Shown: piece after piece, positions 1 through 46,283 of the stretch
Position numbering within the stretch: position 1 is the stretch's first letter
How the letters are laid out: each line of letters begins with the position of its first letter
Assembly (NCBI GenBank): GCA_021790795.1
Contig: JAJYFU010000013.1
Coordinates: 1-46,283, forward strand
Reading direction: 5' to 3'
DNA length: 46,283 nt
Origin: Pseudomonadota bacterium
Lineage (GTDB): Bacteria; Pseudomonadota; Gammaproteobacteria; Steroidobacterales; Steroidobacteraceae
The notes under the pieces: model-generated
Seen by the model: only the letters and a program-made list of their open reading frames with translations
Databases searched by the model: none
Told to the model about the DNA's origin: nothing
Position numbers and translations under genes: made by a program

Positions 1-24
1 GCGCCCGGCCGACCATCGCCGACG

Positions 25-2346
25 TCAGCTGCCGGCCGACCGCATCCGGGAACCTGCCGCGCCGTCCGCCGGCGGCACCGCCGAGGCCACGACACGCACC
101 GGGATCGATTTGGCCGCGGGTGTGCCGCTCAGCCGGTCGTAGTATTCGAGCGGCAGCAACGGGTTGAGCTCTGGGTAGTAGCCCGCCACCGACCCGCGCG
201 GCATCGGATAATCGACCACGGTCAACCCGTCGACTTTGCGGCTCACCCCATCGCCGCTGATCGTCTCCAGAGCAATTCGGGCGCCGTCTTCCAGGCCTCT
301 GGCGATCCGGTCCGCCGGGCTCATGAAGAGCACCATGCGATCATCGTGAACGCCTCGGTAACGGTCGTTATAGCTGTAGACCGTGGTGTTGAACTGATCG
401 TGGGAGCGCACGGTGGCCAGCCGCAGCATGCCCGGCTCCGATACCGGGGCATCCGCGTGCAATCCGGGAAACAGCAGAAAGTTCGCCTTGCCGCTCGGTG
501 TCGGCCAGACTCGGCGGCGCGGCGGCACGTCGAGATGGAACCCGCGCGGGTCTTTGATCTTCTGCGAGAAGCCGGCGAAAATCTGCGGATAGACCTCGGC
601 GATCGTGTCGCGGATGAGATCGTAATCGCGCATGTAGCGCGCCCAGGGCACCTTGCTGTCCGGCAGCGCGGCCATCGCCATGCGGCACACGATCTCGACT
701 TCCGCAAGCAGTTGCGGGCTGGCGGGCTCCAGGACGCCGCGGGAGGGCGTCACTGTGGACATCGCGTCCTCGATGGTGACGAACTGCTCGCCGGCCGGCG
801 TGCGGATGATCTCCGAGCGGGCGACCACCGGCAGGATGAGCGCATCGCGGCCATGCACCACGTGGCCGCGATTCAGTTTGGTCGAGATGCCGACCGTCAA
901 GGCGAGCCGGCGCATCGCTGCGTTGGCCCGGTCCGTATCGGGAACGGCCCGCACGAAGTTGCCGCCCATCCCGATGAACACCCGCGCCTCGCCCCGCAGC
1001 ATCGCCTCCAGCGACTCGACCGTGTGGTGGCCCGGCGCACGCGGCGGCTCGAAGCCGAACACCTCGCGCAGCCGGTCGAGGTAGGCCTGGGACGGCCGCT
1101 CGTCGATGCCGACGGTGCGGTCGCCCTGCACGTTCGAATGGCCGCGAATAGGCGCGATTCCCGCGCCCGGCTTGCCGAAGTTCCCCCGCAGCAGCAGCAG
1201 ATTCACGACCTGCTGCAGCAGGCGCGAGCTTTCCTGGTGCTGAGTCAGGCCCATGCCGTAGCAGATCATCGTGGCGCCCGAACGGGCATAGATCCGCGCG
1301 ACGCGGCGGATCTGCGCTTCGGTGACGCCCGAGACCTCGACGATGTCCGCCCATTTCTGGGCGAGCGCCTCCGCGCGCACGGCCTCGAGTCCGTCCGTAT
1401 GCTGCCGGATGAACTCGCGGTCGATGACCTGCTCGCCCGCGGTCTCGAGCTCGAAAAGGACCTTCATCATGCCCTTCAGCAGCGCCAGGTCGCCGCCGAT
1501 GCGGACGTGCACGAATTCGCTCGCGATGGCTGTCGAGCCGAGCGTGGCCATCTGCAGCACGTCCTGCGGCTCAGTGAAGCGGATCAGCGCCCGCTCCGGC
1601 ATCGGATTGACCGCCACGATCGGCACGCCGCGCCTGCGGGCCTCGACGAGGCAGGTCATCATGCGCGGCGAATTGGTCCCGGTGTTCTGTCCAATGACGA
1701 AAATCGCTTCCGCGTGCTCGAAGTCCTCCATGACGACGGTACCTTTGCCGACACCGATCGCCGGCGGCAGGCCGCGGCTCGTCGGCTCGTGGCACATGTT
1801 CGAGCAGTCGGGGAAGTTGTTGGTGCCGAACTCGCGCACGAACACGGAGTACAGAAACGCCGCCTCGTTCGACGTGCGGCCCGAGGTATAGAACTCCGCC
1901 TGATGAGGGCTCGCGAGCGCACTCAGGTGGCGGCCGATCAGCGCGAACGCGTCGTCCCACGTACAAGGCACATACCGGTCGGAACCCGTGTCGTAGCGCA
2001 TCGGCTCGGTCAGGCGGCCCTGCATTTCGAGCCAGTAGTCGGACCGACGCTCGAGCTCGGCGACCGAGTGCTCGGCGAAGAACTCGCGCGTCAGCCGCCG
2101 TGCGGTCGCCTCGAAGGCAAGGGCCTTTGCGCCGTTCTCGCAGAACTCCAGCGCCCGTCTGCAGTCCGGGTCGGGGAATGCGCAGCTCGGGCACTTGAAC
2201 CCGCCCGGCTGATTCATCGACAGCAGCGCGCGCGATCCTTTGGTCAGGACGCTCTGCTGCATCAGTATCCGGGCGGTTGCGGCTGCGGCGCCCCAGCCGC
2301 CGGCGGGTCGCTCATACGGTCGGTATCGTGGCTTACGGTTCGCCAT
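25..2346 (-). CDS. FdhF/YdeP-family molybdopterin oxidoreductase, alpha subunit
   Basis: A 773-residue protein of the formate dehydrogenase-like FdhF/YdeP family, which carries bis-MGD and one [4Fe-4S] cluster; the physiological substrate of YdeP-type members is mostly unknown. Visible: an N-terminal cluster site with Cys52, Cys55, Cys62 and Cys69 (KCPSCAFPDPDC then FCENGAKA), and a SNMCHEPTS motif with Cys185 at the usual molybdenum-ligand region. A C-terminal MGD-binding domain with NRGHVVHGRD-like stretches follows. The ATG at 2346 was chosen because family members start about 50 residues before the first Cys; its Shine-Dalgarno sequence is weak. It starts 2 bases after the stop of the broken encapsulin and shares its strand with the DyP gene, so the three probably form one transcript. 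No FdhD-like partner is in view. Family assignment is firm, function is not. Confidence 0.9.
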   Translation of the reverse strand: MANRKPRYRPYERPAGGWGAAAATARILMQQSVLTKGSRALLSMNQPGGFKCPSCAFPDPDCRRALEFCENGAKALAFEATARRLTREFFAEHSVAELERRSDYWLEMQGRLTEPMRYDTGSDRYVPCTWDDAFALIGRHLSALASPHQAEFYTSGRTSNEAAFLYSVFVREFGTNNFPDCSNMCHEPTSRGLPPAIGVGKGTVVMEDFEHAEAIFVIGQNTGTNSPRMMTCLVEARRRGVPIVAVNPMPERALIRFTEPQDVLQMATLGSTAIASEFVHVRIGGDLALLKGMMKVLFELETAGEQVIDREFIRQHTDGLEAVRAEALAQKWADIVEVSGVTEAQIRRVARIYARSGATMICYGMGLTQHQESSRLLQQVVNLLLLRGNFGKPGAGIAPIRGHSNVQGDRTVGIDERPSQAYLDRLREVFGFEPPRAPGHHTVESLEAMLRGEARVFIGMGGNFVRAVPDTDRANAAMRRLALTVGISTKLNRGHVVHGRDALILPVVARSEIIRTPAGEQFVTIEDAMSTVTPSRGVLEPASPQLLAEVEIVCRMAMAALPDSKVPWARYMRDYDLIRDTIAEVYPQIFAGFSQKIKDPRGFHLDVPPRRRVWPTPSGKANFLLFPGLHADAPVSEPGMLRLATVRSHDQFNTTVYSYNDRYRGVHDDRMVLFMSPADRIARGLEDGARIALETISGDGVSRKVDGLTVVDYPMPRGSVAGYYPELNPLLPLEYYDRLSGTPAAKSIPVRVVASAVPPADGAAGSRMRSAGS

Positions 2347-2348
2347 GT

Positions 2349-2832
2349 CTAGACTCTCATCAGTATCACGGCACGGCCCCTCCGGCTCGCGAATGGTTCC
2401 AACGGCTCTGTTCCGGCCTCCCGCAGCGCCCACAGCCGAGCATCGCTCCCCGCCGAGGCCCCGGCGGCCGCATAGCCGTCAAACACCGAGCGATCCTCGG
2501 CGAAGGCGATCTTGCGCGCCGCATCCTTCAACGCTGCCCAGTCCGAATCCAACGCGCCGCGCTCGACGTCGTCAATCGCTTGCCGCGACAGGACGAACGG
2601 AACCCGCTGATCCACCAGCGGTCGCGCCGCGTGCTGCACCGCCTGTGCCCCTTCGGCCGGTGTTCTGCACATGACCCGTTCCGACGGCCGAGGCGCCCGG
2701 ACCTTTCGGTGGCGGCACGTCCACGACCCGCCGTGCGGACAGATATTGCTTGAGCGTGCGCGCGGCCTCCTCTTCGATTTGAGCCCAAGCCGCGCCGGAG
2801 ACGGGCGCCAGCTCACGGTGAAGATTGTTCAT
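2349..2832 (-). pseudogene. Encapsulin shell protein, frameshifted and truncated
   Basis: The ATG at 2832 opens MNNLHRELAPVSGAAW, the typical N-terminus of classical (Linocin-M18/HK97-fold) encapsulins, and reads to about residue 55 (ASAVGTGHV). The homology then moves to another frame near 2665-2680, which continues RPLVDQRVPFVLSRQAID and KDAARKIAFAEDRSVFDGY, also encapsulin-like. The sequence stops resembling encapsulin after about residue 130 and ends in TAG at 2349. Encapsulins are usually about 265 residues, so the C-terminal half is missing, and the FdhF-like gene starts 2 bases on. The start lies inside the end of the DyP gene (20-base overlap), and the likely ribosome site (AGAAGGA) lies within the codons of the DyP cargo tag. 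Real decay or a sequencing indel could explain the frameshift; neither alone explains the missing half. Confidence 0.8.
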
Positions 2833-3874
2833 GTCTCGTATCCTTCTTCAGAGAGCCAATACCGAGTGAGCCACGAGAATCTGCGGCTCGGGACACGGAC
2901 TGGAGCGGAGCATCGTTCGCGCCGCCGCTTCCGCCGGCAGCGGCCTGCGCCGCGGCACTCTCGAGCCAGCTCGCCGACGGCACGAAAAACAACGTCCCGG
3001 TCACCGCCCGACTGAAGTCGAGGAGCCGGTCGTAATTGCCGGGAGGCTTGCCGACGAACATGTTTCCCAACATCCGCTCGATCGTCCCGGGCGAGCGCGC
3101 ATAACCGATGAAATACGTGCCGAAATCGCCTTTGCCGGCGTCACCGAACGGCATGTTGTGTCGGAGAATCTCGAGGTCCCGGCCGTCCTCGACGATGCTC
3201 GTCAGAGCGTTGTGCGCCGAGGTCGGCTTCACCGCCTCGTCGAGCTCGATGTCCGACAGCTTCGTCCGCCCGATGATTTTTTCCTGCTCCTCCACCGGGA
3301 CGGAATTCCACCTCTTCAGGTCATGCAGGTATTTCTGGACGATCACGTAGCTTCCGCCCGCGAAGGCGGCGTCCTCCTGCCCGATGATCGTGGCATCCAA
3401 CGCGGACTGACCCACCGGATTCTCCGTGCCGTCGACGAAGCCGAGCACGTTACGCTCGTCGAAATAACCGAAGCCATGCGTCTCGTCCGCCACCGTGACC
3501 GCGCCATCGAGCCGCAGCATGATCTGGGTGGCCAGCTCGAAGCACAGGTCCATGCGCTCGGCACGAATGTGTAACAGCATGTCTCCCGGCGTCTCGGCCG
3601 CGCGATGCACGCCGTTGATCTCGCGGAAGGTATGCAGGTCCTTGGGCCGCGGCGTCCCGAAGATACGCTCCCAGGCATCGGAACCGAACCCCACGACGCA
3701 CGAGAGTTGGCCGTCGGGCGCACGGGCGCCGACGGCACGGACCAGGGCGGCGAGGTCGGCGCACACGCCGCGCACCGCGGCACCGTGCTGCGCGCCGGAG
3801 TTCAGGGTCACGACGAGGAATATGGCCGCGCTCGTGAGTCGGGCGGTGACAGGTTGCGGTGTCTCGGCTGGCAT
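2813..3874 (-). CDS. Dye-decolourising peroxidase (DyP) with encapsulin cargo-loading peptide
   Basis: A 353-residue heme peroxidase of the bacterial DyP type B group, the commonest encapsulin cargo. Visible: the GFVDGTENP signature with catalytic Asp148, the likely proximal heme ligand His221 (KPTSAHNAL) and the distal Arg238 (ILRHNMPFG); spacing matches family members such as Rhodococcus DypB. After a Gly/Ala/Ser-rich linker (about 305-335), the tail GSLGIGSLKKD (335-345) matches the encapsulin-targeting peptide. The ATG at 3874 has AAGGAG 7 bases upstream; a longer frame reaches 4057 but has no family similarity there. The next gene is the degraded encapsulin. If no other shell gene exists in the genome, this enzyme is probably free in the cytoplasm. 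Confidence 0.93.
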   Translation of the reverse strand: MPAETPQPVTARLTSAAIFLVVTLNSGAQHGAAVRGVCADLAALVRAVGARAPDGQLSCVVGFGSDAWERIFGTPRPKDLHTFREINGVHRAAETPGDMLLHIRAERMDLCFELATQIMLRLDGAVTVADETHGFGYFDERNVLGFVDGTENPVGQSALDATIIGQEDAAFAGGSYVIVQKYLHDLKRWNSVPVEEQEKIIGRTKLSDIELDEAVKPTSAHNALTSIVEDGRDLEILRHNMPFGDAGKGDFGTYFIGYARSPGTIERMLGNMFVGKPPGNYDRLLDFSRAVTGTLFFVPSASWLESAAAQAAAGGSGGANDAPLQSVSRAADSRGSLGIGSLKKDTRHEQSSP

Positions 3875-4627
3875 GCGTGACTCCTTGGCATTCTTGGCGC
3901 AGTCCGCTGATGCAAAGGCATGGCGCGAAGTCGGTATAGTACCGAAGCCTCCGCGCGGGCGTACACCGGGCACCACACCGCCGCCGCGCTCATCGCGCTG
4001 ATCCTGCCATGCGCCGCCACGCGAGCGCCCGCGCCAAACTGAAGCGCGACCGCACATGAGCCCGCGCCCCGGGATAGCGGCATCGCCGTCTGTGCGCGGC
4101 GGCGCTCGGGGCGGATCTCGCGGTCAGTGCCGCCGAGCGGCGCGCCGCCGCGGCATGCGCCGACGGATCGATCCGCTCGAGCGCCCCGGCATCGATCCGG
4201 GCGGCGGCAATTCGGATGCGCTCTGCTGTCTGACCTATTTACTTTGCACGATGCGCGGAGTACGGTTCGCGCCGTCGTTTTGGACCGCGAGGTTTCCCCC
4301 AGTTGGGCAGTAGTTGTACGAGTGGTTGCTGGCGGTGCGCACTGCGCAACGTTCCGCGCTCGGCAGGGCTGACCCCGGGAAACCAGACCGCGGTAGCCCG
4401 CTGACGCGCGGGATACCCGGCGCCGGGCTCGCGGCGCCAGCCGATTCGGCACCACCCGTTTCTCTGTCTCGGTAGCACGCTCCGGATCCCGGGGCGCGCG
4501 TTTTCGTGCGTCGCCGCCATGCGAGTTCGGTGCGGCGGCCGGCATGCCTGTATCCGCAAGGGCCAGTCCCGCCGGTCATGGGCGCTCGAGGGTGGTGGAT
4601 GATGATCACAGTCTACGGAGCCTGCGA
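3875..4627. other. Non-coding divergent spacer, DyP to NRAMP
   Basis: About 750 bases between two divergent genes. Open frames here have no recognisable protein character. The half nearest the NRAMP gene holds GC-rich inverted repeats: CCCGC-TGACGC-GCGGG at 4397-4412 and the palindrome CCCGGCGCCGGG at 4416-4427. These could fold in a long 5' leader of the metal transporter. I could not match them to the manganese yybP-ykoY or the magnesium M-box consensus. Confidence 0.4.
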
Positions 4628-6010
4628 ATGAACGCCCGGGTGAAACGGGGGATGATTCGCGCGTGCCCGGATTGCCCTCCGATCCCGGAGGGGCTGGAGC
4701 ACCGATTGCGGGACCGCCTGCATCTGGCGGAGCTGCACCGCGGCGCCACCGACTGGCGGGGCCGCCTGCTGCTCGGACTGGCGCTGCTTGGGCCAGGCGT
4801 GCTGGTCATGCTCGGCGACAACGACGCCGGAGGCGTGATCACCTATATGCAGACGGGCGCCTCCTACGGGCTCGGCCTGTTCCTGCCCCTGATGATCCTG
4901 CTCGGATTCGTGGCGTACGTGGTGCAGGAAATGACGGTGCGCCTCGGCGCGGTGACGCGCCGCGGGCATGCGGAGCTGATCTGGAAGCGCTACGGCCCCT
5001 TTTGGGGCTGGTTTTCGCTCGTCGATCTGATCGTGGCCAACGTGCTGACCCTGATGACCGAGTTCATCGGCATCCGCCTCGGCGGCCAGGCGCTCGGCCT
5101 GCCGGCGTGGCTTACGGTGCCGGCGGCGCTGGTCTTCATCGTCGGCGTCCTGGTGTTCCTGCGCTATTGGACCTGGGAGCGCATCTCTTTGTTCGTGGCG
5201 GCGTTCAACCTGGTATTCGTGCCGCTGGCGGTGCTCGCCCATCCCGACTGGCAAGGCGTGGCGCGCGCCTTCGCCGGACAGGGCTGGATGGTCCCGGGCG
5301 GATTCCTGTCCCTGACATTCCTGGTGCTCATCACCGCCAATATCGGCACGACCATTGCGCCGTGGCAGCTGTTCTTCCAGCAGTCCTGCGTGGTCGACAA
5401 AGGACTGCTGCCGCACGACATTCGCGCCGGCCGGCGCGACCTGATGTTAGGCGTGTTCGGGATGGTGCTCGTGGCCATGGCGTTGATCATGCTCGCGGCC
5501 CGGACCCTGCAGGGCGCCCCCGGCTCGCAGCAGCTCGATGCCGTGTCGATCCTGGCCGCGATCCGCGCACACCTGGGCACGGACATGATGGCGCTGTTCG
5601 CGCTCGGCCTGATGGAGGCCGGACTGATCGCCGCCATCGTGATCACCGCCAGCAGCGCCTGGGCGGTCGGGGAAGCCTTCGGCATCGACCGCTCCCTGAA
5701 TGCGGCGCCGCGGCAGGCGCTCGGGTTCTACCTGCCCGCGGTCGCCGGTACCGCGATTGCCTCGGTGCTGGTGCTGCTCCCCGGGCTCGACCTCGGCTTT
5801 CTCAATCTCAGCGTGCAAGTCATCGCCACCGTGTTCATGCCGGCGGCCATGCTGTTCCTGCTGATGCTCCTCAATGACCGCGAGTTGATGGGCGAACACG
5901 TCAACTCGCCGCGCCGCAATGCGATATCGATCGCGATCATGATCGGGCTGATCGTCTGTAACGGGCTGTACGGGATCGTCACGTTGTTTCCCCACGTCTT
6001 TGGAGGCTGA
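4628..6010 (+). CDS. NRAMP-related divalent metal transporter
   Basis: A 460-residue inner-membrane protein with about 11 hydrophobic segments, of the NRAMP/SLC11 superfamily (divalent metal import). The first helix carries GDNDAGGVITY at the position of the metal-binding DPGN motif. The helix-6 region reads TTIAPWQLFFQQS, without the Met of the classical metal-selective MPH-type motif. That pattern is shared by a proteobacterial/actinobacterial subgroup whose substrate is not settled; loss of the Met is a feature of NRAMP-related magnesium transporters. ATG 4628 has GGAG 8 bases upstream and was preferred over an upstream ATG at 4544 that lacks one. A 65-residue membrane protein follows after 3 bases and is surely co-transcribed. 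Confidence 0.88.
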   Translation: MNARVKRGMIRACPDCPPIPEGLEHRLRDRLHLAELHRGATDWRGRLLLGLALLGPGVLVMLGDNDAGGVITYMQTGASYGLGLFLPLMILLGFVAYVVQEMTVRLGAVTRRGHAELIWKRYGPFWGWFSLVDLIVANVLTLMTEFIGIRLGGQALGLPAWLTVPAALVFIVGVLVFLRYWTWERISLFVAAFNLVFVPLAVLAHPDWQGVARAFAGQGWMVPGGFLSLTFLVLITANIGTTIAPWQLFFQQSCVVDKGLLPHDIRAGRRDLMLGVFGMVLVAMALIMLAARTLQGAPGSQQLDAVSILAAIRAHLGTDMMALFALGLMEAGLIAAIVITASSAWAVGEAFGIDRSLNAAPRQALGFYLPAVAGTAIASVLVLLPGLDLGFLNLSVQVIATVFMPAAMLFLLMLLNDRELMGEHVNSPRRNAISIAIMIGLIVCNGLYGIVTLFPHVFGG

Positions 6011-6013
6011 GCC

Positions 6014-6211
6014 ATGAAGGAACTGCATGATTTCGACGCGCAGGACATCCGCCGGCTGATCGAGCAGGAACGCTGGAATGAGCCGCTTTCCGAGGTACGC
6101 AGGGTCCGATTCACGCCGGGCCAGCAGATGATTTTCTGGGGGTTACGCGCGTACGTGATCGTCATGACGGTGGTGGTGGTCTGGGCATTCCTGCATCGCG
6201 CCGCCGGGTGA
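6014..6211 (+). CDS. Small single-span membrane protein, partner of the NRAMP-like transporter
   Basis: A 65-residue protein starting 3 bases after the transporter stop, with GGAGG about 7 bases before the ATG. The first 40 residues are charged and soluble (MKELHDFDAQDIRRLIEQER), followed by one hydrophobic span (about 41-61) and a short tail, so an N-in topology is likely. I recognise no named family. The tight spacing and good ribosome site argue for a real gene and for a role with the transporter, for example as an accessory or regulatory subunit; this is inference. Confidence 0.7.
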   Translation: MKELHDFDAQDIRRLIEQERWNEPLSEVRRVRFTPGQQMIFWGLRAYVIVMTVVVVWAFLHRAAG

Positions 6212-6341
6212 TCGTCTCGGCCTGGCGACATGCGCGGCCCGCAAGGGTTCCTTCCGGTTCAAATGCGGCGGCCGGCACCGCATCGGCCCGGCGGATCACG
6301 CTGATCGGGCCCACGTCCGGCCCGGTCTCAGTCGTGATCCC

Positions 6342-6375
6342 TCGCCAACAGGCGATCCCGCGGCGTGAAACGCCG
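6342..6375. terminator. Two adjacent small hairpins in a convergent spacer
   Basis: TCGCC-AACA-GGCGA (6342-6355) and CGGCG-TGAAA-CGCCG (6361-6375) lie between the small membrane protein (+) and the deaminase (-). Both are short, five base pairs each, and no T-run follows, so a termination role is only possible. Confidence 0.25.
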
Positions 6376-6461
6376 GCACGACACAGGCACCGGGACGTGA
6401 CCGCCGCCGCAGGTGACGAGCGGCGCGCGAAATCCACGTATTCTGCCGGATCCGGCGCTTC

Positions 6462-7541
<1,080 letters not shown>

Positions 7542-7876
7542 CGCCGCCAATGGGCCACCTGACGATGCGAGCTTTCGATGTTGCACCGGGTGTGCCTGCG
7601 GCCAGCAGGCGCGTCGATCCGCGCGGGCGCTGCGGCCGCGAGAAACCGGTTCCGCGTGTCGGGTGATGGCCCGCCTCGCCTTGCACCTGCGGACGGCAGG
7701 GAACGGCGCGCAAGCCCGTGCTTGGGGAGGGATTCCGCCCGCGCCGCGCCCGACACACCCGATGATCTGCGCGCCCGCGCGCCCCTGTTCCGCATGACGC
7801 CGCCTCACGGTCTCGCGCGCATTACGGACACGGAACGCGCTGCGACGCCCGCTCGGGACGGACGAGGCACCTCACA

Positions 7877-9217
7877 GTGACCGTTCAATTGCAGCGTTCC
7901 GAACCCATGCTCTCGCGATACTTCGACCTCGAAGGTCACGGCACGACCGTGCGCACCGAACTGTTCGCCGGGCTGACGACCTTCCTGACGATGGCGTACA
8001 TCGTCGTGGTCAATCCGGTGATTCTCGGCGCCGCGGGCATGCCCATCGCGGGGGTCGCGGTCGCAACCTGCGTGTCGGCGGGCTTCGGCAGCATTCTGAT
8101 GGGACTGCTCTCGAATTACCCGCTCGCGCTCGCCCCCGGGATGGGGCTCAACGCCTACTTCACATACACGGTCGTGAAGACCATGGGCCTGCCCTGGCAG
8201 GTCGCCCTCGGGTGCGTGTTCATCTCCGCGGTTGCATTCTTCCTGCTGACGGTCGCCGGCGTGCGCCAGCTCATCATGAACGCGATACCGCGTTCGCTGT
8301 TCGCAGCCGTGAGCGGCGGCATCGGCCTGTTCATCGCGTTCATCGGCCTGAAGAACGCCGGAATCATCGTCGCCAACCCCGGCACGACGGTGGGTCTGGG
8401 CAATCTGACCGCCGCGACTCCAGCGCTCGCCGTGCTGGGGCTGCTGGTCATCGCCGCGCTGCAGGCCCGAGCCATCAAGGGCGCCATACTCGTCGGCATT
8501 CTGGGCACTGCGGGCGCCGCGTGGTTTTTCGGGCTGATCCACGGCAGCTCGCTTTCGTATCACTGGGCGGACCTGTCGTCGACCGCGTTTCAGCTCAATA
8601 TTCCGGCGGCGCTGAACCTCAAAGGCGGCATCGGCGTGTCGCTCGTCGAGATCGTGTTCGTCTTTCTGTTCGTGGATCTGTTCGACAACGTCGGGACGCT
8701 GATGGCGGTGACCAAGCGCGCCGGGCTCGTACAGGAGGACGGGACGGTTCCGCGCATGAACCGCATCCTGCTTGCCGACTCGATCGCGATGCTGTTCGGC
8801 GCGCTGGCGGGCACGAGCCCGGTCACCAGCTACATCGAGAGCACATCGGGCGTGTCGGTGGGCGGGCGCACCGGACTGACGAGCGTCACCGTCGGGCTGC
8901 TGTTCCTGGGTACTCTGTTCATCGCGCCGCTGGTGCAGGCCATTCCGGCCGTGGCGACCGCCCCGGCCCTGATATTGGTGGGCGCCATGATGATGGGCGC
9001 GCTCGCGGAGGTAAGCTGGCAGGAGCCGGGCGAGGCCATCCCGGCTTTCCTCACAGCCATCATGATTCCGTTGAGCTATTCGATCGCCAACGGCCTCGCC
9101 TTTGGCATCGTGGCCCACGCCGTGTTGAAGCTCGTGCGCGGCGAGGCGCGCCGGCGCGACTGGCTGGTCTACCTGTTGGCGGCGCTGTGCGTTGCCCGCT
9201 TCATTTATCTCGCTTGA
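7877..9217 (+). CDS. AzgA/PbuG-type purine (hypoxanthine/guanine/adenine) permease
   Basis: A 446-residue inner-membrane protein with about 12-13 spans of the AzgA-like branch of the NCS2/xanthine-uracil permeases, which import purine bases with protons. Recognised by HGTTVRTELFAGLTTFLTMAY near the start, APGMGLNAYF, the VFLFVDLFDNVGTLMAV helix and TSPVTSYIESTSGV. The GTG at 7877 has GAGG about 9 bases upstream; an in-frame ATG at 7907 (MLSRYFDLEGHG) also fits the family start. Its last 17 bases overlap antiparallel with the end of the phosphoribosyltransferase gene. Flanked by a deaminase and a phosphoribosyltransferase of the same pathway. Confidence 0.9.
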   Translation: MTVQLQRSEPMLSRYFDLEGHGTTVRTELFAGLTTFLTMAYIVVVNPVILGAAGMPIAGVAVATCVSAGFGSILMGLLSNYPLALAPGMGLNAYFTYTVVKTMGLPWQVALGCVFISAVAFFLLTVAGVRQLIMNAIPRSLFAAVSGGIGLFIAFIGLKNAGIIVANPGTTVGLGNLTAATPALAVLGLLVIAALQARAIKGAILVGILGTAGAAWFFGLIHGSSLSYHWADLSSTAFQLNIPAALNLKGGIGVSLVEIVFVFLFVDLFDNVGTLMAVTKRAGLVQEDGTVPRMNRILLADSIAMLFGALAGTSPVTSYIESTSGVSVGGRTGLTSVTVGLLFLGTLFIAPLVQAIPAVATAPALILVGAMMMGALAEVSWQEPGEAIPAFLTAIMIPLSYSIANGLAFGIVAHAVLKLVRGEARRRDWLVYLLAALCVARFIYLA

Positions 9218-9803
9218 CCGGCGCCTGACTCGCGGCCGGCACCCCGGAACCGAGAGGATCGAGGAAGTCCGGCCCGACGGGCTTGTGCGCCAGAATTTCC
9301 TCGCGCGTCAGACCCTGGATCTCGTGCGGAAAGACCAGCCAGTGAGACGTCTCGTGCACGAAGAAATCGGGCACCAGCGTGCTGCGGCGGCGCTCGGGCT
9401 TGTAGTACACGGTGGCGATGCGGATCTTCTCCGGCAGGTTACGCCGGCAGCGCCGCTTGAGGACCTCGATGACCGCATCGAGACTGCGACCGGAGTCGAA
9501 GACGTCGTCGACGATCAGAAGCTCGTCATCGGCCGTCAGGCGCGACACCAGGTAGTCGGTGGCATGCACCCGGACTGTCTTGTGCTGCTCGTCGATGCCG
9601 CTGTAGGAGGACGTGCGGATCGCGATGTGATCGGCATGAATCGAGTGGTACTCGAGCACCTCCTGCACCGCGATTCCGATCGGCGTGCCGCCGCGCCACA
9701 TGGCGACGAGGAATGTCGGGCGCATGCCGCTGGCGACGACCCGACGGGCAAGCTCCAGTGAATCCCGGAGCAACTCGTCGGCGGAGATGAACAATTTTTC
9801 CAT
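9201..9803 (-). CDS. Hypoxanthine/purine phosphoribosyltransferase
   Basis: A 200-residue type I phosphoribosyltransferase, expected to join hypoxanthine or guanine with PRPP to form IMP or GMP. The PRPP loop LLIVDDVFDSGRSLDAVI (about 99-116) is intact, preceded by the VAMWRGGTPIG PPi loop, and the hood region carries the aromatic YYKPERR and DFFVHET segments. The ATG at 9803 (MEKLFISADELL) has GGAAGA about 8 bases upstream; an upstream in-frame extension is not family-like. It converges on and overlaps the permease gene by 17 bases. Together with the deaminase and permease it completes adenine to IMP salvage. Confidence 0.88.
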   Translation of the reverse strand: MEKLFISADELLRDSLELARRVVASGMRPTFLVAMWRGGTPIGIAVQEVLEYHSIHADHIAIRTSSYSGIDEQHKTVRVHATDYLVSRLTADDELLIVDDVFDSGRSLDAVIEVLKRRCRRNLPEKIRIATVYYKPERRRSTLVPDFFVHETSHWLVFPHEIQGLTREEILAHKPVGPDFLDPLGSGVPAASQAPVKRDK

Positions 9804-11288
<1,485 letters not shown>

Positions 11289-11734
11289 AGGGAGCCTCGC
11301 GGGCCCCCGGGGGAGGTACGTCGTCGGCGCACGAGACGGCCCTCGGGGGCTTCGGGGAGGAACGTCCACCAGGACCGGTAATCCGCGGCTCGAACCCGCC
11401 CGCCGACGAAACCCGGTGGGCGGCGCGAGCCCACCGGCCCGGCGGCGCCGCTTCGAGCCGTCCACCCGCTTTACCAGGGCTGGTACGATATCCGCCGCCC
11501 GGCGATCGCGCCGGTGCGCCACAAAAACTCCGAGTACCGCCATTACGAGCCCGGCCCCATGACCCAGGCGCATCCTTCGGCTTCGGGACGGTTGCACCAC
11601 GGCATTGCCGGATCCGCCCGCCGGGCGCCTCTGCCTGCGGCGACGAACGAGTGGGACGCACGGCTCGCACCGGCGCGCCAGCTCGGGTCCCAGCCCGACT
11701 GGCGAGCACGGAACGCACTCTACGGATTACAACC
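11289..11734. other. Non-coding stretch, aldo/keto reductase to membrane protein
   Basis: About 445 bases, very GC-rich at the start. No convincing gene. Near 11390 the string GGCTCGAACCCG resembles a tRNA T-arm, but no complete cloverleaf can be built around it. Confidence 0.45.
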
Positions 11735-12667
11735 ATGAAAAGCGCCGACATTCGCCCTTCCGCCGCCGACCGTCACGTCGTCGAAGGGCAGATGACGCTG
11801 ACGGTACGCATCATCGGACTCGGAATCGCCGCGATGATCGTGCTGGCGATCGTCCTGGGTTCGTGGCGCGGCCTGGTCAGTCCGCTGCCGACCCGGGAAG
11901 CCCTCATCGTCGGCCTGACCACGGCGGAGGTCATCTTTGCCGCGGCGCTGGTTCTGCTCGGCAGCATCGTCGAGGGTTTCGGCTACGGCTTGTCGCTGGG
12001 CACGCGCTGGCCCTATACGCGCAACATCGTCGTACTGATGTTGCGCGGCGACCCCGAAGCGGCGCATCGCGTACTGGCCACGGCCGTCGGCCTGACGGCC
12101 CTGATCCTTGCCATGCTGCATCCGGATTACAGCACCTTGGTCGGCCTCGGCCTGATCGTGCTCACGGCGTTGTTCGGCATGGGCACGCTCTATGTTCTCG
12201 CGGGCCGTGCGCCGGCCTTCGTGCACGGGACGCACGGCCTGCTGGCCTATCTCGTATTCATCAATTATCTGGTCGCCCTGGTATTGCCTGCGGCGCACCT
12301 GGGCTCCTACCTCGACAGCATGATCCCCCTGCACGCCGTGCTGTTCGCCATCTTCATGGGTGGGATGGTCACGGGCCAGCGCGGGTTCGGCAAGCCGATC
12401 GAGCCCTTCCTGCGCCCACGACGCGCGTCGCAGTGGATCTTCGTCGTGCACGGCATCGCGGCGCTGCTGGTGCTTGGCACCCTGGGGTGGTTGAGTGCCG
12501 CCTTTCCGGTCGCCTTCGGACTGGCGCTCCTGCAGGCGGCCGTGGGGTTCTTCCTGTTTCATGCCGTGAACTCGAAGCCAAAGTCCCCTGGCACGCTGGT
12601 CGCCTTTCATCAGCTGATGGCACTGCTCATCACCACCGCCATCGTGTTGCAGTGGCGGTGGTGGTGA
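11735..12667 (+). CDS. Multi-pass membrane protein of unknown function
   Basis: A 310-residue protein with about eight hydrophobic spans separated by short loops (for example TVRIIGLGIAAMIVLAIVL and GLLAYLVFINYLVALVLP). Histidines lie within or next to spans (YLDSMIPLHAVLF, IFVVHGIAALLVL, FLFHAVNSKP, LVAFHQLMALL), a pattern seen in heme- or metal-binding membrane proteins, but I recognise no family. ATG 11735 (MKSADIRPSAADR) begins just before the hydrophobic part; no strong ribosome site is present. The short-chain dehydrogenase follows after 14 bases, or overlaps if its upstream GTG is used, so the two may be co-expressed. Confidence 0.7.
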   Translation: MKSADIRPSAADRHVVEGQMTLTVRIIGLGIAAMIVLAIVLGSWRGLVSPLPTREALIVGLTTAEVIFAAALVLLGSIVEGFGYGLSLGTRWPYTRNIVVLMLRGDPEAAHRVLATAVGLTALILAMLHPDYSTLVGLGLIVLTALFGMGTLYVLAGRAPAFVHGTHGLLAYLVFINYLVALVLPAAHLGSYLDSMIPLHAVLFAIFMGGMVTGQRGFGKPIEPFLRPRRASQWIFVVHGIAALLVLGTLGWLSAAFPVAFGLALLQAAVGFFLFHAVNSKPKSPGTLVAFHQLMALLITTAIVLQWRWW

Positions 12668-12681
12668 CCGTACCGCGCGTC

Positions 12682-13497
12682 ATGGCGACTCCGGGCGACG
12701 GACGCGTCGCGATCGTCACCGGCGCGGGACGCGGGCTGGGCCGGGCGATGGCCCTGGGTCTGGCGCGCGCCGGCATCCGGGTGGTGGCAACGGCCGCTCG
12801 GGAGCTCGCCGAGATCGAAGCAGTCGCGACCGAGGGGGCCGAAGGCAGGATCCTGCCGATGCTCGCCGACGTCACACGGGCAGCGGACACCGAGCGCCTC
12901 GTGGCCGCGGCGCTCGAGCGGTTTGGCAGGCTGGACATCCTGGTGAACAACGCCGGACGGGGCATGCGATACGTCAGCGAGACGTTCATGACCCAACCCA
13001 CCCGCTTCTGGGACGTCGAGCCCGAGACCTGGCGGATGGTCATCGATACCAACGTCAACGGACCGTTTCTCACGACCCGGGCCGCGGTACCGCACATGAT
13101 GCGTGCGGGATGGGGTCGTATCGTCAACATCTCGATGAATCACTCCACGATGCGCCGAGCAGGTTTCTCTCCCTACGGCCCGTCGAAGGCGGCCCTGGAG
13201 TCCGAGACGGTCATCTGGGCTCAGGATCTGCACGGCACCGGCGTGACGGTCAACGCCCTGCTGCCCGGCGGCGCCACCCTCACCGGGATGACGCCCGACA
13301 CCGTGCCGGCGAGCATCCGCAGCAGGCTGCTCGACCCTGCGATCATGGTGCCACCCTTGCTCTGGCTGATATCCAGCGCGGCAGATACGCTCTCCGGATG
13401 CCGAGTCACCGCCCACCAGTGGCAAAGCGGCAATCCGCTGGCGGCGGTCGAAAGCGCCGGCTGGACCAACATGACGACGGGTCAGCCGACTCCCTGA
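12682..13497 (+). CDS. Short-chain dehydrogenase/reductase (SDR)
   Basis: A 271-residue classical SDR, an NAD(P)-dependent oxidoreductase with a Rossmann fold. Visible: TGAGRGLG cofactor loop at about residues 14-21, LADVT, the NNAG motif, and the catalytic Ser-Tyr-Lys in NISMNHSTMRRAGFSPYGPSK. ATG 12682 places the usual eight residues before VAIVTGAG. GTG 12664, whose GTGA overlaps the stop of the membrane protein gene, is a possible coupled start. Substrate unknown. Confidence 0.88.
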   Translation: MATPGDGRVAIVTGAGRGLGRAMALGLARAGIRVVATAARELAEIEAVATEGAEGRILPMLADVTRAADTERLVAAALERFGRLDILVNNAGRGMRYVSETFMTQPTRFWDVEPETWRMVIDTNVNGPFLTTRAAVPHMMRAGWGRIVNISMNHSTMRRAGFSPYGPSKAALESETVIWAQDLHGTGVTVNALLPGGATLTGMTPDTVPASIRSRLLDPAIMVPPLLWLISSAADTLSGCRVTAHQWQSGNPLAAVESAGWTNMTTGQPTP

Positions 13498-13546
13498 CCG
13501 GGAGCTTTGCGGTCGAATGGGCGGGCGACGGCCTCGAGGTCGGGGG

Positions 13547-13990
13547 CTAGCGCTGGCGGCCTGGGCCCTGCGCAGTTTCGAGGAGCGCCGCCAGACTCGC
13601 GATGCGTTCGCGGATCTGGTCGCGAGCATCGCGAAACCGAGCGAGCATGTCTTGCGCAGCCAAACCGGGATCGCCGGACGCCGGATCGGGTATCGGCCAA
13701 TGCAGCCTGCGGACCTGCCCCGGCAGGACCGGGCAGACTTCCTCGGCGCACAGCGTGACCACCGCATCCAGTCCGGACGGGTCGATCTCGCCAACCGCCT
13801 TGGAGCGCTGCGCAGAGATATCGATGCCGAGTTCCGCCATCACCTCGACGGCATACGGATTGACTTTCGAGGGCCGCGACCCGGCGCTGAGCACGTCGAC
13901 GTCGCTGCCGAGCAACGCGCGCGCAAGACCCTCGGCCATCTGGCTACGCGCCGAGTTCGCCACGCAGAGAAAGAGAATCCGCCGCGTCAT
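13547..13990 (-). CDS. arsC: Arsenate reductase, low-molecular-weight phosphatase type
   Basis: A 147-residue cytoplasmic enzyme that reduces arsenate to arsenite using the thioredoxin-linked LMW-PTP mechanism. The P-loop CVANSARS holds Cys9 and Arg15 (CX5R), and the redox pair Cys81/Cys86 ([13 protein letters not shown]) matches Cys82/Cys89 of the S. aureus pI258 enzyme. PDPASG provides the general-acid Asp. ATG 13990 has AAGGAG 6 bases upstream and overlaps the acr3 stop by 4 bases (ATGA). Last gene of the arsI-acr3-arsC operon; it feeds arsenite to Acr3. Confidence 0.94.
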
Positions 13991-15078
13991 GCGCGCTCCT
14001 TGGGCCGTCCGGGGGTCGCCGTACGCGCATCCGGGGCGGCGCAACCAACCCCCGAGCCGTTCCGCTCGTACCAAGGCCGGGTGCGGTTGACGATCCACAC
14101 GATGGAGAGCATCACGGGCACCTCGACCAGCACTCCGACGACCGTCGCGAGAGCCGCGCCCGACGCGATGCCGAACAGACTGATCGCGGTGGCGACGGCC
14201 AGCTCGAAGAAGTTGCTGGCGCCGATCAGCGCCGAGGGCGCCGCGACGCAATGCGCCTCGCCAAGAGCACGATTAAGCACGTAGCCGAGGCCGGCATTGA
14301 AATAGACCTGGATCAGAATGGGCACGGCCAGCAGCACGATAACCAGCGGCTGAGCGACGATCTGCCTGCCCTGGAAGGCGAACAGCACGATCAGCGTCGT
14401 GAGCAGCGCCCCCAGTGTCAGCGGCTGCAGGAATGTCAGCACCTGGCGCAGGCCCGGCTCGCCTCTTCGCGCAAGAACGCGGCGGCGCACGATCTGAGCA
14501 ATCAGTACCGGTATGACGATGTACAAGACCACGGAAAGCAGCAGCGTCTGCCAGGGCACCGTAATCGCCGCCAATCCGAGCAACACGCCGACGATGGGCG
14601 CGAAAGCAACGACCATCAGCAGGTCGTTGAGCGCGACCTGCGAGAGCGTGAAGTGCGGCTCGCCATGAGTCAGCTCGCTCCACACGAAGACCATCGCGGT
14701 GCAGGGGGCAGCCGCGAGGATCACGAGTCCGGCGACGTAAGAAGTGATCTGGCCGGCCGGCAGGAACGAGCGGAAGAGATGCGCGATGAACAGCCACCCG
14801 AGCAGCGCCATCGAGAAGGGCTTTACCGCCCAGTTCACGAACAGCGTGACGCCGATCCCGCGCCAATGCTCCTTGACTCGATGAAGCTCCGCGAAATCGA
14901 TCTTCACCAGCATCGGCACGATCATCAGCCAGATGAGCACGGCCACCGGCAGGTTGACCTGGGCGATTTGCGCCGCGGCAATCTCGTGAAACACCCCCGG
15001 AATCAGCTTCCCCAGCGCGATACCGACCGCGATGCACAGCGCCACCCACAACGTCAGATACCGCTGGAACACAGACAT
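13987..15078 (-). CDS. acr3: Arsenite efflux transporter Acr3
   Basis: A 363-residue, ten-span inner-membrane antiporter that expels arsenite. Family marks: [16 protein letters not shown] with the essential Cys126, [14 protein letters not shown], and [18 protein letters not shown] with the conserved Glu in a late span. ATG 15078 has GGAGG 8 bases upstream; an in-frame extension to 15099 is not needed. It lies 37 bases after arsI and overlaps arsC by 4 bases. This is the Acr3 family, not ArsB. Confidence 0.94.
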
Positions 15079-15115
15079 CAGTTTGTCCTCCGCGACCACG
15101 CCACGACCGGGCGAC

Positions 15116-15571
15116 TCAGGCGGTTTCGGACGTGCCGCGAGCCGGGCCGCAGCATGCGGACCGGGCTACGCCCGCCGCCGGATCGATTGGCGCGCCGTAG
15201 AAGGCGCTCTCCCCGGTGGTGAGAAAGGTCTCCCAGAGAACATCTTGCGGATCCCGGATCCAGCGCTTCTCGCTCTTGGCGTAGCAGCAGGTGGTGACGC
15301 CCTGCCGCGACACGGGTCTCCCGGCACGCTCCAGCCGAGCCTGGACATCCTCGAGCTGGGCGCGACTTTCGACCTGAATGCCCAGATGCTCGATGCCGGA
15401 CGCTGCGCCGCGCTGGCTGATCGCGAAATTCACCCGAGGGTCGTCCAGCATCCATTTTGCGTAATCGTCCTTCAGGACGGTGGGCTCGGCGGCAAAGAGT
15501 TCCGAGTAGAACCGGACCGAGGCCGCGAGGCTCTCGACGGCGACGTGGACGTGAAAGCGTTTCAAGGACAC
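15116..15571 (-). CDS. arsI: ArsI-type C-As lyase (glyoxalase/VOC family)
   Basis: A 151-residue vicinal-oxygen-chelate dioxygenase of the ArsI/CadI group. ArsI cleaves the carbon-arsenic bond of trivalent organoarsenicals such as methylarsenite. The substrate-binding vicinal pair Cys95-Cys96 is present in TTCCYAKSEKRW, and metal-ligand candidates are His8, His62 (GIEHLGIQ) and Glu114 (VLWETF), closely matching ArsI numbering. The tail has a further Cys-Cys (SACCGP). The start is GTG 15571 with GGAG close upstream. First gene of the ars operon, divergent from arsR. A function limited to metal binding, as suggested for CadI, is the alternative. Confidence 0.88.
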   Translation of the reverse strand: MSLKRFHVHVAVESLAASVRFYSELFAAEPTVLKDDYAKWMLDDPRVNFAISQRGAASGIEHLGIQVESRAQLEDVQARLERAGRPVSRQGVTTCCYAKSEKRWIRDPQDVLWETFLTTGESAFYGAPIDPAAGVARSACCGPARGTSETA

Positions 15572-15621
15572 TTCTCCATTGCCATCCCTACTCTTCGATG
15601 CGCTCTACCATTCTATGCTTC

Positions 15622-15637
15622 CAATTTAATCGAATTG
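15622..15637. promoter_or_regulatory. Candidate ArsR operator (dyad) between arsI and arsR
   Basis: The dyad CAATT-TAATCG-AATTG sits in an AT-rich patch (about 15605-15645) of the 121-base divergent spacer, against very GC-rich flanks. Position and symmetry suit a dimeric repressor controlling both directions. No match to a characterised ArsR site was computed. Confidence 0.45.
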
Positions 15638-15692
15638 TCTTTCGACCGCAAGCCCGGCCGCCCGAGAGTATGCACACTGCGGACATTTCGAT

Positions 15693-16073
15693 ATGCTTGC
15701 AATCATGAAATCAGCGGACGCGATCGCCGCACTCAGCGCCCTGGCCTCCGAAGCCCGGCTTGCGGTGTTCCGGCTGCTCGTGAAACGCGGCCCCGACGGC
15801 TATACGCCCAGCGAGCTCTCGCGGCGGCTCGGCGTGCCGTCCCCGACCCTTTCCTTCCACCTGCGAGAGCTGGCCAATGCCGGGCTGGTCATCGGCCGGC
15901 GGGAAGGTCGGAACCTCTTCTACAGCCCCAATCTCGAGCGCATGCAGACCGTGGTCGGATTTCTGACCGAGAATTGCTGCACGCTGGCCGATCAGGCCTG
16001 TGGCGCCAATTGCCAACCCCTCCCTGCCTCGTCACCGGCGACGCCCGCGACGAAGCGGCGCAAGCGCGCGTAG
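15693..16073 (+). CDS. arsR: ArsR-family arsenite-responsive repressor
   Basis: A 126-residue winged-helix repressor. The recognition region YTPSELSRRLGVPSPTLSFH (about 37-56) is clear, but the usual ELCVCDL cysteine motif of ArsR is absent from it. Instead cysteines cluster after the DNA-binding domain: Cys95, Cys96, Cys103 and Cys107 (ENCCTLADQACGANC). This matches the Acidithiobacillus ferrooxidans ArsR type, whose As(III) site is Cys95/Cys96/Cys102. The tail is Lys/Arg-rich. ATG 15693 was chosen; ATG 15705 (MKSADAIAAL) is equally plausible. Divergent from arsI, which it should control. Confidence 0.9.
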   Translation: MLAIMKSADAIAALSALASEARLAVFRLLVKRGPDGYTPSELSRRLGVPSPTLSFHLRELANAGLVIGRREGRNLFYSPNLERMQTVVGFLTENCCTLADQACGANCQPLPASSPATPATKRRKRA

Positions 16074-16140
16074 TACAGGCGGGCGGAGGCGCGACCGGCA
16101 TTGCACCGGCCCGCCCGGGGCGCCTTGCCCTGCTTGCGCT

Positions 16141-16334
16141 TTGTCTTTGCGGGAATCCCTCGCCCGTGCGCTGGCCGATGGCCGGTCGCGCAAGGCACTG
16201 ATCCGCGAGCTGATGGACAGGGCGCGTCGACTCGAGGAGGGAGGCCCGTGAATTCGCTGCTCGCATCGTTCCTTCTCCGAACGTCCGCCTGCGAGGTGCC
16301 GCTGCCCGGTTCTTACCGCGTCCCGTCAGCGTGA
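16141..16334 (+). other. Two possible coupled mini-ORFs downstream of arsR
   Basis: A 36-codon frame (TTG 16141 to TGA 16251) reads as an amphipathic helix (SLRESLARALADGRSRKALI). Its stop overlaps a GTG at 16248 preceded by a very strong AGGAGGGAGG; that second frame gives 28 codons (MNSLLASFLLRTSACEVPLP) and ends at 16334, inside the 3' end of the opposite MFS gene. The ribosome site is the best argument for translation; neither product is recognised. The first could be the remnant of a longer gene. Confidence 0.3.
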
Positions 16335-17714
16335 CACGTGCTCGAGGCGGCGTCGTGTGGTGGCGGGCCCGCTCAGCGCGATCAGACCGGCGATCAGTCC
16401 CGTGACCCCGATGCTGGCGAAACCCACGAAAAATGTCGTGGCGGCGACGAGTCCCGGCAGAAGCAAGGCCCCCACCGCGCCGCCACAATGGCCCAGGCCG
16501 TCCGAGAGTGCGAAACCCGTCGCGCGCGCCCGTGTCGGGAAAAGCTCCGCCGTATAGGTGTACGCCACCTGCAGGTACAAGCCCAGCGCGAGCGAGGCCA
16601 AAAACAGACCCACGGTCAACACCAGTCCGCCGGCCAGCGTGCCCACGATCAGCATGCTGATCAGCCAGACCACCGTTGAACCCAGAATCAGCGCGCGGCG
16701 ATCCACGCGATCGGCCAGCCACGTCATGATGAGCGCGCCGATGGGGTAGCCGACCGCTCCGATACCCAGGTACAGAATCGAGCTCCCCACCGGAAATCCA
16801 TGGTCGGCAATCAGGGTCGCCGCATCACCCAGGAAGCCGTAGTTGCCGATGTACCAGAAGAACCACATGAACGCGAGGATCAACAGTCGTCCGGAATACG
16901 GCGCCACCATGACGGACCGCCATGGAAGCCGGTGATGTTGCAATGACACCGTCTGGGGTTGCGGAGCGTCCAGCCGGGCGCCTCTGGCCCGGGCGATCGT
17001 CTCCATTCGCGTCACGATCGCATCCGCCCGCGCCACATGGCCGTGCAGCGCAAGCCACCGCGGGGATTCGGGCAGCTCGAACCGGGCGATCAGCCCTATC
17101 GTGGCGATGAGCCCGCCCACGACGAACAGCAGACGCCAGCCATAACTCAGCGTGGGCACCAGAGCGAGCGCGACGAACGGCGTCACCGCCTGGCCCAGGA
17201 TGCCGACCAGGAATGTGGCATTGGAGATGCGGCCGCGCTGCGCCGCCGGCGCGAGCTCACCCAGGTACGTCGACACGAGATTGAGGTCTGCCCCGACCCC
17301 GACGCCCGTCACGAAGCGCCATATCGAGAGGGTGACGATTCCCGTCGCGGTCGCATCCAGGAAGGACCCGAGCGCGGTGATCCCGATGGTGACCAGCAGG
17401 ATCTTGTACCGGCCAATACGGTCGGAAATGCTGCCGATCGCGATCGAGCCGACGACATAACCGACGAGGCCGACGGCGAGCGCCACGAAAAGAGTCTGCG
17501 AACCGGACAGATGGAACTGCGCCTCGATGGCCGGCATGCCGTAGCCGATATCCGCGATATCGAAGAACGTGAAGAAATATCCGATACCGATGATCAGCAG
17601 GTAGCCATAGGGCAGCGCCCACACCGGAATGCGATCCTGGCGCGCCAAGACCTCCGCCGCCGCAACCGCCGACGCTTCCCGAGTCGCATCAGCGCCTGCG
17701 CCCGCAGTCCCCAT
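16326..17714 (-). CDS. MFS transporter, metabolite:H+ symporter type
   Basis: A 462-residue, 12-span major facilitator of the sugar/aromatic-acid symporter branch. Visible: the loop 2-3 motif GSISDRIGRYKILLVT, the GRISNATFLVGILGQ segment after span 4-5, ELPESPRWLALHG in the central region, and a second-half motif WLADRVDRRALIL. ATG 17714 has GGAGG about 8 bases upstream; a longer frame to 17780 is not family-like. It converges on the ars region but lacks the GAPDH partner expected for ArsJ, so no arsenic role is proposed. Substrate unknown. Confidence 0.85.
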   Translation of the reverse strand: MGTAGAGADATREASAVAAAEVLARQDRIPVWALPYGYLLIIGIGYFFTFFDIADIGYGMPAIEAQFHLSGSQTLFVALAVGLVGYVVGSIAIGSISDRIGRYKILLVTIGITALGSFLDATATGIVTLSIWRFVTGVGVGADLNLVSTYLGELAPAAQRGRISNATFLVGILGQAVTPFVALALVPTLSYGWRLLFVVGGLIATIGLIARFELPESPRWLALHGHVARADAIVTRMETIARARGARLDAPQPQTVSLQHHRLPWRSVMVAPYSGRLLILAFMWFFWYIGNYGFLGDAATLIADHGFPVGSSILYLGIGAVGYPIGALIMTWLADRVDRRALILGSTVVWLISMLIVGTLAGGLVLTVGLFLASLALGLYLQVAYTYTAELFPTRARATGFALSDGLGHCGGAVGALLLPGLVAATTFFVGFASIGVTGLIAGLIALSGPATTRRRLEHVSR

Positions 17715-18612
17715 CCCAATACCCTCCGACGCGCATCGCCCAAGTGTTTGCCTCGACCCGTGCGCGCAACGCGCACCCATGCGGCTTGCGCACGCATGGG
17801 AACCGCGTGCCCGGCGTGGGGATCACGGACCTTCGCTCGGCCGCGTGATTTCGCTCAGCACGCTCGCACCGCAATATACGCACTCTTACTCAGCGTTGCG
17901 ACAGCGCAGCCCCGGCACCGCCCCCGCTCGCCATCTCTCTCGCCCCGGGGTTTTCTCCAGCTCGCATGCGCTCTGCACGCACTGCGCGACAGACACTGGA
18001 TTGGCATATGCCGATTCCACGCGCACCGAGTCACGGACGGACTCTGATCACTCGCAAACCATGGATTTCTGCCGCGCGGAACCGCCGATGCAAGAACGGC
18101 GCGCAATCATTTCGAACGGAATCCGGCATTCGCGGTGGGCGCAGCCCTCGCGACTCTGCGATGGCTCACGCTCGGGTAAGGATTATGAGATCACGGCACT
18201 CGATGTCTGGACCGCTTCTCACGCCGCGTGCAAAGCCGCGGAAATTCTCGGACAGGTCACTGAGATCCAGATGATCATCCACAAACTCGTCGCCACCGCG
18301 CAACCCGACAGCTTCGTCTGTCAGGTGCTCGGCCGTGAACCGGGGCTGAATTGACAGAGCATAACGCCAAGGGTCCGATCCCCCGCCGGGTTCCGGAAGC
18401 GCTGCGGCGGCAAGGGTCTCGACGCCGGGGCTCTCGCGCCGAGGCGAAAGCGCGAGCGGAGCGCGGGCGCGAAATTCGAAGGCCCCTGAGCGCAACCCGG
18501 ACGAACCGGAGGTCGTATCGAACGGTCGCCGGTAGAATGCCGTCCGGAACAGTCATCGCAATGCATCGATAGGGGGCAGGGTTCTGCCCCGACATCGACC
18601 GAGGAACAGACG
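17715..18612. other. Gene-poor stretch with one doubtful ORF
   Basis: About 900 bases between divergent genes. The only stretch with protein-like composition is a frame on the plus strand, ATG 18061 to stop 18354 (97 codons), whose second half reads ALDVWTASHAACKAAEILGQ and continues to PDSFVCQVLGREPGLN. It lacks a ribosome site and the antisense frame is also open, so it may be a remnant. Nothing else recognised. Confidence 0.3.
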
Positions 18613-19221
18613 ATGCGTAATCACCTCAAATCGGGTATCGCCTGGGTGGCGGTGCTCCTGTCCCTGGCGCTCCCGCTCACCGCGCGGGGCCAGACGCCGA
18701 CCGCACGCGCGCAGATGCGCGCGCTGCAGCAGACTCACTGGATACCCGAAGGCAGCGCGCACCCGCGCCACGTCATCTATGTTTTCATGGACGCCAATTG
18801 TCCATACTGCCACGCGCTGTGGCTTGCCCTGAAGCCGTACTACCGAACGGGCCTGCAGGTGCGGGAAGTCCTGGTCGGGGTCATCTCGGCCACCAGCCCC
18901 GGCAAAGCGGCCGCCATCTTCAACGCCGCAGATCCGGCCGCGGCGTTGCGCGTGAACGAGGTCCGCTGGGGTCGCGGGGTCGATCCGGGCGGCGGCATCA
19001 CGCCCGTCGCGCATCCGAGCGCGAAGGATATGCGCGAACTCGCTCACAATGAGGCGCTCATGCAGGCATTCGGCTTCGAGGGAACGCCGAGCCTGGTCCT
19101 CGCCGACGCCCAGGGCAGGGTCTATACCGTCGGAGGGCTTCCCCCGAAGGGCGATCTCGGGGTGATCGTGGGGACCGCCAGCGTTCCGCGACAGGGCGCG
19201 CAATCCACCGGAGGACATTGA
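18613..19221 (+). CDS. DsbG/DsbC-like periplasmic thiol:disulfide protein
   Basis: A 202-residue protein with a signal peptide (MRNHLKSGIAWVAVLLSLAL, cleavage probably after ARG/A-Q near 27) and a thioredoxin fold. The active site CPYC lies in YVFMDANCPYCHALW at about residues 55-69, as in DsbG/DsbC (sulfenate or disulfide reductase/isomerase). The cis-Pro loop is GFEGTPSLVLAD. The N-terminal dimerisation domain of E. coli DsbC/DsbG appears shortened. ATG 18613 has GAGGAA 7 bases upstream. No DsbD partner is nearby. Confidence 0.85.
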   Translation: MRNHLKSGIAWVAVLLSLALPLTARGQTPTARAQMRALQQTHWIPEGSAHPRHVIYVFMDANCPYCHALWLALKPYYRTGLQVREVLVGVISATSPGKAAAIFNAADPAAALRVNEVRWGRGVDPGGGITPVAHPSAKDMRELAHNEALMQAFGFEGTPSLVLADAQGRVYTVGGLPPKGDLGVIVGTASVPRQGAQSTGGH

Positions 19222-19328
19222 CGACCCGGTCATCGGCGAGCGGTCAGGTTGCCGGGGGACGCGTACACTGAGCGATGACCCTTGCCCCGGAAACGTGCTC
19301 CATGTCCTTTGAATCGTAACGGCCCGGG

Positions 19329-20018
19329 ATGAAAAAGCGTGTACTCCTCTGGAGCGGGCTGATCGTGCTCGGCTTGGCTGCCGCCGTGACGGCGGCAGTG
19401 CTGGCGAAGTCTGAAATGGAGCCGATTCTCGCCTGGGTCGCGGCCCGGCGAGGGGACGCATCCGTTCCGTTCATCTTCTTCTACGCCTTCGCCGCGCTGG
19501 TCCTGTTGCCCGATTCGCTGCTCACGATCGCGGCGGGAGCAATCTTTGGACTCGCCAGGGGGCTGGTGCTCGTATCGATCGGAAGCATGCTCGGCGCGAC
19601 AGCGGCCTTCTTCCTCGGCAGGAGCCTGGCCCGCGACTGGGTCCACCGCCGCATCGACCGCTGGCCGAAATTCCGGGCCCTTGATCGCGCGATCTCACGG
19701 CATGGCTTCTGGGTGGTATTCCTCACCCGTCTGTCGCCGATAATCCCCTATGGCCTGCTCAACTATACCTACGGCATCACCCGGGTGCGGGCACGCGATT
19801 ATCTGCTGGCCTCCTGGATCGGCATGCTGCCGGGCTCGCTGCTTTACGTATACGCCGGCACGGCCGCCGCCACGCTCGCCGAGGTGATCAGTGGCAGAGT
19901 GCCCATGGGTCGACGCGGCGACATTCTGTTGTGGCTAGGCCTCGTCGCAACGATCGCCGTGATCGGACTGCTGACGTATTTCGCGCGCCGCGAGCTTACG
20001 CGGGAGCTGCGCGCCTGA
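19329..20018 (+). CDS. TVP38/TMEM64 (VTT domain) membrane protein
   Basis: A 229-residue inner-membrane protein of the DedA-superfamily VTT group. The signature is intact: LPDSLLTIAAGAIFGLARGL, then GSMLGATAAFFLGRSLARDWV, the FLTRLSPIIPYGLLNYTYGI motif and ASWIGMLPGSLLYVYAGTAA. Such proteins are thought to act on membrane lipids or their translocation. The ribosome site before ATG 19329 is weak. It follows the DsbG-like gene by 107 bases on the same strand and may share its transcript. Confidence 0.88.
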   Translation: MKKRVLLWSGLIVLGLAAAVTAAVLAKSEMEPILAWVAARRGDASVPFIFFYAFAALVLLPDSLLTIAAGAIFGLARGLVLVSIGSMLGATAAFFLGRSLARDWVHRRIDRWPKFRALDRAISRHGFWVVFLTRLSPIIPYGLLNYTYGITRVRARDYLLASWIGMLPGSLLYVYAGTAAATLAEVISGRVPMGRRGDILLWLGLVATIAVIGLLTYFARRELTRELRA

Positions 20019-20201
20019 GATCTCGCGGATCCGGCGGCGGAGGATGAGTTCGATGTCAGGCCATGCGCCCGGTGCGCAGACCCGACGCGCCCAACTCGAC
20101 GACGTGCGAGGGAGCTTCGCCCGGAGTCGCCACGACGCATCGCGGGAGGCATGATCGCGGCACGCGCCGCGGAAGCGGTGATTCCCCGTGGGATGGCCAG
20201 C

Positions 20202-21383
20202 TCACCCGCCCCTGGCCGGCACATCAGGCAATTCGCGGTACGCGCGGATGAAACGCCGGTCGATCCAGTCCTTCCACCGCCAGAGCAACCGCCCTTCGAG
20301 CGCCCAGCCGTTGCGGGATGCGACGGCATGGCGGTCACCCGTGCTGATGAGGCTCAAAGACTGCCGCTGCGGGCGAAACGGCGCGAGAGGGTGCCCCGAG
20401 AGCGCCCGCCGCAGATTCTGCTCCAACGCTTTGCCCTCCCGAACCGCGAACACACCCGATTTCGGGAGCGGATGATTCACCAGGGCGGCAATGTCGCCGG
20501 CGGCAAAGACATTCGGGTGGGAGAGCGACTGCAGCGTGTCGGCAACCTCGACGAATCCCCTATCGTCCACGGCGAGCCCGGACTGTGCGAGCCATTGCGC
20601 CGCGCGGGCCGCCGTCGCCCACAGAATCTCATCCAGGACGTACTCGCCGCCGTCGGCGCGTCTCAGTCTTCCGTCGGCAACCTCCACAACCCGATGCCCG
20701 GTCAGCACCCGAACGCGCCGTTTGGCGAGAATGCGCTCAAAAATCCGTCGTGTGCGCGCATTGTGCGTGGGCAAGATCCGCCCGGTGTCCGAGAACAGAT
20801 AGTACTGGAGGTGATCGGCTCTCCTGCCGTGAGCCGCGAGCAGCCTGCCCAGGCGAAACTGCACCGCGAGGAGTATTTCGACACCGCCCGCGCCTGCACC
20901 GACGACGCCGATGCGCATCGGACCCTCGCGCGAGAGAACCCGGTGACACAAGGCCTCCCAGCGAGCGATGAATTGCTGGATGGGTTTGACGAGTACGACG
21001 GAGCCGGCGGCCCCCGGAACGTCCGGGGTCTCGGGCGTCGAGCCGATGTTGATGGATAGCAGATCGTACCGAATCGGCGGACGGCTCTTGCATACGACCT
21101 TGCGCTCGGCCAGATCGAGCGCAATTGCTTCGTCGTGGTACAGACGCGCCCCGGCGAAACGACACAGCGGCTCGAGATCGATATGCGCGTCATCGAACGT
21201 ATAATGACCGGCGATCAGTCCCGGCAGCATCCCCGAGTACGGTGTGCGTACGTCACGGCAGATCGCCGTCAGACGCACGCCGGGAAACGGCCTCTCGCCG
21301 AACCGCTTCAACACCCCTACATGGCTGTGCCCTCCGCCGAGAAGAACAAGGTCTTTGAGGTCGGACGCCTCAACGTATCCCAT
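20202..21383 (-). CDS. FAD-dependent pyridine nucleotide-disulfide oxidoreductase, SelD-fusion N-domain type
   Basis: A 393-residue flavoprotein. FAD site LVLLGGGHSHVGVLKRFG at the start, PYSGMLPGLIAGHY, an NAD(P) site IGVVGAGAGGVEIL (about 152-165), and the FAD-ribityl GDIAALVNHP motif. Sequence and order match the NADH-dehydrogenase-like N-terminal half of bifunctional selenide,water dikinases, including the LISTGDRHAVASRNGWALEG and WRWKDWIDRRF tail, but here the protein ends without a SelD domain. ATG 21383 has GGGAG about 6 bases upstream. No selD is nearby. It may act as a membrane-peripheral NAD(P)H:acceptor oxidoreductase; function is open. Confidence 0.83.
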   Translation of the reverse strand: MGYVEASDLKDLVLLGGGHSHVGVLKRFGERPFPGVRLTAICRDVRTPYSGMLPGLIAGHYTFDDAHIDLEPLCRFAGARLYHDEAIALDLAERKVVCKSRPPIRYDLLSINIGSTPETPDVPGAAGSVVLVKPIQQFIARWEALCHRVLSREGPMRIGVVGAGAGGVEILLAVQFRLGRLLAAHGRRADHLQYYLFSDTGRILPTHNARTRRIFERILAKRRVRVLTGHRVVEVADGRLRRADGGEYVLDEILWATAARAAQWLAQSGLAVDDRGFVEVADTLQSLSHPNVFAAGDIAALVNHPLPKSGVFAVREGKALEQNLRRALSGHPLAPFRPQRQSLSLISTGDRHAVASRNGWALEGRLLWRWKDWIDRRFIRAYRELPDVPARGG

Positions 21384-22071
21384 TGCGCTCCCTTCGCCCG
21401 TGCGCCATCAGGCCGCATACATCACGGGCGGCACACGATTATCACTTCCCGCGGCGCTTGCCCAGGCCGAAATCCGCCCATCCCCGGCACCGCACACGAG
21501 CGCGAGCGCCCTCTCGATGCTGTCCGGCTATCTGACTGGGCCCGCTGCGAGGGCCGCTCAGGTTCGCGGCGAAGGCCTCGATGGCGACCTCTCGTGCGCC
21601 ATGCGGCCCGACGGGACCGCCAGGCACCTGTCCCACCCCGCAGGGCCTTCCCGCAGACCCCAGCGGGCCTGCCCAGCGCCCTTAGCCGCAGGCGCCCGCC
21701 GAGCTTACTTCAACACCAGCGGGCGACTTTGACGTTCCCCTGTCGTCACCCGAGGCTGCTTGAACGGAACATAGACCCCCATCCCGTTCGGCTGCGGCGA
21801 GGCGCGTGACGTAGCCGTGAACTTGGCGCGGGAGCGCTCCACGAGTGCCAAGGGTCACAGGTGCCTGACGCCGGTCCGCCGATGGCCTCGCTTACGCTAA
21901 GCCCGCACAGGGCCATGAGTCGCGCGAGAACCCGGCCATGCATTGCGGTCCGCGGCCACATGAGCGCGTCGGTGGCCGGTACGGATCTGCAAACTACTCC
22001 CAGAAGGCAGAATCAGAGTAGAGTGGCAGCTGGAGTATATCGTCCCAACGCGAAATTACCGAGGATTCTGA
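21384..22071. other. Mostly non-coding stretch with one possible mini-ORF
   Basis: About 690 bases. On the minus strand a 45-codon frame from GTG 21842 to TAA 21705 has protein-like content (GMGVYVPFKQPRVTTG) but no ribosome site. The bases before 22071 are AT-richer (GAATCAGAGTAGAGTGGCAG, TATATCG) and probably hold the promoter of the next gene. Nothing else supported. Confidence 0.3.
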
Positions 22072-22248
22072 GTGCCTAAACCGAACTACCGTCTGGCCAA
22101 GAAGCAGAAGGAGCAAAGCAGGATCGCGCGCCAGCTCGAGAAGCAGAAGCGCCGATCGGCCCGCACAGACGGTTCCGGAGAGAACGCGCCACCACCGCCG
22201 GATTCGCCCGTTGGCCCTGGTGATCCGACATCTATGGGCGGAGCATGA
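22072..22248 (+). CDS. Small basic conserved hypothetical protein
   Basis: A 58-residue protein read from a GTG with GAGG 7 bases upstream. The sequence MPKPNYRLAKKQKEQSRIAR followed by QLEKQKRRSA is a highly charged helix like that of small MPKPNY-type proteins common in proteobacteria, then a disordered Pro/Gly tail. Its stop overlaps the next ATG (ATGA), so the two are translationally coupled. Function unknown; the helix could bind nucleic acid. Confidence 0.72.
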   Translation: MPKPNYRLAKKQKEQSRIARQLEKQKRRSARTDGSGENAPPPPDSPVGPGDPTSMGGA

Positions 22249-22649
22249 AGCTCGGCCCGACTCGCGGAGCCGCCACGCGTCAGGATCGCTTTTCCCAGCT
22301 TCGCCGGGACCAGGAGGCTGCTCCCAAGCTGCGCGCGATGTTCCCGACGGTCGAGCAGCTGCGCTTTGATCTGAGCTTCGAGGGCGGCGGAGCGATTACG
22401 CCAGTACCCCAATCCCGGGTTCTATATCCTCCGGCCCGCGCGCACTTCTCCTTTCCATGCCCGCACAATGATTGCGACGGCTGGTTCAACCTGGACACCG
22501 TCGTACATGCAGCCGTAGGCGACCCGTCTCATCGGGTCGAAGGCGTGCTCAAATGCGCCGGATTGCGTGGCGGCGACCTCACGGCGAAGTTGCCGTGTCG
22601 TTTGCACCTCCGCTATACGCTCACGGCAGTCTGCTCGCCGGCCCACTGA
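22245..22649 (+). CDS. Conserved hypothetical protein with zinc-ribbon-like cysteines
   Basis: A 134-residue protein starting inside the stop of the preceding small gene. After MKLGPTRGAATRQDRFSQLR and a beta-rich stretch (VEQLRFDLSFEGGG), cysteines appear in CPHNDCDGWFNL and later in LKCAG and LPCRLHLRY, consistent with a small metal-binding domain in a cytoplasmic protein. I know no function for this type. Coupling with the 58-residue protein suggests joint action. Confidence 0.68.
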   Translation: MKLGPTRGAATRQDRFSQLRRDQEAAPKLRAMFPTVEQLRFDLSFEGGGAITPVPQSRVLYPPARAHFSFPCPHNDCDGWFNLDTVVHAAVGDPSHRVEGVLKCAGLRGGDLTAKLPCRLHLRYTLTAVCSPAH

Positions 22650-22931
22650 CCAGCGCCATTCGCGGCGGCCTGCGGCGGTCGCCGTCAATCTTCGCCCCCT
22701 TGCTCATCAGATCGGGGCGGGCGCAACCGAGCACGAAAGTTCGGCAGCCCAGCTTGCAATCCTGTAGCCTATCAGTCGGCTCGTATCTTTTCGGCTTGTC
22801 TGCCTTGGCGTCACGCGTAGCGATCCTGCGCGCCCCTCCTGCCAATGTCTGCCACCCACGCAAAGCTCCGCGAACCAAGTCGCAGGATATTCCCGCGGCT
22901 CCATAATGCTTTTTTTCATGAGTATTCCGCA

Positions 22932-23219
22932 GTGACGAAATTATACGTTGGAAATCTCCCCTTTACCGCGACCGAAGAGGCCGTGAACGCCCTGTTCTCC
23001 AAGCACGGGACGGTCGAGAAAGTCTCCATGATCACCGACCGCGAGACGGGCAGACCGCGCGGCTTCGGCTTCGTGGAGATGTCGAGTGCCGATGCGGCTC
23101 GCGCGATGCAGGCGCTGAACGGTACCGACTTCGAGGGCCGTCCGCTCAAGGTGAACGAAGCGCAGGAGCGCGAGCGTTCCGGCGGCGGCAATCGCGGCGG
23201 GGGTGCGCGCCGCTACTGA
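22932..23219 (+). CDS. RNA-binding protein with single RRM
   Basis: A 95-residue glycine-tailed RNA-binding protein. The RRM has RNP2 (LYVGNL, residues 4-9) and RNP1 (GRPRGFGFVEM, about 41-51) with the aromatic residues that stack on RNA, followed by a short RGG-like tail (GGGNRGGGARRY). Such proteins in bacteria are often cold- or stress-induced and bind single-stranded RNA. Start is GTG 22932; the ribosome site is weak. The 280-base spacer before it has no other gene but holds an AT-rich patch at 22905-22945. A strong hairpin follows the stop by 14 bases. Confidence 0.9.
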   Translation: MTKLYVGNLPFTATEEAVNALFSKHGTVEKVSMITDRETGRPRGFGFVEMSSADAARAMQALNGTDFEGRPLKVNEAQERERSGGGNRGGGARRY

Positions 23220-23233
23220 GGCGCCAGGGATCA

Positions 23234-23268
23234 GTGCCGCTCCCGGCCGTCATGGCCGGGAGCGGCAC
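23234..23268. terminator. Long perfect hairpin after the RRM gene
   Basis: A 15-base-pair perfect stem (GTGCCGCTCCCGGCC with its complement) around the five-base loop GTCAT, 14 bases after the RRM stop and about 200 bases from the fusA stop on the other strand. No T-run follows on the plus strand, so a bidirectional terminator or mRNA-stabilising stem are both possible. Confidence 0.6.
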
Positions 23269-23475
23269 GCTCGATCATCCGTTTCCGCGAGCGCCCGCGG
23301 AGACCGATCGACCTGCCGGCGGGCTCGCATTCGACGCGCCCGAAGCGCGACGCGCTTGCGTGGCGCAGCGGCTTTCCACCCCGTCAAGGCAACGAAGCCC
23401 CCCGATCGGACCAAAAGCTCCGACCGCCGTTGGGAAACCACCGCACCGGAGATCGCGCGGCCGGCGCCGCCGTCT

Positions 23476-25632
23476 TCAGGCGTTCGCAGCCGCCTTCGTC
23501 TCGGTGACTGCGGCGATCACCTCGTCCGCCACGTTCTTTGGCACCGGCTCGTAATGCGAGAACTCCATGGTGTACGACGCGCGACCACTGGTCATCGAGC
23601 GTAGCTGGCCGATGTATCCGAACATCTCCGAGAGCGGGACGATCGCGACGACCGCGATGTTGGCGCCTCGCTCGAGCTGATCCTGAATCATTCCGCGGCG
23701 ACGGTTCATATCGCCGATGACATCGCCCAGATAGTCGCCCGGCGTCACCGTCTCGACCTTCATCACCGGCTCGAGCAGGATGGGGCTGGCCTTGCGCATG
23801 GCTTCGCGGAAGCATGCCTTGGCCGCGATCTCGAACGTCAGCGCGTTCGAATCGACGTCATGGTAGCTCCCGTCCGTGAGCGTGGCGCGGAAGTCCACGG
23901 TCGGGAAGTGCGCCAGCACGCCGTCTTCCTTCTGAATCTTGAGCCCCTTTTCCACCGACGGCACGTATTCGCGCGGCACGGAGCCGCCCGAGGTCGCATC
24001 GACGAATTCGAAACCCTTGCTGCGCTCGAGCGGCTCGAAAGTGATCCACACCTCGGCAAACTGGCCGGAACCGCCGGTCTGCTTCTTGTGCACGTACTTC
24101 TCGTCGACCTTGCGCGTAATGGTCTCGCGATAGGCGACCTGCGGCTCACCCATGATGCCTTCGACATTGAATTCCGTGCGCATGCGATCGAGCGTCACTT
24201 CGAGGTGCAGCTCACCCATGCCGCGCAGAATCGTCTGACCCGTTTCGCGATCCGTCTCCAGATGGAGCGAAGGATCGGCACGAACCATCTTCGCGAGCGC
24301 GGCCGAGAATTTCTCCTGATCGGCCTTGACCTTCGGCTGCACGGACACGCTGATCACGGGGTCCGGGAAGCGCATGCGCTCGAGGATCACCGGATGGGCG
24401 GAGTCACAGAGTGTGTCGCCGGTTTCGGTCTCCTGCATGGAGACGAGCGCGATGATGTCGCCGGCGCGCGCCTCTTCGATCGCATTCGCTTCCTTGGCAT
24501 ACATCTCGACCATGCGGCCGATCTTTTCGCGCTTGCCGCGCGTGGTGTTCTGCACGGAGGCGCCCCTGGTGAGCACGCCCGAGTAGACGCGCACGAACGT
24601 CAGAGCGCCGTACGCATCATTGATCACCTTGAACGCCAGTCCGCTGAACGGCTCGTCATCCGAGCACCTCCGCTCGCCGACGACGTTTCCGTCCTCGTCC
24701 AGCGTCTTGATGGCCGGGACGTCCGTGGGCGCCGGCATGTAGTCGACAACGGCGTCCAGCACCTGCTGCACGCCCTTGTTCTTGTATGAAGAGCCGCACA
24801 GCACGGGGGTGAACGCACCCGTCACGGTGCCCTTGCGCAGACACTTGCGCAGCACGTCCGCCGAAGGCGCGTGACCGTCCTCGAGGTACTTGTGCATGGC
24901 GTCGTCGTCCATCTCGAGGCAGGTGTCGACGAGCTCCGTACGATACTTGTCCACATCCGCCAGGATCTTGCGATCCGTCGGCACATGAATGCCGAGCTTG
25001 TCGGCGAGATCGGGCGTCACCTCGAGCTTTTGCCACTCGGCATCCTTGTCGTCCGACTCCCACACCAGGGCCTTCATCTCGACGAGATCGATCATACCCT
25101 TGAAGTTGTCCTCGGAGCCGATCGGGATGTGCACCGGCAGCGAGCGAGCGCCGAGGCGCTTCTTGATCATGTCCACGCAGCGCGTGAAACTGGCGCCGCT
25201 ACGGTCCATCTTGTTCACGTAGCAGACGCGCGGCACACCGTAGTTGTCCGCCAGACGCCAGTTTGTTTCAGACTGCGGCTCCACGCCCGCAACGCCGTCG
25301 AACACCACCACGGCGCCGTCCAGCACGCGCAGCGAGCGATTCACCTCGATGGTGAAGTCGACGTGCCCCGGGGTATCGATCAGATTGATCTTCTTCCCGC
25401 GCCAGAAGCAGGAGACCGCGGCGCTCTGAATCGTTATGCCACGCTTCTGCTCCTGCTCGAGGTAGTCCGTCGTCGTCGACGTCTTCAAATCCTTGGTGTC
25501 ATGGATGTCGATGATCGTGTGCTTGCGCCCGGTGTAATACAGGATGCGCTCCGTCGTCGTCGTCTTGCCGGCATCGACGTGCGCGATGATGCCGATGTTG
25601 CGGATATCAGAAAGAGCGGTTGTACGGGCCAT
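23476..25632 (-). CDS. fusA: Elongation factor G (probable second copy)
   Basis: A 718-residue translational GTPase that drives ribosomal translocation. G motifs: AHVDAGKTT (G1), DTPGH (G3), NKMD (G4), with domains II-V complete ([16 protein letters not shown] near the end). The switch I region reads [20 protein letters not shown] before [14 protein letters not shown], a few residues longer than the usual GxxHKIGEVHDG form. The gene stands alone: no rpsL, rpsG or tuf nearby, unlike the str operon. This suggests a paralogue. Only a weak GGAA precedes the ATG. Confidence 0.93.
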
Positions 25633-26290
25633 GGCAAGTTTCCGTTTCGAACTTTCGGGTCACACTGTCGGGCGGGCGTGCTGGCCCGTCTCATATATCC
25701 AAAATGATCTGCGCTCACGTGTAGCGCCCTCCTCGATCCCATGGCCGGCGCTGGCTAAATCGGGACTCGAGGGCAGAAGGGGCCGGCATCCTATAGAGAT
25801 CGGAACAGAAGTTCAATCGTCCGTGCTGCGCGGACGTCGAGACATGTAGATGCCAAAAAAGGACGCCACCTAAGCAGTCCGCCGAGGGCATCGGGGCCGA
25901 ATTGCAAACTGCGCGCCGAGTCTAATAAAAACAATACGTTATGGACCGTCTGCACAGCCCGTGATCTGGCGGATCACCGAGGCCCCGCCCGTACGTCGTG
26001 GATCAGGGGCCGGTGATTTCCCGCTGCTCCCCTGTCCCATGGCCTCTTGAGGATCCCGCAGATGCGCCGGCCGGGCGGGAGACCGAAGGCGCGCTTGCGG
26101 CTCCGATGGACGGGCCGAATGCCTGTCACGGTCACGCTCTAGGTTCGGAAGGACCTGAACCCCGGCACAGACCGACCGCGGATCCAGGCGGCCCGAGCGT
26201 CCCGGTCACCGCGCCTGTCGCGGAGCCGGCAGTCAACGGTCAACGCCTCGGAAACTATTCCGCGTCGCTCGCCAGTCACGAATTGCGACG
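25633..26290. other. Gene-poor stretch upstream of fusA
   Basis: About 660 bases. An AT-rich patch (TCTAATAAAAACAATACGTT, about 25920-25940) stands out from the GC-rich surroundings and may hold a promoter. An open frame of 114 codons at 25998-26342 has biased, non-protein-like composition. Nothing else recognised. Confidence 0.4.
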
Positions 26291-26580
26291 TCAGCAAGAG
26301 ACTCTGCATATGCCGCATGTCGAGTCTCCGGATGCTGGATGAACGAGCGGACGGATGCCGAAGCCTTCTGCAAGATAAAGCAGTCGCCCAACGTCTGCGC
26401 GCATCAGGTCAGTCGGGCCAGGCACCAGCGCGCGACCGACCCCAGTGTTCTTCACGTCATTCCGCACGAACTCTTCCGGCTTCGATGCCGGAGAATACGG
26501 CGGCAAGAAGAACACCTGCAGCGCATCGGGCTGGCGTCACATGCTCCGTGACATCAATGGCCGGTTTCCCGTGCACTCGA
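26291..26580 (-). mobile_element. Remnant of an IS630-family transposase (C-terminal end)
   Basis: Read on the minus strand, VHGKPAIDVTEHVTPARCAA (about 26575-26520) and, after a frameshift, VFFLPPYSPASKPEEFVRND plus VKNTGVGRAL match the end of the DDE domain of IS630-type transposases (consensus FFLPPYSPxxNPDExVW). The normal catalytic-motif residues are altered (K in place of N, R in place of W), and the rest of the gene is missing. No terminal inverted repeats were identified. The element is dead. Confidence 0.7.
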
Positions 26581-26589
26581 CGAGCGGAG

Positions 26590-27759
26590 TCAGGCCGTTG
26601 CCTCGCACGGATCGGTGAGCAGGCGCTGCAGCAGGTCCAGGACGCTTCGGATCTCGGAACCGAACGGCAGCGACTCACTGCCGCGGAAGAAAAGACCCTT
26701 CTCGATGCTGCCGCGTTGGGCGGCCGCCAGCTGGCTCTCGATGCAGAACTGACCGGCTCCCCGATTGCCGTCTTTGAACCCGCAGAAGGCGAGGCATTGA
26801 ACATTGTTCGGGCAGTGGTTTCCGTCTGCGGCTGGACACGCATGGGCACGCAGCCGGTCTTCCTTGGCAAGGTAGCGTTTCAGCCAAGGGGTCAGCACCG
26901 CGCGCGCGGGCAGGCCCGCCGAACTCATGAAGGTGACGATATCCTGCGGCCCCGCCTCGGCGAGCACTTTCTTGAAGTTTGGATGCGCGTCGCATTCCTG
27001 AGTAACGGCGAACGGCGTGCCGATCTGCACGCCGCTAGCGCCCAACTCCAACGCTGCGGAAATCTTCTGAAATGAATTGATACCCCCGGAGGGAACAAGC
27101 GGAATGCGTTCGAACGCAATCCCGATCTCCTCCAATACCCTGCGAACGCCCTCGATCACACGCACGAAATCGAAGCGGGCGTCGCTCACGTCTTCGATGC
27201 GCGTCGCGCCGAGGTGGCCGCCAGCGTAGCGGGGATGTTCGATGATCACGGCATCGGGGATCCGACCCTTGCGACCCCAGCGTTTCAATACAGCACGTAT
27301 GCCCCGCTCTTCCGACAGAATTGGGATCAGCGCCACGTTGGGAAAGCATTCCGTGAGATCCGGAAGATCGAACGGCAATCCGGCGCCCGACACAACGGCG
27401 TTTGCGCCGCTCTTGCAAGCCTGGACGACCAAATCGGCATAGTTTGAAAGGGCGCGCATGACGTTCACGGCGATGAAGCCGTTGGGTCCGGCGAGCGCTC
27501 GCGCGGCGCGCACCTCACGATCGAGCGCCTCGACGTTGGCTGCGCCATGTGAGGCCGTATCCTTGCACTTGCGCAGCCGCTTCATGATATCGGGATACAG
27601 GCGCCGCAGGTCGACGCTTGCCACGGTGCCGACCGCGCCGTGCTTGGCCACCGTCCCAGCGAGCCGGTGGCCGGAGATGCCGACACCCATGCCCCCTTGG
27701 ATTACGGGCAGCAAGTCGTGGCTGCGGATTCGGAGCTGCGGGAACGGAGTGTTGATCAT
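26590..27759 (-). CDS. Nitronate monooxygenase/2-nitropropane dioxygenase-like protein
   Basis: A 389-residue FMN TIM-barrel protein. Signature segments: VIQGGMGVGISGHRLAGTVA at the start, GFIAVNVM, EHPRYAGGHLGA, LVPSGGINSFQKISAALELG and GVQIGTPFAVTQECDAH. A Cys-rich C-terminal part (ACPAADGNHCPNNVQCLAFC) is shared by a subgroup of NMO-like proteins and may bind metal. ATG 27759 is family-like; upstream residues are not. It sits between two transposase remnants with no pathway neighbours. Whether it oxidises nitronates or acts as another flavoenzyme, such as an enoyl-type reductase, is open. Confidence 0.82.
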   Translation of the reverse strand: MINTPFPQLRIRSHDLLPVIQGGMGVGISGHRLAGTVAKHGAVGTVASVDLRRLYPDIMKRLRKCKDTASHGAANVEALDREVRAARALAGPNGFIAVNVMRALSNYADLVVQACKSGANAVVSGAGLPFDLPDLTECFPNVALIPILSEERGIRAVLKRWGRKGRIPDAVIIEHPRYAGGHLGATRIEDVSDARFDFVRVIEGVRRVLEEIGIAFERIPLVPSGGINSFQKISAALELGASGVQIGTPFAVTQECDAHPNFKKVLAEAGPQDIVTFMSSAGLPARAVLTPWLKRYLAKEDRLRAHACPAADGNHCPNNVQCLAFCGFKDGNRGAGQFCIESQLAAAQRGSIEKGLFFRGSESLPFGSEIRSVLDLLQRLLTDPCEATA

Positions 27760-28282
27760 GAACTCAGGCTCGGGAAGCGAATGCGTCCGGGAAAATCGAC
27801 TCGCGCGGAACATGCTCGAATCCCGGGGCGAAGCGGTCAATTTGGGTTGAATACGTCATATTCGGCGGGCGGCCACGGGTACCGGCGGATTCAGCGTCTG
27901 TCCGACCGCGCACAATAGCCCCGGCCTGTGACCACAAATTGCGCTGGATCAAGTTTGCGCTTGATCCTGCGCAGAAACGTTGGGTGTACCGCGTACCGTC
28001 ACTTCTTGGTGCCAGTCTGGCGTGACCAGACCGTACCCAGCTTTATCTCCAGCGTTGCCGGAGTAGCGGCCGACCAAGCTCAAACGGTCAAAAGGACGGT
28101 CTGACCTCAACCCGAAGCTCCCCGAGAAACCCGGGGCGGTTCACACCGTAGAACCCAGGGGGAAACATTCGCCGCTGGACCGTGGAACGTCACCGTGCAT
28201 TGCCGCAGGTGATCCGTTACCGGCAAAGCGCGTGCCCTCACAATGACTATTACCAGAAGCACGGGTAACCCGGGGAGGCAAC
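27760..28282. other. Gene-poor stretch between NMO-like gene and transposase remnant
   Basis: About 520 bases with no convincing frame. The stretch 28000-28140 is less GC-rich than the flanks and may belong to the mobile-element remnant that follows. No terminal repeat could be defined. Confidence 0.35.
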
Positions 28283-28525
28283 ATGGCGAAGACTTCGAAC
28301 GGAGTGGCCCGGCGCGAATCGATCGATGCGGTCCGTGCCCGATATCGCGTCAGTACGCGGGCCGAGCAGCGGCTGATGCTGAGGGAATTTTCGGCGATCG
28401 CAGGAGTTCGCCAACCCCCGGGGAACTTCACTCCCGCGGGAAGCCGAGTCTTGACGGCGCTCGGCCTGGCGCCCGCGCCGTGGGCTCGTGGGCCGGCGCC
28501 GTGTCGGTCGAGTTTCACGCCTTGA
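28283..28525 (+). mobile_element. Probable transposase N-terminal remnant
   Basis: The ATG has GGGGAGG about 6 bases upstream. The first 40 residues (MAKTSNGVARRESIDAVRAR, then YRVSTRAEQRLMLREFSAIA) resemble the N-terminal helix-turn-helix of integrase-core transposases that begin R-E-x-I-x-A-x-x-x-R-Y and continue to L-x-E-F-x-A-x-x-G. After residue 42 the similarity stops and the frame runs into the 3' end of the response regulator. Assignment rests on a short match. Confidence 0.4.
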
Positions 28526-29159
28526 CACCAAGACCGCGCTGCGCCGCCATCACGGCCGCCTCCACGCGCGAGGACAGCCTCAGCTTGCGCAGGATCGCCT
28601 TCACATGCAGCTTCACCGTGCCGTCGCAGATGCCCAGGCGGCGGGCGATGATCTTGTTGCTCGCGCCCTCGGCCAGATGGCCCAGGATTTCGAGTTCCCG
28701 CGGCGTCAGGTCCTCGAACTGCGCTCGATGGGTCGCGCTGTCCTCTACGCCACGCTGCACCACCTTGGCGAGAACCGTGGCAAGCTCGGGCGTGACCACG
28801 GTCTTGCCGGCAAGAATCTCGTGCAGCGCCTGGACCAGCGCCTCCGGGTCCATGTCTTTCAGCAGATAGCCTTGGGCGCCGCAGCGTAGCGATCCCACCA
28901 GATCGTGCTCATCATTACTGGTGGTGAGCATCACCACCGGCCGGCCGAAACCGGCCTCCCGCAGGCGCTGAAGCACCGCCAGGCCGCTCAACCCGGGCAT
29001 CCTGAGGTCGAGCAGCACCACGTCGGGCTGGATCTGTCCCGCCAGGCGCACGCCGTCCTCCCCGCTGCCGACGACGCTGACCCCGATGCCGCGCCGCTCC
29101 AACAGACCCTTCAGCCCGACCCGGAACAGCGTGTGATCATCGATGATGAGAACGTGCAT
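28515..29159 (-). CDS. NarL/FixJ-type response regulator
   Basis: A 214-residue regulator: receiver domain 1-120 with acidic Asp7/Asp8, phospho-acceptor Asp51 (VVLLDLRMPG) and conserved Lys in GYLLKDM; LuxR-type DNA-binding domain about 150-210 (LTPRELEILGHLAEGASNKI then ARRLGICDGTVKLHV). It starts 6 bases after the kinase stop and forms a pair with it. Both sit downstream of dsrN on the same strand, so a role in controlling sulfur oxidation genes is likely but inferred. Confidence 0.92.
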   Translation of the reverse strand: MHVLIIDDHTLFRVGLKGLLERRGIGVSVVGSGEDGVRLAGQIQPDVVLLDLRMPGLSGLAVLQRLREAGFGRPVVMLTTSNDEHDLVGSLRCGAQGYLLKDMDPEALVQALHEILAGKTVVTPELATVLAKVVQRGVEDSATHRAQFEDLTPRELEILGHLAEGASNKIIARRLGICDGTVKLHVKAILRKLRLSSRVEAAVMAAQRGLGVKA

Positions 29160-29165
29160 TTTCGA

Positions 29166-30782
29166 CTAGCCGGCCGCGCTAATAGGTGACGTAACCTCGC
29201 GCGGCAGGGGAAATGCGAGCATTACGCGCGTGCCCTCCCCGACTTCACTCTCGATCCTGAGCGTGCCGCCGAGCCGGCGTGCCCGATCCTCCATGATCGA
29301 CAGGCCCAGATGCTCGCCGGGACGCTCATCGATATCGGCCTGCCTGAACCCGACGCCATCATCCTCGATCAGAACCCAACCGGTATTCTCGGTCCCGTCG
29401 TCGCGCAGGATCACCCGCACGTGCTGAGCCTCGCCGTGCTTGCGCACGTTGGCCAGAGCCTCCTGCACGATCCGCAGCACCTGCATCTCCAGGTGCGCAG
29501 GCAGACTTACATCGTGCCATTCCCGCTGAAAGAAGATATCGACGCCGCTTTCGCGGGCGAAGCTGTCGACCACCTGCTCGACCGCCGTGACAAGGCCATC
29601 ATGGCTCATCGGCGCACGAAATTGGACCAGCAGCTCGCGAAGCTCCCGATTCGCCTCATCCAGGCTGTTGGTGATGCGGCTGAGAAAGTTGCGGGCCGCC
29701 GGTTGGTCGCCCGCCAGAAGAGTTTCGTCGAGCGTGTGCACCTGGAAGCGCAGACTGCTCAGAGTCTGCGCAAGCGAATCGTGCAGCTCGTGGGCGAGAA
29801 CGGTGCGCGCCTCCATGACGCTGAGACGCTTGGCCTCCTCGTCCAGCCGCGCCTTCTCGATCGCCATACCGAGGTGGCGGCCGATGTTCTTGAGCAGATC
29901 GCTCAGGTCTTCGCGCGGGAATGGAAGCGGCCGCTCCAAGAACAGGTTATAAATGCCGAGTACCCGCCCGCGGTAGATCAGCGGCACCGCCACCATCTCC
30001 ATGCAGTCGTCGCAGGCAAGCATCGGCCGGCCCACCACTTCGCGGCAAAGCTCAAGAGCGCGGAATTGTGGTTTCCGCTCCGTGACGGCCCTGCCGCAAG
30101 CACACTGGTTCACCGGTACCAGGCGCTCGCGGCCGAAGATTTCCTCGTCGAGTCCTTTGCCGGCCACGAGCCGCAGCTGCCCGTCGCTGGTCAGCAGACG
30201 GACCAGTCCCCCCCGGGCCTCGACGACCTCGCTGATGATCTCGAGAAATTTCTTGAGCAGCTGATCGAGGTCACGCGAGGTGTTGATCGTTGCCGCGACG
30301 TCGCAGAGAACTTCCAGCGAGCGCGTCTTCTGGGCGATGCGGTGGGTCGTCTTTTGTACCCGCGCCTCCATCTGCGCAGACAGGCCGGACACCATCTCGC
30401 CCACGCCGTTGACTTCCTGCGCCAGTTGGCGAAACTCACCGGTTTGCGGCTCGGGCATTCGTGCCGTAAGGTCGCCCCCGCGCATCCGGGCTGCCCAATC
30501 GCGCAGATCGGCCAGCGGCTGCAGAAGATTGCGGCGGACGCGTCGCTCAAAGAGCAGTGTCAGCGCCGCTGCCGCAGCGGTCACACCGAGCGCAAGCACG
30601 GAAAGTCGCATACGCCAAACCGGTTCGGCGGCAAACAGCGACGCCAGCGCGGCCAGCGCGCCAAGCAGCAGCGCCAGCCGCAAGCCCGGCCCCTCGGCGC
30701 GGCGCATGATCCCGGCGCAATGTCCGACCGTCCGCGGTGCCTCCTGCCCGGCGGAACTCTGCGTGCGCCCGATGACACTCAT
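29166..30782 (-). CDS. NarX-like sensor histidine kinase with HAMP and cysteine-bearing GAF domain
   Basis: A 538-residue membrane kinase. Two hydrophobic spans (about 33-52 and 58-78), a HAMP linker (about 80-135), a coiled coil, a GAF domain (about 160-310), then HisKA_3 with phospho-acceptor His334 in HELHDSLAQTLSSLRF and an ATPase domain (NVRKHGEA, EDDGVGF, GLSIMEDRA). There is almost no periplasmic loop, so the input is probably cytoplasmic. The GAF domain has five cysteines: Cys227 and Cys229 (NQCACGRAV), Cys246, Cys257 and Cys260 (ACDDC), a set that could bind an Fe-S cluster or sense redox. It lies 96 bases after dsrN. Confidence 0.9.
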   Translation of the reverse strand: MSVIGRTQSSAGQEAPRTVGHCAGIMRRAEGPGLRLALLLGALAALASLFAAEPVWRMRLSVLALGVTAAAAALTLLFERRVRRNLLQPLADLRDWAARMRGGDLTARMPEPQTGEFRQLAQEVNGVGEMVSGLSAQMEARVQKTTHRIAQKTRSLEVLCDVAATINTSRDLDQLLKKFLEIISEVVEARGGLVRLLTSDGQLRLVAGKGLDEEIFGRERLVPVNQCACGRAVTERKPQFRALELCREVVGRPMLACDDCMEMVAVPLIYRGRVLGIYNLFLERPLPFPREDLSDLLKNIGRHLGMAIEKARLDEEAKRLSVMEARTVLAHELHDSLAQTLSSLRFQVHTLDETLLAGDQPAARNFLSRITNSLDEANRELRELLVQFRAPMSHDGLVTAVEQVVDSFARESGVDIFFQREWHDVSLPAHLEMQVLRIVQEALANVRKHGEAQHVRVILRDDGTENTGWVLIEDDGVGFRQADIDERPGEHLGLSIMEDRARRLGGTLRIESEVGEGTRVMLAFPLPREVTSPISAAG

Positions 30783-30816
30783 TCTCTAACGGCCCCTCGG
30801 CACGGCATCGCGCCCG

Positions 30817-30831
30817 CCAATAGCCTATTAG
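30817..30831. promoter_or_regulatory. Dyad in AT-rich spacer between dsrN and the sensor kinase
   Basis: CCAATAG-C-CTATTAG, with an 11-base perfect core AATAGCCTATT, inside the AT-rich part (30815-30850) of the 96-base spacer. It lies upstream of the kinase start and could be an operator or part of a promoter of the two-component pair. No regulator can be assigned. Confidence 0.35.
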
Positions 30832-30878
30832 AAAATGCTAAACTAAGTCGGGACCTGCGGCAAGTCGCGAATCCGACA

Positions 30879-32273
30879 TCAGGCGCCGGCGGCGATACGC
30901 GTCGGCGCTCGCTGCGCACAGCGGCGCACGAAGCTCACGAAACGCCGCGCCCAGGGATTGGCTTCCGAATCATGCAGATGCGCGTAGCTGGCCAGCAGGT
31001 TACGGTAGACGATGCCGTCGCGGCGGCCATCGATCCCAGTCCCACGCAGAACCTCGTAGGCATAATCGAGACCGGCGCTGATATTTGTCAACGTCGAATA
31101 ATGGAACTCGTGCGCATCGAATTGCGCGCCTGCACCTGGCCAGGGTCCCTTGCCGGTCTCGCGCAGCCGGACATAACCGTGGCCTGCCGGGCGCCGGCTC
31201 ATGACCACGTCGGCCGGGATCGCGCCGACCATCTCGACTCTGCGCTCCTGCCAGCTGATGCGACGGCACAGATACATCAGACCGCCGCATTCGGCATAGA
31301 CCGGCAGCCCGGCCTCGATGGCGGCGCGCAGCTCCCGGCGCAGGCGTGCGTTGGACTGCAGCGCATCGAGATGGGTTTCCGGGAAACCACCGCCGATGAA
31401 CAGGCCGTCGACTTCAGGCAAATGCGGATCGCGCAGCGTGTTGAATTCCACCAGTTCCGCTCCGGCCTCCCTGAGCGCCTCCAGATCCGAAGCGTAGTAG
31501 AAGCCAAACGCCGCATCGCGCGCGATTCCGATGCGCACATCGCAGCGGCCGGCCGGTGCGCGCGCGGGCGCGGCGGGCACCGACGGTGGTCCTCCCAGCG
31601 CGGCGATCTCCGTCAATCTGGGCAGGTCCACCGCCGCGCCCACGGTCTGCGCAATGCGAGCGATCACCTGTTCCGCGTTCCGTGTCTCGCACGTCGGCAT
31701 CAGGCCCAGATGGCGCTCGGTAATCGCCATGGACGGCTGCAGCGCGATGGCGCCGATCACCGGAACGTCAGTGTAATGCTCGACCGGCGCGCGCAGTTTT
31801 TCTTCGTGGCGCGCGCTCGCCACCTTGTTGAGGATCACCCCCGCGATGCGCACCTGCGGTGCGAAAGCTTGAAACCCGAGGATGAGCGGCGCAATCCCGC
31901 GCGTCATCCCCTGCGTGTCCACCACCAGCACCACCGGTAGTCCGAGCAGTTGCGCCAGCGCGGCATTGCTGTCACTGCCCTGCAAATCCATTCCGTCGTG
32001 CAGCCCCTTGTTGCCTTCGACGAGTGCGATATCCGCGTCCCGCGCATGGCGAACGAAGCGCGCCTTGATCTCGATCGGGGTCATGGCGCGGAAGTCGAGA
32101 TTGTGGCAGGGCCGGCCCGCCGCCTCGGTGAGCCACATCGGATCGATGTAATCTGGACCCTTCTTGAAGGGCTGCACCCGGGTCCCGCGCACGGCCAACG
32201 CGCGGCACAGACCCAAGCTCACGGTCGTCTTGCCCGACGATTTGTGGACGGCGCTGATCATTACCTGCGGCAT
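30879..32273 (-). CDS. dsrN: DsrN, siroheme amidase (CbiA/CobB-type glutamine amidotransferase)
   Basis: A 464-residue CobB/CbiA-like enzyme that, in dsr operons, is believed to amidate siroheme to the siro(heme)amide of DsrAB, using ATP and glutamine. N-terminal P-loop-like domain MISAVHKSSGKTTVSLGL, FKKGPDYIDPMW and VEGNKGLHDG; C-terminal type 1 glutaminase domain with GLFIGGGFPETH, the nucleophile in VYAECGGLMYL, and HEFHYS. ATG 32273 follows the dsrP stop by 16 bases. A plain cobyrinate amidase is the alternative, but no cobalamin gene is near and its place in the dsr operon is the standard one. Confidence 0.9.
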   Translation of the reverse strand: MPQVMISAVHKSSGKTTVSLGLCRALAVRGTRVQPFKKGPDYIDPMWLTEAAGRPCHNLDFRAMTPIEIKARFVRHARDADIALVEGNKGLHDGMDLQGSDSNAALAQLLGLPVVLVVDTQGMTRGIAPLILGFQAFAPQVRIAGVILNKVASARHEEKLRAPVEHYTDVPVIGAIALQPSMAITERHLGLMPTCETRNAEQVIARIAQTVGAAVDLPRLTEIAALGGPPSVPAAPARAPAGRCDVRIGIARDAAFGFYYASDLEALREAGAELVEFNTLRDPHLPEVDGLFIGGGFPETHLDALQSNARLRRELRAAIEAGLPVYAECGGLMYLCRRISWQERRVEMVGAIPADVVMSRRPAGHGYVRLRETGKGPWPGAGAQFDAHEFHYSTLTNISAGLDYAYEVLRGTGIDGRRDGIVYRNLLASYAHLHDSEANPWARRFVSFVRRCAQRAPTRIAAGA

Positions 32274-32289
32274 GATTCGGGCGCCTTCC

Positions 32290-33531
32290 TCAGGCCGCGC
32301 CGGCGGCCGCCTTGGGTTTGGCGGACCCCATGTCGGATTCGACGACGCCTTCGTCTGCAAGACTCTCGGGGAGGAACGGCAGGAGTTTCAGCGCGAAGAG
32401 GATGATGAACAGAGCCAGTGCGCACCCGCCGAGAGCGAGTGCGCACTCCGGGAGGCTCGGGGAATAGGAGTTCACTACCCCATCGTAGAAGGAGCTGGAA
32501 ACCTTCATGCCGGGGAAGATCGAGAGCGGCCAGGCCTGGCCGCCGATGATGATGTCATACATGAGCGCAAGCCCTCCCACGACGACCGACGCCGATCCCC
32601 AGCCGGCCGCGGCGCGCGAGCGGCGTGTCTGCGGCAACCAGAACAGCAGCATTGGCAACATCCCGCCCAGAAAGACCGCCCCGAACCAGAAAAGAAAAGT
32701 GTAGATCCCGCCGTCCCACAAGAGAAACGCCTCGGCCCCACGGAACGCGGCCTCGTAGAGTTTGGTGATGTGGAAGGCGAGCAGGAAGTACAGCACGCCC
32801 GCAGCGAACACGCCGAGAAGATTCTTCAGCCGCATCAGGGTATCGTCACCCAGCGGCCGCCGCGCGCCCTTGAACGCCGCCATCAGCACCAGGATGAAGA
32901 TCGCCAACCCGAAGGAGAAAGACATCATGACGAACAACGGCGCCATGATTGCTTCGTCGTACGGCTGACGGGCGATCAGAAAGCCGAAAATCGAGCCGGT
33001 GCCCGTGGTGAGGATCAGCCGCCACAGGAAAGCGACGGTGCCGACCATGCGGGTGTAGCGGTTCAGCCGCCGCTCCATCATCACCCACAGATACCACCCC
33101 GTCACCGCCACGAAGCCGGTATAGAGGAAGATGTTCCAGGCGAAGATCGAGCGGAAATTGAAATGCGTCAGGGCCACGCCGAGGTGATCCGCCCGTCCGA
33201 GATCAAGCACCACGATTGCGAGCCCGCCGATCAGAAGCGCGATGGCCAAGAGCCCGGACAAGCGCGCCAGCGGCCGGTACGCAACCCTGCCGAACACCGA
33301 GGCGATGGAAGCGGTATTGAGCGCACCCGAGGCCGCCACGATCAGAAACACCGCGAACACATGCGGCATACCCCAGACCACCTGGTTGGTCATACCGGTA
33401 ATGATGTGGCCGATGTGCGCCATGAAATACGCCGCCGTCACTCCCGCGGCCATGAACGCGGCCAGCAGTGCCGCCAAGCCCCAAAACCCGACGCTGCGCC
33501 CGTCGATCTCGCGGTAATGGATCGCCCTCAT
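32290..33531 (-). CDS. dsrP: DsrP, NrfD-like integral membrane subunit
   Basis: A 413-residue NrfD/PsrC-family protein with about ten spans that exchanges electrons with the quinone pool in the DsrMKJOP complex. Typical segments: AAYFMAHIGHIITGMTNQV, TGFVAVTGWYLWVMMERR and LFVMMSFSFGLAIFIL. It starts 3 bases after the dsrO stop and is followed by dsrN after 16 bases. Its partner is the periplasmic iron-sulfur protein DsrO. Confidence 0.93.
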   Translation of the reverse strand: MRAIHYREIDGRSVGFWGLAALLAAFMAAGVTAAYFMAHIGHIITGMTNQVVWGMPHVFAVFLIVAASGALNTASIASVFGRVAYRPLARLSGLLAIALLIGGLAIVVLDLGRADHLGVALTHFNFRSIFAWNIFLYTGFVAVTGWYLWVMMERRLNRYTRMVGTVAFLWRLILTTGTGSIFGFLIARQPYDEAIMAPLFVMMSFSFGLAIFILVLMAAFKGARRPLGDDTLMRLKNLLGVFAAGVLYFLLAFHITKLYEAAFRGAEAFLLWDGGIYTFLFWFGAVFLGGMLPMLLFWLPQTRRSRAAAGWGSASVVVGGLALMYDIIIGGQAWPLSIFPGMKVSSSFYDGVVNSYSPSLPECALALGGCALALFIILFALKLLPFLPESLADEGVVESDMGSAKPKAAAGAA

Positions 33532-33534
33532 CGC

Positions 33535-34299
33535 CTATAGTCCCTGATAATGCACACCGGTATCGAGCATCAGGTCGGCGCGCAATTGCGCCGAAGGATA
33601 CTCGGCAAGCGCGCGGCTGATTGCGCTCGCGGGGTCCTTCAGATTCCCGAAGGTCATCGCCCGGCCGCCTTCGCGCCGACAGGCCTCCACGCAGGCCGGT
33701 ATCTTGCCCGCATCGATGCGCGGGACGCACAACGTGCACCCCTCAACCGTGCCCTTGCCGCGCGGAGCCCAGGGTTTCTGGTTGGTGAGGTTCTCGCTGA
33801 CGAAGGAGCGCGCCTTGTACGGACAGGCCATCATGCAATAGCGGCAGCCGATGCAGATGTGCCGGTCGACCAGCACGATGCCGTCGGCGCGCCTGAAGGA
33901 GGCCCCGGTGGGGCAGACCTCAACGCAGGGCGCGTTCGCGCAGTGCTGGCACATCACCGGTACCGAGCGCGAAAAGCCCGTGCTCGGGTCCGTCACCTGC
34001 ACCTTACGAATCCATTGCGGGTCGGTAGGGCGGCCTTCGTTCTTCCAGCCGTTATACGATGAACACGCCGTGACGCAGGCGGTGCAGGACGGCTTGCACT
34101 TCGTGGTGTCGATCAGCAGGCCCCAGCGGGTCTTGGAGCTGGCGCCCGCCGTACTCCGCTCATCACCTTCGGCGTAGCGGATCAGGCTCACTCCCGGGGC
34201 CAGCACCAGCGCGCTCACCGCCGCAGCGCCCAGAAAGCGCCGCCGCCCCTCGTCGACGTCGTTCTCGGCGCCCCCAGGCCCTGCATGCTCATCGCTCAT
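33535..34299 (-). CDS. dsrO: DsrO, periplasmic iron-sulfur protein
   Basis: A 254-residue ferredoxin-like subunit exported by the Tat system: EGRRRFLGAAAVSALVLAPG at about 18-37 is a twin-arginine signal. Four [4Fe-4S] sets are visible: CKPSCTACVTAC, CQHCANAPCVEVCPTG, CIGCRYCMMACPYKA and CTLC with PACVEAC. It mediates electron flow between DsrJ and DsrP. ATG 34299 has GGAG 7 bases upstream. It overlaps the present dsrJ end by 11 bases, and would overlap by the usual ATGA if the dsrJ frame were shifted (see findings). Confidence 0.94.
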   Translation of the reverse strand: MSDEHAGPGGAENDVDEGRRRFLGAAAVSALVLAPGVSLIRYAEGDERSTAGASSKTRWGLLIDTTKCKPSCTACVTACSSYNGWKNEGRPTDPQWIRKVQVTDPSTGFSRSVPVMCQHCANAPCVEVCPTGASFRRADGIVLVDRHICIGCRYCMMACPYKARSFVSENLTNQKPWAPRGKGTVEGCTLCVPRIDAGKIPACVEACRREGGRAMTFGNLKDPASAISRALAEYPSAQLRADLMLDTGVHYQGL

Positions 34300-34885
34300 G
34301 CGATCTCCGGTACGGTGATCTCCAGCGCCTGCCTTGCGCGGCGGACACCGTCGACGCGGCATCCGCCTTCCGCCCCGACACGGCTGCACGGTGCCTCCAC
34401 GCACCGGCGGCAAGGACCCATTCCCGGCCCGTCTCCGCCACCACCGCGCCATCGGTCTGCGGCCGATTGGTGTGGCATTCGAAGCAGTCGATGCGCACCC
34501 CTACGTACTCGTGACAAGCGTTGCAGAAGAACTTCCTGCTCGTCACCGACGGATATTTCCCGTCCGGCAGCCGCGACACATGGCAGTTTATGCAGCCGGG
34601 GAGCGACTCCGCTTTATGACGGATCCCCTCATGCACCGCTTCGTAGCGCAGCTGCATCAACAGCTTCATGTGGTTCTTGATCATCCACTGCGTCGGACGA
34701 ACGCAATGTGCGCCCTTCGCCGCGGGGATTTTTGGCATCGGCACGCGGCCCGTGCACGCCGCGACAAGCGTAAACAGCAATGCCGGAACGATCCGCCGGA
34801 TCGCTCGCCCCATCGCGGGACTCGCCCCTTCGGGGCCAGCGCCTTGCACTGTCCAGATTCTCTTCCGGCGATGCATTGCCGCCAT
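34289..34885 (-). CDS. dsrJ: DsrJ, triheme cytochrome c
   Basis: A 198-residue periplasmic cytochrome of DsrMKJOP. Three heme sites: CINCH (98-102), CNACH (121-125) and CFECH (134-138). Cys61 (GAHCVRPTQW) corresponds to the unusual Cys heme ligand known from A. vinosum DsrJ. The N-terminal signal/anchor (about 26-44) ends in LVAAC, which resembles a lipobox. The 55 residues after the last heme (for example GRRWRSPYRRSHER at the end) are not DsrJ-like; a frame change near 34320-34480 would give an end in ALEITVPEIA and an ATGA junction with dsrO. ATG 34885 follows the dsrL stop by 5 bases. Confidence 0.9.
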   Translation of the reverse strand: MAAMHRRKRIWTVQGAGPEGASPAMGRAIRRIVPALLFTLVAACTGRVPMPKIPAAKGAHCVRPTQWMIKNHMKLLMQLRYEAVHEGIRHKAESLPGCINCHVSRLPDGKYPSVTSRKFFCNACHEYVGVRIDCFECHTNRPQTDGAVVAETGREWVLAAGAWRHRAAVSGRKADAASTVSAAQGRRWRSPYRRSHER

Positions 34886-34890
34886 CGCGG

Positions 34891-36819
34891 CTACTCACCC
34901 AAGCCCATTTGGATATAGCCGGTCGGACACACGTCGTGGCAGACGTGGCACCCGATGCACCGGCCGTAATCCGTGAAGACATAGCGGCCGATGGCATGCT
35001 CTGCCTTCGGCACCCTCTTCACCGCCGTCTGCGGGCAGTAGACCACGCAATTGTCGCACTCGACGCACAACCCGCAGCTCATGCAGCGCCTGGCTTCCGT
35101 GATCGCCTGCTCCTCGAGCGGCGTCTTGATACGCTCGCCGCCATTGGCGAAAACTTCGGCAAGACGCCGCTCCTCGCGCTCCAGGCGCGGCTCGGGCGCG
35201 AAATGCCCCAGGAATTGTTCCGACGACTTTATGATCTCGCGCTCAGCGCGATTGTCGAAGTTGTGAACGGCGAAGCCTGCCTGGTACGTGCCGCGTACCG
35301 CTTCGTGACTATAGTCGGTGAGTTCGAGCCCGGCATGGCGCAGCGCCTGGATCAACTCGAACTGGTGCTTGTCCACCTTCGGGCGTTTTGCGGGCACCGC
35401 GCCGGCGAGGTAGACGTCGATCGCCTCCGCCGCGATCCAGCCATGACCGATGGCGGTCGTAAGCAGGTGCGGCGTGACGATGTCGCCGCCGACAAAATGA
35501 CCGGGATGGCCCGGGACTTCGAACAGGCCTCCTGCGCTGATGGCATCGCGCCCGTTGTTGAGGGCCTCGAGTCCCGTCAGATTCCCCTTCTGGCCGACCG
35601 CGAAGATCACCAGATCGCATTCGAGCTCGAATTCCCTGCCGCCTTCGATGCGCACCGGCAGGTTCTTCTCGATGCGGCAAGCCCCGTAGCGCACGCCCCT
35701 TGCATGACCCTTTTCATCCCGCAGGATTTCCAGCGGCATCACGCCGCCGTGGATATCGACATTCAACGAACGCGCATCGGCCACTTCGCGCGGCGAAGCC
35801 TGTATATTGGCCAGTGGGAAAATCGTCGTCAGGGTAACTTGCGCGCCGCCAAAGACCGCCTGCGCCGTCACCATATCGGCAGTGTAAGTGGCAGGCTTGC
35901 CGGCAGCCCCGCCAGCCTGGCCGGAGAGTTTGCGCGCAACCGTGGTGACGTCGATGGACGTATCACCGCCGCCGATGACGATGACGCGCTTCGGCACCGA
36001 GCTCAGTCGCCCGGCGCTGAAGGCGTGAAGGAACTCGATGCCGTCGATGCAATTGGGCGCATCCGCGCCGGGAATGGGTAGCTTGCGGCCAAGCTGCGTG
36101 CCAATACCCCAAAACACCGCATCGTAGTCATGTGCCAGATCCTCGAGACTCACGTCCTTGCCGACGCGGCAATTGACGCGCACGGCCACTCCCATCCCGA
36201 GGATCCGCTGGACTTCGCCGTCCAGGATCGCCTCCGGCACCCGATAGCGCGGCACGCCGTAACGCAACATCCCGCCGAGCTTCGCCTTTTCCTCGAGAAT
36301 GGTGGGCTCGTGGCCGCGGCGGCGAAGCTGATAGGCGCACGAAAGCCCCGCCGGACCACCGCCAATCACAGCGACCCTTTTCCCCGTTTCCCTGGCAGGT
36401 GGATCGAAGCGATATCCTTCTTTGAGCGCGGTATCACCGATGAACTGTTCCACCGCATTGATACCGACATGATCGTCCACTTCGTTGCGGTTGCAACCGC
36501 TCTCGCATGGTGCCGGGCAGACGCGCCCCATGACCGAGGGAAACGGATTGGCTTCGGTCAGACGGCGGAAGGCGTATTCCTGCCAGGCCCGCCCGCCGGT
36601 TGGCTTATCGAGGCCGCGTACGATGTCGAGCCAGCCACGGATGTCCTCTCCCGAGGGACAGCCTCCCTGGCAAGGCGGCGTGCGCTGCACATAGGTCGGG
36701 CATTTATGAGAATGGCCGGCCTGGAAGATGACCTCACGCCACGACCCCCGCGTCGCATCGCCATCGCGGTACCGGCGGAACGTCGGCTTCACGCTTTTCT
36801 CCTTCGCCGATATGGACAT
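34891..36819 (-). CDS. dsrL: DsrL, NAD(P)H:acceptor iron-sulfur flavoprotein
   Basis: A 642-residue homologue of the small subunit of glutamate synthase, needed for oxidative DsrAB function and passing electrons between DsrAB and NAD(P). N-terminal cysteines CPTYVQRTPPCQGGC and CPAPCESGC, the FAD site VIGGGPAGLSCAYQLRRRG (about 150), the NAD(P) site VIVIGGGDTSIDV (about 277), FAVGQKGNL, and a C-terminal two-cluster ferredoxin (CMSCGLCVECDNCVVYCP, CIGCHVCHDVCPTG). This architecture is the DsrL-1 type of sulfur oxidisers. It follows dsrK after 33 bases. Confidence 0.95.
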   Translation of the reverse strand: MSISAKEKSVKPTFRRYRDGDATRGSWREVIFQAGHSHKCPTYVQRTPPCQGGCPSGEDIRGWLDIVRGLDKPTGGRAWQEYAFRRLTEANPFPSVMGRVCPAPCESGCNRNEVDDHVGINAVEQFIGDTALKEGYRFDPPARETGKRVAVIGGGPAGLSCAYQLRRRGHEPTILEEKAKLGGMLRYGVPRYRVPEAILDGEVQRILGMGVAVRVNCRVGKDVSLEDLAHDYDAVFWGIGTQLGRKLPIPGADAPNCIDGIEFLHAFSAGRLSSVPKRVIVIGGGDTSIDVTTVARKLSGQAGGAAGKPATYTADMVTAQAVFGGAQVTLTTIFPLANIQASPREVADARSLNVDIHGGVMPLEILRDEKGHARGVRYGACRIEKNLPVRIEGGREFELECDLVIFAVGQKGNLTGLEALNNGRDAISAGGLFEVPGHPGHFVGGDIVTPHLLTTAIGHGWIAAEAIDVYLAGAVPAKRPKVDKHQFELIQALRHAGLELTDYSHEAVRGTYQAGFAVHNFDNRAEREIIKSSEQFLGHFAPEPRLEREERRLAEVFANGGERIKTPLEEQAITEARRCMSCGLCVECDNCVVYCPQTAVKRVPKAEHAIGRYVFTDYGRCIGCHVCHDVCPTGYIQMGLGE

Positions 36820-36852
36820 GTCACATTCCCCCGCCGCGTTTGCATTGGGCGC

Positions 36853-38349
36853 TCATGAATTGATGCCCATTCGGATGGCGTTGCTCACGAGCTGATGCAA
36901 GCTCACGATGGTGTCCATCGGAAAACCGTAATAGGGCAGTACCTTGCTGAACTGGCTCTTGCAGATCGCGCAGATCGCCGCCATGTGGGTGACGCCATGC
37001 TCCTCATGCACTTCGCGCAACGCCTGCATGCGCGGAAGCGCGCCTTTGACGCGCAACTCCAGCAGCTCGTCGGTGAGAAGACCGCCGCCGCCGCCGCAAC
37101 AGAACGTCTTCTCTCCGATGGACTCGGGTGTCATATCGAAAAAATGATTGCAGCTCGCCTTGATCACCTCTCGCGGCAGCACGAATTGTCCCCCCGGCCT
37201 GTCGCCCATGCGCGTGGCTCGCGCCACGTTGCAGGAGTCGTGGAAGGTGAGCTTCATGTGATCGTTGGCTTCCTTGTCGAGCTTGACCACTCCCCTGCGG
37301 ATCAGATCGTAGGTGAATTCGACGATGTGCTGCGGTATGGGGTAACGGGGATCGAGGAAATCGAACGGCCCGGCGAGCGTGTTCCAGAAGCTGTAGGCCA
37401 CACGCCAAGCATGGCCGCATTCGCCCACGATGATGCGCCTCACACCGAGATCGATGGCGGCCTTGCGGATGCGCAGCGCCACCTTGCGCATCTGTGCGTA
37501 ATTGCCGATGAACAAAGCGAAGTTCGCGGCCTCGGAGGCATAGGAGCTCAGCGTCCAGCTGATGCCGGCCTGATGGAAGACCTTGGCATAGCCGATCAGG
37601 CCGTCGACGTGCGGCTCGGCGAAGAAATCCGCCGACGGCGCGATGAGCAGAACCTCGGCGCCTTGGACATCCAGCGGAAAGCGGACATCGACCCCGGTGT
37701 CCTCCTTCACGTCCTCTTCGAGGCCTTCCAGCGTGTTGGCGAGGGCCGGCGCCGGCAAACCCAAATTGTTGCCCACGGTGTGGACCTTGCCGATGATCTC
37801 GTTGCAGTATTTCTCGCCGACGCCGATCTCATCCAGAATCTCGCGCGCCGCCATGGAGATTTCCGCCGTGTCAATGCCAAACGGGCAGAACACCGAGCAG
37901 CGCCGGCATTGCGAGCATTGGTGGAAATATCGGTACCACTCCTCGAGCAAGTCGGCGTCGAGATCACGCGCGCCGACCAGTCTTGGAAACAGCCTGCCCG
38001 CGAGCGTGAAATGCCGCCGATAGACGCAGCGCAACAGATCCTGTCGCGCGACCGGCATATTCTTCGGATCGCCCGTGCCCAGGAAGAAATGGCATTTGTC
38101 CGTGCAAGCGCCGCATTTGACGCATGCGTCCAGATAAACCCGCAGCGACCTGTATCTCTTCAGCAGCTCTGCGAGCTTCGCAACCGCCAGCTCCTCCCAA
38201 TTCTCGACCAGCTCCCCCGGAAACCCGAGCGCCTGCTGATGCTTCGCCGCGGCCTTGAACGGAGCGCTCTTGGCCATCGCACCGGGATGCAGATCGGGCG
38301 TCTGCAGATAGTCCCCGATCACGGGAATCTCGAAGTCGGTCTTCGCCAC
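36853..38349 (-). CDS. dsrK: DsrK, heterodisulfide reductase-like catalytic subunit
   Basis: A 498-residue cytoplasmic iron-sulfur protein, related to HdrD, that handles the DsrC trisulfide or disulfide. Two [4Fe-4S] motifs: CVKCGACTDKCHFFLG (76-91) and CSQCRRCSVFCPFG (about 145-160). CCG-type domains follow with HDSCNVARATRMGDRPGG and FCCGGGGGLL. The start is GTG 38349, one base after the dsrM stop, with GAGG 8 bases upstream; a longer frame to 38463 lies inside dsrM and is not family-like. DsrK binds DsrM in the membrane complex. Confidence 0.95.
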   Translation of the reverse strand: MAKTDFEIPVIGDYLQTPDLHPGAMAKSAPFKAAAKHQQALGFPGELVENWEELAVAKLAELLKRYRSLRVYLDACVKCGACTDKCHFFLGTGDPKNMPVARQDLLRCVYRRHFTLAGRLFPRLVGARDLDADLLEEWYRYFHQCSQCRRCSVFCPFGIDTAEISMAAREILDEIGVGEKYCNEIIGKVHTVGNNLGLPAPALANTLEGLEEDVKEDTGVDVRFPLDVQGAEVLLIAPSADFFAEPHVDGLIGYAKVFHQAGISWTLSSYASEAANFALFIGNYAQMRKVALRIRKAAIDLGVRRIIVGECGHAWRVAYSFWNTLAGPFDFLDPRYPIPQHIVEFTYDLIRRGVVKLDKEANDHMKLTFHDSCNVARATRMGDRPGGQFVLPREVIKASCNHFFDMTPESIGEKTFCCGGGGGLLTDELLELRVKGALPRMQALREVHEEHGVTHMAAICAICKSQFSKVLPYYGFPMDTIVSLHQLVSNAIRMGINS

Positions 38350-38350
38350 G

Positions 38351-39094
38351 CTACACCTCGCTGCCGCCGCGCTCGAGCTGCGCCGCCCAGGGCGCCAGGT
38401 GCCGTTGTTCACGCGCATCGTCCACGTGGTTGCGCGTGGGGCTAAAGAACACGCCCGGCGCATGAAGCAGCTTGCTGAACGGAAACACTATCAGCAGCAG
38501 CGACACCAAAGTCAGGTGCGTCAGGAGAAGGGGATTGACCGGGAGCGGCCGCCAGTGGAAATAAAGCAGACCCAGCACGAAGGCTTTGAACGAGACGATG
38601 TCGGTGTGATCGACAAGCCGGACCGCGAACCCCGAAAGGCCTATCCCCAGCAGCAGAAACAGCATCAGGTAGTCGGAAGGATCGCTGAGATAACGCACCC
38701 GCGCCAAGAGGAGCCGGCGTCCGAGAAGACCCACAATCCCCGCCACCATGAGCATTCCGCCATAGACCCCGAACGGTTGAATCAGCACCACCCAGAACCA
38801 GATCGGCTGAATGAAAAATCGCAGGTGGCGCAGTACCTCGAGCAACAGTCCGAGGTGGAACATCACTGCGAAGATCCAGGTCCATTTGTTGGACTTGAAA
38901 AGGCTTTCGAACAGCCCAACCTCCCGCGCCACGCGAAAGACGACGCCGGTGCGCGTCATCGGAGCCGGCATGGTCGGGATCCTCAACGGCGCCGGTGCAC
39001 GCGCATACATGAACACCCTGTAGCTCACGCCGACAACGAATGTCGCCATCGCCGTGTAGAGCAGAAGCGCGTAGGTCACGGTTATGACCGACAT
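38351..39094 (-). CDS. dsrM: DsrM, membrane cytochrome b (NarI-like)
   Basis: A 247-residue NarI-family membrane protein with five to six spans and histidines for heme b (FHLGLLLEVLRHLRF, HLTLVSLLLIVFPFSKLLH). It links DsrK to quinones. ATG 39094 (MSVITVTYALLLYT) has GAGG 9 bases upstream; an in-frame ATG at 39127 has none. The 96-base spacer from dsrC is GC-rich with a small inverted repeat (AGCCG/CGGCT, 39139-39162), the largest break in this part of the operon. Confidence 0.93.
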   Translation of the reverse strand: MSVITVTYALLLYTAMATFVVGVSYRVFMYARAPAPLRIPTMPAPMTRTGVVFRVAREVGLFESLFKSNKWTWIFAVMFHLGLLLEVLRHLRFFIQPIWFWVVLIQPFGVYGGMLMVAGIVGLLGRRLLLARVRYLSDPSDYLMLFLLLGIGLSGFAVRLVDHTDIVSFKAFVLGLLYFHWRPLPVNPLLLTHLTLVSLLLIVFPFSKLLHAPGVFFSPTRNHVDDAREQRHLAPWAAQLERGGSEV

Positions 39095-39190
39095 GACGTA
39101 CAGCCTCGGGGTGTCCGCCACCTGCATTCGCAGCGCCCAGCCGCCGACCCGTCCCGACGGCTACCGCCCCCCGGCACCGCTATCCGCCGA

Positions 39191-39529
39191 TCAAATGCAG
39201 CCCGTCGGCTTCGGCAAACCGGCATAGCGGCAGGCCTGCTTGGCCGGACCGTAGGGAAAGAGCTCGTAGAGATACTTGCTGTTTCCCTTTTCGGGCCCGA
39301 GTTTCTTGCCGATCGCCTTGGTCAGCACACGGATCGCGGGCGCGACCTGATATTCCGCATAATAGTCGCGAAGGAAATTGATCACTTCCCAATGATTCTC
39401 CGTGAGCGCGATGTTGTCCTCGGCCGCCATCGCATTCGCGACCTCCTCATTCCAATCGGCGAGATTGACCAGATAGCCCTCCTCGTCGACCGCCACTTCG
39501 CTATCTTTTATGGCCACTGCTGCCGTCAT
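39191..39529 (-). CDS. dsrC: DsrC, sulfur-carrier protein
   Basis: A 112-residue DsrC/TusE-fold protein that carries sulfur on its flexible C-terminal arm. Both redox cysteines are present: Cys100 and Cys111 (KQACRYAGLPKPTGCI), ten residues apart, with Cys111 as penultimate residue. That pair marks true DsrC able to form the trisulfide, not TusE. Also NHWEVINFLRDYYAEYQVAP. ATG 39529 has AGGAG 8 bases upstream. The 52-base gap from dsrH contains TTGACG and could host an internal promoter, which would suit the high demand for DsrC. Confidence 0.97.
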   Translation of the reverse strand: MTAAVAIKDSEVAVDEEGYLVNLADWNEEVANAMAAEDNIALTENHWEVINFLRDYYAEYQVAPAIRVLTKAIGKKLGPEKGNSKYLYELFPYGPAKQACRYAGLPKPTGCI

Positions 39530-39581
39530 GTTTCTGCTCCTGACAGGCCCATACCTGAGATGTCGTCAAATCCGTAACACG

Positions 39582-39890
39582 TCAGACCCACGCCTGAACA
39601 TGATGATATTTAACCGCCAGATCGACGAAGCCGCCGTAATCGACCACCTCGACGCCCGGAACCACCTCCTCCGGCGTGAAGCCCCGAGCCGCCAAATCGG
39701 GTCCGAGCACATAAATCCGCTTGTCCTTCGTTGTTTTGGACAACATGGTCCCCGCCGCAGTCTCCTTCAGCGCGCCATAGACCGCATCCTCCATCAGAAG
39801 GATGCCGGAGCCGGGGCGCGAGAGACGCAGACAGGATTCCAGATCGCGCGTCTGCATCGGAGATTTATTGGTCGTATGCAAAACAGCCAT
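39582..39890 (-). CDS. dsrH: DsrH, sulfurtransferase complex subunit
   Basis: A 102-residue TusB-like subunit of the DsrE2F2H2 hexamer that delivers sulfur to DsrC. Cys20 (RDLESCLRLSRPG) is the conserved cysteine, and the family segment GILLMEDAVYGAL follows. ATG 39890 has AAAGGG about 8 bases upstream, 12 bases after dsrF. Confidence 0.94.
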   Translation of the reverse strand: MAVLHTTNKSPMQTRDLESCLRLSRPGSGILLMEDAVYGALKETAAGTMLSKTTKDKRIYVLGPDLAARGFTPEEVVPGVEVVDYGGFVDLAVKYHHVQAWV

Positions 39891-39902
39891 CGCGAAACCC
39901 TT

Positions 39903-40298
39903 TCAGAAGCTGAAGACGACGTCCTGCTCGTCCATCAATGCGCCGAGCTCGACGGCGCCGAGCACCTGCACCGGAACCAGAAGATCGTCCGCCGCGAGGC
40001 CACGCGCCTCGAGTGATTCCCGCTCCACATACAGCTTTTCTATGTCGTAGTCCCCGAGTGCCCGGTACGTGGGCGAAAAATTCTTCTGGCCGATATCCTT
40101 GGTCTGCTGCCCCTTCCTGATCTGGTAGACCCCGTCGTCCACGAACACCAGGCTTACATCCTGATCAAACGCCGCGGCGATCAGCACGACTTCCAATGCC
40201 TCCAGCGCGTAGATGGTGCCGTACGGCGCCTTGCGGTTGACTAACATGAACCGCTTGACCTTCGGGATGCCGCGGCCCTCGTCTTGCGTGTCGCTCAT
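39903..40298 (-). CDS. dsrF: DsrF, sulfurtransferase complex subunit
   Basis: A 131-residue TusC-like subunit of DsrEFH. Family pattern: KRFMLVNRKAPYGTIYALEA, VSLVFVDDGVYQIRKGQQT and LYVERESLEARGL; no catalytic cysteine is expected and none is seen. ATG 40298 has AGGAAGA upstream and lies 13 bases after the dsrE stop. Confidence 0.94.
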   Translation of the reverse strand: MSDTQDEGRGIPKVKRFMLVNRKAPYGTIYALEALEVVLIAAAFDQDVSLVFVDDGVYQIRKGQQTKDIGQKNFSPTYRALGDYDIEKLYVERESLEARGLAADDLLVPVQVLGAVELGALMDEQDVVFSF

Positions 40299-40311
40299 TC
40301 TCGCTTCTTCC

Positions 40312-40671
40312 TCAGTCGCCGAAGACCAGCACCCGGTCCGCCTCGATGCCGGCCTCGATCAACTGGCCGAGACCGGAGATGTGAAAGCCTGGCGCCAGAA
40401 TCTCGGCCTTGATGCCCCGGCGCAGGCTCGCTGCCACGCACACCACCAGATCGATGTCATGCTGCGCGGCCAGTGTCGACCACTGGCGCGTCACGTTGCG
40501 GTCGTCCTGCGGGGGCTCGGTCAGCTTGTTCGCGTTGTTGACGCCATCGTTATAGAAGAATACGCGATAGATTTCGTGACCTTTTGCCAATGCCGCCACG
40601 GCGAACTGATAGGCCGAGTCGGACGCCTGATGCTGATAGGGCCCCTCGTTGACGAGTATTCCGAACTTCAT
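40312..40671 (-). CDS. dsrE: DsrE, sulfurtransferase catalytic subunit
   Basis: A 119-residue TusD-like subunit; its Cys78 (LVVCVAASLRRG) is at the position of the active-site cysteine of A. vinosum DsrE that binds persulfide. MKFGILVNEGPYQHQASDSA is the typical start. Its ATG overlaps the dsrB stop by 4 bases (ATGA). Together with DsrF and DsrH, it indicates an oxidative Dsr pathway. Confidence 0.95.
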   Translation of the reverse strand: MKFGILVNEGPYQHQASDSAYQFAVAALAKGHEIYRVFFYNDGVNNANKLTEPPQDDRNVTRQWSTLAAQHDIDLVVCVAASLRRGIKAEILAPGFHISGLGQLIEAGIEADRVLVFGD

Positions 40672-41771
40672 CGTCCGTCCCCGGTGCCGGCCGAAAGGCG
40701 GATGTGCGCCGAGGCGTTCAGGCTCGCACGGCCGCCGCGCCAGTCATCGATGTGGTAGGGCGTGAAAGGCAGGCCTGTCAGCTCGAAGAAGCGCGGCCAG
40801 CCGATGCGCTCGATCCACTCGCCAATGCGTTCCCACTCCCTGGCGTCCTGTTGATAGGCGCGCAGGATCTTCCTCACCACGGCGGACACTTCCGGCCAGC
40901 GCGGCGGATTGTTGGGCAGACCGGCCACCGCGAGCTTGTGGAACATCGGTCGGCTGCGGGCGTTGGAGTGCTTCCCTCCCACCCAGACGGCGATCTTCGT
41001 ATGCTCCGGATCATTGATCTGCATCGGCGGACACGGAGGGTAACAGGCGCCACAGCAGACGCATTTCGTCTCGTCGACCTCCAGCGTCGGCTTGCCATTG
41101 ACGACGGCGGGCCTGATCGCCGCCACCGGACAGCGCGCCACCACGACCGGACGCTCGCAGATATTAGCCACCAGGTCGTGATTGATCCTGGGCGGTTTGG
41201 TGTGCTGGATGTTGACCGCAATGTCGCCCTGGCCGCCGCAGTTGACCTCACAGCACGAGGTGGTGATACCCACGCGATTCGGCATCCGCTCGTTGGCGAA
41301 TTCCTCGTGCAGCTCGTCCATCAGCGCCTTGACCACTCCCGATGCATCGGTGCCCGGAATGTCGCAATGAAGCCAGCCCTGGGTATGGGAGATTGCGCGG
41401 ACCGAATTGCCGGTGCCCCCGACGGGGAAGCCCGCGGCGTCGAGGGCCGCGATCAGCGGAGCAACCTTGGCCTCGTCTCCGACCATGAACTCGATATTGC
41501 TGCGGATGGTGAAACGGACGTAGCCATCGGCATACGCATCGGCGATGTCGCAAAGCTTGCGGACCGTAAAGACATCCATCTGTCGCTGCGTTCCGGCTCG
41601 CACGGTCCACACTTGCTCGCCGTTCTCGGCCACATGGTGCAGGACACCCGCACGGGGACGCTCGTGCCATTTCCACTTGCCGTAGTTCTTATTCAGGATC
41701 GGATGCATGAACTGGAAGGCATCCGGAACGCCGCTCTCAATCGGCATGCGCGGCTTTGCGGGACCGCTCAT
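40668..41771 (-). CDS. dsrB: DsrB, dissimilatory sulfite reductase beta subunit
   Basis: A 367-residue subunit of the siroheme enzyme that in sulfur oxidisers releases sulfite from persulfidic sulfur. Siroheme/[4Fe-4S] region SCCEVNCGGQGD; ferredoxin insertion with CVCCGACYPPCPPMQIND; SVRAISHTQGWLHCDIPG near the substrate site. ATG 41771 shares one base with the dsrA stop (TGATG), so translation is coupled. Confidence 0.97.
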   Translation of the reverse strand: MSGPAKPRMPIESGVPDAFQFMHPILNKNYGKWKWHERPRAGVLHHVAENGEQVWTVRAGTQRQMDVFTVRKLCDIADAYADGYVRFTIRSNIEFMVGDEAKVAPLIAALDAAGFPVGGTGNSVRAISHTQGWLHCDIPGTDASGVVKALMDELHEEFANERMPNRVGITTSCCEVNCGGQGDIAVNIQHTKPPRINHDLVANICERPVVVARCPVAAIRPAVVNGKPTLEVDETKCVCCGACYPPCPPMQINDPEHTKIAVWVGGKHSNARSRPMFHKLAVAGLPNNPPRWPEVSAVVRKILRAYQQDAREWERIGEWIERIGWPRFFELTGLPFTPYHIDDWRGGRASLNASAHIRLSAGTGDGR

Positions 41772-43045
41772 CAAAGGCCCTCCGTATCTTGTGAGCCTTT
41801 GCGCGCATTCCATTTGGCGACTTCCTCGTCCCAGCCGTCGGTGCGGACATAGGGGTTGGTGCGCGGATGCAGCACCATGCTCGGATCGGGCTCGAGACCG
41901 ACAGCCTCGAGGAAGTTGGCAAAGCCGATCCGCTCGATCATCTCACCGGTACGCTCATGCTCGAGGGCGTTCTCGGCGAAGAAGTCGATGATGCTCTGAG
42001 TCAGCGCCTGCAGCTTGCGGAAATCCTCATCCTTGTCCAGCTTCATGAACGGCACGATCACGGTACCGAAGAGATCCCCGATTTTTAGCGTACGCTTGCC
42101 GCCGAGAAGAATCGTGACGCCCCGGTCCTTGCCTGGACGCAGCGCCTTAGGCATGACGTTTATGCAATGCATGCAGCGCACGCAGTTGCGGTTATCGATG
42201 ACGACAGTTTCGTCATCCTTCAGCGAGACGCAGCGGGTCGGGCAGCGGGTGACGACGTTGTCGATCATCGCCTGACGACCGTGCATGGCCACGAACTTGC
42301 GCACCTCGTCCTGGTCGACCTGGATATCGTCGCGCCAAGTGCCGATCACCGCCATGTCAGCGCGCTGGATCGCGTTCATGCAGTCGTTCGGGCAGCCGGA
42401 GAACTTGAACTTGAATTTGTAGGGCAGCGCCGGACGATGCATGTCGTCCAGAAAGGCATTGATGATCTGAGTGTGCGCGCGGATCTCGTCGTAGCAGGAC
42501 TGCTCGCAGCGGGCATGCCCCACGCAGGACATCGAGGTGCGCACGGCCGGCCCGGCGCCGCCCAGGTCGTAGCCCAACTCGTTCAGCTCGTCGAAGCAGG
42601 GCTGAACGTTACGGCTGCTGCATCCCTGCAGCATGATGTCGCCGCTTTGGCCGTGCAGGGCAATCAGGCCGGAGCCATACTTCTCCCAGACTTCGCAGAT
42701 CTTGCGCAGCGCGTCCGTGGTGTAGTGCATGCCCGGCGACGGCATGATGCGCAGAGTGTGAAACTCTGCCGCCTGCGGAAATTCGGGCGTGCCGTCCGCG
42801 CCGCGCAATTCGCTGAAGCGGGGGATGACGCCGCCGCCGTAGCCGATCACGCCCACCGTGCCGCCCTTCCAATAGCCGCGCTTGGTTTCGTAGGACCGCT
42901 CGAGCTGGCCGAGCAGGTCTTTCATCATGCCGGCGTAAGGCTTGTCCTCGGCGTTGGCCAGACGCTTGAGGCCCGAGACGAAACTGGGCCACGGGCCGCT
43001 TTCAAGCTGGTCCAGCATGGGTGTTTCAGGGGTTTTCGGGCTCAT
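41771..43045 (-). CDS. dsrA: DsrA, dissimilatory sulfite reductase alpha subunit
   Basis: A 424-residue subunit and first gene of the thirteen-gene operon. Siroheme-linked cluster cysteines in SMSCVGHARCEQSCYDE and FKFSGCPNDCMNA, ferredoxin domain with CPTRCVSLK and NRNCVRCMHCINVMPKAL. ATG 43045 (MSPKTPETPMLDQLESGPWP) matches the family start; the frame stays open upstream but without similarity. The ribosome site is weak (ACGAGAC). The promoter must lie in the 210-base spacer shared with the Cas6-like gene. Confidence 0.97.
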   Translation of the reverse strand: MSPKTPETPMLDQLESGPWPSFVSGLKRLANAEDKPYAGMMKDLLGQLERSYETKRGYWKGGTVGVIGYGGGVIPRFSELRGADGTPEFPQAAEFHTLRIMPSPGMHYTTDALRKICEVWEKYGSGLIALHGQSGDIMLQGCSSRNVQPCFDELNELGYDLGGAGPAVRTSMSCVGHARCEQSCYDEIRAHTQIINAFLDDMHRPALPYKFKFKFSGCPNDCMNAIQRADMAVIGTWRDDIQVDQDEVRKFVAMHGRQAMIDNVVTRCPTRCVSLKDDETVVIDNRNCVRCMHCINVMPKALRPGKDRGVTILLGGKRTLKIGDLFGTVIVPFMKLDKDEDFRKLQALTQSIIDFFAENALEHERTGEMIERIGFANFLEAVGLEPDPSMVLHPRTNPYVRTDGWDEEVAKWNARKGSQDTEGL

Positions 43046-43254
43046 TGTCTCGTGTCGCGTGTTGTCTGTTCTGACCTGCTCACGGACTCCGAATCCCGTT
43101 CGCCGCACGCGAAGCCACGAAACTACGGAATCCGAAAGGAACTCTAGGCGCGAGCGGCGGCGGGTGATATCGCGCAGATGGGATATGCTGGCGCGGCACG
43201 GTGTATCTCCGACGGGATATATACGATGCGCGACCGGCCAGGAAACCTTGTTGT
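43046..43254. promoter_or_regulatory. Shared divergent control region of dsrA and the Cas6-like gene
   Basis: About 209 bases between two divergent starts. On the plus strand an AT-rich GATATATACGAT (about 43216-43228) is a fair -10 candidate for the Cas6-like gene. For dsrA I see no good sigma-70 pair. Position implies joint regulation; no operator can be named. Confidence 0.4.
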
Positions 43255-43941
43255 GTGCGGTCGCATTACTGGAACGACGATGATGGAGACGCCAGAGGCG
43301 CCGCCTGCACGGCGGCCGATCTGGCGTTCGCGCTCTCCGGCCGGGCGATTCCGCTCGATTACACTGCCGTCCTTTCACGGGCGGTGATTGAAAAGCTGGC
43401 CTGGCTTGCATCGGTGCGCAGCGCCGGTTTGCGTCTGGCTCTGGGGGTCGAGTCGGGTAACGGCTGGCAGCGCGACGACGGCAAGGGCGCTCTCATCTAC
43501 CTTTCCAGACGGGCACGTCTGGTATTGCGCCTGCCGCTGGTACGGCTCGAAGACGCGAGCGCCCTTTCAGGCAAGACGCTGGAAATTGGCGGGTTCCCGT
43601 TGACCGTCGGGGAGCCCAGGGTCCATTCGCTTACGCCGTCGGATACGCTCTACGCCCAGCATGTCATTGATGAGACCGGTGATGAGGACGCCTTCCTCGA
43701 TCGGGTGGCACGGGCGATCGATGCACTTGGACCCGTACCGCCGAAGATCATGTGCGGCAAGAAACGGCAGGTGGCCAGCCCGAACGGCTGGCTTTGCACG
43801 CGCAGCGTGATGGTCGCGGGACTTGCGCCGCGCGATTCGCTTGCGCTGATGGCCGAAGGCGTCGGCTCCGGCCGGCTGATGGGCTGTGGTCTTTTCGTCC
43901 CGTACAAGAGGTTCAGTGCGCTGGTGCGCGGCGCCGGGTAA
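43255..43941 (+). CDS. Lone Cas6/Cmx6-like protein (type I-MYXAN family) divergent from dsrA
   Basis: A 228-residue protein resembling Cas6/Cmx6, the CRISPR RNA endoribonuclease of the MYXAN subtype. Visible: DLAFALSGRAIPLDYTAVLS near the start, LALGVESGNGWQRDD, GALIYLSRRARLVLRLPL, and a C-terminal glycine-rich loop GVGSGRLMGCGLFVP that fits the Cas6 pattern GxGxxxxxGxG. I take GTG 43255 as start because the family begins shortly before a YW...DD stretch, present here as SHYWNDDDGD; GTG 43201 is an alternative. No CRISPR array or other cas gene is in the window. It is divergent from dsrA and ends 6 bases from cysG. Role unknown; a housekeeping RNA-processing or dsr-linked role is possible. 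Confidence 0.75.
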   Translation: MRSHYWNDDDGDARGAACTAADLAFALSGRAIPLDYTAVLSRAVIEKLAWLASVRSAGLRLALGVESGNGWQRDDGKGALIYLSRRARLVLRLPLVRLEDASALSGKTLEIGGFPLTVGEPRVHSLTPSDTLYAQHVIDETGDEDAFLDRVARAIDALGPVPPKIMCGKKRQVASPNGWLCTRSVMVAGLAPRDSLALMAEGVGSGRLMGCGLFVPYKRFSALVRGAG

Positions 43942-43947
43942 CAGCGC

Positions 43948-45369
43948 CTATCCGACCGCTTTGAGCGCTGTACCCTCTGCGGTATCTGCGCCCTCGAACC
44001 AGGCGAGCCGCTCGTGGAGCCTGACCACCTCCCCGATGATGAGGAGCGACGGCGGCCGCATCCGGAATTCGGCGGCCCTGGTGGGCAAGCTTGCCAGATC
44101 ACCGATCAGCACCCGTTGGCTCTGCGTAGTGCCGTCCTGCACCAGCGCGGCGGGCGTTTCGGCCGAAAGCCCTGCGCCGATCAGCCGCTGACAGATCGAC
44201 TCGAGAGCGTGCAGGCCCATATAGACCACGACGGTCTGACGGGGCTGGGCCAGTGCGCGCCAGTCGAGATCACCGCCGTCCTTGAGATGACCCGGAACGA
44301 AAACGCAGCTATGGGCATAATCTCGATGGGTCAGCGGAATACCTGCGTAGGACGCACAGCCCGACGCCGCCGTGACACCCGGCACGATCTGGAACGGAAT
44401 GCCCTTTTCGGCCAGCGCATCCGCCTCTTCACCGCCGCGCCCAAAAATGAAGGGATCGCCGCCTTTGAGGCGCAGGACCCGCTTGCCCTGGCGGGCAAGG
44501 CGTACCAGAATCTGGTTGATCTCGTCCTGCGGCAGGCTGTGGTCGCATCGCGCCTTACCGACATAGATGCGCTCCGCGCCGCGATGCGCGAGTTCGAGAA
44601 TTGCCGGCGCCACCAGCCGGTCGTAGACCACCACATCGGCCTGCTGCATCAGACGCAGGGCGCGGAAAGTCAGCAGGTCTGGATCGCCGGGACCTGCGCC
44701 AACCAGATACACTTCGCCCACCGACAACGACGATGGCGTGTCCCGCTGCAGCGCCACTTCGACGGCGAGTCTCGCCGCCTGCTCCCTTCCTGTCAGCATC
44801 ATCTCAGCCGCCGGGCCCTGCAGCACGTCTTCCCAGAATCGGCGGCGCTGCGCCAAGTCCGAGAATCGGCGCTTGACGCGCTCCCGGAAGCCCTCCGCCA
44901 GCGCGGCCAGCTTGCCATAGGAAGCCGGCAGCAGCGTCTCCACCTTGGTGCGCACAATGCGCGCGAGAACCGGCGAGGCCCCGCCGGATGACACAGCCAC
45001 GATCACCGGGGATCGATCGACGATGGAGGGCACGATGAAGCTGCAAAGCTCAGGCGCGTCGACCACGTTCACTGGAATCGCACACTTCCGGCACAACCCG
45101 GAAACCTCGCCATTGAGGGCCTCGTCATCGGTGGCAGCGATGACCAGCGCGCTGCCCTCGAGGTCGCTCGGTTGGAATACGCGGGCGCGGTGGCTGATCC
45201 TTCCCGCGTCGCGATCCTGCACGAGACTTCCGCAGAGCTCGGGTGCCACCACCGTGACGGCGGCGTTCGCCCGCAGCAGCAATTCCGCCTTGCGTGCGGC
45301 GACCTCGCCGCCGCCCACCACGAGGCAGGGGCGCAAGCGGATATCCACGAAGATCGGCAAGAATTCCAT
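43948..45369 (-). CDS. cysG: Siroheme synthase CysG (trifunctional)
   Basis: A 473-residue enzyme making siroheme from uroporphyrinogen III. N-terminal NAD-dependent dehydrogenase/ferrochelatase half: VVGGGEVAARKAELLL (17-32), AATDDEALN and the catalytic region VSSGGASPVLAR. C-terminal methyltransferase half: GEVYLVGAGPGDPDLLTFRA, VYDRLV, LKGGDPFIFGRGGEEA and PGVTAASGCASYAGIPLTHR. Its product is the DsrAB cofactor, the likely reason for its place beside the dsr operon. ATG 45369 is family-like with a weak ribosome site. Confidence 0.95.
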   Translation of the reverse strand: MEFLPIFVDIRLRPCLVVGGGEVAARKAELLLRANAAVTVVAPELCGSLVQDRDAGRISHRARVFQPSDLEGSALVIAATDDEALNGEVSGLCRKCAIPVNVVDAPELCSFIVPSIVDRSPVIVAVSSGGASPVLARIVRTKVETLLPASYGKLAALAEGFRERVKRRFSDLAQRRRFWEDVLQGPAAEMMLTGREQAARLAVEVALQRDTPSSLSVGEVYLVGAGPGDPDLLTFRALRLMQQADVVVYDRLVAPAILELAHRGAERIYVGKARCDHSLPQDEINQILVRLARQGKRVLRLKGGDPFIFGRGGEEADALAEKGIPFQIVPGVTAASGCASYAGIPLTHRDYAHSCVFVPGHLKDGGDLDWRALAQPRQTVVVYMGLHALESICQRLIGAGLSAETPAALVQDGTTQSQRVLIGDLASLPTRAAEFRMRPPSLLIIGEVVRLHERLAWFEGADTAEGTALKAVG

Positions 45370-45911
45370 GCGCTACCGGAGCTGCGGCGATTCTTGGCTT
45401 TCATTTAAGAGCACAGGCCGTGATGCCTGGAATATCTCCAAAGGAACATTCCAGCCCGCCAACGGGGATAGGCCACGTCCGGCGGTCAAGATCGATAAGG
45501 ACCGGGCTCGGGGCGGGATTATTCCGCCGCCTCGGGACTTTGCGCATCCTCATCCTGGGACGTCCGGTCTCCCGGCAGCCCGGACCTGCGGAGCGCCTAC
45601 ACGAGGCGGGAAAGAATGCGCTCACCGACCCCCAGGTACCGCGTCGCCTGCGAGCAGTATCCGTTGCAGCTCTCCAAGGCGGCCCGGGCCTGCGCATCCA
45701 CGACGTGACCCATTGGATTGTCGAAATGCGGGTACGCAGGTCCGTCGCCAAGTGCGATAGTGAGACATTGACGATGGTCGCTTCGAGTTGCGCGGGCAGC
45801 CCACCGAACAGTACGGCAGCGGTAATTTTCTAGTCGGAGGAATCGAGTCGATCGACTTCCGCGGCTTCTCCAGAGGCGTTTGTTCCAGAAGAAGGGGCAT
45901 TGACCATACGA
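45370..45911. other. Gene-poor spacer upstream of cysG with a dyad and a possible mini-ORF
   Basis: About 540 bases. An inverted repeat TGGAATAT...ACATTCCA spans 45428-45453, about 60 bases before cysG, and could be an operator. On the minus strand a short frame from ATG 45713 to TAG 45597 reads MGHVVDAQARAALESCNGYC and then SQATRYLGVGERILSRLV, which looks like real protein sequence but has no ribosome site, so it may be the tail of a decayed gene. Nothing else recognised. Confidence 0.35.
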
Positions 45912-46256
45912 TCACGAGTGCGCAGGCGAATTGCCACCGTGGAATCGCCCAAAGTGCCGCGCGGAGAATATGCCCATCAACAGGACGCCCGCACCAGCGG
46001 CGATGACCTGATCTGCGGCGTGGAAATTGAAATTTCCGACGCAAGCGATGAGGAGGTAAGCGAAGACGAAGTTCGCAAATCCCCAAAGCACGTTGATGGT
46101 CGAAGAGGAAAGGCCCTGGCCTGGCGGTTTGGCGAAGGGACTCTGAAAGGCCCGTCCCATCATGCCGCTGACGAAGTGCGGAACGGCATTGGCGAGGAAA
46201 GCGCCGCCGAACAGATAGGATATGTCGTGAAGCCAGTTCAAGATTGGGCACTCCAT
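45912..46256 (-). CDS. Small four-span membrane protein, conserved hypothetical
   Basis: A 114-residue protein with three to four hydrophobic spans (YLFGGAFLANAVPHFVSGMM, NVLWGFANFVFAYLLIACVG, DQVIAAGAGVLLMGIFSARH). The segment NAVPHFVSGMMGRAFQSPFA followed by KPPGQGLSS is characteristic of a small uncharacterised membrane family seen in many bacteria. ATG 46256 has no strong ribosome site. Function unknown; no operon partner in view. Confidence 0.72.
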   Translation of the reverse strand: MECPILNWLHDISYLFGGAFLANAVPHFVSGMMGRAFQSPFAKPPGQGLSSSTINVLWGFANFVFAYLLIACVGNFNFHAADQVIAAGAGVLLMGIFSARHFGRFHGGNSPAHS

Positions 46257-46283
46257 ATCAGAAGGTTAATGTTTCTGCATCGC

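Follow-up and report, generated by a model that had tools for sequence, protein, structure and literature searches.

A Cas6-family protein that accompanies the genes of reverse-Dsr sulfur oxidation in gammaproteobacteria

The window analysed here, a 46,283-nucleotide stretch from a member of the Steroidobacteraceae, carries dsr genes on its reverse strand. The gene for the alpha subunit of dissimilatory sulfite reductase, dsrA, lies at 41771..43045 (-; TIGR02064, 567.6 bits), dsrB at 40668..41771 (-; TIGR02066, 522.8 bits; start inferred from sequence) and dsrC, encoding an ordinary sulfur carrier with both C-terminal cysteines, at 39191..39535 (-; TIGR03342, 170 bits; 5' end approximate). Divergent from dsrA, with 209 bp between the dsrA start at 43045 (-) and its own, is a gene for a 228-aa Cas6-like protein (43255..43941, +; GTG start, TAA stop) that belongs to a Dsr-linked subfamily of the Cas6 family; a start codon also stands at the equivalent place in close homologues. 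This arrangement bears out the original prediction that the gene shares a control region with dsr. Its supposed tie to cysG holds only in part. The siroheme synthase gene (43948..45369, -; NF007922, 639 bits) does end 6 bp from the 3' end of the cas6-like gene, but the two meet tail-to-tail and, being convergent, are not one operon. The linkage is also local to the window's clade: cysG adjoins the cas6-like gene in 6 of 7 loci of that clade (the seventh, L048, stops short of cysG) and in 0 of 20 other loci as far as these extend, with cysG some 4 kb off in L069. At the end of the dsr operon, an adjoining ORF (29166-30782, -) encodes a NarX/NarQ-like sensor kinase, for which a link to dsr control is possible.

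Profile match, fold and glycine-rich loop together confirm that the window protein is a true member of the Cas6 family, of the Cas6/Cmx6-like kind that had been predicted. It matches the PF09559 Cas6 profile with an E value of 5.1e-50 (170.5 bits, cut-off 26.7) and is the sole match above cut-off in its genome, the other (on contig C119, 17 bits) falling below it. The NCBIfam model cas6_cmx6 (TIGR02807) is passed by 0.45 bit (99.3 bits, cut-off 98.85), and the C-terminal loop reads GxGxxxxxGCG at residues 202-212. Structure prediction, proposed at the outset as a check, gave a Cas6 fold (AlphaFold; pLDDT 84, pTM 0.80) whose best PDB match in Foldseek is 8fcu_B, a type I-B Cas6 (E 1.3e-15, TM 0.75/0.80), followed by PfCas6 of Pyrococcus and then by Thermus Cse3-RNA structures. 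This type I-B CAST Cas6 (PDB 8fcj/8fcu), the best PDB match in fold and in sequence, is part of a Cascade-transposon complex and is 27% identical to the window protein. The window protein is basic (pI 9.0) and retains residues W6, G70 and W71 (the GW insert), R86 and R92 of its subfamily, but it lacks the usual catalytic histidine of the Cas6 family. The histidine column holds Tyr36, just before helix 37-47 of the predicted structure, and alignment and place in the fold suggest that this is the catalytic position. According to PMC3652601, the catalytic histidine of Cas6 usually, though not universally, lies at or before helix 1, and the Sulfolobus Cas6 Sso1437, which has no canonical catalytic histidine, processes CRISPR RNA by means of a network of basic residues instead. 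Sso1437 resembles the Tyr36 clade in being a Cas6 without the canonical histidine but differs from the Dsr-linked protein in acting on CRISPR RNA.

To judge from where it occurs, the cas6-like gene is a companion of the Dsr pathway in sulfur-oxidising gammaproteobacteria. Among 58 genomes of the window's own genus, dsrA was above cut-off in seven and PF09559 in six, all six among those seven, and PF09559 was found in none of the 51 dsrA-less genomes; in the seventh dsrA-bearing genome (G067) the contig stops 216 bp upstream of the dsrA match. A profile built from five sequences found 27 relatives on named GTDB contigs, with sources that include Thiohalophilus, Thioalkalivibrio, Thiothrix and Thiomargarita. 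DsrA is encoded on the same piece in 21, always divergently. The pieces without it are L060, L062, L064, L068, L072 and L074, of which L062 and L068 are contigs of less than 4 kb and L064 comes from a genome (G085) with dsrA on another contig. One locus (L052) is labelled Alphaproteobacteria, but its protein falls in the window's clade, whose genus belongs to the class of Thiohalophilus (Gammaproteobacteria).

The association is as close in a wider sample of 369 genomes drawn evenly from the one class Gammaproteobacteria, with dsrA called by TIGR02064 at E <= 1e-40. PF09559 was found in 118 and dsrA in 118; 111 genomes have both, 244 neither, and seven each have one without the other (Fisher P 5e-76, uncorrected for phylogeny). 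Presence of the gene follows dsrA across these genomes, as for a Dsr accessory gene, with the same proviso about phylogeny. Where the two lie on one contig (84 pairs), 82 are divergent and 0.7-4.5 kb apart and two are distant (41 kb in G199, 517 kb in G412). They lie on separate contigs in 27 of the 111 genomes; in several of these (G187, G392, G147 and G122) the cas6-like gene is well inside its contig, so that here there is co-occurrence without linkage. Such neighbourhood counts are restricted by the contig ends of MAGs. In all seven PF09559-only genomes the gene lies within 2.7 kb of a contig end on its upstream side; G405 has a dsrA stub at the contig end, and G386, where the gene may simply be unlinked, has a DsrC-family match on the opposite strand 1.1 kb upstream. 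Among the dsrA-only genomes, dsrA is at a contig edge in G160, G169, G200 and G295, less than 1.9 kb of upstream sequence is present in G213 (with a TauD-like gene there) and G442, and only G299 has ample upstream sequence yet no cas6-like gene. The neighbourhood survey suggested with the original prediction thus found the dsrA linkage conserved across the sampled gammaproteobacteria.

As far as gene order and family matches show, the cas6-like gene is in many of these gammaproteobacteria part of a small unit, divergent from dsrA and often with members missing, that also encodes a TauD-like oxygenase, a helical protein and a cysteine-less DsrC. A TauD-like Fe/2OG oxygenase is encoded upstream of the cas6-like gene in 41 of 58 genomes and a 235-aa all-helical protein in 28 of them (2 kb read), whilst a DsrC/TusE-family protein is encoded downstream in 88 of the 114 genomes with 600 bp of room. 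In 100 dsrA-side regions the first gene found after dsrA encodes the TauD-like protein in 78, the helical protein in nine and the Cas6-like protein in 13, seven of these from the window's clade. The TauD-like proteins retain the HxD...H iron triad; the helical protein has no PDB fold match at E <= 0.001. In the window's clade the oxygenase, helical and DsrC-paralogue genes were not found near the cas6-like gene in the stretches read, which extend as far as 10 kb downstream in L051 and L054 and in most other loci cover some 2 kb or less.

The downstream DsrC paralogues end in GGY in 87 of 88 cases, as against GC(V/I) in DsrC, and so have lost the cysteine arm; six of the 88 have a cysteine at another place among their last 40 residues. 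In another set of 58 loci, in which a genome may be present twice, all 58 paralogues end in GGY with no cysteine in that stretch. The family (for example L058:10786-11130 and L061:10792-11145) also has invariant residues of its own. There is some likeness here to the DsrC homologues outside the dsr operon that lack both cysteines, which we take to be the group RspA. The existence of such homologues is stated in PMC4287430, in which 'cas6' and 'CRISPR' do not occur; the likeness to the downstream paralogue, with its GGY end and no C-terminal cysteine, lies in the cysteine loss.

The Dsr-linked proteins are distinct from the Cas6/Cmx6 proteins of CRISPR systems. The comparison set, collected with a Dsr-type query, consists of eight proteins from cyanobacterial plasmids, seven of which lie beside cas genes whilst one (L119) does not. 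In a quick maximum-likelihood tree, these eight split from 139 Dsr-type rows, in which a few genomes are present twice, with an SH-aLRT of 98; the Dsr-type proteins do not group with the CRISPR-linked members in this tree. The seven type I-MYXAN proteins (TIGR02807, PF09559; L116-L118 and L120-L123) are like the Dsr-linked set in matching the profile over about 190 residues and in having a DH motif and a glycine-rich loop. They are unlike it in adjoining cas genes, in being strongly basic (pI 9.3-10.2) and in lacking the N-terminal W, W71 and R183, and mean identity between the two sets is 26%. W6, G70, W71, R86 and R92 are present in all 139 Dsr-type rows, and W71 sits in a stretch that is missing from all eight comparison proteins; with one protein per PF09559 genome, the GW motif is found in 118 of 118, as against none of the eight. 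The Cas6-type histidine is kept in 131 of the 139 rows and the glycine-rich loop nearly always, although in the window's clade tyrosine replaces the histidine in seven of eight rows. The median pI of the Dsr-type proteins is 6.2 (below 7 in 91 rows and above 9 in eight), whereas all eight comparison proteins lie at 9.3-10.2, a difference to which a taxon effect may contribute.

Nor does the gene have CRISPR neighbours. It had been predicted to stand without an array or another cas gene in the 46 kb, and both searches came back empty: the window has no CRISPR-like direct repeats, and tblastn at E 1e-3 gave no homologue in it of Cas3, Cas8a1, Cas7, Cas5, Cmx8 or Cas1. The linkage to an array and to cas3, cas8, cas7 and cas5 that marks type I-MYXAN is absent for the window protein. 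The same six I-MYXAN queries, taken from cyanobacterial loci, matched none of 83 loci, all of which hold the cas6-like gene, with some genomes included twice and many loci just 3-4 kb long. A nearby CRISPR array would have spoken against the original prediction, but the window lacks the repeats, and its whole genome (G000; 2.81 Mb in 186 contigs, 95% complete) lacks Cas1 (PF01867, E <= 1e-3) and cas3_core (TIGR01587, E <= 1e-10), the two genes searched for genome-wide. In 80 genomes, G000 and 79 of the 118 with PF09559, Cas1 is missing from 44, eight of them single-contig, and is present somewhere in 36; cas3_core is above cut-off in 19. G214 has a Cas1 match and a sub-cut-off cas3 match 18-22 kb from the cas6-like gene on the same contig. 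Since no CRISPR genes were found beside it, the Cas6-like protein probably has a different job. This and the linkage to dsrA strongly support the proposal that a Cas6-fold protein was recruited away from CRISPR, and the distribution and relationships of these sequences mark out a CRISPR-independent, Dsr-linked Cas6 subfamily that occurs with the genes of reverse-Dsr sulfur oxidation.

The control region between dsrA and the cas6-like gene contains a conserved palindrome, TATCTC-CGAC-GGGATA (43204..43219; consensus TATCCC-N4-GGGATA), which is a putative DNA operator. The window copy, TATCTCCGACGGGATA, is separated by 158 bp from dsrA and by 35 bp from the start of the cas6-like gene and has no second copy in the window. 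In 100 regions from dsrA to the next gene, 99 of them not identical, the best match to the consensus has no mismatch in 28, one in 33 and two in 22, whereas shuffled sequences give 0.1 per 100 with one mismatch or fewer and 2.0 with two. With a spacing of 3, two regions match at two mismatches or fewer (2.3 expected), and with a spacing of 5, ten (2.0 expected). Among 27 genomes chosen for a perfect copy at dsr, that copy is the only perfect one in 23; three genomes carry a single extra copy and one carries two extras. The reversed pattern, used as a control, was found once across 28 genomes. The extra perfect palindromes away from dsr are at C201:755-770 and C329:4541-4556 in G346, and on contig C1 at 498560 in G124, 1761001 in G170 and 6874 in G231.

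Two other roles for the palindrome were considered. As a paired RNA it is unsupported: at 80 non-duplicate sites with two mismatches or fewer, pairing-keeping deviations number 26 for the unit's strand (T/G) and 22 for the dsr strand (C/A), and the half-sites change independently (Fisher P 0.49 and 0.59). As an array repeat of Cas6/Cmx6 it was rejected by eye, the arrays of L120 and L122 holding a short GCC-loop-GGC hairpin instead. Since its half-sites vary independently and without strand preference, the palindrome behaves like a DNA operator, and we infer that expression of the unit is coupled to the dsr operon through it.

A possible RNA target lies elsewhere in the operon. The spacer between dsrC and dsrM may form a stem-loop (39134..39169, -; ends approximate) that is a candidate RNA substrate. 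This ranks within the strongest 0.4% of 36-nt segments from dsrA to dsrK, although for the spacer as a whole the comparison with shuffles is not significant (z -1.4). The spacer hairpin is in the strongest 1% of local 36-nt segments (dsrA-dsrK) in 19 of 25 loci, and in eight it is the very strongest, several segments per spacer having been tried without formal correction; the segment counted in L066 is the 3' end of dsrC itself, and that in L054 extends towards dsrM. Compared with shuffles, 14 of 26 whole spacers reach z <= -2. The window and three of its four close relatives do not, and in those three relatives the hairpin is outside the strongest 0.5%, in two of them outside 2.5%. L165 has the Cas6-like protein with a dsrC-dsrM spacer of 27-28 bp that holds no hairpin. 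A stable stem-loop recurs in many loci (L055-L071, L158-L167); judged by eye, its sequence shifts between loci with pairing kept, and the spacer stem-loops have no common sequence that a Cas6 could read. Rfam gave no match in the window at the gathering threshold.

How does the protein serve the Dsr pathway? RNA binding or processing is the role that we favour, a plausible one on the features of the family, if still short of probable. It is supported by the fold, the near-universal histidine (131/139), the invariant R86 and R92, the glycine-rich loop, the basic pI of the window protein and the spacer hairpins. If the Dsr-linked protein still acts as a Cas6, it might bind an RNA hairpin with its two RRM-like domains and, in lineages keeping the catalytic His36, might cut beside it. 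The most economical substrate would be the dsr transcript, for example at the stem-loop after dsrC, where processing could let the cell make more of the carrier DsrC than of the enzyme complex. The acidic pI of most members and the change of histidine to tyrosine in the window's clade speak against a plain RNase, the oxygenase and cysteine-less DsrC partners give no pointer to mRNA decay, and a role on RNA is also disfavoured by the modest number of structured spacers (14/26), by the hairpin-less L165 and by a palindrome that looks like a DNA operator. The fuller proposal can be put forward only tentatively: in gammaproteobacteria that oxidise sulfur by Dsr, a Cas6 would have left immunity altogether and would now process RNA solely for a core energy pathway, trimming or guarding the dsr transcript or an RNA under the same operator in concert with an Fe/2OG oxygenase and the cysteine-less DsrC, whilst the databases file it as CRISPR.

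The acidity of most members, shared by the helical protein and the DsrC paralogue, also fits a Cas6 fold that serves as a partner for other proteins or as a scaffold and has no RNA role: joined in one complex, it, the helical protein and the DsrC paralogue would control DsrAB or the traffic of DsrC. W6 and W71, invariant in the subfamily and absent from the comparison proteins, agree with this, as does the frequent adjacency of a GGY-ending paralogue that could plausibly mimic the DsrC arm. Such a scaffold would have no need of the Cas6-type histidine, R86, R92 and glycine-rich loop that are kept almost everywhere, and the window protein is basic and has no such partner gene found near it, so this alternative is somewhat doubtful.

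Modification of another RNA, such as a tRNA, is unlikely. Here the Cas6-like protein would present the RNA, the TauD-like oxygenase would hydroxylate it and the TusE/DsrC-like protein would link it to a sulfur relay. Tus proteins serve tRNA thiolation, DsrC and TusE fall under one family model (TIGR03342) and DsrF and TusC under another (TIGR03010), and the iron triad of the oxygenase is intact. However, the C-terminal cysteine is lost in 87 of the 88 paralogues, which cannot transfer sulfur there, the closest named oxygenases act on small molecules, and the window's clade showed no oxygenase gene near the cas6-like one.

Regulation of dsrA and of the unit by one of the unit's own proteins bound to the palindrome, perhaps the Cas6-like protein or its neighbour, the DsrC paralogue, is more improbable still. 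The rarity of further perfect copies in the genomes chosen for one at dsr and the independent half-sites speak for it, but a regulator encoded elsewhere is equally likely, the Cas6-like gene is the only one of the unit found nearby in the window's clade, and no Cas6 protein is known to bind duplex DNA. Finally, a normal Cas6 of a CRISPR system, or the decaying remains of one, working for an array elsewhere, might be read into the cas6_cmx6 scores, the Cas1 genes found somewhere in 36 of 80 genomes and the arrangement in G214, but is largely refuted by the lack of Cas1 and Cas3 in the window's own genome, the separate branch in the quick tree, the universal GW motif and the close tie to dsrA.

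If the preferred reading, that of a Cas6 turned RNA-processing factor for Dsr, is true, a CRISPR name has concealed a gene that 111 of the 118 sampled dsrA-bearing gammaproteobacteria carry, parts that have not been studied are added to the reverse-Dsr pathway, and there is a clear case of Cas6 working outside CRISPR. In these sulfur-oxidising gammaproteobacteria, a 'cas6' gene taken as a sign of CRISPR can be misleading. The TIGR02807 cut-off is passed by nine of ten other Dsr-linked members tested, and the 'equivalog' naming of such proteins as type I-MYXAN Cas6/Cmx6 is apparently a systematic misnaming. Viral contigs gave no relative of the protein, and no paper found in the open-access literature describes, by its terms and passages, a Dsr-linked Cas6-like gene. 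On a plasmid of Gloeobacter morelensis, a gene named Cas6/Cmx6 (L119:5977-6768), with no annotated cas gene within 6 kb, lies near a gene of the phosphoadenosine phosphosulfate reductase family and is perhaps another stray Cas6.
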